NCBI GenBank assembly: GCA_019246795.1
Contig: JAFAPY010000128.1
Span: 1-41,886, forward strand
DNA from: Streptosporangiaceae bacterium
GTDB taxonomy: Bacteria; Actinomycetota; Actinomycetes; Streptosporangiales; Streptosporangiaceae
Direction of reading: 5' to 3'
Length of the DNA: 41,886 nucleotides
Shown: positions 1 to 41,886 of the stretch, piece after piece
Layout of the letters: each line of letters starts with the position of its first letter
Numbering within the stretch: the first letter of the stretch is position 1
The notes under the pieces: model-generated
The model's input: only the letters and a program-made list of their open reading frames with translations
What the model was told of the DNA's origin: nothing
Database searches by the model: none
Translations under genes and position numbers: made by a program

Positions 1-364
1 CGGTGGCGAGCACCCGCAGCGGCAGCAGCGCCGGGCCGGACGACTGCCGGATCACGGCCACGACGAGTGCGAGGACCAGGATCAGGGCCTCCGCGACCAG
101 GAACATCCGGATGTTCAGCCACAGGGCCTCGCCCACCGAGTAATAGCCCTGCTTCGGGTTCCCGACGAACGCCCGCCACATGTCGGTCGGGTTGAAGAAC
201 GTGTGCCGGACCTGCCGGCTGCCCGGGGCCAGCCAGAAGAGCGCCGCGAGCGCCGCGAGCACCACGATGGTGCTCCCCAGGGAAACCGTCAGCCCCCGGG
301 TCGAGCCGCCGCCGAGGATCCGGGACCGCCTGGCGGACAGGTCCGGTAGGCCCTGTACGTCCAC
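1..364 (-). CDS. Amino-acid ABC transporter permease, N-terminal part
   Basis: This is the start of an inner-membrane permease that would form the channel of a polar amino-acid ABC importer. It is cut by the left edge of the window, leaving about 121 residues. The visible part begins at a GTG (364-362), has a polar cytoplasmic N-terminus, one clear membrane segment (around residues 25-45, rich in V, L, A, ending FWLAPG), a loop containing NPTDMWRAFVG, then a second membrane segment (VAEALILVLALVVAVI). The start lies 5 bases after the stop of the solute-binding lipoprotein, so the two are co-transcribed. The family (His/Glu/Gln/Arg permease type) is inferred from the layout and from its partner; the signature loop that contacts the ATPase is outside the window. 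Confidence 0.72.
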   Translation of the reverse strand, partial: MDVQGLPDLSARRSRILGGGSTRGLTVSLGSTIVVLAALAALFWLAPGSRQVRHTFFNPTDMWRAFVGNPKQGYYSVGEALWLNIRMFLVAEALILVLALVVAVIRQSSGPALLPLRVLAT

Positions 365-369
365 GCTGG

Positions 370-1248
370 TCAGGGCTTGATGGTCGGAACACTCGTGTAG
401 ATCTGCAGCCACTTGGCCTGCAGCCGGGCCAGCGTTCCGTTGCTGCGCAGCGTGGCCAGCGCCTTGTTGACGCAGCCGACCAGCGGGTTGCCCTTGCGGA
501 ACAGCAGCCCGTAGTGCTCGCCGGTGGACGGGAACTGCGCCACCAGCACCGACCCGGGGATCTCCGAGGAGGAAATGTACTGCGCGGTCGGCGTGTCGGT
601 GACCAGGGCCGCGATCTGCTTGTCCTGCAGCGCCTGCTTGACGTCGTTGAGGGTCTCGTAGACCTTCGGCGTCTGCGTGGGCTGGATCTGGCTGTTGATG
701 AACGCCAGGCTGGTGGTGCCCACCTGGTCACCGTAGACGTAGGTCTTCAGCTCCGCCTGGGTATGCTTGGTCGCGATCGGGCTGTTCTTCAGCGCCACCA
801 GCGACTGCTGCACGGCGTAGTAGCTGTCGGAGAACGTCACCACCTGCGCGCGCTGCGGGGTGTAGGAGATCTCGTTGATGTCGAAGTCGAACTTCTTCGG
901 CCCCGGGGCGTAGGAGTCGTTGAACGGCTCGTAAGCCCACTTGACCTGCGCAGGCTTGAAGCCGAGCTGCGCGGCGACCGCGTAGGCCACGGCGCTCTCA
1001 TACCCTTGGCCGTTGCTGGGATCGTTGTTCTCGAACCACGGCGTATAGGCCGGCTGGTCGGTCGCGACGGTGAGCACGCCCCGGCTGTACAGCTCGGGCT
1101 GGATCGAGGCGTAGGAGCAGGACGCGGTGCTGGCGCTCGCCGCGCCGCTGCCGCTTGTGGTGCTGGTGGCGCTGGCGCAGCCTGCCAGCGCAGCGGCCGC
1201 GCCCAGCGCGGTGATCGCGGCCATGGCCGCCACGGTCATGTGTCGCAT
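370..1248 (-). CDS. Polar amino-acid ABC transporter solute-binding lipoprotein (SBP family 3)
   Basis: An extracellular binding protein that would capture an amino acid and deliver it to the adjacent permease. The 292-residue product starts at ATG 1248, chosen because a GGAGG sits about 10 bases upstream and because a lipoprotein signal follows directly: a short hydrophobic stretch ends in the lipobox ALAGC with Cys24 as the lipidated residue. The mature part has the family 3 pattern: VLTVATDQPAYTPWF near the N-terminus, DFDINEISYTPQRAQVVTFS as the hinge region, and a C-terminal NGTLARLQAKWL. The substrate cannot be read from sequence; glutamine or glutamate-like compounds are usual for this family. 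It is followed 5 bases later by the permease and preceded by a response regulator on the same strand, with a 96-base gap. Confidence 0.85.
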   Translation of the reverse strand: MRHMTVAAMAAITALGAAAALAGCASATSTTSGSGAASASTASCSYASIQPELYSRGVLTVATDQPAYTPWFENNDPSNGQGYESAVAYAVAAQLGFKPAQVKWAYEPFNDSYAPGPKKFDFDINEISYTPQRAQVVTFSDSYYAVQQSLVALKNSPIATKHTQAELKTYVYGDQVGTTSLAFINSQIQPTQTPKVYETLNDVKQALQDKQIAALVTDTPTAQYISSSEIPGSVLVAQFPSTGEHYGLLFRKGNPLVGCVNKALATLRSNGTLARLQAKWLQIYTSVPTIKP

Positions 1249-1344
1249 CGGGGTGGTCCCCTCCGGTAAGCCTGTTCCGGCCACCACCGTACACCCGAAG
1301 ATCACAACCATTTTCCCGAACGAGCGCCTGCTGCGCGGCTCCCG

Positions 1345-2022
1345 CTACGGCCCCGGGTCCTGGCCGTCGGCGGGCAGCCAGTACCCGGCGCCGCGCGCGG
1401 TCTGGATCACCGGCTCACCCAGCTTGCGGCGCAGGTACCGGACGTAGACATCGACGAGGTTGGTCCCGGGATCGAAGTTGATGCCCCAGGCCATCGACAG
1501 CAGCTCCTGCCGTGACAGCACCTGGCCCGGGTGGCTGACGAAGGCTTTCAGCAGCGAGAACTCGCGGGCCGACAGCCGCACCGAGCGCCCGGCGATGGTC
1601 GCCTCCCGGCGCAGCAGGTCGATGCAGACGCCGCCGGCCCGCAGCATCCGGGCCGGGACGGTGGTCCGGGCCCGGAGGTTGGCGCGGACCCGCGCCAGCA
1701 GCTCCTCGAACGCGAACGGCTTGCCCAGGTAGTCGTCGGCGCCGAGGTCGAGGCCCTTGACCCGGTCCTTGACCCGCCTGCGGGCGGACAGCACGATGAC
1801 CGGGACCTGCGATCCCAGCTCCCGCAGGCCTTCGAGCACCTGCAGGCCGTCCAGGTCCGGCAGGCCGAGATCCAGGATCACCAGCGAGATCTCCGGATTG
1901 GCCGCGCGGGCCAGCGCATCGGTGCCGTTGCGTACCCACTCGACGGCGTAGCCGTGCGCGCGCAGCCCCTTGGCCAGAAACGAGGCGACGCGCTCTTCGT
2001 TCTCCACGATCAGCAGCTTCAC
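1345..2022 (-). CDS. OmpR/PhoB-family response regulator
   Basis: A two-component DNA-binding regulator of 225 residues, the usual length for this family. The receiver domain shows the acidic pocket E9-E10, the phosphate-accepting Asp51 in VILDLGLPDLDG, Ser79 and Lys101 in LGKPF. The C-terminal winged helix (about residues 130-220) contains RLSAREFSLLKAFVSHPG and the recognition segment VDVYVRYLRRKLG. I chose the GTG at 2022 because the receiver fold begins at KLLIVENEE; the longer open frame upstream has no homologous character. No histidine kinase is adjacent in the window. Downstream on the same strand lies the amino-acid ABC operon after a 96-base gap, so it could control that operon, but this is inference. 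Confidence 0.88.
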   Translation of the reverse strand: MKLLIVENEERVASFLAKGLRAHGYAVEWVRNGTDALARAANPEISLVILDLGLPDLDGLQVLEGLRELGSQVPVIVLSARRRVKDRVKGLDLGADDYLGKPFAFEELLARVRANLRARTTVPARMLRAGGVCIDLLRREATIAGRSVRLSAREFSLLKAFVSHPGQVLSRQELLSMAWGINFDPGTNLVDVYVRYLRRKLGEPVIQTARGAGYWLPADGQDPGP

Positions 2023-2162
2023 CGCGGGATCCCGGTCTTCCCCCGCCAAAGGGCGGCATGCGCGTTCCTGGCGCAGCTGACTACCCGGCGCAGCCGCGGC
2101 TAACCGCGCCCGGCAGCACGAGCGGCCAGCGCTGCTTACCTCCACGCACTAGGGTGATCGAC

Positions 2163-3080
2163 GTGAAGCCGTTCCTGTTGTTGAGCGTCCGCGCCGATGA
2201 TGCTGCGGCCGACAATGAGTACGCCGCGTTCGGTGCCATGACCGGGCTCGGCGAGGCCGGGCTGCGCAGGGTGCGGCTGGAGCAGCGCCCGCTGGGCGGT
2301 GTCGGCCTGGCGGATTGGTCCGGGATCCTGCTCGGCGGCGGCCCGTTCAACTACTCCGACCCCCAGCAGGCCAAGTCGCCGGTGCAGCGGCGGGTCGAGG
2401 CAGACCTGTGCCGCCTGCTCGACGCGGTGGTCGCCGCTGATTTCCCGTTCCTCGGCGCCTGCTACGGCATCGGGGCGCTTGGCAGCCACCAGGGCGCCGC
2501 CATCGGCCGGCGGCACGGCGAGCCGGTCGGATGCGTCCGGATCACCCTCACCGCGCAGGGCCGGCACGATCCGCTGCTGCGCGGCCTGCCTGCCAGCTTC
2601 GACGCGTTCACCGGCCACAAGGAGGCGATCGACCGCCTGCCCGGTCATGCCGTCCTGCTCGCGACCTCGCAGGCCTGCCCAGTGCAGGCGTTCCGGGTCG
2701 GTTCAAACGTCTACGCCACCCAGTTCCATCCCGAACTGGATCTGGCCGGCATCTGCACCAGGGTCGACGTGTACAAGCACGCCGGATACTTCCCTCCCGA
2801 GCAGGCCGGCGAGATCAAGGCCCTGGCCCGCCGCAGCGTCATCACCTGGCCGCCCGTCATCTTGGCTGCCTTCGTCCAGCGCCACGCCCGCCCGGCGGCC
2901 GGCCAAGGCCCGGCCCGGCGGCTAGCCAAGGCCCGGCCCGGCGGCCGGCCAAGGCCCGGGTCGATGTGGATCTTGGTGCCCGGCCCGGTGCCGAGCCGCC
3001 CGGCCAGCGCGTCCGCGGCGCGGTCCAGCCCGACGGTCACGCACGCCAGCGGGGCGGGATCGACCCGGCCGTCCGCGTAG
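2163..3080 (+). CDS. Class I glutamine amidotransferase (GMP synthase-like domain) with unusual C-terminal extension
   Basis: A stand-alone triad glutamine amidotransferase that would release ammonia from glutamine for an unknown acceptor. The nucleophile is Cys100 in LGACYGIG, and the other triad members are His189 and Glu191 in ATQFHPELD; GILLGGGPFN forms the oxyanion strand. The GTG at 2163 is preferred (AGGG eight bases upstream, followed by KPFLLLSVRADD). The folded domain appears to end near residue 240 (ITWPPVILAAFVQRHAR). After that the frame runs about 65 more residues through a 23-bp tandem repeat and antisense to the dehydrogenase, producing a low-complexity tail of R, P, A, G and S. 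The tail is probably a consequence of a lost stop codon. Substrate and pathway unknown. Confidence 0.8.
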   Translation: MKPFLLLSVRADDAAADNEYAAFGAMTGLGEAGLRRVRLEQRPLGGVGLADWSGILLGGGPFNYSDPQQAKSPVQRRVEADLCRLLDAVVAADFPFLGACYGIGALGSHQGAAIGRRHGEPVGCVRITLTAQGRHDPLLRGLPASFDAFTGHKEAIDRLPGHAVLLATSQACPVQAFRVGSNVYATQFHPELDLAGICTRVDVYKHAGYFPPEQAGEIKALARRSVITWPPVILAAFVQRHARPAAGQGPARRLAKARPGGRPRPGSMWILVPGPVPSRPASASAARSSPTVTHASGAGSTRPSA

Positions 3081-3952
3081 TGCTCGATCGCCGGCGCGAG
3101 CCCGGCCGACGCGCCGAGGATGCCCACCGCGGTGACATCGCCGAGCACCAGCTCGCGGCTGTCCACCAGGCTGGGCGTGCCGGAGATGCCGATGCAGACC
3201 ACCCGCCCAGCCGGTTCGACCAGCCCCAGCGCCGCGGCGGGCATGCGGTGGTCGTCGGTGCAGTCGATGACCGCGTCGTAGCTCAGCAGCGGCGGCTCCC
3301 CGGCGGTCCAGTACCGGCTGGCGCCGAACCGCTCGGCGAGCTGGCGCCGCCCGCCGTCGATGGCCAGCACGTGCACCTCCGCGCCTGCGGCGCGGGCGAA
3401 GGCGGCGGTCAGCAGCCCGATGGTGCCCGGCCCGCAGACCAGGATCCGCCTTTCCGGCCCGGCAGCTGCGGCCGCGGCGGCCCGCCAGGCGTTCCCGCCC
3501 GGTTCCACCAGGGCGCCGCGCCTGTCGTCGATGCCTCCGGGCAGCCGGTGCAGGCTGGCCGCGGGCACCAGCACTTTCTCGGCCAGCGCCCCGGCCCAGC
3601 CCATGATGCCCACTTCGCGCCGGTCCGCGCAGACGTGCCACCGCCCGGCGCGGCAGCGCGCGCACCTCCCGCAGCCGAGCATGGTGTCCCCCATGACGCG
3701 GGCCCCGAGCCAGCACGGATCGACCCCAGCACCCGCGGCGGAGACCACGCCGCACCACTCGTGCCCAGGACGCACCGGGAAGGTGCTCTTGCCCTGCGCG
3801 AAGTAGGCAAGCTGGCCGGTGAACAGCTCGGCGTCGGTCCCGCAGATCCCGGCACGCCGTACGTCGACGACCACCTGCCCCGGACCCGGCACCGGTACCG
3901 GCACGTCCTGGACTTCCGCGGACCCCGGTCCGGTGATCACCAGCGCGCGCAT
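2711..3952 (-). CDS. Zinc-dependent alcohol dehydrogenase (MDR family, threonine/sorbitol dehydrogenase-like)
   Basis: A medium-chain dehydrogenase/reductase that would oxidise an alcohol using NAD(P). Catalytic zinc ligands are in GICGTD and GHEWCG. The structural zinc lobe shows four cysteines in GCGRCARCRAGRWHVC. The Rossmann motif is VCGPGTIGLL. The conserved enzyme ends at about residue 331 (GTKIHIDPG), the usual length. The open frame continues about 80 residues more, through the 23-bp repeat and antisense to the amidotransferase core, so the true stop appears lost or the real end is not conserved. ATG 3952 follows a weak ribosome-binding region. It is divergent from the Lhr helicase gene. 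The alcohol substrate cannot be deduced. Confidence 0.83.
   Translation of the reverse strand: MRALVITGPGSAEVQDVPVPVPGPGQVVVDVRRAGICGTDAELFTGQLAYFAQGKSTFPVRPGHEWCGVVSAAGAGVDPCWLGARVMGDTMLGCGRCARCRAGRWHVCADRREVGIMGWAGALAEKVLVPAASLHRLPGGIDDRRGALVEPGGNAWRAAAAAAAGPERRILVCGPGTIGLLTAAFARAAGAEVHVLAIDGGRRQLAERFGASRYWTAGEPPLLSYDAVIDCTDDHRMPAAALGLVEPAGRVVCIGISGTPSLVDSRELVLGDVTAVGILGASAGLAPAIEHYADGRVDPAPLACVTVGLDRAADALAGRLGTGPGTKIHIDPGLGRPPGRALASRRAGPWPAAGRAWRWTKAAKMTGGQVMTLRRARALISPACSGGKYPACLYTSTLVQMPARSSSGWNWVA
2891..2960. repeat. Three copies of a 23-bp tandem repeat at a convergent gene junction
   Basis: The 18-bp core CCCGGCGGCCGGCCAAGG occurs at 2891-2908, 2914-2931 (with TAG replacing CGG in the middle) and 2937-2954, with a period of 23 bp. 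Because 23 is not a multiple of three, each added unit shifts the frame on both strands. The repeat sits exactly where the conserved parts of the amidotransferase and the dehydrogenase end. Confidence 0.9.
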
Positions 3953-4014
3953 AGGGACAGGCTCTCACCCGCCGCCTCGTCCCGCTCTCACAAACAGGGC
4001 TATACCGGACGAAA

Positions 4015-4059
4015 CGGGATATGTTCCCGCCGTGATCGGGAAGGATATGTGCCCGGCGT
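4015..4059. promoter_or_regulatory. Candidate operator: dyad plus 17-bp direct repeats upstream of lhr
   Basis: Between the divergent dehydrogenase and helicase genes there is a perfect dyad CGGGA-N5-TCCCG (4015-4029) and a direct repeat ggatatgtTcccgCcgt at 4017-4033, repeated at 4043-4059 with two mismatches and a 26-bp period. A repeat spaced by about two and a half helical turns is typical of a regulator binding site. Which gene it serves is unknown. Confidence 0.4.
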
Positions 4060-4064
4060 AGGAA

Positions 4065-4086
4065 AAGCGGCCAGATCCGGCCGCTT
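4065..4086. other. Perfect 8-bp hairpin in the 5' region of lhr
   Basis: AAGCGGCC (4065-4072) and GGCCGCTT (4079-4086) form a perfect stem with a 6-base loop, about 90 bases before the helicase start. No T-run follows it. It could act as a leader attenuator or mRNA stabiliser for the helicase, or be part of the divergent control region. Confidence 0.4.
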
Positions 4087-4173
4087 ATCCTTCGAGAAGC
4101 ACAAATCGTTCGCGCTAAATGAACGTCCCGGTCGTCAGCCCGGAATGTCGGCCTGCGGAGGTAGCGTGAGCGT

Positions 4174-7100
4174 GTGCTCGATGAGTTCCACCCTGCGGTG
4201 CGGACCTGGTTCGAACGGCGGTTCCCGGCCGGGCCCACCGAGCCGCAGGCGGCGGGCTGGCGCGAGATCGCAGCGGGCCGGCACACGCTGATCGCGGCGC
4301 CCACCGGGTCCGGCAAGACACTGGCCGCGTTCGCCGTCTGCATCGACCGCGTCTACCGGGCGCACGAGAGCGGCCCGTGCGCGGGGGGGTCCGGGCCCGC
4401 CGCCGCAGTCGGCCCCGTCGGTGCAGCCGACCCAGTCGGCCCCGTCGGCGCAGCCGATCCAGTCGGCCCCGTCGGCGCAGCCGATCCAGTCGGCCCCGTC
4501 GGCGCAGCCGATCCAGTCGGCAGAGCCAACAGGGTCGTCCCCCCGGGGCCAGCAGTGGTGTACGTGTCGCCGCTGAAGGCCCTGGCCGCGGACATCCAGC
4601 AGAACCTGGAGGGGCCGCTGCGCGAGATCGCGGCGGTGGCCGCCGAGCTCGGCCTGCCCGCCCCGGACATCACGGTGGCGCTGCGCACCGGCGACACCGA
4701 TGCCGCCCGCCGCGCGGCGATGCTGAAACGCCCGCCGGACTTCCTGATCACCACGCCGGAGTCGCTGTACCTGCTGCTGACCGCGGAGCGGAGCCGGGCC
4801 ATGCTGCGCAGCGCCCGCACGGTGATCGTGGACGAGATCCACGCGGTGGCCGGCAACAAGCGCGGCTCGCACCTGGCGCTCACCCTGGAGCGGCTGGCCC
4901 ACGTCGCCGGCGGCCGGGTGCAGCGGGTGGGCCTGTCCGCGACCGTCCGCCCCGCCGAGACCATCGCCCGGCTGCTGGTCGGCGCGGGCCCCGACCGGGA
5001 CAACCCGGACGGCACCCCGCGGTGCGCGATCGTGGACTCCGGGCACCGCAGGCACCTCGACCTCGCCCTGGAGCTGCCCGACGACGAGCTCGGCGCGGTG
5101 GCCACCACGGAGCAGATGGCGCAGATCCTGGACATGATCGCCGGGCACGTGCGAAGGCACCGCACCACGCTGGTGTTCGTCAACACCCGCCGGATGGCCG
5201 AACGGGCGGCGCACCAGCTCGGTGAGATTCTGGGAGAGCAGCTCGGCGCCGGGGTCGCCGCGCACCACGGCAGCCTATCCAAGGACCGGCGGCAGCGGGT
5301 GGAGGCGAGGCTGCGCTCGGGTGACCTGCGCGCCCTGGTGGCGACCGCGTCGCTGGAGCTCGGCATCGACATCGGCCCAGTCGAGCTGGTCTGCCAGATC
5401 GGCTCGCCGCGCAGCTTCGCCACTTTCCTGCAGCGGGTGGGCCGGTCCAACCACACCAGGACCGGCACGCCGGCCGGGCGGCTGTACCCGACGTCGCGGG
5501 ACGAGCTGGTGGAGTGCGCGGCGCTGCTGCGCGGCGTGCGCGGCGGCCGGCTGGACGCCATCGTGGTCCCGGAACGCCCGCTGGACATCCTGGCGCAGCA
5601 GATCGTCGCCGAGTCCGCCGCCGAGCCGTGGGCCGAAGCCGACCTGTACGCTCTGGCCAGGCGGGCCGCGCCGTTCGCCGGCCTGTCCCGCGAGGACTTC
5701 GGCGACGTCGCCGGGCTGCTCGCCGAGGGGATACGCACCGGCCGCGGCCGCCGCGCGCACTACCTGCACCGGGACCGGATCAACGGCACCGTCAAGGCGC
5801 GGCGCGGCGCCCGGATGGCCGCGCTCACCTCCGGCGGGGCGATCCCGGAGCTCGGCGACTACCGGGTGGTCGCCGAACCGGACGAGGTGACGGTCGGCAC
5901 GGTCAACGAGGACTGGGCCATCGAGTCGATGGCCGGGGACGTGTTCCTGCTCGGCACGCACTCCTGGCGGATCCGTCGGGTGGAGCCCGGCACGGTCCGG
6001 GTGGTCGACGCGCAGGGCGCGCCGCCCACGGTGCCGTTCTGGCTCGGCGAGGCGCCGGGACGGACCAGGGAGCTGTCGGAGGAGGTGTCGGCGCTGCGCC
6101 GCGCCGTGGCCGAACGCGAACCAGCCGACGCCCGCGCCTGGCTGCTGGCCGAGTGCGGCATCGGCAGGCCCGCGGCGCAGGCCATCACCGAGTACCTGCA
6201 CGCCGCGCTGGGCGCCCTCGGCGTGCTGCCGACCATGGACACCATCGTGCTGGAACGGTTCTTCGATGAGGCCGGAGGCATGCAGCTGGTCGGGCACGCG
6301 CCGTTCGGCGCCCGGGTGAACCGGGCGTTCGGGCTGGCGCTGCGCAAGCGGTTCTGCGTCACCTTCGACTTTGAGCTGCAGGCCGCGGCCAGCGACAACG
6401 CGATCCTGCTCTCGCTGGGACCGCAGCACAGCTTCCCGCTGGACCGGGTGCCGAAGTTCCTCGCGTCGCCCACCGTGGAGCAGGTGGTGCGGCAGGCGGT
6501 GCTCACCGCGCCGCTGTTCGCGGCCCGCTGGCGGTGGAACCTGAACACGTCGCTGACCGTGCTGCGGATGCGCGGCAGCCGCAAGAACCCGCCGGCCATC
6601 CAGCGGATGGAGGCCGACGACCTGATGGCCGCGGTGTTCCCGACGCTGGCGGCCTGCCAGGAGAACGTGGCCCCCGGCCCGCTGGAGATCCCGGACCACG
6701 TGCTGGTCGCCCAGACGCTCACCGACTGCCTGCACGAGGCGATGGACATCGACGGGCTGCGCGAGCTGGTTGCCGGGATCGAGGCGGGCCGGATCACCGT
6801 GCTCACCAGGGACACCACCGAGCCTTCGGTGCTGGCCCACGAGATCCTGAACGGCATGCCGTTCACCTTCCTCGACGACGCCCCGCTCGAGGAGCGGCGC
6901 AGCCGCCAGGTGCGGCTGCCCCGCGGCCTGCCGGTGGCGGCCCGGGAGCTGGCCCGCCTCGATCCCGAGGCGATCGGCCGGGTCCGCGAGCAGGTCCGGC
7001 CGGAGCCGCGGGACGCCGACGAGCTGCACGACCTGCTGCTGACCCTGTACGTGCTGCGGCCGCAGCCGCAGTGGCGCCCCTGGTTCACCGAACTGGCCGC

Positions 7101-8670
7101 CGCTGGCCGGGTCGCCGAGTTCGGCACAGTGAAGGGGGATGGGCCAGGGGGGACGGGGGGCGGGAGCCCCCCGTGCACGGAGACGGTGGCTGGGCCGCTG
7201 TGGTGCGCCCGCGAACGCCTTGCCGCGCTGGCGCCGCTGTACCCTGGCGCGCCGGCGGCGGGCGGCCTGCATGCCGAGCCGACAGGCTCCGAGACCGCAG
7301 ACCGCGAGACCGCAGACCCCGAGACCACCGCCGCCGAGATGCTGCGCGGCCACCTGGACGTCAGCGGGCCGGTCACCGCGGCCGCGCTGGCGCGGGCAAC
7401 CGCGCTGGCCGAGCCGGACGTGACGCTCGCGCTGACCCGGCTGGAAACCGAGGGCTTCGCGCTGCGCGGCCGGTTCACCGACCCCGGCGGCCCCGATTCG
7501 ACCAGCACAGAGGAGTTCTGCGCCCGCCGGGTGCTGACCCGCATCCACGCCTACACCCGGCAGCGCACGCGGGCGCAGGCCCAGCCGGTGACCGCGCGGG
7601 ACTTCATGCGGTTCCTGCTCCGCTGGCAGCACGTCGCGCCGGGCAGCAGGCGCGAGCACGTCCGCGGCGTGGTCGCGGTGGTCGAGCAGCTCCAGGGTTT
7701 CGAGCTGGCCGCCGGCGCCTGGGAGAACCCGGTGCTGGCGGCCCGGGTCACCGGCTACCGCAGGGAATGGCTGGACGAGGCGTGCCTGTCCGGCGACGTG
7801 GCCTGGGGCCGCCTGTCGCTGCGCGCCGACGCCGACGGCAGCGCCAGGCAGCCTGCCCGCAGCGGCCAGGTTCCCTCGCGGAGCACGCCTATCACGCTGA
7901 TGATCCGCGACGACCTGCCGTGGCTGCTGCGGGCGGCCCGCGGCGACCGCAGCCCGGCCGGGCCCGGGCCAGGCCGCACCCGTGACGTCATCGACGCGCT
8001 CGCCAGCCGCGGCGCCCTGTTTCCTTCGGACCTGGTCGCGGCGACCCGGCGGCTGCCCGGCGAAATCGAAGAAGCACTGTGGGACGGCGTGGCCCGCGGC
8101 CTGGTCACCGCCGACGGGTTCCGCGCGGTGCGGTCGCTGCTCGGCCGCCGCCTGCTGGCCGGCACCCCGGCCAGGTACGGCCGGAACCCGCAACGGCTGC
8201 GCCGCGGCAGCCGCCTGTCCGCACCGTCCGGCGGCCGCTGGTCGCTGCTGCCCCCCGCCCTGCCTGAGTGCGACCCGGACGAGCTGGCCGAAGCCGTCGC
8301 GGAGCAGCTCGCCGTCCGCTGGGGCGTGGTGTTCCGCGACCTGCTGGCCCGGGAGAGCCTGGCCGTGCCGTGGCGGGAGCTGCTGTGGGCGTTCCGGCGC
8401 ATGGAGGCCCGCGGCACCATCGCCGGCGGCCGTTTCGTCACCGGATTTTCCGGGGAGCAGTTCGCCCATCCCGACGCGGTGGATCTGCTCCGCCAGGCCG
8501 CCAGGCAGCCGCGCGCCGGCGAGACGGTCCGCCTGTCCGCTGCCGACCCGCTCAACCTGGTCGGCATCCTGCTCCCCGGCCCGCGTATCCCCGCCGTCCC
8601 CACTAACTCCGTCACCTACGTCGACGGGCACCCCGCCAGCCCCGCCGACCTGGCCGCCGCCGTGCCGTGA
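4174..8670 (+). CDS. lhr: Lhr-family ATP-dependent helicase
   Basis: A very large (1498-residue) superfamily 2 DNA/RNA helicase, the length of the mycobacterial Lhr proteins, acting in DNA repair. The motor holds Walker A APTGSGKT (42-49), motif Ia SPLKALAADIQQNL, DEIH (220-223), LSAT (254-257), SLELGIDIG (about 393) and the arginine-finger motif QRVGRSNH (420-427). The rest is the Lhr-specific winged-helix and C-terminal region. GTG 4174 has a GGAGGT 11 bases upstream. Two insertions stand out: a 9-residue repeat (VGPVGAADP, residues about 78-116) between motifs I and Ia, and a glycine-rich stretch encoded by a GC hairpin at 7153-7174. Both are in frame, so the gene appears functional. It is monocistronic and convergent with the hydrogenase operon. 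Confidence 0.93.
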   Translation: MLDEFHPAVRTWFERRFPAGPTEPQAAGWREIAAGRHTLIAAPTGSGKTLAAFAVCIDRVYRAHESGPCAGGSGPAAAVGPVGAADPVGPVGAADPVGPVGAADPVGPVGAADPVGRANRVVPPGPAVVYVSPLKALAADIQQNLEGPLREIAAVAAELGLPAPDITVALRTGDTDAARRAAMLKRPPDFLITTPESLYLLLTAERSRAMLRSARTVIVDEIHAVAGNKRGSHLALTLERLAHVAGGRVQRVGLSATVRPAETIARLLVGAGPDRDNPDGTPRCAIVDSGHRRHLDLALELPDDELGAVATTEQMAQILDMIAGHVRRHRTTLVFVNTRRMAERAAHQLGEILGEQLGAGVAAHHGSLSKDRRQRVEARLRSGDLRALVATASLELGIDIGPVELVCQIGSPRSFATFLQRVGRSNHTRTGTPAGRLYPTSRDELVECAALLRGVRGGRLDAIVVPERPLDILAQQIVAESAAEPWAEADLYALARRAAPFAGLSREDFGDVAGLLAEGIRTGRGRRAHYLHRDRINGTVKARRGARMAALTSGGAIPELGDYRVVAEPDEVTVGTVNEDWAIESMAGDVFLLGTHSWRIRRVEPGTVRVVDAQGAPPTVPFWLGEAPGRTRELSEEVSALRRAVAEREPADARAWLLAECGIGRPAAQAITEYLHAALGALGVLPTMDTIVLERFFDEAGGMQLVGHAPFGARVNRAFGLALRKRFCVTFDFELQAAASDNAILLSLGPQHSFPLDRVPKFLASPTVEQVVRQAVLTAPLFAARWRWNLNTSLTVLRMRGSRKNPPAIQRMEADDLMAAVFPTLAACQENVAPGPLEIPDHVLVAQTLTDCLHEAMDIDGLRELVAGIEAGRITVLTRDTTEPSVLAHEILNGMPFTFLDDAPLEERRSRQVRLPRGLPVAARELARLDPEAIGRVREQVRPEPRDADELHDLLLTLYVLRPQPQWRPWFTELAAAGRVAEFGTVKGDGPGGTGGGSPPCTETVAGPLWCARERLAALAPLYPGAPAAGGLHAEPTGSETADRETADPETTAAEMLRGHLDVSGPVTAAALARATALAEPDVTLALTRLETEGFALRGRFTDPGGPDSTSTEEFCARRVLTRIHAYTRQRTRAQAQPVTARDFMRFLLRWQHVAPGSRREHVRGVVAVVEQLQGFELAAGAWENPVLAARVTGYRREWLDEACLSGDVAWGRLSLRADADGSARQPARSGQVPSRSTPITLMIRDDLPWLLRAARGDRSPAGPGPGRTRDVIDALASRGALFPSDLVAATRRLPGEIEEALWDGVARGLVTADGFRAVRSLLGRRLLAGTPARYGRNPQRLRRGSRLSAPSGGRWSLLPPALPECDPDELAEAVAEQLAVRWGVVFRDLLARESLAVPWRELLWAFRRMEARGTIAGGRFVTGFSGEQFAHPDAVDLLRQAARQPRAGETVRLSAADPLNLVGILLPGPRIPAVPTNSVTYVDGHPASPADLAAAVP
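4406..4521 (+). repeat. 27-bp tandem repeat inside lhr (4.3 copies)
   Basis: Units start at 4406, 4433, 4460 and 4487, with a partial copy from 4514. Copies 2 to 4 are identical; copy 1 differs at two positions. Each unit codes for the nine residues VGPVGAADP, so copy-number change keeps the frame. Identity between copies suggests recent expansion, and the locus is likely polymorphic between strains. Confidence 0.95.
7153..7174. repeat. Perfect 9-bp GC hairpin within the lhr coding region
   Basis: ACGGGGGGC (7153-7161), loop GGGA, GCCCCCCGT (7166-7174). It encodes a glycine/proline stretch in the C-terminal part of the helicase that looks inserted relative to the flanking, more ordinary sequence. 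It may be a small palindromic element that landed in frame. Confidence 0.6.
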
Positions 8671-8680
8671 CACCACGGTT

Positions 8681-8715
8681 CGTTCGGTAAAAAGAAGAAA
8701 GATTTATCCCGAACG
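8681..8715. terminator. Hairpin between convergent lhr and hypA
   Basis: CGTTCGG (8681-8687) pairs with CCGAACG (8709-8715); TAAA (8688-8691) and TTTA (8703-8706) extend the stem with a two-base bulge around an A-rich loop. It lies in the 55-base gap between the stops of the helicase and hypA and is unusually AT-rich for this genome. It probably serves as a terminator for one or both genes. Confidence 0.55.
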
Positions 8716-8725
8716 GCCGGCGGTG

Positions 8726-9082
8726 CTACGGCACCGGCCCGCGGTCAGCCGAGGCATAGCTGATGGACTCCAGCACCATCTCGTCGCCGCCGGTGATCTC
8801 AGCGTCCGCGCTGCCGCAGCGCGGGCAGATCGCCAACGGGTCGGTGGTCTGCCCGCTGTACCCGCAGCCGCGGCAGGTAACCCGGGCAGGGACCGTGACC
8901 AGGTCCACTGCGGCGCCTGCCGCCTCGGTGCCCTCGGCGACCATGCTGAAGGCCTGCGACAGCGATTCCGCGTCCACGGCGTGCCGGACCCCGAACCGCA
9001 CCCGGATCGCGGAAACCTTGCGGCCTGCGGCCCTGCGGCGTACCGCCTCCAGCACCCCTTCGCACAGCCCGAACTCGTGCAT
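8726..9082 (-). CDS. hypA: Hydrogenase nickel metallochaperone HypA
   Basis: HypA delivers nickel, together with HypB, to the immature hydrogenase large subunit. The 118-residue product has the essential N-terminal MHE (His2 is the nickel ligand) and a zinc site made by C70-x2-C73 (CRGC) and C86-x2-C89 (CPRC). It is the last gene of the hydrogenase operon, starting 9 bases after the stop of the maturation protease. HypB, C, D, E and F are not in the window, so they must be encoded elsewhere. One mild oddity is Phe4 where Leu is common (MHEFGL against MHELSL). Confidence 0.93.
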   Translation of the reverse strand: MHEFGLCEGVLEAVRRRAAGRKVSAIRVRFGVRHAVDAESLSQAFSMVAEGTEAAGAAVDLVTVPARVTCRGCGYSGQTTDPLAICPRCGSADAEITGGDEMVLESISYASADRGPVP

Positions 9083-9091
9083 GCCGCTCCC

Positions 9092-9607
9092 TTACGTCCT
9101 TCCGGCACCCGCTTGATCAGCCTGCCCGGCACCGGGTGAGCCTTCGGCCCACAGCAGGTCCCGTATGGCCTGCACGGCGTGCGGCAGCGCGTCGCGGACC
9201 GGCTCGGACAAGCCCATGCCGGGGCTGACGTCGGCAGGCTCGCACGCCACGACCAGGCTGCGCCCTGGTCGGCCGCCCAGCGCCGCGAGCAGCGCGAACA
9301 CCGCCTCCGGTGTCAGGCTATGTGCGTCGACGACCGCCGCGCCCGCCGGATCAGGCTCCGGGACGTCGGCCTGCAGGACCGTGACCGTTCCCGGCGGCTC
9401 GCCGCGCGGCGCCGCGTCCACGAGCACGAACAGGTCGCAGCCGTCCAGCAGGTCGTAGGCCAGGTGGACGCCGCGGATGCCGAAATCGGCGACCTCGGTT
9501 CCCGGCGGCAGCGGCTGGCCGGCGAGGCTTTTGACCACTTCGACGCCGAAGGCGTCATCGTGCAGGAACACGTTGCCCACCCCCGCCACCAGCGTGCGCC
9601 TTGTCAT
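9092..9607 (-). CDS. Hydrogenase maturation endopeptidase (HyaD/HybD family, M52)
   Basis: A nickel-sensing protease that removes the C-terminal peptide of the hydrogenase large subunit after metal insertion. The 171-residue protein opens with GVGNVFLHDDAFG, the family motif, in which the usual nickel-binding Glu is replaced by Asp18. The conserved Asp in LVDAA and the His in DAHSLTP complete the site. ATG 9607 overlaps the stop of the preceding gene by 4 bases. The large subunit in this operon has a 22-residue tail after its last active-site motif, which fits a need for this protease. The final 20 residues are a low-complexity A, G, Q tail. Confidence 0.92.
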   Translation of the reverse strand: MTRRTLVAGVGNVFLHDDAFGVEVVKSLAGQPLPPGTEVADFGIRGVHLAYDLLDGCDLFVLVDAAPRGEPPGTVTVLQADVPEPDPAGAAVVDAHSLTPEAVFALLAALGGRPGRSLVVACEPADVSPGMGLSEPVRDALPHAVQAIRDLLWAEGSPGAGQADQAGAGRT

Positions 9608-10890
9608 TGCGGCACAGGCTCCACTTCGTCGGTGCCGAAGTACCAGAACCGCCCGTGCGCGATCCGCAGGTCGGCATCTGGGTCATCGGCCAGCGACACG
9701 GCAAGGTAGGGACGGTCTTCCACGTCGTACAGCACCGCCTGGACCTCGGCGATCCTCCCGGCAAGGAACATGTCCTGGGCGTCGGCCCGGCGCGCCCCGG
9801 GGCGCAGCCGCACCATGGCGCCCCGCGCGATCTGCTGGCCGCCGATGCTCACGCTGTCGGTTTCCGGGGACACGGCGGCGTCGGCGCCGGGGTCCCACCA
9901 CGGCACGCCCGGATCGTCCCCGGCCCTCTCCCCAGGGGGGACGGGGCCGTCGCCGGTGCGGATCGTGCCGTGCAGCCGGCGCATGGCACCGGCGTCCAGC
10001 GACTCGACGCGGTCGATCAGCGCGGCCGCCCGCGGGTCGGTGGCCCGGGCCTCGCGCTTTTCCGCGTCGGACAGCGCGAGCGTGCGCAGCGTGAGGATCT
10101 CGTCGATCTCGGTGCCGTCGTAGAGCTCGCCCGGGCTCTCCGGCGCCAGTTCCGGGTAGTCGTACAAGATGATCGGCGCGGCCAGCACGACCTGGCGCCC
10201 GCGGTCCGGGTCGGCCAGCACCGGCCAGCACCCGGTGTTCTCGCACTCCGCCACCGCGGCGGCGGCCCACGCGGGAGGATCGGTCATCGAGACGAACTTC
10301 CCGCCGGTGACGTCCAGGATCAGGTGCGCCGCCACCAGCGCCGAGGGCAGCGCCTGGTCCCTGGTCGCCGCCTGGGCGACGGTGCGGTTCTCCAGCCGCA
10401 CCCGCAGCCGCACCGCCTGCCACGGGCCGGGAACCGGGCTGGCGTGCACCGACACCGTGCCGTCCAGCCGTTGCCGCCGCCGGGTGACCGGCCCGTCGGC
10501 TTCCTCGCCGCCGGGGATGACGAACTCGTGCACGCGGCCGCGGCCGAGCACCCCGGCGCCGGGCAGCGCGACCTCGACCTCGCGTTCGACCGCCTCGTCC
10601 CAGGACCGGGCCGGTCCCGACATCCCGGGCATCCCGGACTGCGACGTCCGCCGCTGCACCTGCAGGAACCGCGCGATGACCCGGACGCCCGGCTGCCCGG
10701 AATGCTCCAGCACGCACTCGGCCTGCATGACGTCGCGCTCGCTGTCGTCGACCGCCGCGTACCCGGGCGGCATCAGCACGCCGAACTGCCACCGGCTGCG
10801 GTTCTTCTGCGCCGAGGCACGGTAGGGGTACAGGATGTACCCCTCGTACAGGACGGCGTCGGCGACGCGGCGCACCGGGTCCAGGTTCAC
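9604..10890 (-). CDS. Hydrogenase-operon protein of unknown function (428 aa)
   Basis: I do not recognise a named domain. The start is the GTG at 10890, which overlaps the upstream stop by 4 bases; the longer open frame beyond it is antisense-type sequence. The N-terminus (DPVRRVADAVLYEGYILYPY, then RWQFGVLMPPGYA) is highly ordered sequence, and the remainder alternates charged and beta-rich segments. There is no signal peptide, membrane segment or cysteine cluster. A segment around ILYDYPELAPESPGEL and the C-terminal DRPYLAVSLADDPDADLRI are also distinctive. Its place between the two unknown proteins and the maturation protease, with overlaps on both sides, implies a role in assembly or function of this hydrogenase. 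As I recall, similar genes accompany actinobacterial group 1h hydrogenases, but no function has been assigned that I know of. Confidence 0.85.
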   Translation of the reverse strand: MNLDPVRRVADAVLYEGYILYPYRASAQKNRSRWQFGVLMPPGYAAVDDSERDVMQAECVLEHSGQPGVRVIARFLQVQRRTSQSGMPGMSGPARSWDEAVEREVEVALPGAGVLGRGRVHEFVIPGGEEADGPVTRRRQRLDGTVSVHASPVPGPWQAVRLRVRLENRTVAQAATRDQALPSALVAAHLILDVTGGKFVSMTDPPAWAAAAVAECENTGCWPVLADPDRGRQVVLAAPIILYDYPELAPESPGELYDGTEIDEILTLRTLALSDAEKREARATDPRAAALIDRVESLDAGAMRRLHGTIRTGDGPVPPGERAGDDPGVPWWDPGADAAVSPETDSVSIGGQQIARGAMVRLRPGARRADAQDMFLAGRIAEVQAVLYDVEDRPYLAVSLADDPDADLRIAHGRFWYFGTDEVEPVPQ

Positions 10891-11534
10891 CGCTGCTCCA
10901 CCTGCGCCTGGTCCAGCAGCGCTGCCAGGGTGGCGTCCCAGGTCGGCAGGGCGCGTTCGGCCTTGAACGCGGACAGCGCGTCCAGGGTGGCGCGGCTGCA
11001 GCGCAGCCACGCGCTGCCCGGGAAGTGCGCGTCCACCAGGTCCCGCCACACCCGCACCGGCATCCGGTAGCTCGCCTCCGAGCTCCACGGCACCAGCTCC
11101 ACCGAGTAGCCGTGCCCGGAGGGGTTCTCGGTGAACACCGTGCCGCTGAACAGCATGAGCAGCGGCACCGTGCCGTCGTCCAGGCCGTGCAGGTAGCGGG
11201 CCGACGCCACCTCCAGGTCGTAGGTGCACGGCACGGGGAGGTCGATCTCGACCACCTCGCTGAACGCCGGGACCATCGCCGACACGGTGGCGAGCTGGAT
11301 CGGCTTGACCGTCTCGGCCCAGCGCGAGGTGTCCCCGAACAGGTCGTGCAGCCGCCGCGCCTCGGCCTCGGAGTACCTGCGCCGGTGCGGCTCGATACGG
11401 ATCTGGCAGCGCAGCAAGATCGCGTGCACCCGCACGCCGGTCCGCTCGGTGACGGCCAGCGTGAACGCCAGCGTCGGGGTGGCGGCGTACTTATCCGCGG
11501 CCGCGCCGGTGCAGCCGAAGATCAGGTCCGCCAT
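10887..11534 (-). CDS. Hydrogenase-operon protein, DUF6084-like (215 aa)
   Basis: A 215-residue soluble protein without a signal peptide. ATG 11534 begins MADLIFGCTGAAADKYAATP and lies one base after the preceding stop, which decides the start. Recognisable pieces are VRVHAILLRCQIRIEP, LHDLFGDTSRW, IDLPVPCTYDLEVASARYLH and FSGTVFTENPSGHGY, a pattern I associate from memory with DUF6084, a family found beside actinobacterial uptake hydrogenases. The role is unknown. Overlap with the following gene (GTGA) and tight spacing to the previous one imply that it is made in step with the hydrogenase subunits. Confidence 0.85.
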   Translation of the reverse strand: MADLIFGCTGAAADKYAATPTLAFTLAVTERTGVRVHAILLRCQIRIEPHRRRYSEAEARRLHDLFGDTSRWAETVKPIQLATVSAMVPAFSEVVEIDLPVPCTYDLEVASARYLHGLDDGTVPLLMLFSGTVFTENPSGHGYSVELVPWSSEASYRMPVRVWRDLVDAHFPGSAWLRCSRATLDALSAFKAERALPTWDATLAALLDQAQVEQR

Positions 11535-11535
11535 C

Positions 11536-12216
11536 TCAGCGCTCCCCGGTTTCCGGCAGCGCCACGGCGCGCCGCCGCAGCCCGGCGAGGAACTCCGCCA
11601 CCGCGGCCCGGGCCTCGGCCCCGCCGTCGAACCCCTGCCAGCACATCCGCAGCTGGCCCACCAGCGCGTAGCACTCATCGATCGGGATCAGGAAGACCTC
11701 GTGTGTGTCGGTGCGGTTGACGAAGACGGCCTCGACGTCGGGCGCCATGGCCGCGAGCAGCGGGTGGGTGGCGGCGAGCCTGTCCCAGGCGGCCAGGTCC
11801 AGCTCGCACTCGGTCACGCCGCCCGGGCTCGGGTACCCGGCCACCACCTGGCCCAGCTCGGAGTTGACGAAGAAGAACGCCATCGCGACCGGGATCTGCA
11901 GCTCGTTCCACTCCGCGTCGGTCAGCGGGTGGCCCGGGTCGCGGCAGACCCGCTCGGGCACCGCGCGGTACTTACCGCCCGCCGCTCCCTCGTGGGTGAA
12001 CAGCAGATAGCACGCCCGGCAGGCGCACAGCAGCGACCGCTTGGTCATGTCGACCAGATGCCCGTGCCGCTCGTCGAGCACCCCCAGGCACATCTCGCAC
12101 TGTTCCGCGGCTGCGCTGGCGTCCTGCGGTGCCTCCGGCGCCGGGCCGGGCGCGGCGGCCAGCCCCGCACGCTGCGTCCCGCTGGCGAACCGGCGCAACG
12201 CGGCGACACCGGTCAC
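11536..12216 (-). CDS. Hydrogenase-operon cysteine-rich protein, DUF5947-like (226 aa)
   Basis: The GTG at 12216 overlaps the stop of the NifU-like gene by 4 bases, giving 226 residues. Five cysteines cluster near the N-terminus: C40-x2-C43, then C64-x-C66-x2-C69 in LLCACRACYLLF. This is a metal-binding pattern that could hold zinc or a rubredoxin-like iron. The rest includes WNELQIPVAMAFFFVNS and EVFLIPIDECYALVG. From memory this matches DUF5947, which travels with group 1h hydrogenases. It could be an electron carrier or an assembly factor; sequence alone does not decide. No signal peptide is visible, so it acts in the cytoplasm. Confidence 0.86.
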   Translation of the reverse strand: MTGVAALRRFASGTQRAGLAAAPGPAPEAPQDASAAAEQCEMCLGVLDERHGHLVDMTKRSLLCACRACYLLFTHEGAAGGKYRAVPERVCRDPGHPLTDAEWNELQIPVAMAFFFVNSELGQVVAGYPSPGGVTECELDLAAWDRLAATHPLLAAMAPDVEAVFVNRTDTHEVFLIPIDECYALVGQLRMCWQGFDGGAEARAAVAEFLAGLRRRAVALPETGER

Positions 12217-12755
12217 CTGGCACCTGCCGGGCGCCTGCCGATCTGCAGCAGCGGCAGCTCCGCCGGCGCAGCGACCACGTCGATGTCGACGTCTGCCGCC
12301 TCCGGCGCCGCCTGCCGCACCGCGTCGGCGAGCGCAGCCTGGACCGCGGCCGCTGACGAGCCGCACCCGTGGCCGCGGTGCAGGCGCAGCCGGACCACGT
12401 CGGCCTCGTCGATGCCCAGGAACTCGACCGTGCCCGCGTGCTGCCCGAGCCGGGGCGTGACCTGTTCGACGGCGCGTGCCACCCTGGTCGCGGCATCGAC
12501 CGGGTGCAGGTCGTGCACCAGCAGCAGGCTTTCCACCAGCGGGTCGGCGGCCAGGGCGGTGAGCAGCCGCTGTCCTGCCCCGGCGTCCTCGCCGACGATC
12601 CTGACGATCTCTGCGAGCCCGGCGCCGTAGAGCCGGACCAGGCAGCTCACCAGCTCTTCCGCGGTGGCAGCGACCTGCGGGCCGCCCCGGGCGCGCAGCT
12701 CCGCGATCAGCGCCTCGGCCCGCTCGCCCGCCGCCTGCGCAGCTACCGAGCTCAT
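12213..12755 (-). CDS. NifU-like C-terminal domain protein with a degenerate cysteine motif
   Basis: A 180-residue protein whose C-terminal half resembles the NifU/Nfu scaffold that hands over Fe-S clusters. The normal Nfu motif is a C-x2-C in a context like HGCGSC; here it reads HRGHGCGSSAAAVQ, so only the first cysteine remains. The N-terminal half is helical (ELVSCLVRLYGAGLAEIVRI). ATG 12755 overlaps the stop of the large-subunit gene (ATGA). With a single Cys it probably cannot hold a cluster as a standard Nfu dimer does, unless partner residues supply ligands. It may act in delivery of the clusters to the hydrogenase small subunit or purely as a structural partner. Confidence 0.85.
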   Translation of the reverse strand: MSSVAAQAAGERAEALIAELRARGGPQVAATAEELVSCLVRLYGAGLAEIVRIVGEDAGAGQRLLTALAADPLVESLLLVHDLHPVDAATRVARAVEQVTPRLGQHAGTVEFLGIDEADVVRLRLHRGHGCGSSAAAVQAALADAVRQAAPEAADVDIDVVAAPAELPLLQIGRRPAGAR

Positions 12756-14563
12756 ATCGCCAGCGTGACTCCGGTCGGCGAGTGCGCCGTCTTGACCACC
12801 CTGCCGCCGCCGAGGTACATGTGCACCCCGCAGGGCAGGCACGGGTCGAAGCTGCGCACCGCACGCATGATGTCGATGCCCTTGAAGCGCTCCGGCGGGT
12901 TCTCCTCGAAGATCGGCGTGTTCTGCACCGCGTCCTCGTACGGCCCGGGCGTCCCGTAGCTGTCCCGGACGCTGCCGTTCCACGGCGTGGGCGGGTACGG
13001 GTGGTAGTTGGCGATCTTGCCGTCCCTGATCACCATGTGATGCGACAGCACGCCGCGCACCGCCTCGGTGAAGCCGACGCTGAACGCGTCGTTGGGCACC
13101 GTGAACGGCTCCCACGTCCTGGTCCGCCCGGCGCGGATCTCGGCGAGCGCCTGCTCCACGAAGTGCAGCGCGCAGGCGGCGGAGTAGGCCTGGAAGTAGG
13201 TCCGGGCCCGGTCCCGCTCGATCGCGTTGGACAGCGGCTTGCCCTCTTTATCCGCTGGGATCTTCCACTCGAAGGTGACCTCCGGCCGGGACACGGTCCG
13301 CGGCAGGTTGATCTTCACGCTGTGCCCGGTGGCCTGCACGTAGCCGATGTCCACCAGGCCGGCCAGCGCCGTGGACCACAGCCGGGCGATCGGGCCGCCG
13401 CCGGTGTCCAGCGGCAGGTAGTCGGTCCCGTCGAACCAGCGCGGGGCCATGCACCAGCTGTACGCGCCGTCGAAGTCGCGCTTGGCCGGCTTGGGGATGG
13501 TGTGCTGGTTCCACGGGTGCCGCCGGTCCACCGGGTTGCCGAGCTCGTCGTGGGTGACGAACATCTCCTGGTCTTCCCAGTCCTCGTAGTAGGAGTGGCC
13601 GAGCAGGATCCTGATGCCCAGGTTGATGTCGACCAGGCTGGTGGTGACCAGGTTGCCGTCCACCACGACCCCGGGGGTGACGAACATCTTCCGGCCCCAG
13701 TCGGCCATCTCCCGGTAGGTGAAGTTGCAGGCCACGGGGTCGTTGAAGCTGCCCCAGCAGCCGAGCAGCACCCGCCGCCGCCCGACTTCCTCATAGCCGG
13801 GCAGCGCCTCGTAGAAGAAGTCGAACAGGTCGTCGTGCATCGGCACGACCCGCTTCATGAACTCCACGTAGCGCATCAGCCGGGTCAGGTAGTCGGTGAA
13901 CAGCTGGACCGTCGCCACCGTGCCGACGCCGCCGGGATACAACGTCGACGGGTGCACATGCCTGCCCTCCATCAGGCAGAACATCTCCCTGGTGGTCCTG
14001 CTGACCTGCAGCGCCTCCCGGTAGAACTCCCCTTCCAGCGGGTTCAGCGAGCGCATGATGTCGCCGATGGTGCGGTAGCCGTGGTCGGCGGCGTGCGGCG
14101 CCTCGGTGGCGTTGGCCCGCTCGAGCACGCCCGGGTTGGTCTCGGCCACCATCTTCTCGCAGAAGTCCACCCCGACCAGGTTCTCCTGGAAGATGTTGTG
14201 GTCGAACATGTACTCCGCGGCCTCACCCAGGTTGATGATCCACTCGCCGAGGGCCGGCGGCCGGACGCCGTAGGCCATGTTCTGGTTGTAGACCGAGCAG
14301 GTGGCGTGGTTGTCGCCGCAGATCCCGCAGATCCGGCTGGTGATGAAGTGCGCGTCGCGGGGATCCTTGCCCTTCATGAAGATGCTGTAGCCGCGGAAGA
14401 TCGACGAGGTGCTGTAGCACTCCGCGACCCGCTTGGCGTTGAAGTCGATCTTGGTGTAGATGCCGAGGCTGCCGACGATCCTGGTGATCGGGTCCCAGTT
14501 CATCTCGACCAGGTCGGTCTCGGTGCCGGACGGGGATGTGATCCTGGGTTCGGTGGTTGTCAT
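12752..14563 (-). CDS. hhyL: [NiFe]-hydrogenase large subunit, group 1h type
   Basis: The catalytic subunit that splits H2 at a Ni-Fe(CN)2CO centre. Nickel ligands are in the L1 motif RICGICGDNHATC (C79, C82) and the L2 motif DPCLPCGVH (C575, C578). The TSRICGICGDNHATC form of L1 is characteristic of the actinobacterial high-affinity group (1h, formerly 5). Twenty-two residues follow His581, ending TGVTLAI; they are the expected removable peptide for the endopeptidase encoded downstream. At 603 residues it has normal length. It starts 6 bases after the stop of the small subunit, and its own stop overlaps the NifU-like start. In known relatives these enzymes oxidise atmospheric H2 and feed electrons to the respiratory chain during starvation. 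Confidence 0.96.
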   Translation of the reverse strand: MTTTEPRITSPSGTETDLVEMNWDPITRIVGSLGIYTKIDFNAKRVAECYSTSSIFRGYSIFMKGKDPRDAHFITSRICGICGDNHATCSVYNQNMAYGVRPPALGEWIINLGEAAEYMFDHNIFQENLVGVDFCEKMVAETNPGVLERANATEAPHAADHGYRTIGDIMRSLNPLEGEFYREALQVSRTTREMFCLMEGRHVHPSTLYPGGVGTVATVQLFTDYLTRLMRYVEFMKRVVPMHDDLFDFFYEALPGYEEVGRRRVLLGCWGSFNDPVACNFTYREMADWGRKMFVTPGVVVDGNLVTTSLVDINLGIRILLGHSYYEDWEDQEMFVTHDELGNPVDRRHPWNQHTIPKPAKRDFDGAYSWCMAPRWFDGTDYLPLDTGGGPIARLWSTALAGLVDIGYVQATGHSVKINLPRTVSRPEVTFEWKIPADKEGKPLSNAIERDRARTYFQAYSAACALHFVEQALAEIRAGRTRTWEPFTVPNDAFSVGFTEAVRGVLSHHMVIRDGKIANYHPYPPTPWNGSVRDSYGTPGPYEDAVQNTPIFEENPPERFKGIDIMRAVRSFDPCLPCGVHMYLGGGRVVKTAHSPTGVTLAI

Positions 14564-14569
14564 CGCGTC

Positions 14570-15613
14570 TCACCACGTCTTCTGGTAGCCGGTGCGGAGT
14601 TCGGTGCCCTTGACCCGCCATGTCGGTTCCTTGTCGGCGGTGCGCTGGGTGAAGCCGCGCAGGGTGCGGATCACCGTGCCGTACATGCCGCTGGCCGCCG
14701 TCGAAACCCGGGCCCCGGGCGGCTCGTCCATGAACGGCATGAACTTGTCGGGGAACCCGGGCATGGTGCAGGCGATGCAGATGCCGCCCACGTTCGGGCA
14801 ACCGCCGACGCCGTTGATCCAGCCGCGCTTGGGCACGTTGCACTTGACCACCGGACCCCAGCAGCCCAGCTTGACCAGGCACTTCGCTGAGCCGTACTCG
14901 GCGGCGAAGTCGCCCTCCTCGTAGTAGCCGGCCCGGTCGCAGCCCTGGTGCACGGTGGCCTCGAACAGCCACCGCGGCCGCAGCGCCTCATCAAGCGGGA
15001 TCATCGGCGCCTGGCCGGCCACCTGGTACAGCAGGTACAGGATGGTCTCGGACAGGTTGTCCGGGTGGATGGGGCAGCCGGGCACGCACACGATCGGCAG
15101 CCCGGCCTTCGACGTCCAGTCCCAGCCGAGGTAGTCGGGGACCCCCATGGCCCCGGTCGGGTTGCCGGCCATCGCGTGGATGCCGCCGTAGGTGGCGCAC
15201 GTGCCGACCGCCAGGATGGCGGTCGCCTTGGGGGCCAGCCGGTCCAGCCACTCGCTGGTCGTCACCGGCTGCCCGGTCTCGGGGTCGCGGCCGAACCCGC
15301 ACCAGTAGCCCTCGGGCTTGATCGCCTCGTTCGGGATCGACCCCTCCACGACCAAGACGAACGGGTCGAGTTCCCCGCGGTCGGCCCTGCGCCACCATTC
15401 GATGAAGTTGTCCGCGCCCTGCTCGGGGCCGCACTCGAAGTCGATCAGCGGCCAGTGCACCGCCACCTTGGGCAGGCCGGGCAGGGCGCCGAGCGCGATC
15501 TCCTCGATGCTCGGCTGGGTGGCCGCGGTCAGCGCGACCGAGTCCCCGTCGCAGGACAGGCCTCCGTTCATCCACAGGATGTGCAGGACCTGCTCGTCCA
15601 CGGCCTGCGTCAT
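14570..15613 (-). CDS. hhyS: [NiFe]-hydrogenase small subunit, group 1h type
   Basis: The electron-transfer subunit carrying three Fe-S clusters. I chose ATG 15613 (347 residues) because GAGGGG lies 9 bases upstream; a GTG at 15622 overlaps that site. The proximal cluster motif reads LSCDGDS, with C21 and Asp24 where most hydrogenases have C-x2-C. The structure of the Ralstonia actinobacterial-type enzyme is known to use three Cys and one Asp for this cluster, so the change identifies the subtype. Other ligands lie in VGTCATYGG, VPGCPIHPD, HQGCDRAG, LGCWGP and GGCPNVGGICIAC. There is no Tat signal, so the enzyme is not exported by itself. First gene of the operon. Confidence 0.96.
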   Translation of the reverse strand: MTQAVDEQVLHILWMNGGLSCDGDSVALTAATQPSIEEIALGALPGLPKVAVHWPLIDFECGPEQGADNFIEWWRRADRGELDPFVLVVEGSIPNEAIKPEGYWCGFGRDPETGQPVTTSEWLDRLAPKATAILAVGTCATYGGIHAMAGNPTGAMGVPDYLGWDWTSKAGLPIVCVPGCPIHPDNLSETILYLLYQVAGQAPMIPLDEALRPRWLFEATVHQGCDRAGYYEEGDFAAEYGSAKCLVKLGCWGPVVKCNVPKRGWINGVGGCPNVGGICIACTMPGFPDKFMPFMDEPPGARVSTAASGMYGTVIRTLRGFTQRTADKEPTWRVKGTELRTGYQKTW

Positions 15614-16076
15614 GACGGCCACCCCCTCGCTGAGGCTGCCCGCGGCTGCAGGCGCCAGATACGGTTACGCGCGGGCACGGGGCACCGGCGAAGCGGAGTG
15701 TCCGCCGGAGCCGGGAAAGTACGGGTGCAGGGAGCGGCCCGGGCGCCACCAGGTCTGGATCCCGGCTGCGCGGTACCGCTGAGTCGCGCGAGCCCATTGC
15801 CGGCGCGTCCCAGTGGCCTGTCGGCGGCATGCGCCGCCCTGCGGACCGCTCATATGCTCACAAACGCCGACGCACGGCAACGGCGCCATCGCCGGTGACA
15901 GCAGAGTATTCCCGTCGGGGTCATATCTCAAGACAGAACAGTCGCCGGCTCGGACACATCTGTCTTCCGGTGGCGGCTCGTCAGCGGTGCCCGTGCCACG
16001 TACCCTCGTTGCCAGGGACCCGGTGGCCAGGGGGGGCGCCAGGTCGCTTCCTCGTGCGCGGTGACCCGGAGGGCGG
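15614..16076. promoter_or_regulatory. Divergent control region between hhyS and its putative regulator
   Basis: A 463-base region with no convincing gene. It separates the hydrogenase operon from the divergent HTH gene and must carry both promoters. A 12-bp dyad GACA-CATC-TGTC lies at 15953-15964, next to a related AGACAGAACAGTC around 15931. The small-subunit ribosome-binding site GAGGGG is at 15628-15623. I see no clear -10/-35 pair by eye. Confidence 0.5.
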
Positions 16077-16709
16077 ATGGACCGGCCAGTCCACACGATA
16101 GGCGAGAACGTCGAGGTCGTGCCGGTCGTGGTGTTGTCGCAGACGTTCCCCGCGCGTCCGTCCTCCATCCCGGACATCCGGGACTTCGTCCGCCGCTGCC
16201 TTGCCTCCTCGCCGCTGTCAGACGAAGACACCCGCGAGGTGGGGGAGACCGTCTCGCAGGCGCTGCTGGAGGCGGCCGGCCCGACCGGGGCGATCAGCGT
16301 GTCGTTCCGGATCTTCCCCGATCACGTCGAGGTCGACGTGCTGCGTTCGGGACCCCAGGTCGGCACGCCCGCAGCCCTGGACATGCTGGCCTCCCTGCTC
16401 AAGGCCGAGGACCCCGGCTCGCCGGGCCGCGACGGGCCGGGCGGCCCGGGCGCTTCCGCGGCCGGTGCCGGCTCCGCGGCCGGCGCTGGCTTCCCCGGCG
16501 GCGCAGGCCGCGAGGAGTCCGGCGAGGTCACGTTCGCCGACTGGATGGCAGGGGTGCTGCGCCGCGAGGGCATGACGATGGAGGCCGCGGCGCGCCAGCT
16601 CGGGGTCTCGGTGAAGACGGTCAGCCGGTGGGTGGGCGGCACCACCGAGCCGCGGCTACGTGACCTGCGGCGCATCCACGAGCTGTTCGGCGATTTTCCG
16701 CTGCCCTGA
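16077..16709 (+). CDS. Two-domain regulator: anti-sigma/HATPase-like domain plus helix-turn-helix
   Basis: A 210-residue putative transcription regulator. The N-terminal part (about 15-95) resembles RsbW-type anti-sigma ATPases: a VGETVSQALLEAAG helix where the nucleotide-binding N-box lies, then paired strands ISVSFRIFPDHVEVDVLRSG. The key Asn of the N-box is not evident, so ATP binding is doubtful. A flexible G, A, P-rich linker (about 105-145) follows. The C-terminal HTH contains MEAAARQLGVSVKTVSRW and WVGGTTEPRLRDLRRIHELF, an XRE-like fold. ATG 16077 has GGAGG four bases upstream. It is transcribed away from the hydrogenase operon and is the obvious candidate for its control, though this is inference. 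Confidence 0.8.
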   Translation: MDRPVHTIGENVEVVPVVVLSQTFPARPSSIPDIRDFVRRCLASSPLSDEDTREVGETVSQALLEAAGPTGAISVSFRIFPDHVEVDVLRSGPQVGTPAALDMLASLLKAEDPGSPGRDGPGGPGASAAGAGSAAGAGFPGGAGREESGEVTFADWMAGVLRREGMTMEAAARQLGVSVKTVSRWVGGTTEPRLRDLRRIHELFGDFPLP

Positions 16710-16756
16710 CGCGCAGCCGGTGGACTGCCGCAAGCCCGACCGCTTACCGTGGGGCC

Positions 16757-17317
16757 GTGGCAGCAACGACAGGTGACTTCCGGCTCGGGCCCGCCGCCGG
16801 GCGTGTCGTCGTCAAGACCGGCCGTACCGGCATGGCCGCCAGGGCCGGCCACGACCTGACCCTGGAGATCACCCGCTGGTCGGCGCGTATCAGCATCCCG
16901 GGCGAAGACGCCGGGGGGGCGACGGCCGCCGCCGTCACCGCCGAACTCGATCTCGGCTCGCTGGAGGTCCGCGAGGGCAGCGGAGGCGTCAAGCCACTCA
17001 CCGATTCCGACCGGCGCGACATCAAGAAGACCATGAGCGGGATCATCCGCGATGCCACGGCCAGCTTCGCCTCCACCCGGATCGTCCGATCAGACGGCGG
17101 CGGTACGGTCGAGGGCACGGTGACGCTCAACGGGAAGACCGAGCCGGTGCGGCTGCAGGTGACCGAGGCGGCTCCCGGCCGGTACCAGGGGAGCGGCCCG
17201 GTGCAGCAGTCGGCTTTCGGCATCAAGCCGTACACCGGCTTCTTCGGCGCGCTCAAGCTGCGCGACGAGGTGACGATCGAGTTCGACGTGGACCTCGCCC
17301 GGGCGGAGCCCGGGTGA
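16757..17317 (+). CDS. YceI-family protein
   Basis: A lipocalin-like beta-barrel protein of 186 residues that in characterised relatives binds isoprenoid-type lipids. Family signs are the N-terminal FRLGPAAGRVVVKTGRTGMA, the AGHDLTLEI strand, the turn SDRRDIKKTMSGII and the C-terminal FGIKPYTGFFGALKLRDEV. No signal peptide is evident, so this member is probably cytoplasmic, as in many actinobacteria. GTG 16757 lies 48 bases after the regulator's stop. It is followed 35 bases later by a lipoprotein gene. The ligand is unknown; a polyprenyl compound would fit the nearby menaquinone gene but is speculation. Confidence 0.85.
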   Translation: MAATTGDFRLGPAAGRVVVKTGRTGMAARAGHDLTLEITRWSARISIPGEDAGGATAAAVTAELDLGSLEVREGSGGVKPLTDSDRRDIKKTMSGIIRDATASFASTRIVRSDGGGTVEGTVTLNGKTEPVRLQVTEAAPGRYQGSGPVQQSAFGIKPYTGFFGALKLRDEVTIEFDVDLARAEPG

Positions 17318-17352
17318 CGTTCCGCCGAGCGGCCGGGCGGCGGCAGTGAGCC

Positions 17353-19017
17353 ATGAGCAGACAAGCCAGCACGATCGGCACCCGCCGACCCGCGGTGGCG
17401 GGCGCGGCGCTGCTGGTCGCGGCAGGCCTGATCGCCGGCTGCTCGGGCAGCAGTAGCAGCTCAAGCACCCTGGCGTGCCCGTCCAAGCGCGGCGCGGCGG
17501 TCACCGGGACCGCCCCGGCCGCAACGGGCCGGCCCGCGGCGGGCTGGACGCAGCCGGACGCCGGCCTGGCGAGCACCCGCGACGTGGCCAGCGCCATCAC
17601 CAGCAGGAACGCTCCCAAGCTCGGGGTGGCGTGGACGGTGCCGCTGACGATGTCCACGGCCCACACCGACGGGGCCTACGCGACCACGCCGGTGATCGTG
17701 AACGGAGTGGTGTACGTCCAGGACCTGGACTCCGACGTGTTCGCGATCAGCCTGGCCACCGGCAAGGTCTTGTGGACCCACGACTACAGCTCGCCCAACG
17801 GCGGGCCGGACGGCGTCAACGTGGCCGGCGGGGTCGTGTACGCGGCCACCGCCAGGGCCGCGGTCGCCCTGGACGCCGCCACCGGAGCGCAGGTGTGGAC
17901 CCGGACGCTGATCGGCAACGATCACGAGGGCATCGCCATGGCGCCCGGCTACAACAACGGCACCGTGTACGTGTCCACCGTGCCGGCCAACGTGACGGGT
18001 CAGTACCTGCCCGGCGGCGAGGGGATCTTGTGGGCGCTGAACGCCAAGACCGGCGTGCCGGAGTGGTCCTGGAATCAGGTGGGCAACCTGTGGGGCAACC
18101 CGGGCGTCAACTCCGGCGGCGGCCTGTGGTACACGCCGTCGTTCGACGCCCAGGGCAACATCTACCTCGGCATCGCCAATCCAGGCCCGCTGTTCGGCAC
18201 CAAGACCTACCCATGGGGGAGCAGCCGCCCCGGCCCGGACCTGTACACCGACTCGGTGGTCAAGCTCAGCCCGGCCGGAAAGCTGCTGTGGTACTACCAG
18301 CTCACCCCGCACGACCTGTACGACTGGGACCTGCAGAACCCGCCGGTGCTCACCACCGCGAACGGGCGGCCGGTGGTGATCGACGGCGGCAAGGCCGGCA
18401 TCCTCATCGAACTGGACGCGCAGACCGGCACGCTGATCTGGAAGCGCCCGGTGGGCGGGCACGACGGGCATGAGAACGACGGGCTGCTCACCGAGCATGC
18501 CACGCCCGCCTCGCGGGGCTTGCTGCCAACCGAGTACTGCCTCGAGCCGAGCATTTACGGCGGCATCGAGACCCAGCTGGCCAGCAACGGCTCCACCACC
18601 TTCGCCGCCGTCAACGACCTCGCACTGCCGGCGACCCCGGCCAACTACACCGGGTCGGTGACCGCCGTCATCGAGGCCGTCGAGAGCGCCGTCGGCGAGA
18701 TGGTCGCGGTCAACCAGGACACCGGCGCCGTCGAGTGGGATACCCCGCTCCCGTCCTCGCCGTACGGCGCCGCGACGGTGACCAACGACGTTGTGCTTAC
18801 CACCACCTTCCACGGCGACCTGTACGCGCTGGACGCGGCCACCGGCGCCATCGTGTTCAAGACGCCGATGTCCGCCGGGAGCAACGCGCCGGTCGCCGTC
18901 GACGGCGATTACGTCATCGCCGGCGCCGGCGCTGCGCAGTCCAGCACGCAGCAGAACCTGATCATCGCCTACAAGCTCGGGGCGACAGGCAAGCTCCCCG
19001 ACACTGTGGGCTCATGA
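17353..19017 (+). CDS. PQQ-repeat beta-propeller lipoprotein (quinoprotein dehydrogenase-like)
   Basis: A 554-residue exported lipoprotein. The signal peptide ends in the lipobox LIAGC (Cys30), followed by a serine-rich spacer. The body is a beta-propeller made of repeats of the type VFAISLATGKVLWTHDY, ALDAATGAQVWTRTL, ALDAATGAIVFKTPM. The segment TPHDLYDWDLQNPPVL matches the active-site region of quinoprotein alcohol dehydrogenases. I do not see the adjacent-cysteine disulfide typical of methanol and ethanol dehydrogenases, so dependence on PQQ is uncertain. It would act on the outer face of the cytoplasmic membrane. No PQQ biosynthesis gene is present in the window. Confidence 0.8.
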   Translation: MSRQASTIGTRRPAVAGAALLVAAGLIAGCSGSSSSSSTLACPSKRGAAVTGTAPAATGRPAAGWTQPDAGLASTRDVASAITSRNAPKLGVAWTVPLTMSTAHTDGAYATTPVIVNGVVYVQDLDSDVFAISLATGKVLWTHDYSSPNGGPDGVNVAGGVVYAATARAAVALDAATGAQVWTRTLIGNDHEGIAMAPGYNNGTVYVSTVPANVTGQYLPGGEGILWALNAKTGVPEWSWNQVGNLWGNPGVNSGGGLWYTPSFDAQGNIYLGIANPGPLFGTKTYPWGSSRPGPDLYTDSVVKLSPAGKLLWYYQLTPHDLYDWDLQNPPVLTTANGRPVVIDGGKAGILIELDAQTGTLIWKRPVGGHDGHENDGLLTEHATPASRGLLPTEYCLEPSIYGGIETQLASNGSTTFAAVNDLALPATPANYTGSVTAVIEAVESAVGEMVAVNQDTGAVEWDTPLPSSPYGAATVTNDVVLTTTFHGDLYALDAATGAIVFKTPMSAGSNAPVAVDGDYVIAGAGAAQSSTQQNLIIAYKLGATGKLPDTVGS

Positions 19018-19045
19018 TCAGGCCGGGCAGCAGGCCGCGCGGCGG

Positions 19046-19945
19046 CTAGTAGTACCACGGGAACCGCGACCAGTCCGGGGTGCGCTTGCCCAGGAACGCG
19101 TCGCGGCCCTCGGCGGCCTCGTCGGTCATGTAGGCGAGCCGGGTGGCCTCAGTGGAGAACACCTGCTGGCCGACGAGCCCGTCGTCGACCAGGTTGAGCG
19201 CGAACTTCAGCATGCGCTGGGAGGTCGGGCTCTTCGCGTTGATCGCGGCCGCCCACTCCAGCGCGGTGCGCTCCAGGTCCGCATGCGGCACCGCGGCATT
19301 GACCATGCCCATCCGGTGCGCCGCCTCGGCGTCGTAGGTCTCGCCGAGGAAGAAGATCTCCCTGGCGAACTTCTGCCCGACCTGGCGGGCCAGGTACGCC
19401 GAGCCGAACCCCCCGTCGAAGCTCCCCACGTCGGCGTCGGTCTGCTTGAACCGGGCGTGCTCGCGGCTGGCGAGGGTCAGGTCGCAGACCACGTGCAGGC
19501 TGTGTCCGCCGCCGGCGGCCCAGCCGGGTACCACGCAGATGACCACCTTCGGCATGAACCGGATCAGCCGGTGCACCTCCATGATGTGCAGCCGCCCGGC
19601 GCGGGCTGGGTCGACGGTCTCGGCAGTCTCGCCCGACGCGTACCGGTACCCGTCACGCCCGCGGATGCGCTGGTCGCCCCCGGAGCAGAACGCCCACACG
19701 CCATCCCTCGGCGACGGTCCGTTGCCGGTGAGCAGCACGCAGCCCACGTCGGGCGACATCCGCGCGTGATCAAGCGCCTGGTAAAGCTCGTCGACCGTCT
19801 GCGGGCGGAAGGCGTTCCTGACTTCGGGCCGGTTGAACGCGACGCGTACCGTGCCGGAGTCCACCGCGCGGTGGTAGGTGATGTCGGTGAAGGAGAACCC
19901 CGCGACCTCGCGCCACTGCCCGGGTTGGAAGATCTCAGAGACCAT
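19046..19945 (-). CDS. menB: 1,4-dihydroxy-2-naphthoyl-CoA synthase
   Basis: MenB closes the second ring of the naphthoquinone nucleus in menaquinone synthesis, converting succinylbenzoyl-CoA to dihydroxynaphthoyl-CoA. The 299-residue protein is a crotonase-fold enzyme with WAFCSGGDQRIRG (oxyanion hole), GWAAGGGHSLHVVCDLTLAS and QTDADVGSFDGG, the MenB-specific form that carries the catalytic Asp. The C-terminus ends FPWYY. ATG 19945 is chosen because the conserved protein starts MVSEIFQPGQW; the frame upstream is non-conserved and overlaps the control region of the antiporter operon. Menaquinone is the electron acceptor in actinobacteria, so it links to hydrogenase respiration, but no other men gene is nearby. 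Confidence 0.93.
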   Translation of the reverse strand: MVSEIFQPGQWREVAGFSFTDITYHRAVDSGTVRVAFNRPEVRNAFRPQTVDELYQALDHARMSPDVGCVLLTGNGPSPRDGVWAFCSGGDQRIRGRDGYRYASGETAETVDPARAGRLHIMEVHRLIRFMPKVVICVVPGWAAGGGHSLHVVCDLTLASREHARFKQTDADVGSFDGGFGSAYLARQVGQKFAREIFFLGETYDAEAAHRMGMVNAAVPHADLERTALEWAAAINAKSPTSQRMLKFALNLVDDGLVGQQVFSTEATRLAYMTDEAAEGRDAFLGKRTPDWSRFPWYY

Positions 19946-20075
19946 GGCCCAATTCTGGCCGACCGTAGGCGCCCGCGCGCTCAGCCGGCATGTTTGCTGA
20001 CCTGGGACACGGGAAGTCGCCCCCGCATGGCTGCGCTGACGTGGGTATGGCGTAGCCGGTACGGGCAGGTCTGAG

Positions 20076-20588
20076 ATGGCAGGCCCGCCTGCCGGCGAGC
20101 CGCGGGAACGCACATACGAGACTCCTGTCGCCCGCCGGGTCGGATCCTGGCTTGTGTGGTGGGTCCTGATGATGTCGTTGTGGGTGATGCTCGACGACTC
20201 CATCGACACCGACGAACTGCTCGCCGGGGCCGGGGTGGCCGCCTTGGCGGCGCTCTTCGCGGAGATGGTCAGTTACCAGGCCGCGACGCGCTTCCGGATG
20301 CGGATCGAGTGGCTCGTCCCGGCGTTGCGTCTTCCCGGCGAGGTGGTCCGCGACACGATGGTCGTCTACCGCGCCCTGTGGCGGCGGTTGGCGCGCGGCG
20401 AGCAGCCGCCCAGCGCGTTCGTTGAGCTGCCGGTTCCGTTCGGGGACGACAGCCCCGAAGGCGTCACCCGCCGGGCCCTTCTTGTGGGCGGCACCAGCGT
20501 CGCGCCGAACACCTTCGTGCTCGGCATCGACCAGGACGCAGACGTCATGGTGGTGCACCGGCTGGTGGCCAAGGAGGGCAGGACATGA
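20076..20588 (+). CDS. Mrp-type antiporter subunit E (MbhA-like)
   Basis: First gene of a seven-gene cation/proton antiporter operon. The 170-residue membrane protein has two hydrophobic segments (VGSWLVWWVLMMSLWVML and LLAGAGVAALAALFAEMV) and the subunit E hallmarks LRLPGEVVRDTMVVYRALW and SVAPNTFVLGID. The next gene begins 1 base after its stop. In standard bacterial Mrp operons subunit A comes first; here E leads, as in archaeal Mbh operons. Confidence 0.88.
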   Translation: MAGPPAGEPRERTYETPVARRVGSWLVWWVLMMSLWVMLDDSIDTDELLAGAGVAALAALFAEMVSYQAATRFRMRIEWLVPALRLPGEVVRDTMVVYRALWRRLARGEQPPSAFVELPVPFGDDSPEGVTRRALLVGGTSVAPNTFVLGIDQDADVMVVHRLVAKEGRT

Positions 20589-20589
20589 C

Positions 20590-20844
20590 ATGGTGATGGC
20601 GTTTACCGCGGCGGCGATCGCGATGCTGGTCGCGATGATCCCCGCCGCGATCGTGTTGTGCCGGGGAGAACTGGCGGGCAGCGTGGTCGCCTACGAGTTC
20701 ATCACCTCGGTCATCGTGATGGTGCTGGCGCTGCTGGCGCAGGCTTTCAAGCGTCCCAGCGAGTTCGAGTTCCCGGTGCTGATGGCGGTGCTGCTGTACG
20801 GCAGCAGCCTGGTCTTCATCCGGGCCCTGGAGCGCTGGCTGTGA
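20590..20844 (+). CDS. Mrp-type antiporter subunit F (MbhB-like)
   Basis: A small, 84-residue membrane protein with three hydrophobic helices (MAFTAAAIAMLVAMIPAAIV, FITSVIVMVLALLAQAF, FPVLMAVLLYGSSLVFI), the usual subunit F size and topology. ATG 20590 is used because AAGGAGG stands 12 bases upstream; an ATG two codons later is possible. Its stop overlaps the next start (GTGA). Confidence 0.88.
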   Translation: MVMAFTAAAIAMLVAMIPAAIVLCRGELAGSVVAYEFITSVIVMVLALLAQAFKRPSEFEFPVLMAVLLYGSSLVFIRALERWL

Positions 20845-21179
20845 TCATCAAAGACGTTTTCTCCGACATCCTGCTCGGCCTGGCCGTGCTGATCGTGATC
20901 GCCTCGGCGGTCGGCGTGCTGGTGATGCGGGACGCCTACCAGAAGCTGCACTTCGTCACCCCGGCCGCCCTGATCGGCCCGGCACTGGTGGCGCTGGCGC
21001 TCATGGTGCAGCACGGTGTGTACGAGATGACCGGCGAGTCCTTCCTGGCTCTGTTCTTCATGATCGTCGCCGGGCCGTTCATCTCCCACGCGACCATCCG
21101 CGCCATCCGGGTCAGGGAAAAGGGCGACTGGCGCCTGCAGCGCGGCGGCCAGGCCCCGGCCGAGGAGAAGGAACAATGA
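20841..21179 (+). CDS. Mrp-type antiporter subunit G (MbhC-like)
   Basis: A 112-residue membrane protein starting at GTG 20841 inside the preceding stop. Subunit G features are ILLGLAVLIVIASAVGVLVM, then RDAYQKLHFVTPAALIGPA, and a third helix SFLALFFMIVAGPFISHATI. The charged C-terminal tail (GGQAPAEEKEQ) is cytoplasmic. It overlaps the next gene by ATGA. Confidence 0.9.
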   Translation: MIIKDVFSDILLGLAVLIVIASAVGVLVMRDAYQKLHFVTPAALIGPALVALALMVQHGVYEMTGESFLALFFMIVAGPFISHATIRAIRVREKGDWRLQRGGQAPAEEKEQ

Positions 21180-21460
21180 TCGTCGCCGTCAGCACCCCGT
21201 TCACGGTGCCCATCGGCTTCATGGACGCCCTGCAGGTCACGGTGCTGATCCTGATAGCGGCGGGCGCCACCGCGGTCGTGCTGACCCGGCGGCACGTCCA
21301 CCAGGTGCTGGCGCTCAGCGTCTACGGCGTGCTGCTGGCCGTGCTGTTCCTGGTGTTCCAGGCACCCGACGTCGCCCTGTCCGCGCTCACGGTCGGCGCG
21401 GTGGCCCTGCCGATCATCTTGCTGCTCACCCTGGCCAAGACCGGGAAGCGGGAAGAATGA
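21176..21460 (+). CDS. DUF4040 / MbhD-like antiporter subunit
   Basis: A 94-residue protein with three membrane helices. It corresponds to part of the C-terminal region of the large MrpA subunit, which in archaeal Mbh complexes is a separate protein, MbhD. Signs are ATAVVLTRRHVHQVLALSVY and VFQAPDVALSALTVGAVALP; the second carries the conserved acidic residue in a helix (APDVALS) thought to belong to the proton path. It overlaps its neighbours on both sides by 4 bases. Confidence 0.87.
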   Translation: MIVAVSTPFTVPIGFMDALQVTVLILIAAGATAVVLTRRHVHQVLALSVYGVLLAVLFLVFQAPDVALSALTVGAVALPIILLLTLAKTGKREE

Positions 21461-22215
21461 CGCCCGGCCAGCGCCGCGCGATGTTCCTCATCGGGGGGGC
21501 CGGCCTCGTCGCCTTCGTCGTCTGGGGCCTGCTCGGGCTGCCGGGCTTCGGCCACTACCCGGGGCCGTACGGGTTCATCATCAACCGCTTCGCGTTGCGG
21601 CAGACTCACGCCACCGGCACCGTGTCCGCGGTCAACTTCGACTACCGGGGCTTCGACACCGTGGGCGAGGAGTTCATCTTGTTCGCCGCTGCGGCCGGGG
21701 TCGCCACCGTGCTCCGCACGCTGCGCGGCGAGCGCGAGCGGTCCCCGGCCGACCAGGCCGCCGACCGCGACGCGCCGCCCACCAGCGGCGCCGTCCGGAT
21801 GGCCGCCCTGATGTTCACCGGCCCGCTGGTGGTCATGGGCTGGTGGCTGACCTCCCACGCGCAGACCAACCCGTCCGGCGGCTTCCAGGGCGGGGTGGTC
21901 CTCGCCACCGCGTTCATCATGGTCTACCTGGCGGGCGAGTTCCTGGTCTTCGAGCGGTTCAGCCCCGTCGACGTGACCGACGCGGTGGAGGCGGTCGGCG
22001 CCGGCGGCTTCGCCGCCGTCGGCGTCGCCGCGCTGGGGTTCGGCCTGGCCTACCTGACCAACTTCCTGCCCAAGGGACAGGTCTACGGGTCGGTGAGCTC
22101 GTCCGGGACCATCGCGCTGATCAGCTTCTTCGTCGGCATGGAGGTGGCCGCCGCGTTCATCCTGATCGTCGTCGAGCTGCTCGACCAGACCCTGCTCATC
22201 CGGGGCGGCGGGTGA
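21457..22215 (+). CDS. Antiporter subunit: MbhE-like and MnhB/MbhF domains fused
   Basis: A 252-residue membrane protein made of two parts. Residues 1-90 look like MbhE, the extreme C-terminus of MrpA (TVSAVNFDYRGFDTVGEEFI). Residues 110-250 are the MnhB domain (GPLVVMGWWLTSHAQTNPSG, GGFQGGVVLATAFIMVYLAG). In the Mbh order these are consecutive genes, so this is a fusion of neighbours. It overlaps the DUF4040 gene (ATGA) and runs into the subunit C gene (TGATG). Confidence 0.87.
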   Translation: MTPGQRRAMFLIGGAGLVAFVVWGLLGLPGFGHYPGPYGFIINRFALRQTHATGTVSAVNFDYRGFDTVGEEFILFAAAAGVATVLRTLRGERERSPADQAADRDAPPTSGAVRMAALMFTGPLVVMGWWLTSHAQTNPSGGFQGGVVLATAFIMVYLAGEFLVFERFSPVDVTDAVEAVGAGGFAAVGVAALGFGLAYLTNFLPKGQVYGSVSSSGTIALISFFVGMEVAAAFILIVVELLDQTLLIRGGG

Positions 22216-22559
22216 TGACGTACTTCCCGTTCATCGTGGTGGCGTGGATCCTGGCCGTAGGCCTGTACGGCATCGTCACCAGCCGTCACCTGGTCCACCA
22301 GATCATCTGCCTGATCGTGGTCCAGTCCTCGACCTACGTGCTGCTGCTCGGCGTCGGCTACGTGACCGGCGCGGTGGCGCCCTACTACTGGGACATCACC
22401 GTGCACACCCCGGCGGTCGACCCGGTGGTCCAGGCACTGGCGCTCACCGACGTCGTCGTCGAGGCCGCCGTGACCGCGCTGCTGTGTTCCGTCGCGATCC
22501 AGGCCCACAAGCGGTTCGGCACCCTGGACCCGCAGGAACTGGCCACGATGAGAGGATAA
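22215..22559 (+). CDS. Mrp-type antiporter subunit C (NuoK/MbhG-like)
   Basis: A 114-residue, three-helix protein homologous to NuoK of complex I. Features are YGIVTSRHLVHQIICLIVVQ and the conserved acidic pair region in DPVVQALALTDVVVEAAVTA. Start taken as ATG 22215, overlapping the preceding stop by one base; a GTG three bases earlier is an alternative. The tail FGTLDPQELATMRG is cytoplasmic. Confidence 0.9.
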   Translation: MTYFPFIVVAWILAVGLYGIVTSRHLVHQIICLIVVQSSTYVLLLGVGYVTGAVAPYYWDITVHTPAVDPVVQALALTDVVVEAAVTALLCSVAIQAHKRFGTLDPQELATMRG

Positions 22560-22565
22560 CCGGCC

Positions 22566-24401
22566 TTGGACCAGTTGCTTGCCCTCGTCGTGGCCGTCCC
22601 GCTGCTCGCGGCCGCGGCGATCACCGGGGCCGGGCCGCTGCTCGGCCGCCGGCGCCGGCTGCTCGACGCGGTGGCGATCGCCGTCGCCGCAGCCGTAGCG
22701 GTGATGCTGGTGGTGATCATGGTGCGCACCGCCGACGGGGACGAGGTCTACTGGTTCGCCGGATTCCGCCCCTTCCACGGCGCCGCCATCGGCATCGACT
22801 TCGAGGCCGGCTCGCTGTCCGCCGGCCTGGCCGCCCTGGCCGCCGTCCTGGTCACGGCGGCCATGACGTTCTCCTGGCGGTACTTCGAGCAGGTGGCCAC
22901 CCACTACCACACGCTGATGCTGACCTTCCTCGCGGGCATGGTGGGCTTCTGCCTGACCGGGGACATCTTCGACCTGTTCGTGTGGTTCGAGCTGATGGGC
23001 GTGTCGGCCTACGCGCTGACCGCCTACCGGCCGGAGGAGGGCGGCCCCATCCAGGGCGCGCTCAACTTCGCCATCACCAACAGCGTGGGCGCCTACCTGT
23101 CGCTGTCCGGCATCGCCTTGATCTACGGCCGCACCGGGGCGCTCAACATGGCACAGATCGGCGTCTACATCGACCGCCACCCGCCGGACCGGCTGGTCGT
23201 GGTGGCGTTCGTGCTGATCATCTCCGGGCTGCTGATCAAGAGCGCGATCGTGCCGTTCCACTTCTGGCTCGCCGACGCGCACGCGGTCGCGCCTACGCCG
23301 GTCTGCGTGCTGTTCTCCGGCGTGATGGTGGAACTCGGCCTGTACGGGATCGCCCGGGTCTACTGGTCGATGTTCGGCCAGGCGCTGGGGCACCGGGCCG
23401 CGATCTCGCACACCTTCGTCGCGCTCGGCGTGCTCACCGCCGTAGCCGGGGCGCTGTTCTGCTTCCGCGAGCGGCACATCAAGCGGCTGCTGGCGTTCTC
23501 CACCATCAGCCACGCCGGCATGTTCCTGACCGGCATCGGGTTGCTCACCCCGCTCGGCCTGGCCGGCGCCGCCGTCTACGTCATCGGCCACGGCCTGGTC
23601 AAGGCCGCCCTGTTCCTGTGCACCGGCATCGTCTTGCACCGGCTCGGCTCGGTCAACGAGACCTGGCTGCACGGACGGGGCCGCCACCTGCGGGTCACCG
23701 GCGTGGTGTTCACGCTGGCCGGCCTGGGCCTGGCCGACCTGCCGCCGTTCGCCACCTTCCTCGGAAAGGGCTACGTCGACGCCAGCTCCTGGGCGCACGG
23801 GCTGCCGTGGGTGCTGCCGGTGTTCATCGCCTGCACGATCCTGGCCGGCGGCGCCGTGCTCCGCGTCGCGGGCGGTGTGTTCTACGGCCTCGGCGACGCG
23901 CCCAGCGAGGACCCGGAGATGGCCGAAATGGCCTCAGAGGAGACCACTGAGACGGTGTCAGGCAGGGATCGCACCCCGCTCACCATGATCATCCCGCCCG
24001 CTGTCCTGGTCGCCGCCGCCATCGCCTTCGGGCTCATCACGCGGCTCGGCCAGGTGGCACAGGCGGCGGCCATCCGGTTCCAGGACCAGGCCGGCTACAA
24101 CGCCACCGTGCTCGCGGGAGCGCACATCCTTCACCCGGTGGCGGCCGCCGCCGCGGAACCCACCGGCATCACCGTGTCCGACGTGGCCGCCGGCACCGGC
24201 TCCGCCGTCGGCGCGATCGCGCTGGCCCTGGCGGCGCTGTACTGGCGCCGCCTGCCGGTGCTGCGCCGGGGCTACGAGCCCGGCACGGGGCTGACCGCCG
24301 CCATCCAGCGTTTCCAAAGCGGCGTGGTCAACGACTACGTGGCCTGGATCGTCCTCGGCCTGGCCTGCGTGGGCGGCGCGCTGGCCTTCGCCATCACCTG
24401 A
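22566..24401 (+). CDS. Mrp-type antiporter subunit D (ND5/NuoN-like, MbhH-like)
   Basis: The large ion-translocating subunit, 611 residues with about 14 helices. Conserved antiporter residues are visible: Glu in DLFVWFELMGVSAYALTAY, Lys in LLIKSAIVPFHFWLADAHAV and Lys in VIGHGLVKAALFLCTGI. It is the only ND5-like gene of this operon; the full-length MrpA is missing and is replaced by the two small MbhD/E-like units upstream. The start is TTG 22566, six bases after the subunit C stop. A 60-residue cytoplasmic loop rich in E, T and S (about 445-475) precedes the last helices. Which ion is moved (Na+ or H+) is not deducible. Confidence 0.9.
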   Translation: MDQLLALVVAVPLLAAAAITGAGPLLGRRRRLLDAVAIAVAAAVAVMLVVIMVRTADGDEVYWFAGFRPFHGAAIGIDFEAGSLSAGLAALAAVLVTAAMTFSWRYFEQVATHYHTLMLTFLAGMVGFCLTGDIFDLFVWFELMGVSAYALTAYRPEEGGPIQGALNFAITNSVGAYLSLSGIALIYGRTGALNMAQIGVYIDRHPPDRLVVVAFVLIISGLLIKSAIVPFHFWLADAHAVAPTPVCVLFSGVMVELGLYGIARVYWSMFGQALGHRAAISHTFVALGVLTAVAGALFCFRERHIKRLLAFSTISHAGMFLTGIGLLTPLGLAGAAVYVIGHGLVKAALFLCTGIVLHRLGSVNETWLHGRGRHLRVTGVVFTLAGLGLADLPPFATFLGKGYVDASSWAHGLPWVLPVFIACTILAGGAVLRVAGGVFYGLGDAPSEDPEMAEMASEETTETVSGRDRTPLTMIIPPAVLVAAAIAFGLITRLGQVAQAAAIRFQDQAGYNATVLAGAHILHPVAAAAAEPTGITVSDVAAGTGSAVGAIALALAALYWRRLPVLRRGYEPGTGLTAAIQRFQSGVVNDYVAWIVLGLACVGGALAFAIT

Positions 24402-24501
24402 GCGGCCGCGCGGCGGCTTGGCCGACGCGCGCGCTCCAGACAGCACTGAGCGGCCGCGCGGGCTTGCCCGCCGGGTAGATCGTGCCGCGATTTTTTCGCG
24501 G
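24399..24501. terminator. Convergent terminator region after the antiporter operon
   Basis: Between the antiporter stop and the GH15 stop there are a 15-bp direct repeat TGAGCGGCCGCGCGG (24399-24413 and 24447-24461), a 6-bp hairpin GCGGGC-TT-GCCCGC (24458-24471) and a hairpin CCGCGA-TTTTT-TCGCGG (24485-24501). The last, with a T-rich loop, is the most AT-rich spot around and is the likely bidirectional terminator. Confidence 0.6.
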
Positions 24502-24515
24502 GTGGTGCGGCTTCG

Positions 24516-26303
24516 CTATCCGCTGCTGTCGCTGCCGCCTGGCAGCCGGGCCGCGCATTCCAGCAGCAGCGCGTGCACGAAGGCCTGCGGGAAGTTGCCG
24601 CGGAGCTGGCGCTGGGCGACGTCGTATTCCTCGGACAGCAGGCCGGGCGGGCCGCATGCGGCCCGGTTGCGCTCGAAGTAGCGGACTGCCGTCAGCGCGT
24701 TGCCCTGCTGGTGCTCGGCCAGCGCCATGATGAACCCGCAGAGCAGGAACGCGCCTTCGGCGTCGCCGAGCGGGCGCCGGTCGTGGCGGAACCGGTAGAC
24801 GTATTCCTCCTCGGCCAGGTGGTCCCGCACCGCCCGCACGGTGGCCACGGTCCGGGGGTCGCCGCCGGGCAGGGCGCCGCGGACCGGCGGCAGCAGCAGG
24901 GCCGCGTCGGGCCTGGGGTCGTCGGGGCAGCGCTGCCAGTAACCGTCGGCATGGGTGGCTGTCTTGGCGGTCTCGGCGAGGATGGCATCGGCGAGGGTGG
25001 CGGCCTCGCCGAGCCCGTTTCCGGCCGGCGGCAGCGCGGCGACCGCGCGCAGCCCGGCCACGCAGGCCAGCCGCGAATGGGTCCAGCACCGGTTGTCCAG
25101 TTCCCAGATGCCGGCGTCGGGTTCGGTCCAGCGCTTGGCGACGGCGTCGGTGGCGGTGCGGATCGCCTGCCAGCCGTCGGTGCCGAGCCGGTCGGCCCGG
25201 GCGGCGCTGGCCAGCAGCTGCAGCGCCTCGCCGAGCGCGTCAAGCTGGAACTGCTGGGTCACCCAGTTGCCGGTCTTGTCGGTGCCGCCCGGGTAGCCGG
25301 CCAAGTTCAGCGACCGCTCTGCGGGGACCGGCCCGCCGTCGACGGTGTAGGCGGGCTTGAGGTGCGGGCCGTCGTCGAGCAGCCGGGCGGTGACGAACGC
25401 CGTCGCGGCATCGAGCAGGTCGGGGGCGCCGGCGGCGGCCGCGGCGATCCCGGCGTAGGCCTGGTCACGGATCCAGGCATACCTGTAGTCGTAGTTGCGG
25501 CTGACATCGGCCCGTTCCGGCAGGCTCATCGTCGCCGCCGCGGCCATGCCGCCGCCCGCGCTGGTCAGCCCGCGCAGCACCGCCCAGGCATGCTGGGCGT
25601 CGCGCGGGGCGATGGTGTCCTCCAGCGACGGCCGGGCCCGTGCCCAGGCGGCCTCGGTGGCCCGCCAGGTCCCGCCCGGGTCCGGCGGGTCGGCGCCAAG
25701 ATCACCCTCGCCGATCTCCAGGACCAGGTCGTGCCGCTGACCGGCGGGCACGGTCAGGTCGAGCACCAGCAGCTCGCCCTGGGCGTGTGCCGCCTGCCGC
25801 GGGCGGGCCCGGCTGCCGCCCTGCCAGCGCCAGCGCAGCGGCCCGCTGTGACCGGACCAGATCCCGTTGTCCCTGGCCAGGCGCTGGCTGCCATGCCGGC
25901 CGAACCCGGCTCGCGGGTCCAAGATGACCCGCATCCGGGCATCGCCCCGCACCGCGTGGACCTGCCGCAGCAGCACCAGGCGGCCGGGATCGCCGGGAAA
26001 CGCGAGCGCCTCCCGGCACTCGATCACCGTGTCGGTAGTCACCCACCGGTTGCGCCAGATCAAGCTGCCCGGCTCGTAGTACCCGCCCCACACGTGCCTC
26101 GGGTCGGCCGGGGTGACCGCGTACGCCCCGTCGCCGCCGATCAGCGCAGAAAACACCGCGTCGGAGTCCCACCGGGGCGCGCACATCCAGGTGAGCTCAC
26201 CGTGCGGCCCGATCAGGCCGCCCCGCTCCCCGTCCGCGACCAGCGCGTACTCGCGGAGCACGTGCGGGAAGAAGCTCACCGCGTCAGTACCGTTGCCTGC
26301 CAC
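24516..26303 (-). CDS. GH15 glycoside hydrolase (glucoamylase/trehalase family)
   Basis: A 595-residue inverting glycosidase of the (alpha/alpha)6-barrel type. The catalytic general acid is Glu401 in DAGIWELDNR and the base is in GLLSEEYDV (E558/E559). N-terminal sandwich domain: FPHVLREYALVADGERGG and WMCAPRWDSDAVF. The GTG at 26303 is chosen over an ATG at 26384 because GAGGAGG lies exactly 8 bases before it. No signal peptide, so the enzyme is cytoplasmic. In mycobacteria, close relatives hydrolyse trehalose; here trehalase or glucoamylase activity are both open. It is divergent from the YihY gene. Confidence 0.9.
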   Translation of the reverse strand: MAGNGTDAVSFFPHVLREYALVADGERGGLIGPHGELTWMCAPRWDSDAVFSALIGGDGAYAVTPADPRHVWGGYYEPGSLIWRNRWVTTDTVIECREALAFPGDPGRLVLLRQVHAVRGDARMRVILDPRAGFGRHGSQRLARDNGIWSGHSGPLRWRWQGGSRARPRQAAHAQGELLVLDLTVPAGQRHDLVLEIGEGDLGADPPDPGGTWRATEAAWARARPSLEDTIAPRDAQHAWAVLRGLTSAGGGMAAAATMSLPERADVSRNYDYRYAWIRDQAYAGIAAAAAGAPDLLDAATAFVTARLLDDGPHLKPAYTVDGGPVPAERSLNLAGYPGGTDKTGNWVTQQFQLDALGEALQLLASAARADRLGTDGWQAIRTATDAVAKRWTEPDAGIWELDNRCWTHSRLACVAGLRAVAALPPAGNGLGEAATLADAILAETAKTATHADGYWQRCPDDPRPDAALLLPPVRGALPGGDPRTVATVRAVRDHLAEEEYVYRFRHDRRPLGDAEGAFLLCGFIMALAEHQQGNALTAVRYFERNRAACGPPGLLSEEYDVAQRQLRGNFPQAFVHALLLECAARLPGGSDSSG

Positions 26304-26511
26304 GTCTGCCGCCTCCTCGATCCCGGCTGCGTTCGGTCCTAACAACGATCCCGCCAGCCGCCCTGCCCATCCGGTACCCCGCATGCCGGCGGCAAACTCG
26401 GCCGCCTCGGCCCCGCGCCGGGACAGGGCGCTTGACCTGAACGCCTGGGGGTACGCGTACCTTGCAAGGCGGGGAGGGCGGGTCGTCGACGGACGCCGAT
26501 GGGAGGGGCCG

Positions 26512-27507
26512 GTGAGCGAGAAGGACGAGGCCGGGGCGGGAACGCGTCAGTCCAAGCTCACCGCGCGCGTGGACCGGTTCCAGCAGCAGCACCGGTGGGC
26601 CGCCATTCCGGTCGCTGTGCTGCGGAAGTACAGCGACGACAGTTCGTCGAACCTGGCCGCCATGATCGCGTTCTGGGCATTCTTCTCCGTCTTCCCGCTG
26701 CTGCTGGTCTTCGCCACACTGCTGGGTTTCTTCCTGCCGGCCAGCGACAAGAACAGCGTGCTGACCCGGGTCGCGGAGATGTTCCCGCTGCTGAGCGCGT
26801 CGTCGGTGCATAGCCTGAGCGGCAGTTGGTGGGCACTCGTGGTCGGCGTGGTCACCGCGCTGTGGAGCGGCCTGTCGGTGGTGCGCACGATCCAGCAAGC
26901 CTTCAACACCGTCTGGGAGGTCCCGCAGGTCCGCCAGCCCAAGCTCGTCGCGTCGGTGCTCCGCTCGGTGTGGGTGCTGGCCGTCATGGGCGGCGGCTTG
27001 GTGCTCAGCGTGCTGATCACAGGGTTCGTCACCGGAACCACGACGGCGATCAGCCTCGGCTGGGCCGGCCGGCTGGCCGGGTACGTCATCGCGGTCGCGC
27101 TGGACGTGGGCCTGTTCATCGCGGCGTTCCGCATCCTCACCCAGGCCGACATCACCACGAGGGATGTGCTGCCCGGGGCGGTGCTGTCCGGGGTGGCGTT
27201 CTGGGTCCTGCAGTCCGTCTCCTCGCTGATCATCAGCCGGTACCTGCACAAGGCGCAGAGCACCTACGGCCACTTCGCCACCGTGATCACGATCTTGTGG
27301 TGGTTCTACATCGAGGGCGTGGTGAGCATGTACGGCGCGCAGCTCAACGTCGTGCTCAAGAATCGGCTCTACCCGCGCAGCCTGACCAAGGCCCCGGACA
27401 CCCAAGCCGACCGCCGCGCATACCGGGCCTACGCCAAGGAACGCACCTACCACCACGACGAAGACGTCAACGCCACGTTCCAGCCGCGCGAGCCGCCGCC
27501 ACGGTAG
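26512..27507 (+). CDS. YihY/BrkB-family inner-membrane protein
   Basis: A 331-residue polytopic membrane protein of unknown function. Family features are NLAAMIAFWAFFSVFPLLLV, LSGSWWALVVGVVTALWSGL, TIQQAFNTVWEVPQVRQP and TILWWFYIEGVVSMYGAQLN, with six helices. GTG 26512 is supported by GGGAGG five bases upstream. The C-terminal tail (about 45 residues, rich in R, K, D and H) is cytoplasmic. Early reports that this family was ribonuclease BN were corrected; no activity is established. Confidence 0.9.
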   Translation: MSEKDEAGAGTRQSKLTARVDRFQQQHRWAAIPVAVLRKYSDDSSSNLAAMIAFWAFFSVFPLLLVFATLLGFFLPASDKNSVLTRVAEMFPLLSASSVHSLSGSWWALVVGVVTALWSGLSVVRTIQQAFNTVWEVPQVRQPKLVASVLRSVWVLAVMGGGLVLSVLITGFVTGTTTAISLGWAGRLAGYVIAVALDVGLFIAAFRILTQADITTRDVLPGAVLSGVAFWVLQSVSSLIISRYLHKAQSTYGHFATVITILWWFYIEGVVSMYGAQLNVVLKNRLYPRSLTKAPDTQADRRAYRAYAKERTYHHDEDVNATFQPREPPPR

Positions 27508-27530
27508 TTCTGCTGCCGGGCGCGGAACGA

Positions 27531-27553
27531 CGTGGTACCACCCGGGTACCGCG
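27531..27553. terminator. Bidirectional hairpin between yihY and the enolase-family gene
   Basis: CGTGGTACC (27531-27539) and GGTACCGCG (27545-27553) form a 9-bp stem with one T-G pair and the loop ACCCG. It sits in the 57-base gap between two convergent stops. Confidence 0.6.
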
Positions 27554-27564
27554 GGCCAGGCTGA

Positions 27565-28695
27565 TCATCCCGGCTCCTTTCCGAAAACGCGGTACTGCTC
27601 CAGGTCGCGCCACTTCGGTTCCAGGCCCAGCCCGGGCCGCGACGGGTCTGGCCGCAGCGCGCCGCCGGACGGGCTCAGCGTGCCGTCGAACGCCATCGCC
27701 TCAAGCCGCACGTGGGTATGGAAGTACTCCAGGTGCCGCAGCCGCGGCACCCCGCAGAACGCGTGCGCGCTGACCGCGGGCGCGCAGTGCCCGGACAGGT
27801 CCACCTGCCGCGCCTCGGTCATCCCGCCGACCTGCAGCAGGCCGGTGACGCCGCCGCACCGGGTGACGTCGGCCTGCAGGCAGTCCACCGCGCCGAGCCA
27901 CGCGGTGAAGTCCGACACCAGGAACCCGTACTCGCCGGCCGTGATGTCCAGGCCGGCCGGCCCGCGGTCCCGCAGCAGCCGCAGCCCCTCGACGTCCAGC
28001 GAGCTGACCGGCTCCTCGAACCAGCACACTCCCCACTCGTCATGGAACCGGTCCGCCCAGTACAGCGCCGCCTTGCGGCTCAGCGCCCCGTTGGCGTCGG
28101 TGAACAGATCAGGCCCGTCGCCCACTTCCTTGCGCACCCACGACAGCCGCTTCGGGTCGGCCGACGGATCCCGCGACGTCTTGATCTTCATCCGCGGGAT
28201 CCCTTCCGCCGCCCACGATGCGACCTGCGAAACCAGGCGGGACTCCGGGTAGTTGGTAAAGCCCCCGCTGCCGTACACCAGCACCTCGTCACGGAAAGAC
28301 GGCAGCATCCGGTACAGCGGCAGCCCGAGCAGCCGCGCCTTGAGGTCCCACAGCGCGATGTCCACGGCGGAGACCGCCATGGCGCCGACGCCCGACTGGC
28401 CCGCGTTGCGCAGCGCGGCGAACATCGACCGCCAGGCGGCCCCGGGCGCCAGCGCGTCCATGCCGGCCACCACCGAGGCCAGCTTGGACGACACCAGCGC
28501 CGCGGTCGACGTGTCGCCGTAGGTGTAGCCGAGGCCGGTTTCGCCGCCGCCGTGCGCCTCGACGATCACGATCGTCGTCGAGGACCAGGTGAGCGTGCCG
28601 TCGGCCTCCTGGCCGTCCGGCCCGTCGGTGGGGACCTCGAAGGCGCGGACGGTGAGGTCCCCGACCGGGACGGTGTTTGCGGGTGTCCTGCTCAT
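27565..28695 (-). CDS. Mandelate racemase/muconate lactonizing enzyme-family protein
   Basis: A 376-residue enolase-superfamily enzyme that abstracts a proton next to a carboxylate. The catalytic K-x-K is MKIK (K170, K172). Metal ligands are Asp200 (LFTDANGAL), Glu227 (CWFEEPV) and Glu255 (ITAGEYG), and the C-terminal part holds SAHAFCGVPRLRHLEYFH. It thus looks active; typical substrates are sugar acids or other hydroxyacids, but the specificity is unknown. It starts 6 bases after the stop of a 51-residue small gene, so the pair forms an operon. Confidence 0.88.
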   Translation of the reverse strand: MSRTPANTVPVGDLTVRAFEVPTDGPDGQEADGTLTWSSTTIVIVEAHGGGETGLGYTYGDTSTAALVSSKLASVVAGMDALAPGAAWRSMFAALRNAGQSGVGAMAVSAVDIALWDLKARLLGLPLYRMLPSFRDEVLVYGSGGFTNYPESRLVSQVASWAAEGIPRMKIKTSRDPSADPKRLSWVRKEVGDGPDLFTDANGALSRKAALYWADRFHDEWGVCWFEEPVSSLDVEGLRLLRDRGPAGLDITAGEYGFLVSDFTAWLGAVDCLQADVTRCGGVTGLLQVGGMTEARQVDLSGHCAPAVSAHAFCGVPRLRHLEYFHTHVRLEAMAFDGTLSPSGGALRPDPSRPGLGLEPKWRDLEQYRVFGKEPG

Positions 28696-28701
28696 GGCGA
28701 C

Positions 28702-28857
28702 CTACCTGTCCCTGCCGGGGAGCTTTTCGTGGTACTCGACCAGCTTCTGCCGGAAGCCGTGCGACAGCGCGCCCGGCTTCTGCGGGTCGAACGGCAGGTC
28801 GTCCGGCAGCACCTCCCGGCCGTCTCGTGGGTACCCGTACACCCGGTGCACGCCCAC
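28702..28857 (-). CDS. Small conserved-looking protein (51 aa) upstream of the enolase-family gene
   Basis: An open frame from GTG 28857 (or GTG 28851) to TAG 28704-28702. The product begins VGVHRVYGYPRDGREVLPDD, then contains PFDPQKPGALSHGF and ends EYHEKLPGRDR. Almost every codon ends in G or C, as in real genes here, and the stop is 6 bases from the start of the enolase-family gene, which indicates translational coupling. I do not recognise the family. It has no membrane segment and is hydrophilic; it may be a small subunit or a remnant of a larger enzyme. Confidence 0.6.
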   Translation of the reverse strand: MGVHRVYGYPRDGREVLPDDLPFDPQKPGALSHGFRQKLVEYHEKLPGRDR

Positions 28858-28939
28858 TCGCGGAGCCTGCCGAGCGCGAAGCCGGAAACCTGTTCCGCCA
28901 TGATGTCACCGCCATCCCGGTTGCTGCTTGCAGATCACA

Positions 28940-28966
28940 GCATCTCGCAGTATCTCGTACCACGAT
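28940..28966. promoter_or_regulatory. Candidate operator upstream of the enolase-family operon
   Basis: The AT-richer stretch agtatctcgtaccacgatct contains a perfect TCGT-ACC-ACGA dyad and lies about 90 bases before the small gene's start. Such a dyad in the promoter region fits a GntR- or LacI-type regulator of sugar-acid catabolism, but no regulator gene is adjacent. Confidence 0.35.
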
Positions 28967-29008
28967 CTATAAACATGCAGAACGGAAGTTGTCCCTGCGG
29001 CTGCGCCC

Positions 29009-29059
29009 GGGGTCTGTGGCCCCCAACCCCCGATAGACGGGGGCGGTGGGCCACACACC
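29009..29059. repeat. Dispersed hairpin element, copy A
   Basis: The 39-bp core 29016-29054 has ends GTGGCC and GGCCAC, an inner stem CCCCC/GGGGG and loop GATAGAC. A second copy at 37690-37728 shares 33 of 39 bases and the flank GGGGTCT. This copy lies in the non-coding stretch between the enolase-family operon and the hemerythrin gene stop, which otherwise holds nothing I can identify. Confidence 0.8.
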
Positions 29060-29147
29060 CCGCAACGTTGGCCAGCCGCCGCACGCGGACCCGGGATGCG
29101 CCGCGCCGGGACGCCGCGGCCGCGGCTGCCGCCGTCTGCGTCCCGCC

Positions 29148-29687
29148 TCATGTGCCGTTGCGCGAGTCGCTGAGGCGGCAGGCCAGGTCACGCAGCCGGT
29201 CGGCGGGCCCGAACACCGGCATGGCCAGCTTGTTGGCCAGCTCGCCGTTGACCTTCGGGTGCGGCCGGGTCGGCGCCAGCTCCCTAGCCAGCCGTACCTC
29301 CGCGGCGAGCACCCAGCGCTTGGCGCGGCCGAGCCGGTCCAGCACCGGGAACTCCTCCCGCTCCTCCCTGGCCGCGTGGGCGAGCACCTCCCGGCCCAGC
29401 GCCCCCAGGCAGCGCAGGTAGCCGGCGCCGTGCGGCCCGATCTGCCACAGCCGGGCCAGCAGCTGCTTGGCACGCTCCTCCTCGCCGACCCGGGCCGCCG
29501 CGGTCGCCCGCCGCCCGGCGCGGCGGGTGGTCGGGTGCACGTGCGCCTCCTCGGCCGCCTCGTGCTGCGCCAGCATCCGCACCAGCCGCCGGAACTCCGC
29601 CGCCCGGCGCGGCCCGGGCAGCGCTGCCCGGACGAACGCGCGCCGGATCTCGGCGTGCTGGTCCCGCAGCACCGTCGTCACGTCCAT
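29148..29687 (-). CDS. Hemerythrin-like HHE domain protein
   Basis: A 179-residue protein predicted to bind a di-iron centre in a four-helix bundle. Metal ligands are likely His11 (LRDQHAEIRR), the His/Glu set in LAQHEAAEEAHVHP, and His plus Glu in LAHAAREEREEFPVL. ATG 29687 is supported by GAGGAG six bases upstream. Roles in the family include oxygen, nitric oxide or iron sensing and redox stress defence. The C-terminal 45 residues (ELANKLAMPVFGPADRLRDL) are not part of the bundle. Confidence 0.85.
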   Translation of the reverse strand: MDVTTVLRDQHAEIRRAFVRAALPGPRRAAEFRRLVRMLAQHEAAEEAHVHPTTRRAGRRATAAARVGEEERAKQLLARLWQIGPHGAGYLRCLGALGREVLAHAAREEREEFPVLDRLGRAKRWVLAAEVRLARELAPTRPHPKVNGELANKLAMPVFGPADRLRDLACRLSDSRNGT

Positions 29688-29708
29688 GCCTCTCCTCGCT
29701 TTCGCCTC

Positions 29709-29753
29709 ATTCCTGCTCCGGGAACCACCGTGATTCCTGCTCCGGGAACCACC
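29709..29753. repeat. Two direct copies of a 21-bp sequence (24-bp period)
   Basis: ATTCCTGCTCCGGGAACCACC occurs at 29709-29729 and again identically at 29733-29753. It lies just upstream of the hemerythrin gene and ends where recognisable deacetylase remnant sequence starts. Each copy has a partial dyad TTCC-N7-GGAA, so it could also act as a tandem operator for the hemerythrin gene. Confidence 0.85.
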
Positions 29754-29926
29754 CCGTCGCTGTCGTGCAGCAGCACCGTGCCGCCGCCGCGCAGGTCCCG
29801 TGTCACGGTCGCGCATACCTATGCGGCGGTGGCGGTGGCGGTTCAGTCCCGGCCCCACGCCGACCACAGCACCGACCGCAGCCCGCACCGCGCGGCGGCG
29901 GCCAGCCGCTTTTCAACATGATCCTG
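29753..29926 (-). pseudogene. Decayed fragment of a polysaccharide deacetylase gene
   Basis: Read on the minus strand in one frame, this stretch gives LRSVLWSAWGRD, a stop, TATATAA, a stop, then VCATVTRDLRGGG and TVLLHDSDG. This matches the C-terminal part of NodB-type polysaccharide deacetylases, where a Trp normally follows GRD and the family ends near LRGGGTVLLHDSD. The first stop is TGA in place of the expected TGG. No N-terminal catalytic region is present. It is therefore a remnant, not a gene, and its distal end is cut by the 24-bp repeat. Confidence 0.62.
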
Positions 29927-30066
29927 TCAGGAGGAGGAGCGCGCATGCGGTCCGGCTACCCAGGCGGCACGAAGTTATGTCGCGGCGCGAGCTGATCACC
30001 GGCGTCCGCCGGACCATGTGCCCCAGCGGCGTAGTGCTGTCAGGCCAGCTCCTTCCGCGATCCCTG

Positions 30067-30594
30067 ATGCCCTTTGTCTCGGGTGCGGCTAGGCTCAGCT
30101 CGTGCCACGAGCTATGTGACCCCGGCGAGGAGGGCCGTATCATTCAGCCGACCGAGCAGGACTTCGAGAACCTCCTGTCGTTCCGTGTCGCCCTGCGCCG
30201 GTTCCAGCGCTGGAGCGAGGACCAGGCGGCCGCGGTGGGCCTCACGCACACCCAGCACCAGCTGCTGGTGGCGATCAAGGGCCACCCGGGCCAGGTGCCG
30301 CCGTCGATCCGGCAGATCGCCGAGTACCTGATGCTGCAAAGCCACAGCGCGGTCGGGCTGGTGGACCGGGCCGAGGCAGCCGGGTTCGTGCGCCGCCGCC
30401 CCGATGCAGCCGACGCCAGGGTCGTCCGTGTCGAGCTGACGGAACTCGGGAACCGGCTGGTCACCGAGCTCACCGAGGCCACCCTCGTCGAGATGTACAA
30501 GCTGGCGGATGCGCTGGGCAACCTGCTGCCCGGCTGGTGGACGCGGTCACAGCCCGCCGGAGAAAGGCAGGCCGAAGACAGCGCCACGGCATAG
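30067..30594 (+). CDS. MarR-family transcriptional regulator (copy 1)
   Basis: A winged-helix regulator of about 150 conserved residues, closely similar to the MarR gene at 31650. Conserved text includes FRVALRRFQRWSEDQA, GLTHTQHQLLVAIKGHPG, SIRQIAEYLMLQSHSAVGLV and VRVELTELGNRLV. The start is a problem: alignment with the paralog puts its Met opposite an ATC at 30139, and the codon after it is ATT (30142), with GGAGG at 30129-30133 eight bases before ATT. The nearest ordinary start in frame is ATG 30067, used here, which adds 24 unconserved residues and lacks a ribosome-binding site. Downstream lies the DUF1275 membrane protein, a possible target. Confidence 0.78.
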   Translation: MPFVSGAARLSSCHELCDPGEEGRIIQPTEQDFENLLSFRVALRRFQRWSEDQAAAVGLTHTQHQLLVAIKGHPGQVPPSIRQIAEYLMLQSHSAVGLVDRAEAAGFVRRRPDAADARVVRVELTELGNRLVTELTEATLVEMYKLADALGNLLPGWWTRSQPAGERQAEDSATA

Positions 30595-30755
30595 CAGGCC
30601 ACTCATCAGCGACAGGCGGACCGCCCTGGCGGCCGGGCCTGCCAGGGCGAGAGCCCGCGCAGGAGAGCCGGAGCCGATGCTGACCTCGCACGCTTAGCGC
30701 GGCGCCTGCCCGGGAAGGACAGCTCAGTGAGCCGACGCGCCCCGCTTGCCGCCCG

Positions 30756-31412
30756 ATGACCGCCCGCGCCCGGGATGCGCTGGTCGTGTTGCTCACGCTG
30801 ACCGCCGGTGCCGTCGACGCGGTGACCTTCGTCCGGCTCGGCAACGTGTTCAGCAGCGTCATCACCGGGAACCTGGCGCTGCTCGGCATTGCCGCGGGCC
30901 GCCGGGACGGCGCGCTGGCCCGCAACGGCGGCCTTGCGCTAGCAGGTTACGCGGTCGGCGTGCTGGCCGGAATGCCGATCGCCCGGGCACCCGAACGCGG
31001 CCAGCCGCACTGGCCGATGCGGGTGACCCTCACCCTTTCGGTGGAACTGGCGGTGCTGGGCGCGTTCAGCGGCCTGTGGCTGGCCTCCGGCACGCACCGC
31101 GGCACCGCGGCCCGGCTCGCGCTGCTGATGATCGCCGCCGCGGCGATGGGCATGCAATCCACGGCGGTGCGCCGCCTCGGCCAGATGTCGAGCACCTACC
31201 TGACCAGCACGCTGACCGGGGTGGTCAGCGCCTTCGCCGTGGGCAGGATGCCGTCGGACTGGCAGCGCAGCACCGGGGTGCTCGCCGCGATGGTGGCCGG
31301 TGCCGCCTTCGGCGCCCTGGCCGCGGTCGAGTCCCCGGGCTGGGTGCCCGCCGCCGTGCTGATCCCGATCGCCGCCGTGGTGGCCGTCTCGCTGCTGCTG
31401 ACCCGCCGCTGA
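30756..31412 (+). CDS. YoaK/DUF1275-family membrane protein
   Basis: A 218-residue protein with about six hydrophobic segments. The hallmark is LTLTAGAVDAVTFVRLGNVF followed by SSVITGNLALLGIAAG, then MGMQSTAVRRLGQMSSTYLT and the C-terminal VAVSLLLTRR. The function of the family is not established. It stands between two paralogous MarR regulators, an arrangement common for small-molecule exporters, so an efflux role under MarR control is a reasonable inference. The start ATG 30756 has no strong ribosome-binding site. Confidence 0.87.
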   Translation: MTARARDALVVLLTLTAGAVDAVTFVRLGNVFSSVITGNLALLGIAAGRRDGALARNGGLALAGYAVGVLAGMPIARAPERGQPHWPMRVTLTLSVELAVLGAFSGLWLASGTHRGTAARLALLMIAAAAMGMQSTAVRRLGQMSSTYLTSTLTGVVSAFAVGRMPSDWQRSTGVLAAMVAGAAFGALAAVESPGWVPAAVLIPIAAVVAVSLLLTRR

Positions 31413-31420
31413 AGGCTTTT

Positions 31421-31491
31421 TATACCGAACGAGCGATGGTGCCTGCTGACGTTTACCTTGTGCCAGGCAAGGTAGTTCGTTCTACGATATA
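31421..31491. promoter_or_regulatory. Promoter/operator before the small gene and MarR copy 2
   Basis: Contains an imperfect 19-bp palindrome TAGTTCG-TTCTA-CGATATA (31473-31491) that shares its right half with the perfect palindrome at 32120-32138. A further half-site TATACCG is at 31421-31427. The right half ends TATAAG, which resembles a -10 box, directly followed by a ribosome-binding site. Confidence 0.5.
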
Positions 31492-31504
31492 AGAGGAGGA
31501 TGCC

Positions 31505-31591
31505 ATGCCACGCGACAGGGACAGCTCGCCGCTGCCGCCGGACCCGCCGGGCCGCGAGGACATCATCCGCGACCAGCAGCCCCAGACGTGA
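31505..31591 (+). CDS. Candidate 28-residue microprotein
   Basis: ATG 31505 follows GAGGAGG (31493-31499) at a spacing of 5 bases, one of the best ribosome-binding sites in the window. The product is very polar and proline-rich: MPRDRDSSPLPPDPPGRE, then DIIRDQQPQT. It lies between the palindromic operator and MarR copy 2. It could be a leader peptide or a real small protein; I cannot assign a family. Confidence 0.42.
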   Translation: MPRDRDSSPLPPDPPGREDIIRDQQPQT

Positions 31592-31649
31592 TATGAAGAA
31601 GGCGACCCGCGCATCAGCGCGCCGCCTGCCAGGGCCGTGAAGGGCGACG

Positions 31650-32069
31650 ATGACCCAGCTGAGCGAGCAGGACTTCGAAAGGCTGCTGGAGTTCCGTGTC
31701 ACCTTGCGGCGCTTTCAGCGCTGGAGCGAGGACCAGGCGCAGGCCGCCGGCCTGACCCATGTCCAGCATCAGCTGCTGGTCGCCATCAAAGGCCACCCCG
31801 GCGGAAGGCCTCCCAGCATCGGCGACCTCGCCGCGTCCCTGCTGCTGCGACCGCACAGCACCGTCGAGCTGGTGGACCGGGCCGAGGCCGCCGGCCTGGT
31901 TGAGCGGGTGCCGGACACCGACGACGGCCGCGTGGTCCGCGTCAGGCTGACCAGCGCAGGCGACCGCGTGGTCCAGCAGCTGAGCCGCGCCCACCTGGAC
32001 CGCCTGCGCGAGCTCGCCGCGGTCCTTGACGACCTCGTCGCCAAGCACGATGCGGCCGCCGATCACTGA
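31650..32069 (+). CDS. MarR-family transcriptional regulator (copy 2)
   Basis: A 139-residue winged-helix regulator. Dimer helix FRVTLRRFQRWSEDQAQAAG, recognition region SIGDLAASLLLRPHSTVELV, wing DTDDGRVVRVRLTSAGDRVV. It is clearly a paralog of the gene ending at 30594, with near-identical segments FQRWSEDQA and HQLLVAIKGHPG. Palindromic sites on both sides (31473-31491 and 32120-32138) make self-regulation likely. The inducing ligand is unknown. Confidence 0.9.
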   Translation: MTQLSEQDFERLLEFRVTLRRFQRWSEDQAQAAGLTHVQHQLLVAIKGHPGGRPPSIGDLAASLLLRPHSTVELVDRAEAAGLVERVPDTDDGRVVRVRLTSAGDRVVQQLSRAHLDRLRELAAVLDDLVAKHDAAADH

Positions 32070-32119
32070 GGACCGGAAAATTCCGCCTCGCCGCTGTGCA
32101 TAGCCGTCCCCCATGCACA

Positions 32120-32138
32120 TATATCGGAGAACGATATA
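32120..32138. promoter_or_regulatory. Perfect 19-bp palindrome overlapping a TATAAT box
   Basis: TATATCG (32120-32126), spacer GAGAA, CGATATA (32132-32138): a perfect inverted repeat of the size expected for a MarR dimer. It overlaps a consensus -10 hexamer TATAAT at 32135-32140. A ribosome-binding site (AGGGAGG) and ATG at 32169 follow, but that frame soon runs antisense into the GMC oxidoreductase, so the transcript it drives is unclear. Confidence 0.6.
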
Positions 32139-32204
32139 ATGTGGCTCGCTTCCACGAGGGAGGCGAGATGCGGATTCCTTACCGTCGGCGCTGCCTGCCG
32201 GCGG

Positions 32205-33734
32205 TCAGATCGCGTAGCGGCTGCGGCGCTCGACCAGCTGCCGGGCGTTGCGCATCGCCAGCGCGATCACGGTCTCCATCGGGTTGATCCCGGTGGGACC
32301 GGGGAACAGGCTGGCATCGGCGACGAACAGCCCGGGGACGCCGTGGAACTCCCCGAAGCTATCGGTGACACCGCGCCGGGGATCGTCGTTCATCCGCGCG
32401 GTGCCCATCAGGTGGATGCTGTACAGCTGGATCGATCGCTTGGGTACCGGGCGGGACAGCAGCCGCCGCAGCTCGCCCGGGCCGCGCGCCTCCGGAGTGC
32501 CGTCGAAGGGAAGCAGGAGCCTGCGGGCACCGGCCGCGAACAGGGCCTGCCCGGTCAGTTCCACCCCGCGCACCACGCGGGCGGCGTCGCTGTCGGTGAG
32601 CCGGTAGAAGACCTGCGCGCCGAGCCCGGGGACGTTTCGGACCCGCCCGGTCCCGCTGTCGCTGACCAGCGGCCCCGCGGTGACCACGCGGTTGTAGTCC
32701 GCCATCAGCTCGCCGAGCTCCCTGCCGTGCCCGGGCATGATGCCGGCCAGCATCGGGGGAGTGAGGTTCGTCGCGGTCAGCAGCAGCCCTTCTGGCGTGA
32801 ACTCGCGCACCTGGAAGGCCTGGTGCACGCCCTGCCAGCCGGTGACGTCCTCGTCGAAGAACGCGATCACCGTCGCGTTCGGATGCAGGGACAGGTTGCG
32901 GCCGAGTGTCCCCGAGGCCGACCGCAGGCCCGAACGCGCCAGCAGCGCCGGGGTCTGCACCGCGCCGCCCGCCACGATCACCGCCCTGGCGCGGACCGTC
33001 ATCCGCGGCCCGGCGCGTCCGCCTTGCCGGATGAAATGGCCGGTGACTCCGGTCACCGCGGCGCCGGATCGGGTGACCCGGTCCACGCGGCAGTCGGCGA
33101 ACAGCCGCGCGCCCAGCGAAAGCGCCCGTGGCACGCTGGTGACCAGCATCGACCGCTTTGCCCCGGTCGGGCAGCCGTTGGTGCAGTTGTTGGTCCCGGC
33201 GCAGTGCAGCTGGTTGCGGCGGTTCGGCAGGACCGTCCAGCCTTTGGCCTCGGCCCCGCCGCGGAACAGCTCGGAGTCCCGCCCGACCGTCCCCGGGTCC
33301 TGCAGGCCGACCGAATGACGGCCCTCCGCCCTGGCGAAGTAGGGCTCCATGTCCGGCTCGCTGATGGCCGTCACCCCCCCGGCGGCCCAGCGGGCGAGCA
33401 CCCGTGCCGGGGTCCGCCACGACATGCCCCCGTTCACCACGGTCGACCCGCCGACGCAGCGGCCCTCGGCGAACAGCACGGACGGCCGGCCGACCGCCAT
33501 CCCGCCGCCGCCGTCGCGGTACAGCGTGCGCAGCGCGCGGCAGCTGTTGGTCCCGAACGACTCGGTCGGGTGGTAGCCGCCCTCCTCGATGACGATCACG
33601 TCGACGCCCGCCTCGGAGAGCTCAGCGGCCATCGTCGCGCCGCCCGCGCCCGACCCCACGATCACCGCCCCGCAGTCGACCACGATGTCGCCGCCGACAT
33701 CAGCCTGGCCGACCAGGCCCGGCAGCGGGCTCAC
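32205..33734 (-). CDS. GMC-family FAD oxidoreductase
   Basis: A 509-residue flavoprotein oxidising an alcohol group. FAD-binding motif GSGAGG (27-32) in AVIVGSGAGGATMAAELSE; second FAD signature EGRCVGGSTVVNGGMSWRTP. A cysteine group CAGTNNCTNGCPTGAK is typical of the branch containing long-chain alcohol and sterol oxidases. The catalytic region near the C-terminus is YSIHLMGTARM and PTGINPMETVIALAMR. GTG 33734 overlaps the stop of the small upstream gene by 4 bases. The partner gene suggests a two-subunit dehydrogenase rather than a plain oxidase. Substrate unknown; a lipid or sterol is plausible. Confidence 0.9.
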   Translation of the reverse strand: MSPLPGLVGQADVGGDIVVDCGAVIVGSGAGGATMAAELSEAGVDVIVIEEGGYHPTESFGTNSCRALRTLYRDGGGGMAVGRPSVLFAEGRCVGGSTVVNGGMSWRTPARVLARWAAGGVTAISEPDMEPYFARAEGRHSVGLQDPGTVGRDSELFRGGAEAKGWTVLPNRRNQLHCAGTNNCTNGCPTGAKRSMLVTSVPRALSLGARLFADCRVDRVTRSGAAVTGVTGHFIRQGGRAGPRMTVRARAVIVAGGAVQTPALLARSGLRSASGTLGRNLSLHPNATVIAFFDEDVTGWQGVHQAFQVREFTPEGLLLTATNLTPPMLAGIMPGHGRELGELMADYNRVVTAGPLVSDSGTGRVRNVPGLGAQVFYRLTDSDAARVVRGVELTGQALFAAGARRLLLPFDGTPEARGPGELRRLLSRPVPKRSIQLYSIHLMGTARMNDDPRRGVTDSFGEFHGVPGLFVADASLFPGPTGINPMETVIALAMRNARQLVERRSRYAI

Positions 33735-34213
33735 CGCCGGTCCTGCCAGGGGTCAGGCGCGGCAACTCCTGCCTCCGTCGCGCGGATGTCCGCGCTGTAT
33801 CTATCCAGGCGGCGCCGGGACACGGCGGTGATGTAGGGATCCGGGTCGTAGCCGATCTCGCGCCTGGCCTCCGGGAGCTCGTAGTAGCACATCACGACCA
33901 GGCTCTTCAGCCGCCCGGCCAGCTGGGCCGCGGTGCCGGGCCGGGCCAGCAGCGCCCGCAGGTAGGCGTCGGCCGCCTCGTCGTCGAGGCGGCCAAGGCG
34001 CCTTCCCCTGGCCCGCGGATGCAGCCGCGCTGCCTGGTCGATGAGCACGAACACGGCCGCCACGGCCGTGCGGGCCGTCGGCTGCAGCGCGCCGAGCATC
34101 AGCTCCAGTTCCCCGAGCACGCGATCTGTCCGGTCGCCCGCCCGCACCCCGGGCGGGCAGACCACCTCGGCGAAGCGCCGCGCGGCCGTCCGGACTGGCC
34201 CCCTCAGCACCAT
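33731..34213 (-). CDS. Small partner protein of the GMC oxidoreductase (160 aa)
   Basis: A 160-residue helical protein. The pattern RLKSLVVMCYYELPEARREI followed by GYDPDPYI resembles small subunits found beside membrane-associated GMC dehydrogenases (gluconate 2-dehydrogenase subunit 3-like). No clear Tat signal is visible. The gene overlaps the oxidoreductase by 4 bases, so the two are surely produced together. The assignment as a small subunit rests on this context more than on motifs. Confidence 0.7.
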   Translation of the reverse strand: MVLRGPVRTAARRFAEVVCPPGVRAGDRTDRVLGELELMLGALQPTARTAVAAVFVLIDQAARLHPRARGRRLGRLDDEAADAYLRALLARPGTAAQLAGRLKSLVVMCYYELPEARREIGYDPDPYITAVSRRRLDRYSADIRATEAGVAAPDPWQDRR

Positions 34214-34246
34214 CTCGCCATTGTGGACCCGCGGTCAGCAACGCCG

Positions 34247-36025
34247 CTACCGCTGTGCCCGTCGCGCGGTGCGGTACAGCTCGATGAGCTCGGTCGTGGT
34301 CGTGGCATCCTCCGGTGACTTGTCGTCGCGCCAGCGCCCGGTGAACCGCGGGAACCGCATCGCCAGCCCGGCGTCCTGCTTGACCTGGCCCCAGGCGGCG
34401 GTGTAGTTCGGCGACAGGGTGAGCTCGGCGGACAAGATCTCCAGGACCATCCCGGGCTCGAACCATACGTCGGGCTCCTGCCACGCATACACCCGCGCGG
34501 GCCGCTCGCCGCGCGCCAGCGGCGCCAGCCTGGCCGGCAGGGCGGCCAGGTCAGCGTCGGAGAACCCGGTGCCGCACCGGGTCACGGTCGGGAACACGTC
34601 GGCGGCCGGGTCATAGGCGGCCAGCAGCAGCGCGCCGTAGCCGCCCCTGCGGCGGCCGCGGCCGTAGAACGCGCCGACGACAACCAGGTCGACGGTGTCG
34701 GACAGCTCGGTGCGGTAATCCCGCTTGAGCTTGATCCACAGCCAGCCGCGGGCGCCGGCCTGGTAGACGGAGGCCGGGCTCACCGACTTGCACACCAGCC
34801 CCTCGCAGCCGTCGGTCACCGCCTGCTCGAACGCCGCCTCCAGCCCGTCAGCGCTGCTGACCTCCGTGGCCGTGGTGAGCCGGAGCCGCGGCGAGACGGC
34901 GATGGCCTCGGCCAGAGCCGCCCGCCGTTCCGGATAGGGCAGCGTGGTGAGGTCCTGGCCGTCGGCGTACAGCAGCTCGAAGCAGAACAGGCCGACCGGC
35001 ACGTCGCGTACCGCCTCGGCGATGCCGTACTTGCGCCGCCGGAACATGACCTCCTGGAACGGGCGCAGCTCCCCGGCCGCCGGGTCGAAGGCGACCACTT
35101 CCCCCTCGACGATCGCCTCGCCGGGGACCAGCCCTTCGCGGAGCAGCTCGACGACATCGGGGAACTGGGTGGCCACCCGCTCCAGCCGCCGGGTGAACAG
35201 CTCGATGTTTCCGTCGGCGGTCCGGTGCGCCTGGACCCGCACGCCGTCGTACTTGTACTCGGCCGCGCAACGTCCGCCCAGCTTGGCCAGGATCTCCGGC
35301 CCGTCAGACAGCCGCTGGGCCAGCATCGCCCGCACCGGGTTACCGGGCTGCACGTGAAGGCCCTCGACCGCCGCCAGGCCGCCCTCGGCGAGGACCGCGG
35401 CGACCCGGCCCAGGTCGGAGCAGATATTGTAGGCGCGCTCCAGCACCGGCCGGGCGCCCCGCCCGCCCGCGTACACCAGCGCTAGCGAGTCCAGGATGGT
35501 CGGGGTGCCGACGCCGAGCCGCAGGCCCTTGGTGACCAGGCGCAGCAGGTAGCGGGCCTCCAGCGGGGTGGCGCGGTCCAGCAGGCCTGCCAGCAGGTCC
35601 AGCTTGCGGCCCTGCGAGCCTGGCCCTTCGGCCGCGGCGATCTGGTGCAGGATGCCGACCACCTCGGCGACCTGCAGGCTGGCAGGCCTGCCGCCGCGGG
35701 CGGCCAGCAGCTGCTCGGCGGCCTGGCCGAGGTCGCCGGTCTCGCGCAACATGGCGGTGACCTGCTCGGGCCCGACTGCGGCAGCGGCGGCGACCGCCCG
35801 TACGGCGAGCTTCTCCGCCAGGCCGAGGTCCACGCCGGCGAACTCCGGCGCGATCAGGCCCTGGCACAGGTAGCAGACCGTCGGCAGCAGCGCGGCCGGC
35901 GTCTGGGCGAGCAGCGCAGCCATCCGGTCCACCAGCGCCAGCCGCCCCGCGGCCTGCTCCATGTCACGGTAGGCCTCGGCAACGATCTCATAACGCATAT
36001 ACGCCATGCCGCTCGCCGTCCGCAT
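34247..36025 (-). CDS. ATP-dependent DNA ligase (LigB-type)
   Basis: A 592-residue ligase with the eukaryotic/archaeal layout. The N-terminal helical DNA-binding domain spans about 10-230 (LVTKGLRLGVGTPTILDSLA). The adenylated lysine is K258 in AAEYKYDGVRVQAH. Later motifs are ELFTRR, VEGEVVAFD, GLVCKS and WIKLKRDY. The C-terminal OB fold holds ARVYAWQEPDVWFEPGMV and FPRFTGRWRDDKSPEDA. ATG 36025 is the frame limit; the internal ATGs at 36007 or 35998 (MRYEIVAEAYRDME) fit the family start better, with no decisive ribosome-binding site. It is a supplementary ligase to the NAD-dependent one, not linked to Ku genes here. Confidence 0.9.
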   Translation of the reverse strand: MRTASGMAYMRYEIVAEAYRDMEQAAGRLALVDRMAALLAQTPAALLPTVCYLCQGLIAPEFAGVDLGLAEKLAVRAVAAAAAVGPEQVTAMLRETGDLGQAAEQLLAARGGRPASLQVAEVVGILHQIAAAEGPGSQGRKLDLLAGLLDRATPLEARYLLRLVTKGLRLGVGTPTILDSLALVYAGGRGARPVLERAYNICSDLGRVAAVLAEGGLAAVEGLHVQPGNPVRAMLAQRLSDGPEILAKLGGRCAAEYKYDGVRVQAHRTADGNIELFTRRLERVATQFPDVVELLREGLVPGEAIVEGEVVAFDPAAGELRPFQEVMFRRRKYGIAEAVRDVPVGLFCFELLYADGQDLTTLPYPERRAALAEAIAVSPRLRLTTATEVSSADGLEAAFEQAVTDGCEGLVCKSVSPASVYQAGARGWLWIKLKRDYRTELSDTVDLVVVGAFYGRGRRRGGYGALLLAAYDPAADVFPTVTRCGTGFSDADLAALPARLAPLARGERPARVYAWQEPDVWFEPGMVLEILSAELTLSPNYTAAWGQVKQDAGLAMRFPRFTGRWRDDKSPEDATTTTELIELYRTARRAQR

Positions 36026-36143
36026 GCCTCGATGATGACACGCCAGGCGCGGGCACCACCCGCGATGGGTGATCCACGGTGGGGCGACCGGGCCTTACCG
36101 TCGTCGTACCAGCGATCGCAGGCACGGATGCAGGGGGTACGCA

Positions 36144-36695
36144 ATGGCAGTCGACACGTTCATTGCCTATGTCGGCGTGTATGACAGCGCCGCCGACGCT
36201 GACGCCGATTACGAGCTGGTCAAGGACCTGCACACCGAGGCGGGCCTGATCGACTCCTACGACGCTGCCGTGGTCGAGCGCCGCGCAGACGGGAAAGTCA
36301 AGATCACCAAGAAGCATGAGACGCCGACGCGGGTCGGCGGCGTGCTCGGCGCCGGCGTGGGCCTGGCCACCGGCCTGGTCGTGGCCTTGTTCCCGTTCGC
36401 CGCCATCGGCGGAGGCTTGCTGGCGGTCACGACCGGCGGCGGCGCGGTCCTGGGCGCGCTGGCCGGTCACGCGGTCGCCGGGATGAGCCGCCACGACCTG
36501 AAGGAGCTTGGCGAGCATCTCGACGCCGGGCAGGCAGGCCTGGTGGTGGTCGGGGTGTCCGACATGGGGGCGAAGATCGAGCGGGCGATGAAGAAGGCGA
36601 AGAAGCTACAGGCCAAGCAGCTGAAGGCGGATACCGCCGCGATCGAAGCCGACGCGAAGTCCGCCCAGGAGCACGGCGCGAAGTCCGCCACCTAG
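36144..36695 (+). CDS. DUF1269/DUF6325-like membrane protein
   Basis: A 183-residue protein: an N-terminal alpha/beta domain (FIAYVGVYDSAADADADYEL), a glycine-rich membrane hairpin (VGGVLGAGVGLATGLVVALF and GGGLLAVTTGGGAVLGALAG), a second soluble segment (LDAGQAGLVVVGVSDMGAKI), and a charged, Lys/Ala-rich helical tail likely to form a coiled coil. ATG 36144 has AGGGGG six bases upstream. The function is unknown; relatives are often stress-induced. Its TAG stop shares the CTAG tetramer with the stop of the convergent oxidoreductase gene. Confidence 0.82.
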   Translation: MAVDTFIAYVGVYDSAADADADYELVKDLHTEAGLIDSYDAAVVERRADGKVKITKKHETPTRVGGVLGAGVGLATGLVVALFPFAAIGGGLLAVTTGGGAVLGALAGHAVAGMSRHDLKELGEHLDAGQAGLVVVGVSDMGAKIERAMKKAKKLQAKQLKADTAAIEADAKSAQEHGAKSAT

Positions 36696-38053
36696 CCGCG
36701 GAGCTGGACGTGCACCGGGCCGCCAGCGAGATCTGCCCGGGACAGCCAGCTCGCCCCCAGGTGCACCGGACGGGCCGGGATCAGCCGGACCGGGCGCGAC
36801 CGGAACAGCACCCGGCCGTCCTGGATGACCTGGAGCCGGGCCAGCCTGCGGAACTCCCAACTGCGCAGCACGAAACGGCCCAGCGGGGGGGCCGGCGGGC
36901 CGGCCCGGGCGGCGATCGCGTTCGGCGAGATCCACCGCAGCGGCGGCTCCGCCCGCACCGGCAGCCGCGTCGGCTCCGGCCCGCGGCCACGCGCGCGGGC
37001 ATCGAGCGCGGCGGCGATCTGCCGGGCGGCGTGCCTGCCGCTCACGGCGGCGATGTCCGCGGTCTCCGCGGCGTGCACCAGGTTGCCCGCCGCGAACACG
37101 CCCGCCGCCGACGTCTGGAGCATGGTGTCCACCGCAGGCCCGCGGGTGCCAGGGTCCATATCCAGCCCCGCCGTCCGGGCCAGCTCGTGGTCCGGGATCC
37201 AGTCGCCGGTGAAGACAACGGTCTGGCATGGGATGAACCGTGCCGACCCGGTGCGGACGTCGGCCACCTCCACCCCGGCGAGCTGGCCGCGGCCGACCAC
37301 CCGGCGGATCGCGCAACCGGCCCAGACCGGGATCCGCCAGCGCAGCGCCGCTCCGAGCCGGAACGCCGCATAGCTCTGCTGCCGCTCATGTTCGGTGACC
37401 AGTGCCACCACGCGGGCGCCGGAATGGGCGAGCGTCATCGCGGCGGAGAAGCTGACGTGTTCAGCCCCGACGACGACCGCCCGGCCGGCCAGCCGCTCGC
37501 CGCCCAGGTACACCCGCTGCTGCAGCTCCGCTGTGGTCATCACGCCCGTCGGCCGGTCGCCGGGGACCAGCCGGGCCGGCCGCGGCCGTTCCCGGCACCC
37601 GGTGACGAGCAGCACCGCCGCCGCATGCACGGTCTCGATGCCGCGGGCGCTGGTCATCGTCGCGGTGTGGCCGCCGCGATCGGGGGTCTGTGGCCCACCG
37701 CCCCCAATAGACGGGGGCAGGGGGCCACGGACCTCGTGCCCTATGCCCGAGCCCGCAGGCGCCAAGGCGGTCACCGTCGTGCCCGGACGGATCTCGGCCC
37801 CGGCCGCCAGCGCCGCGTCGGCCAGGGCGCGCGCGTAGGCCGGGCCGGTCAGCAGCCGGTGCCGGTCCCGCAGGCCGTAGCCGGTGTGCCAGCTGTGCCG
37901 GGGGATGCCGCCGGGTTCCGGCTCCCGGTCGGCAACGAGCACCGGCCCGGCGCCGAGTCGCCGCAGTTCCGCCGCCGCGGACAGGCCAGCCGGCCCGGCT
38001 CCGACGACGAGGACCTCCACCTGAACGGGACCGGAGGGGCGGGTGTGATTCAT
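36692..38053 (-). CDS. NAD(P)/FAD-dependent oxidoreductase, partner of the GlpA-like dehydrogenase
   Basis: A 453-residue flavoprotein with two nucleotide-binding folds: VLVVGAGPAGLSAAAEL at the N-terminus and RAVVVGAEHVSFSAAMTL in the middle. AAGVFAAGNLVHA is the second FAD motif. The family accompanies GlpA-like dehydrogenases and moves electrons to or from NAD(P) or quinone. Its ATG overlaps the stop of the upstream dehydrogenase by ATGA. Around residues 108-125 the protein reads RGPLPPSIGGGGPQTPDRGG, encoded by the dispersed hairpin element (37690-37728), an in-frame insertion in a loop between strands. No DUF1667 gene, which often follows such pairs, is present. Confidence 0.85.
   Translation of the reverse strand: MNHTRPSGPVQVEVLVVGAGPAGLSAAAELRRLGAGPVLVADREPEPGGIPRHSWHTGYGLRDRHRLLTGPAYARALADAALAAGAEIRPGTTVTALAPAGSGIGHEVRGPLPPSIGGGGPQTPDRGGHTATMTSARGIETVHAAAVLLVTGCRERPRPARLVPGDRPTGVMTTAELQQRVYLGGERLAGRAVVVGAEHVSFSAAMTLAHSGARVVALVTEHERQQSYAAFRLGAALRWRIPVWAGCAIRRVVGRGQLAGVEVADVRTGSARFIPCQTVVFTGDWIPDHELARTAGLDMDPGTRGPAVDTMLQTSAAGVFAAGNLVHAAETADIAAVSGRHAARQIAAALDARARGRGPEPTRLPVRAEPPLRWISPNAIAARAGPPAPPLGRFVLRSWEFRRLARLQVIQDGRVLFRSRPVRLIPARPVHLGASWLSRADLAGGPVHVQLRG
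37683..37733. repeat. Dispersed hairpin element, copy B, inside a coding region
   Basis: Core 37690-37728 with ends GTGGCC/GGCCAC, inner stem CCCCC/GGGGG and loop AATAGAC, matching copy A (29016-29054) at 33 of 39 bases, plus the identical flank GGGGTCT. It lies in frame within the flavoprotein gene and adds a Gly/Pro-rich loop. Confidence 0.8.
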
Positions 38054-39540
38054 GTCGGCACCGCCACCGCCGCGCGCGGAAGGTCCGCGCGGCCTGACGA
38101 CGCGAACAGCCGGGACACGGCGGCCGCACAGTAGAAGCCCTGGCAGCGCCCGTTCATGGCCCGGGTCCTGCGCCGCAGCCCGCCGAGGTCGGCGGGCGGC
38201 AGCGGGCTGGCCATGGCATCCCTGATCTCGCCCAGGGTGACCCGCTCGCAGTGGCAGACGATCTGGCCGTAGGCCGGGTCGGCCGCGATCCGCCCCGCAT
38301 CCTGGTACGGCCGCACGCCCGCCTCCCCGATGTAGGCCATGACCGGCGGCGTCCCGAAGACCCCGGAGTGCCCGGAGACCCCCAAGGGCCCGGAGAGACC
38401 GAAGACCCCGGAAAGCCCCGTCACCCGGGGACGCAACGCCAGCCCAGCCGATTCCAGCAGCGATACCACGTGCTCGGCGATGCCCAGCGACGCGGACAGC
38501 CCGGTGGACCGGATGCCGCCCGCGCAGGCGTACCGCCGCCCGGCGTCGGCGTAGATCTGGTAGTCCGGGTGCTCGGTCGCGGCGCGCAGCCCCGCGTAGC
38601 TCGAGGTGATCTCCTCCTCGACCAGCCGCGGCACGATGCGCTGCCCGGCGTCGAGCAAGGACCGAAGCCCGGCGGCGGTGGTACCGAGGTCGCCGCGGTC
38701 GGAGACGTTCTCGGCGGTGGGTCCGAGCAGCACGTTGCCGTACACGGTCGGCGCGACCAGCACCCCCTTGGTCCGCGCCGTCGGGACCGGCAGCAGGATC
38801 GAGCTCAGCAGCGGCCTGGCCAGCTTGTCGAACACGATGAGCTCACCCCGCCGCGGCCGGACGGTGAACCCGCCGCCGCCGCCGAACATCCGGTCGATGA
38901 CGTCGGCGCCCAGCCCGGCGGCGTTGACCACCCAGCGGCACCGCAGCGGCCCCCGCGTGGTGGCGAGCTGATGCCAGCCGTCGCCGGAAGGCGCCACTCC
39001 CGTCACCGACGTGCCGAGAAGCAGCCGCACGCCCGCGCTGACCGCCTCGGTGGCGAAGGCGAGCGGCGTGGTCCACGGGCAGATGATGCTCTCGTCGGGG
39101 ATCTCCAGCGCCGCCACCGCCCCCGGCCCCAGCGAGGGCTCGCGCGCATACAGCTCGGCAGCCGCAACCGGCCGCACGGCGTGGTACCCGTTCCGCCGCG
39201 CGTTGTCCGCGATGGCGGGCAGTGCTGCGGATTGTTCCGGCGTCCAGGCGACCAGCAGCGCGCCGGTCCGCTCCACCGGGATGCCCGCCGCTGCCGCATA
39301 CGAACGCAGCAGTTCGCTGCCGCGCCGCAGCAGCCGCGCCTCCAGGCTGCCCGGCTTGGCGTCGAAGCCGGTGTGCAGGATCGCGGTGTTCGCCTTCGAC
39401 GTGCCGGTGCCGACGTCGGCAGCCGCGTCGGCCAGCACGCAGTCCAGCGAGTACCCGGCCAGCGTCCGGGCGATCGCGGTCCCGACGACGCCCGCCCCGA
39501 TGATCACCACGTCGGCGGGACGCACCTCGGCATCCGTCAT
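38050..39540 (-). CDS. GlpA-like FAD dehydrogenase with C-terminal BFD [2Fe-2S] domain
   Basis: A 496-residue DAO-family flavoenzyme of the anaerobic glycerol-3-phosphate dehydrogenase type. FAD-binding motif VVIIGAGVVGTAIARTL (11-27), SKANTAILHTGFDAKPGSLE as substrate-side loop, and CAGGIRSTGLSASLGIAEHV near the end of the catalytic domain. The C-terminal BFD-like domain carries four cysteines in IVCHCERVTLGEI and MNGRCQGFYC, for a [2Fe-2S] cluster. Between the two domains lies a low-complexity linker (VTGLSGVFGLSGPLGVSGHS) encoded by imperfect repeats at 38354-38412. The stop overlaps the next oxidoreductase. With the kinase upstream it suggests oxidation of a phosphorylated polyol. Confidence 0.86.
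   Translation of the reverse strand: MTDAEVRPADVVIIGAGVVGTAIARTLAGYSLDCVLADAAADVGTGTSKANTAILHTGFDAKPGSLEARLLRRGSELLRSYAAAAGIPVERTGALLVAWTPEQSAALPAIADNARRNGYHAVRPVAAAELYAREPSLGPGAVAALEIPDESIICPWTTPLAFATEAVSAGVRLLLGTSVTGVAPSGDGWHQLATTRGPLRCRWVVNAAGLGADVIDRMFGGGGGFTVRPRRGELIVFDKLARPLLSSILLPVPTARTKGVLVAPTVYGNVLLGPTAENVSDRGDLGTTAAGLRSLLDAGQRIVPRLVEEEITSSYAGLRAATEHPDYQIYADAGRRYACAGGIRSTGLSASLGIAEHVVSLLESAGLALRPRVTGLSGVFGLSGPLGVSGHSGVFGTPPVMAYIGEAGVRPYQDAGRIAADPAYGQIVCHCERVTLGEIRDAMASPLPPADLGGLRRRTRAMNGRCQGFYCAAAVSRLFASSGRADLPRAAVAVPT
38354..38412. repeat. Imperfect repeats coding the linker of the GlpA-like protein
   Basis: CCGAAGACCCCGGA occurs at 38354-38367 and 38399-38412 (45-bp period), with related GGAG/CCC blocks between them. 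The period is a multiple of three, so the frame is kept. It encodes a Gly/Ser/Val linker between the FAD and Fe-S domains. Confidence 0.7.
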
Positions 39541-39666
39541 CGCGCTGCTTCCTTCATGTTCGCGCCATCCGGAAAGCCCTGCGGGCCACCGGCCGCTCGC
39601 ACAGGCCCAAAAGGCCCGCGCTCGCGAACCGGTACCCGTGAAGGGGGAAGGGGAGGTGGGTGGGGC

Positions 39667-41091
39667 TCACTGGGCCACAACCAGCTCGAGCGCGGACCGG
39701 AACGCCGTCATGCGTTCGGCTGCTTCATCGGCGGTGATCGCCGGCTCCACCACCTCTTCCGCCCCGGCCGGTCCCAGGGCCTCGCCGGCGGAGGCTGGGC
39801 CGGAGATCCCGAGCCTGGCCAGCGCGGCCACGCCGAGCGCGGTCGCGTCCGGGGACCGGAAGATCAGCACGGGCACCTGCAGCAGGTCGGCCTGTGCCTG
39901 CACCAGCAGCCGTGACCTGGTCAGCCCGCCGTCCACCCGCAGCGAGGTCAGCGGGCTGCCCAGGTCCGCCGCGGCCGCCGATGCCAGCAGCGTGACCGAC
40001 GCGGCGATGCCCTCGGCGACGGCCCGGGCCAGGTGCTCGCGCGAGGTGCCCAGGTGCATGCCGGTGAACATCCCGCGCGCGCCCGGCTTCCACACCGGTG
40101 CGCCCAGCCCGGCCAGCGCGGGCACGAAGATCACCCCGCCCGTGTCCGGCACCATCCCGCCCACCGCGTCAAGCTCGGCGGGGGCCGCGAGCACCCCGAT
40201 GCCGGCCAGCCAGCGCACCGCGGACCCTGCCGTGTACACCTGGCCGTCCAGGCAGTACGTCGCCGCGCCGCCCGTCCGCCACGCCACCGACGCGGACAGC
40301 CCGGCGCTGGACCGGACGGCCGGGGCGCCGGTGTTCACCAGCAGGAACGCGCCGGTCCCGTAGGTGCACTTGGCGTCGCCCGCGGCCAGGCACCGCTCGC
40401 CGAACAGCGCCGCCTGCTGGTCGACGGCGATCCCGGCGACCGGCAGCGGGCGCCCGAACGCCGACGTCTCGCCCACGACACCGGCGCAGTCGCTGACTGC
40501 GGGCAGCGACCCCGGGTCGACGCCGAACGCCTCGCACGCCGTCGCCGACCAGGTGACCGTGTCCAGGTCCAGCAGCATGGTCCGGGAGGCGGTGGCGGCG
40601 TCGGTCACGTAGTCCGCGCCGAGCCGGCGCAGCAGCCAGGTGTCGGTCGTGGTCACCACGCCGCCCGGCCCGGAGTTCTCCCGCAGCCAGGTCATCTTCG
40701 GCGCGGCGAAGTACGGGTCCAGCCGCAGCCCGGTGATCGCTGCCAGCTCCTCGGCCCGGCCGGCCAGCCGCCGGCACACCCCCGCCGCGCGCCGGTCCTG
40801 CCACACGATCGCCGGGGTCAGCGGCGCGCCGGTCGCCCGGTCCCAGGCCAGTACGGTCTCGCCCTGGTTGGCCAGCGCCACCGCATGGGCCGGGGCGGCG
40901 GCCGCGGCCAGCGCCCTGGCGCCGGCCGCGACCACCGAGCCGAACAGCTCCTCCGGGTCGGCCTCCACCCCGTCCGTGCCCACGCTGCGGGTCCGCACCG
41001 GGACCTCGGCGGCACCGAGCACCGCGCCGCCGGGCCCGACCAGCAGCGCCTTGGTCGCCGAGGTGCCCTGGTCGATGGCGAGGACGTTCAC
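39667..41091 (-). CDS. FGGY-family carbohydrate kinase, glycerol kinase-like
   Basis: A 474-residue sugar/polyol kinase. The phosphate-binding start is NVLAIDQGTSATKAL (D7), the adenosine-side motif GTGAFLLVNTG, and the catalytic Asp is in GIAVDQQAALFGE. The best overall resemblance is to glycerol kinase (AIVWQDRRAAGVCRRL). The glycerol-binding NQRET of GlpK, however, is NQGET here: the Arg that contacts glycerol is Gly, so the substrate may differ. GTG 41091 overlaps the stop of the permease (GTGA). A 126-base gap separates it from the dehydrogenase that follows. Confidence 0.87.
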   Translation of the reverse strand: MNVLAIDQGTSATKALLVGPGGAVLGAAEVPVRTRSVGTDGVEADPEELFGSVVAAGARALAAAAAPAHAVALANQGETVLAWDRATGAPLTPAIVWQDRRAAGVCRRLAGRAEELAAITGLRLDPYFAAPKMTWLRENSGPGGVVTTTDTWLLRRLGADYVTDAATASRTMLLDLDTVTWSATACEAFGVDPGSLPAVSDCAGVVGETSAFGRPLPVAGIAVDQQAALFGERCLAAGDAKCTYGTGAFLLVNTGAPAVRSSAGLSASVAWRTGGAATYCLDGQVYTAGSAVRWLAGIGVLAAPAELDAVGGMVPDTGGVIFVPALAGLGAPVWKPGARGMFTGMHLGTSREHLARAVAEGIAASVTLLASAAAADLGSPLTSLRVDGGLTRSRLLVQAQADLLQVPVLIFRSPDATALGVAALARLGISGPASAGEALGPAGAEEVVEPAITADEAAERMTAFRSALELVVAQ

Positions 41092-41886
41092 TCCAGCATC
41101 GGCTCCCCGGGCTCGGTGCGCATCGCCCGCCGCTCGGTAACCAGCTGCACCAGGTAGAACACCAGGCCCACGCCGAGCGCGCCGAGCACGTAGTACTGCG
41201 CATCGCGGAACTCCGACGGCCCGATCAGCACGATCAGCTCATAGGCGAGCCAGATCAGCGCGCCCGCGATGATGGGGATCTCCCATTTCCCGAACGGCCG
41301 GCGCTGCGCGGCCTCGTTCCCCGCGCGGCGCCGGGCGGTGAACGTGTACAGCAGCACCGTGCCGGAGTACAGCAGCGCGGGCATGATCGTGGAGGCGGTG
41401 AACAAGGTGGCCAGCGCCCCGGTGTGGGTGCGCAGCACCAGCGTGATCGCGGCGCCGAGCACCGCGGCGAGCACGGTGGCCCAGCTCGGGCCGCCAGTGG
41501 CCCTCGGCACCTGGCTGAGGAACTGGTGGCCGGGCAGCCGCCGGTCCCGCGCCATGGCGAAGATCAGACGGCCGTTGGTGACCATGATGACCATGCCGCA
41601 GGCGAAGATCGAGATGCAGACGAAGACGAGGAAGAACTTCTGCACCACGCCACCGAGCACATCGTGCACGATCGAGGCCACCGGCGCGGAGCTAGCATAC
41701 GCCGCCTTGTTCGTCGCGAACGCGAGGACGAGCAGGAAGGCGAACCCGACGACGCCGGACAGCAGCACCGCGCGGACCATCGCCTTCGGGATGACCTTGT
41801 GCGGCTCGTGCGTTTCCTCGGCCAGGTTGCTCGCCGATTCGAAGCCGACGATCGTATACGCGCCGAGCAGCGTGGCCAGCATGAAC
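41088..41886 (-). CDS. APC-family amino-acid/polyamine permease, C-terminal part
   Basis: The last 265 residues or so of a membrane transporter; its N-terminus is beyond the right edge of the window. The visible part has GAYTIVGFESASNLAEETHE, the conserved APC segment after helix 5, then IPKAMVRAVLLSGVVGF and GRLIFAMARDRRLPG, followed by four to five more helices and a charged tail ending EPGEPMLE. It would import an amino acid, amine or similar solute. Overlap with the kinase gene places it first in the visible operon. APC carriers rarely carry polyols, so the transported solute may be an amino alcohol. Confidence 0.86.
   Translation of the reverse strand, partial: FMLATLLGAYTIVGFESASNLAEETHEPHKVIPKAMVRAVLLSGVVGFAFLLVLAFATNKAAYASSAPVASIVHDVLGGVVQKFFLVFVCISIFACGMVIMVTNGRLIFAMARDRRLPGHQFLSQVPRATGGPSWATVLAAVLGAAITLVLRTHTGALATLFTASTIMPALLYSGTVLLYTFTARRRAGNEAAQRRPFGKWEIPIIAGALIWLAYELIVLIGPSEFRDAQYYVLGALGVGLVFYLVQLVTERRAMRTEPGEPMLE

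Follow-up and report, generated by a model that had tools for sequence, protein, structure and literature searches.

A probable stand-alone, MrpA-less Mrp-type antiporter operon in a Streptosporangiaceae bacterium and a bacterial branch with altered proton- and cation-path residues

We analysed a 41,886-nt stretch of DNA from a Streptosporangiaceae bacterium (the window) and found on its forward strand, at positions 20076–24401, seven overlapping or abutting genes in the order E-F-G-MbhD-(MbhE+MnhB)-C-D, as determined from open reading frames and Pfam matches. Judged from sequence, the operon most probably (probability about 0.7) specifies a Group 3-type Mrp, stand-alone and without MrpA: a monovalent cation/H+ antiporter of seven subunits, of which one is a proton channel. 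This architecture is already known as Group 3 Mrp; what looks new is the bacterial branch with altered proton and cation residues. The coupling of proton movement to ions or electrons in Mrp, Mbh and complex I is unsettled, and current models invoke a Glu-Lys-Lys-Lys chain in each antiporter-like subunit and a cation site in subunit C. In the branch, the first two residues of the chain and the two ends of the cation path are kept and what lies between is changed, all in a complex with a single antiporter-like subunit and no partner. Should ion exchange persist, the branch would offer a natural set of mutants and a minimal system in which the required parts of the mechanism could be told apart from the rest.

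Gene content and order of the operon

The seven genes overlap by 1–4 nt or are separated by 1–6 nt, and were therefore treated as one operon with the following features.

20076..20588, + strand: MrpE/MbhA homologue, 170 aa; PF01899 (1.6e-8); P144 and H161 (P114e and H131e)
20590..20844, + strand: MrpF/MbhB homologue, 84 aa; PF04066 above cut-off; E36 replaces D35f
20841..21179, + strand: MrpG/MbhC homologue, 112 aa; GTG start; PF03334 (3.4e-12); H37 (= H32g)
21176..21460, + strand: MbhD/DUF4040 homologue, 94 aa; PF13244 (1e-15); A70 and G74 in place of MbhD E69 / MrpA E706
21457..22215, + strand: MbhE+MnhB (MbhF) fusion, 252 aa; PF04039 (1.1e-14); D67 and E71 (= D792a and E796a)
22215..22559, + strand: MrpC/MbhG/NuoK homologue, 114 aa; PF00420 (3.2e-17); S38 and Y41 in place of H37c and H40c; extra D79
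22566..24401, + strand: MrpD/MbhH-like antiporter subunit D, 611 aa; TTG start; PF00361 (8.6e-53)

Seven Pfam families (MNHE, MrpF_PhaF, PhaG_MnhG_YufB, MbhD, MnhB, Oxidored_q2 and Proton_antipo_M) matched above their curated cut-offs. The MbhE half of the fusion scored 23.6 bits against PF20501 (E 5.3e-5), just under the 27-bit cut-off, and was also matched by 6cfw_E (MbhE). All subunits were thus found in the Mbh order that had been read from the sequence at first, fusion included; Pyrococcus furiosus MbsE carries the same fusion and was its top PDB match (6u8y_E). The top PDB match of subunit C was 6u8y_G and that of the MrpF/MbhB homologue was 6cfw_B, the latter weak (E 0.028). The separate MbhD/DUF4040 protein is the counterpart of part of the MrpA C-terminus. 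The operon had also been said to end at a terminator, but a consensus scan listed no intrinsic terminator 3' of D, and positions 24400–24515 folded no better than shuffled sequences (z −0.11); a convergent gene ends at 24516.

Group 3 (MrpA-less) Mrp is an established class that includes the stand-alone mrpEFGBB'CD of P. furiosus (PF1147-53); its deletion increases the sensitivity of the strain to acidification, and Na+ coupling has been inferred for the complex (PMC8415708). The original prediction had overlooked this class, which also occurs in haloarchaea. By gene content and order, the P. furiosus system resembles the window operon in standing alone without MrpA or an energy-input module and in having E-F-G followed by B-type pieces, C and a single D. 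It differs in that MbhD and MbhE are fused and MbhF is separate, whereas in the window MbhD is separate and MbhE is fused to MbhF, as in MBS. Archaeal Mbh and Mbs (6CFW, 6U8Y) share the order A–H and are the source of the top PDB hits, by sequence, to D, C, F and the fusion, but the window lacks their redox subunits, NuoH-like subunit and MbhI gene, has LysTMH8 replaced, lacks D37g/H41g in C and carries Ala for MbhD E69. Canonical Mrp (MrpA–G; 6Z16, 7QRU, 7D3U) shares the protein families and the D fold, whereas its gene order differs and its MrpA N-terminal channel is absent from the window.

Subunit D and the residues of the ion paths

Subunit D has about 16 predicted membrane helices and was modelled by AF2 with a pLDDT of 90. 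Its closest PDB entry by sequence was 6cfw_H and by fold the MrpD chains (TMt 0.89–0.92 for the best three, vs 0.87 for MbhH). In an unrooted tree, the D subunits of the branch formed one clade (support 100/100) next to the archaeal MbhH and bacterial MrpD lineages, and grouped with these two away from MrpA/NuoL (82/90). D therefore falls outside canonical MrpD, in a clade of its own, so that this check did not refute the original prediction. The prediction's single antiporter subunit also stood; its description as ND5-like did not, and D should better be termed MrpD/MbhH-like. An MrpA/NuoL-type assignment was considered, since the full-length profile aligns end to end with both families, yet the tree gives MrpD/MbhH. 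D also carries a two-helix C-terminal extension, which on its own matched MrpA and NuoL poorly (best NuoL E 1.5) and looks specific to the branch.

We compared the proton-path residues in a first set of relatives (denominators 39–46) and in 13 loci added later, 56 members being readable for TMH8. GluTMH5 (E142 in the window) was kept in 43/43 of the first set and 12/12 later loci, and LysTMH7 (K225) in 42/43, the exception being Arg, and again 12/12. All MrpD, MbhH and MbsH sequences compared have Lys at the LysTMH8 position, where the window has E256; none of the 56 readable members had Lys there, and most had Glu. LysTMH12 is K401 in the window and was Lys in 10 of 39 first relatives; it is often lost in the branch, more weakly so in the later set, where 11 of 13 loci keep Lys. 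These alterations had escaped the original prediction, as had those of the cation path.

Both ends of the cation path were conserved, as in canonical Mrp: P114e and H131e of MrpE in 41/41 relatives each, H32g of MrpG in 43/43, T75c (T78 of subunit C) in 45/45, and D792a and E796a of the fusion in 46/46 each, then 13/13 later loci. Between them, E706a, H37c, H40c and D35f of the Na+ path seen in 6Z16 are all changed in the window. Across the branch, the E706a-type acid is missing or variable, D35f is unconserved, H37c is replaced in all members, and H40c is Tyr throughout the first set (46/46) and Tyr, Trp or, once, His in the later one. Subunit C has gained an Asp beside T75c (D79; 57/58). E72 of the fusion, present in 46/46 of the first set, was withdrawn as a family hallmark after only 7 of 13 later loci had it.

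Distribution and partners of the operon

The same single-D operon was found at about 60 loci in at least seven phyla, and no flanking gene was conserved between the lineages that carry it. No description of the bacterial branch was found in the open-licence literature, which is weak evidence of absence. A full-length MrpA frame was missing from 26 of the 42 operon-bearing genomes checked, so that the operon is not constantly paired with mrpA and this refuting outcome, named in the original prediction, did not occur either. Minicystis rosea, whose 16-Mb chromosome sequence is complete, has the operon but no full-length MrpA frame.

The source genome is a MAG (92% complete), so absences from it are not absolute. 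Within the assembly, a domain search found one MbhD domain (PF13244), that of the operon, one MnhB and four Proton_antipo_M matches, namely NuoL, NuoM and NuoN on contig C118 and the operon's D. These counts rule out a full MrpA elsewhere in the assembly, and its absence had been called correctly. There are no redox genes in the operon, and neither a NuoH-like MbhM nor hydrogenase MbhJKLN was found in or near it. The only NuoH in the genome belongs to the Nuo cluster, which leaves no candidate partner of Mbh or Ech type. With a single NuoH and no conserved neighbour, the earlier view of a stand-alone antiporter free of redox genes appears to hold.

Three-D operons were also compared (loci L101 and L103, and L082, L084, L085 and L089–L091; haloarchaeal/actinobacterial). 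The haloarchaeal ones, E-F-G-D'-B-C-D-D-D, are MrpA-less, Group 3-type and annotated as antiporters. The three-D operons share the E-F-G-MbhD(E)-B-C-D order and the lack of full MrpA and redox genes, but have three antiporter-like subunits, of which D1 groups with MbhH/MbsH (85/83), outside the window clade. The bacterial three-D operons compared also lack the C histidines; unlike the branch, they conserve LysTMH8 and LysTMH12.

Proposed mechanism and alternatives

We propose that D acts as the single proton-channel subunit beside a cation module made of E, F, G, MbhD, MbhE+B and C. The cation path would begin at the conserved MrpE/MrpG site (E: P144 and H161; G: H37) and run to the outside past D67/E71 in the fusion and T78/D79 in subunit C, and protons may cross D via the conserved GluTMH5–LysTMH7 pair. 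With no redox drive, the proton or cation gradient itself would power the complex, by analogy with the inference drawn for stand-alone Mrp in P. furiosus. Its likely role is cytoplasmic pH and cation homeostasis. LysTMH8 has given way to other residues, mostly an acid, and C has lost its cation-binding histidines, so the complex probably differs from known Mrp in how it transfers protons and selects ions.

A bolder reading, which we advance tentatively and at less than even odds, places the operon in a widespread and so far undescribed bacterial branch of stand-alone Mrp in which the one antiporter subunit functions although LysTMH8 and the known cation-binding histidines are missing and LysTMH12 is frequently absent as well. 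Its protons would follow another wire, with an acid at TMH8, and its cation site would have moved to D79 of C, joined in many members by E72 of the fusion. If this is true, parts of the supposedly universal Mrp/complex I mechanism are dispensable.

Altered at LysTMH8, H37c, the E706a-type acid and D35f, the complex might no longer carry out Mrp-like Na+ or H+ transport. It could instead be a derived channel, uniporter, proton-leak or pH-sensing complex, or act on another substrate, as the complete loss of the TMH8 Lys and of H37c, the near-complete loss of H40c and the new D79 would suggest. We consider this unlikely. The residues at the proton end (GluTMH5, LysTMH7) and the cation ends (D792a, E796a, T75c, P114e, H131e, H32g) are all conserved, which indicates that selection still acts on both; Glu at TMH8 could carry protons itself; and the C histidines are also missing from bacterial three-D operons, whose haloarchaeal counterparts are annotated as antiporters.

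An antiporter remains our preferred reading over a membrane arm that pairs with a redox module whose genes lie elsewhere, for example complex I or the nearby [NiFe] hydrogenase, to form an Mbh-like enzyme. The gene order and the nearest solved sequence relatives (Mbh/Mbs) are in keeping with such an arm, as is the presence, 4.5 kb upstream, of a [NiFe] hydrogenase pair. This pair is on the opposite strand, however, with four genes between, and adjoins the operon in none of the relatives; given also the single NuoH, we rejected the link. Mbh- and Ech-type enzymes require a NuoH-like subunit of their own, the neighbours are unconserved across phyla, and LysTMH12, at the D face for MrpA-N or the Mbh redox module, is often lost. 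The original prediction's membrane arm waiting for a partner is thus improbable.

Its other suggestion, a living relic of the stand-alone antiporter ancestral to Mbh-like complexes, deserves very little credence: the Mbh gene order and a D that forms a third lineage beside MrpD and MbhH would fit, but AU tests on the unrooted tree reject neither sister relation of the clade (p 0.31 and 0.28), the loss of Lys8 and the C-terminal extension mark D as derived in these features, and occurrence among bacteria is patchy (order 29/250, phylum 13/297, another phylum 2/199).

Operon and partner genes

Seven antiporter genes occupy positions 20076-24401, all on the plus strand, with overlaps of 1-4 nt or gaps of 1-6 nt between neighbours. 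Pfam identified MnhE, MrpF, MnhG, MbhD (DUF4040), an MbhE+MnhB fusion, MnhC-like and MnhD-like proteins, confirming the operon of the original prediction apart from its closing terminator, which was not supported. Every subunit match met the curated Pfam cut-off except the MbhE half of the fusion (23.6 vs 27 bits), which was also matched by solved MbhE (6cfw_E).

The assembly searched for partner genes spans 4.28 Mb in 424 contigs and is 92% complete. It contained one MbhD domain, one MnhB, one NuoH, located inside a Nuo cluster on contig C118, and four Proton_antipo_M proteins, three of them from that cluster; thus neither MrpA nor an Mbh/Ech/FHL-type redox module was found in this 92% complete assembly. 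The best-supported reading of the sequence is a stand-alone MrpA-less antiporter with predicted ion transport, as had been proposed, while the accompanying suggestions of an Mbh ancestor or a membrane arm awaiting its partner gained no support.

This kind of system is already known. MrpA-less Mrp operons are termed Group 3 and include the stand-alone mrpEFGBB'CD of P. furiosus, which is required for full acidification tolerance and for which Na+ use was inferred (PMC8415708); the architecture that drew attention is therefore not new. MbsE, an MbhE+MbhF fusion, resembles the fusion described here (PMC8415708), and Nitrospira has a Group 3 operon with additional D-like genes (PMC7784846).

Other genes in the window were:
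11536-12864, DUF5947 protein, overlapping and just downstream of the hydrogenase genes
12752-14563, minus strand, [NiFe] hydrogenase large subunit
14570-15622, minus strand, [NiFe] hydrogenase small subunit
16757-17317, YceI-like gene, preceding the beta-propeller gene
17353-19017, plus strand, PQQ-type beta-propeller protein whose start resembles that of a lipoprotein

The [NiFe] hydrogenase (12752-15622) is not linked to the antiporter operon, and its homologues were not found near any relative's operon.

Subunit D and the relatives of the operon

The solved chain nearest to subunit D in sequence was MbhH (6cfw_H, E 3e-49), followed by MbsH and MrpD, with MrpA weaker; its AlphaFold2 fold (pLDDT 90) lay nearest to MrpD chains and MbhH. 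In the tree, D proteins of single-D operons formed one clade (100/100) adjoining bacterial MrpD (100/100) and MbhH+MbsH+D1 (85/83), D1 belonging to three-D operons. The three groups jointly branched away from MrpA/NuoL and NuoM/N, a split of modest support (82/90). Tests of the sister group, bacterial MrpD versus MbhH+MbsH+D1, rejected neither arrangement (p 0.31 and 0.28). Several operon-bearing genomes (loci L094-L100) also have a second or third cluster that contains NuoH and antiporter-like subunits of its own; the D proteins of these clusters fall outside this clade.

Relatives, searched in named genome contigs with the MbhE+MnhB fusion as marker, occurred in Actinomycetota, Acidobacteriota, Planctomycetota, Myxococcota (including the complete chromosome of Minicystis rosea), Acetobacteraceae and other Alphaproteobacteria, Eremiobacterota and Chloroflexota. 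Among genomes of the window's own order, our count was 29 carriers out of 250; the figures were 13/297 for its phylum and 2/199 for the phylum to which an Acidobacteriales genome belongs. Profile searches showed the order E-F-G-MbhD-EB-C-D with one D to be common to relatives whose loci were long enough to tell, and no recurrent flanking gene was found beside their operons across lineages. By our count, a full-length MrpA frame (929-1116 aa) was present elsewhere in 16 of the 42 operon-bearing genomes and in none of the other 26, some genomes being incomplete. Several genomes of one genus in the same family carry a second copy (L068-L072), a divergent paralogue of the single-D operon in which LysTMH8 is Asp and TMH12 lacks its Lys; these genomes often have a further single-D operon plus a canonical Mrp one, bringing the number of coexisting Mrp loci to as many as three.

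Residues of the proton and cation paths

The branch is apparently undescribed, and residues regarded as central have changed in it systematically. Steiner and Sazanov described a proton chain of GluTMH5-LysTMH7-LysTMH8-LysTMH12 (PMC7419157). GluTMH5 (43/43) and LysTMH7 (42/43) were conserved in the branch. Lys was never found at TMH8 (E 26, D 6, Q 3, G 2, P 2, S 2, A 2) and was present there in all MrpD, MbhH and MbsH sequences compared; LysTMH12 was Lys in 10 of 39 members, the window's among them.

The cation path of the same authors, with suffixes denoting Mrp subunits, is P114e/H131e/H32g - D35f - E706a - H37c/H40c - T75c/E796a/D792a (PMC7419157). Entry residues of E and G were invariant in the branch, and the fusion retained D792a and E796a (46/46). 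The D35f position held E, Q or a hydrophobic residue, and the window's MbhD has A70/G74 in place of the MbhD-E69/E706a acid (E69 position across the branch: E 24, Q 18, A 3). In subunit C, H37c was replaced by Ser, Ala or Thr; in the first set, Tyr occupied the H40c position (46/46) and T75c was followed by a newly gained Asp, D79 (45/45).

Thirteen loci fetched after these counts served as an out-of-sample check. All had a single-D operon and none had Lys at TMH8; GluTMH5 and LysTMH7 were retained in the 12 readable cases, and LysTMH12 was Lys in 11/13 and Arg in one. D79 recurred in 12/13 and fusion E72 in 7/13, with Tyr (9), Trp (3) or His (1) at H40c. On these counts, LysTMH8 loss, H37c loss and D79 gain are robust branch traits, and fusion E72 and LysTMH12 loss are lineage-dependent.

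In the proposed antiporter, one proton channel subunit would be coupled to a small-subunit cation module, with ion gradients as the driving force. The cation path may function at both entry and exit, a TMH8 Glu may act as proton relay in the lysine's stead, and the complex would probably serve pH and cation homeostasis.

Other Mrp-type operons

Three-D operons in the same gene order and lacking redox genes were found in actinomycetes (L082, L084, L085 and L089-L091) and on haloarchaeal plasmids (L101 and L103); L086-L088 are canonical A-C-D-E-F-G operons. The actinobacterial layout is E-F-G-MbhD/E/B-C-D1-D2-D3, and D1, D2 and D3 each grouped with haloarchaeal counterparts (support 100/99 or better), which suggests one old three-D system common to the two domains.
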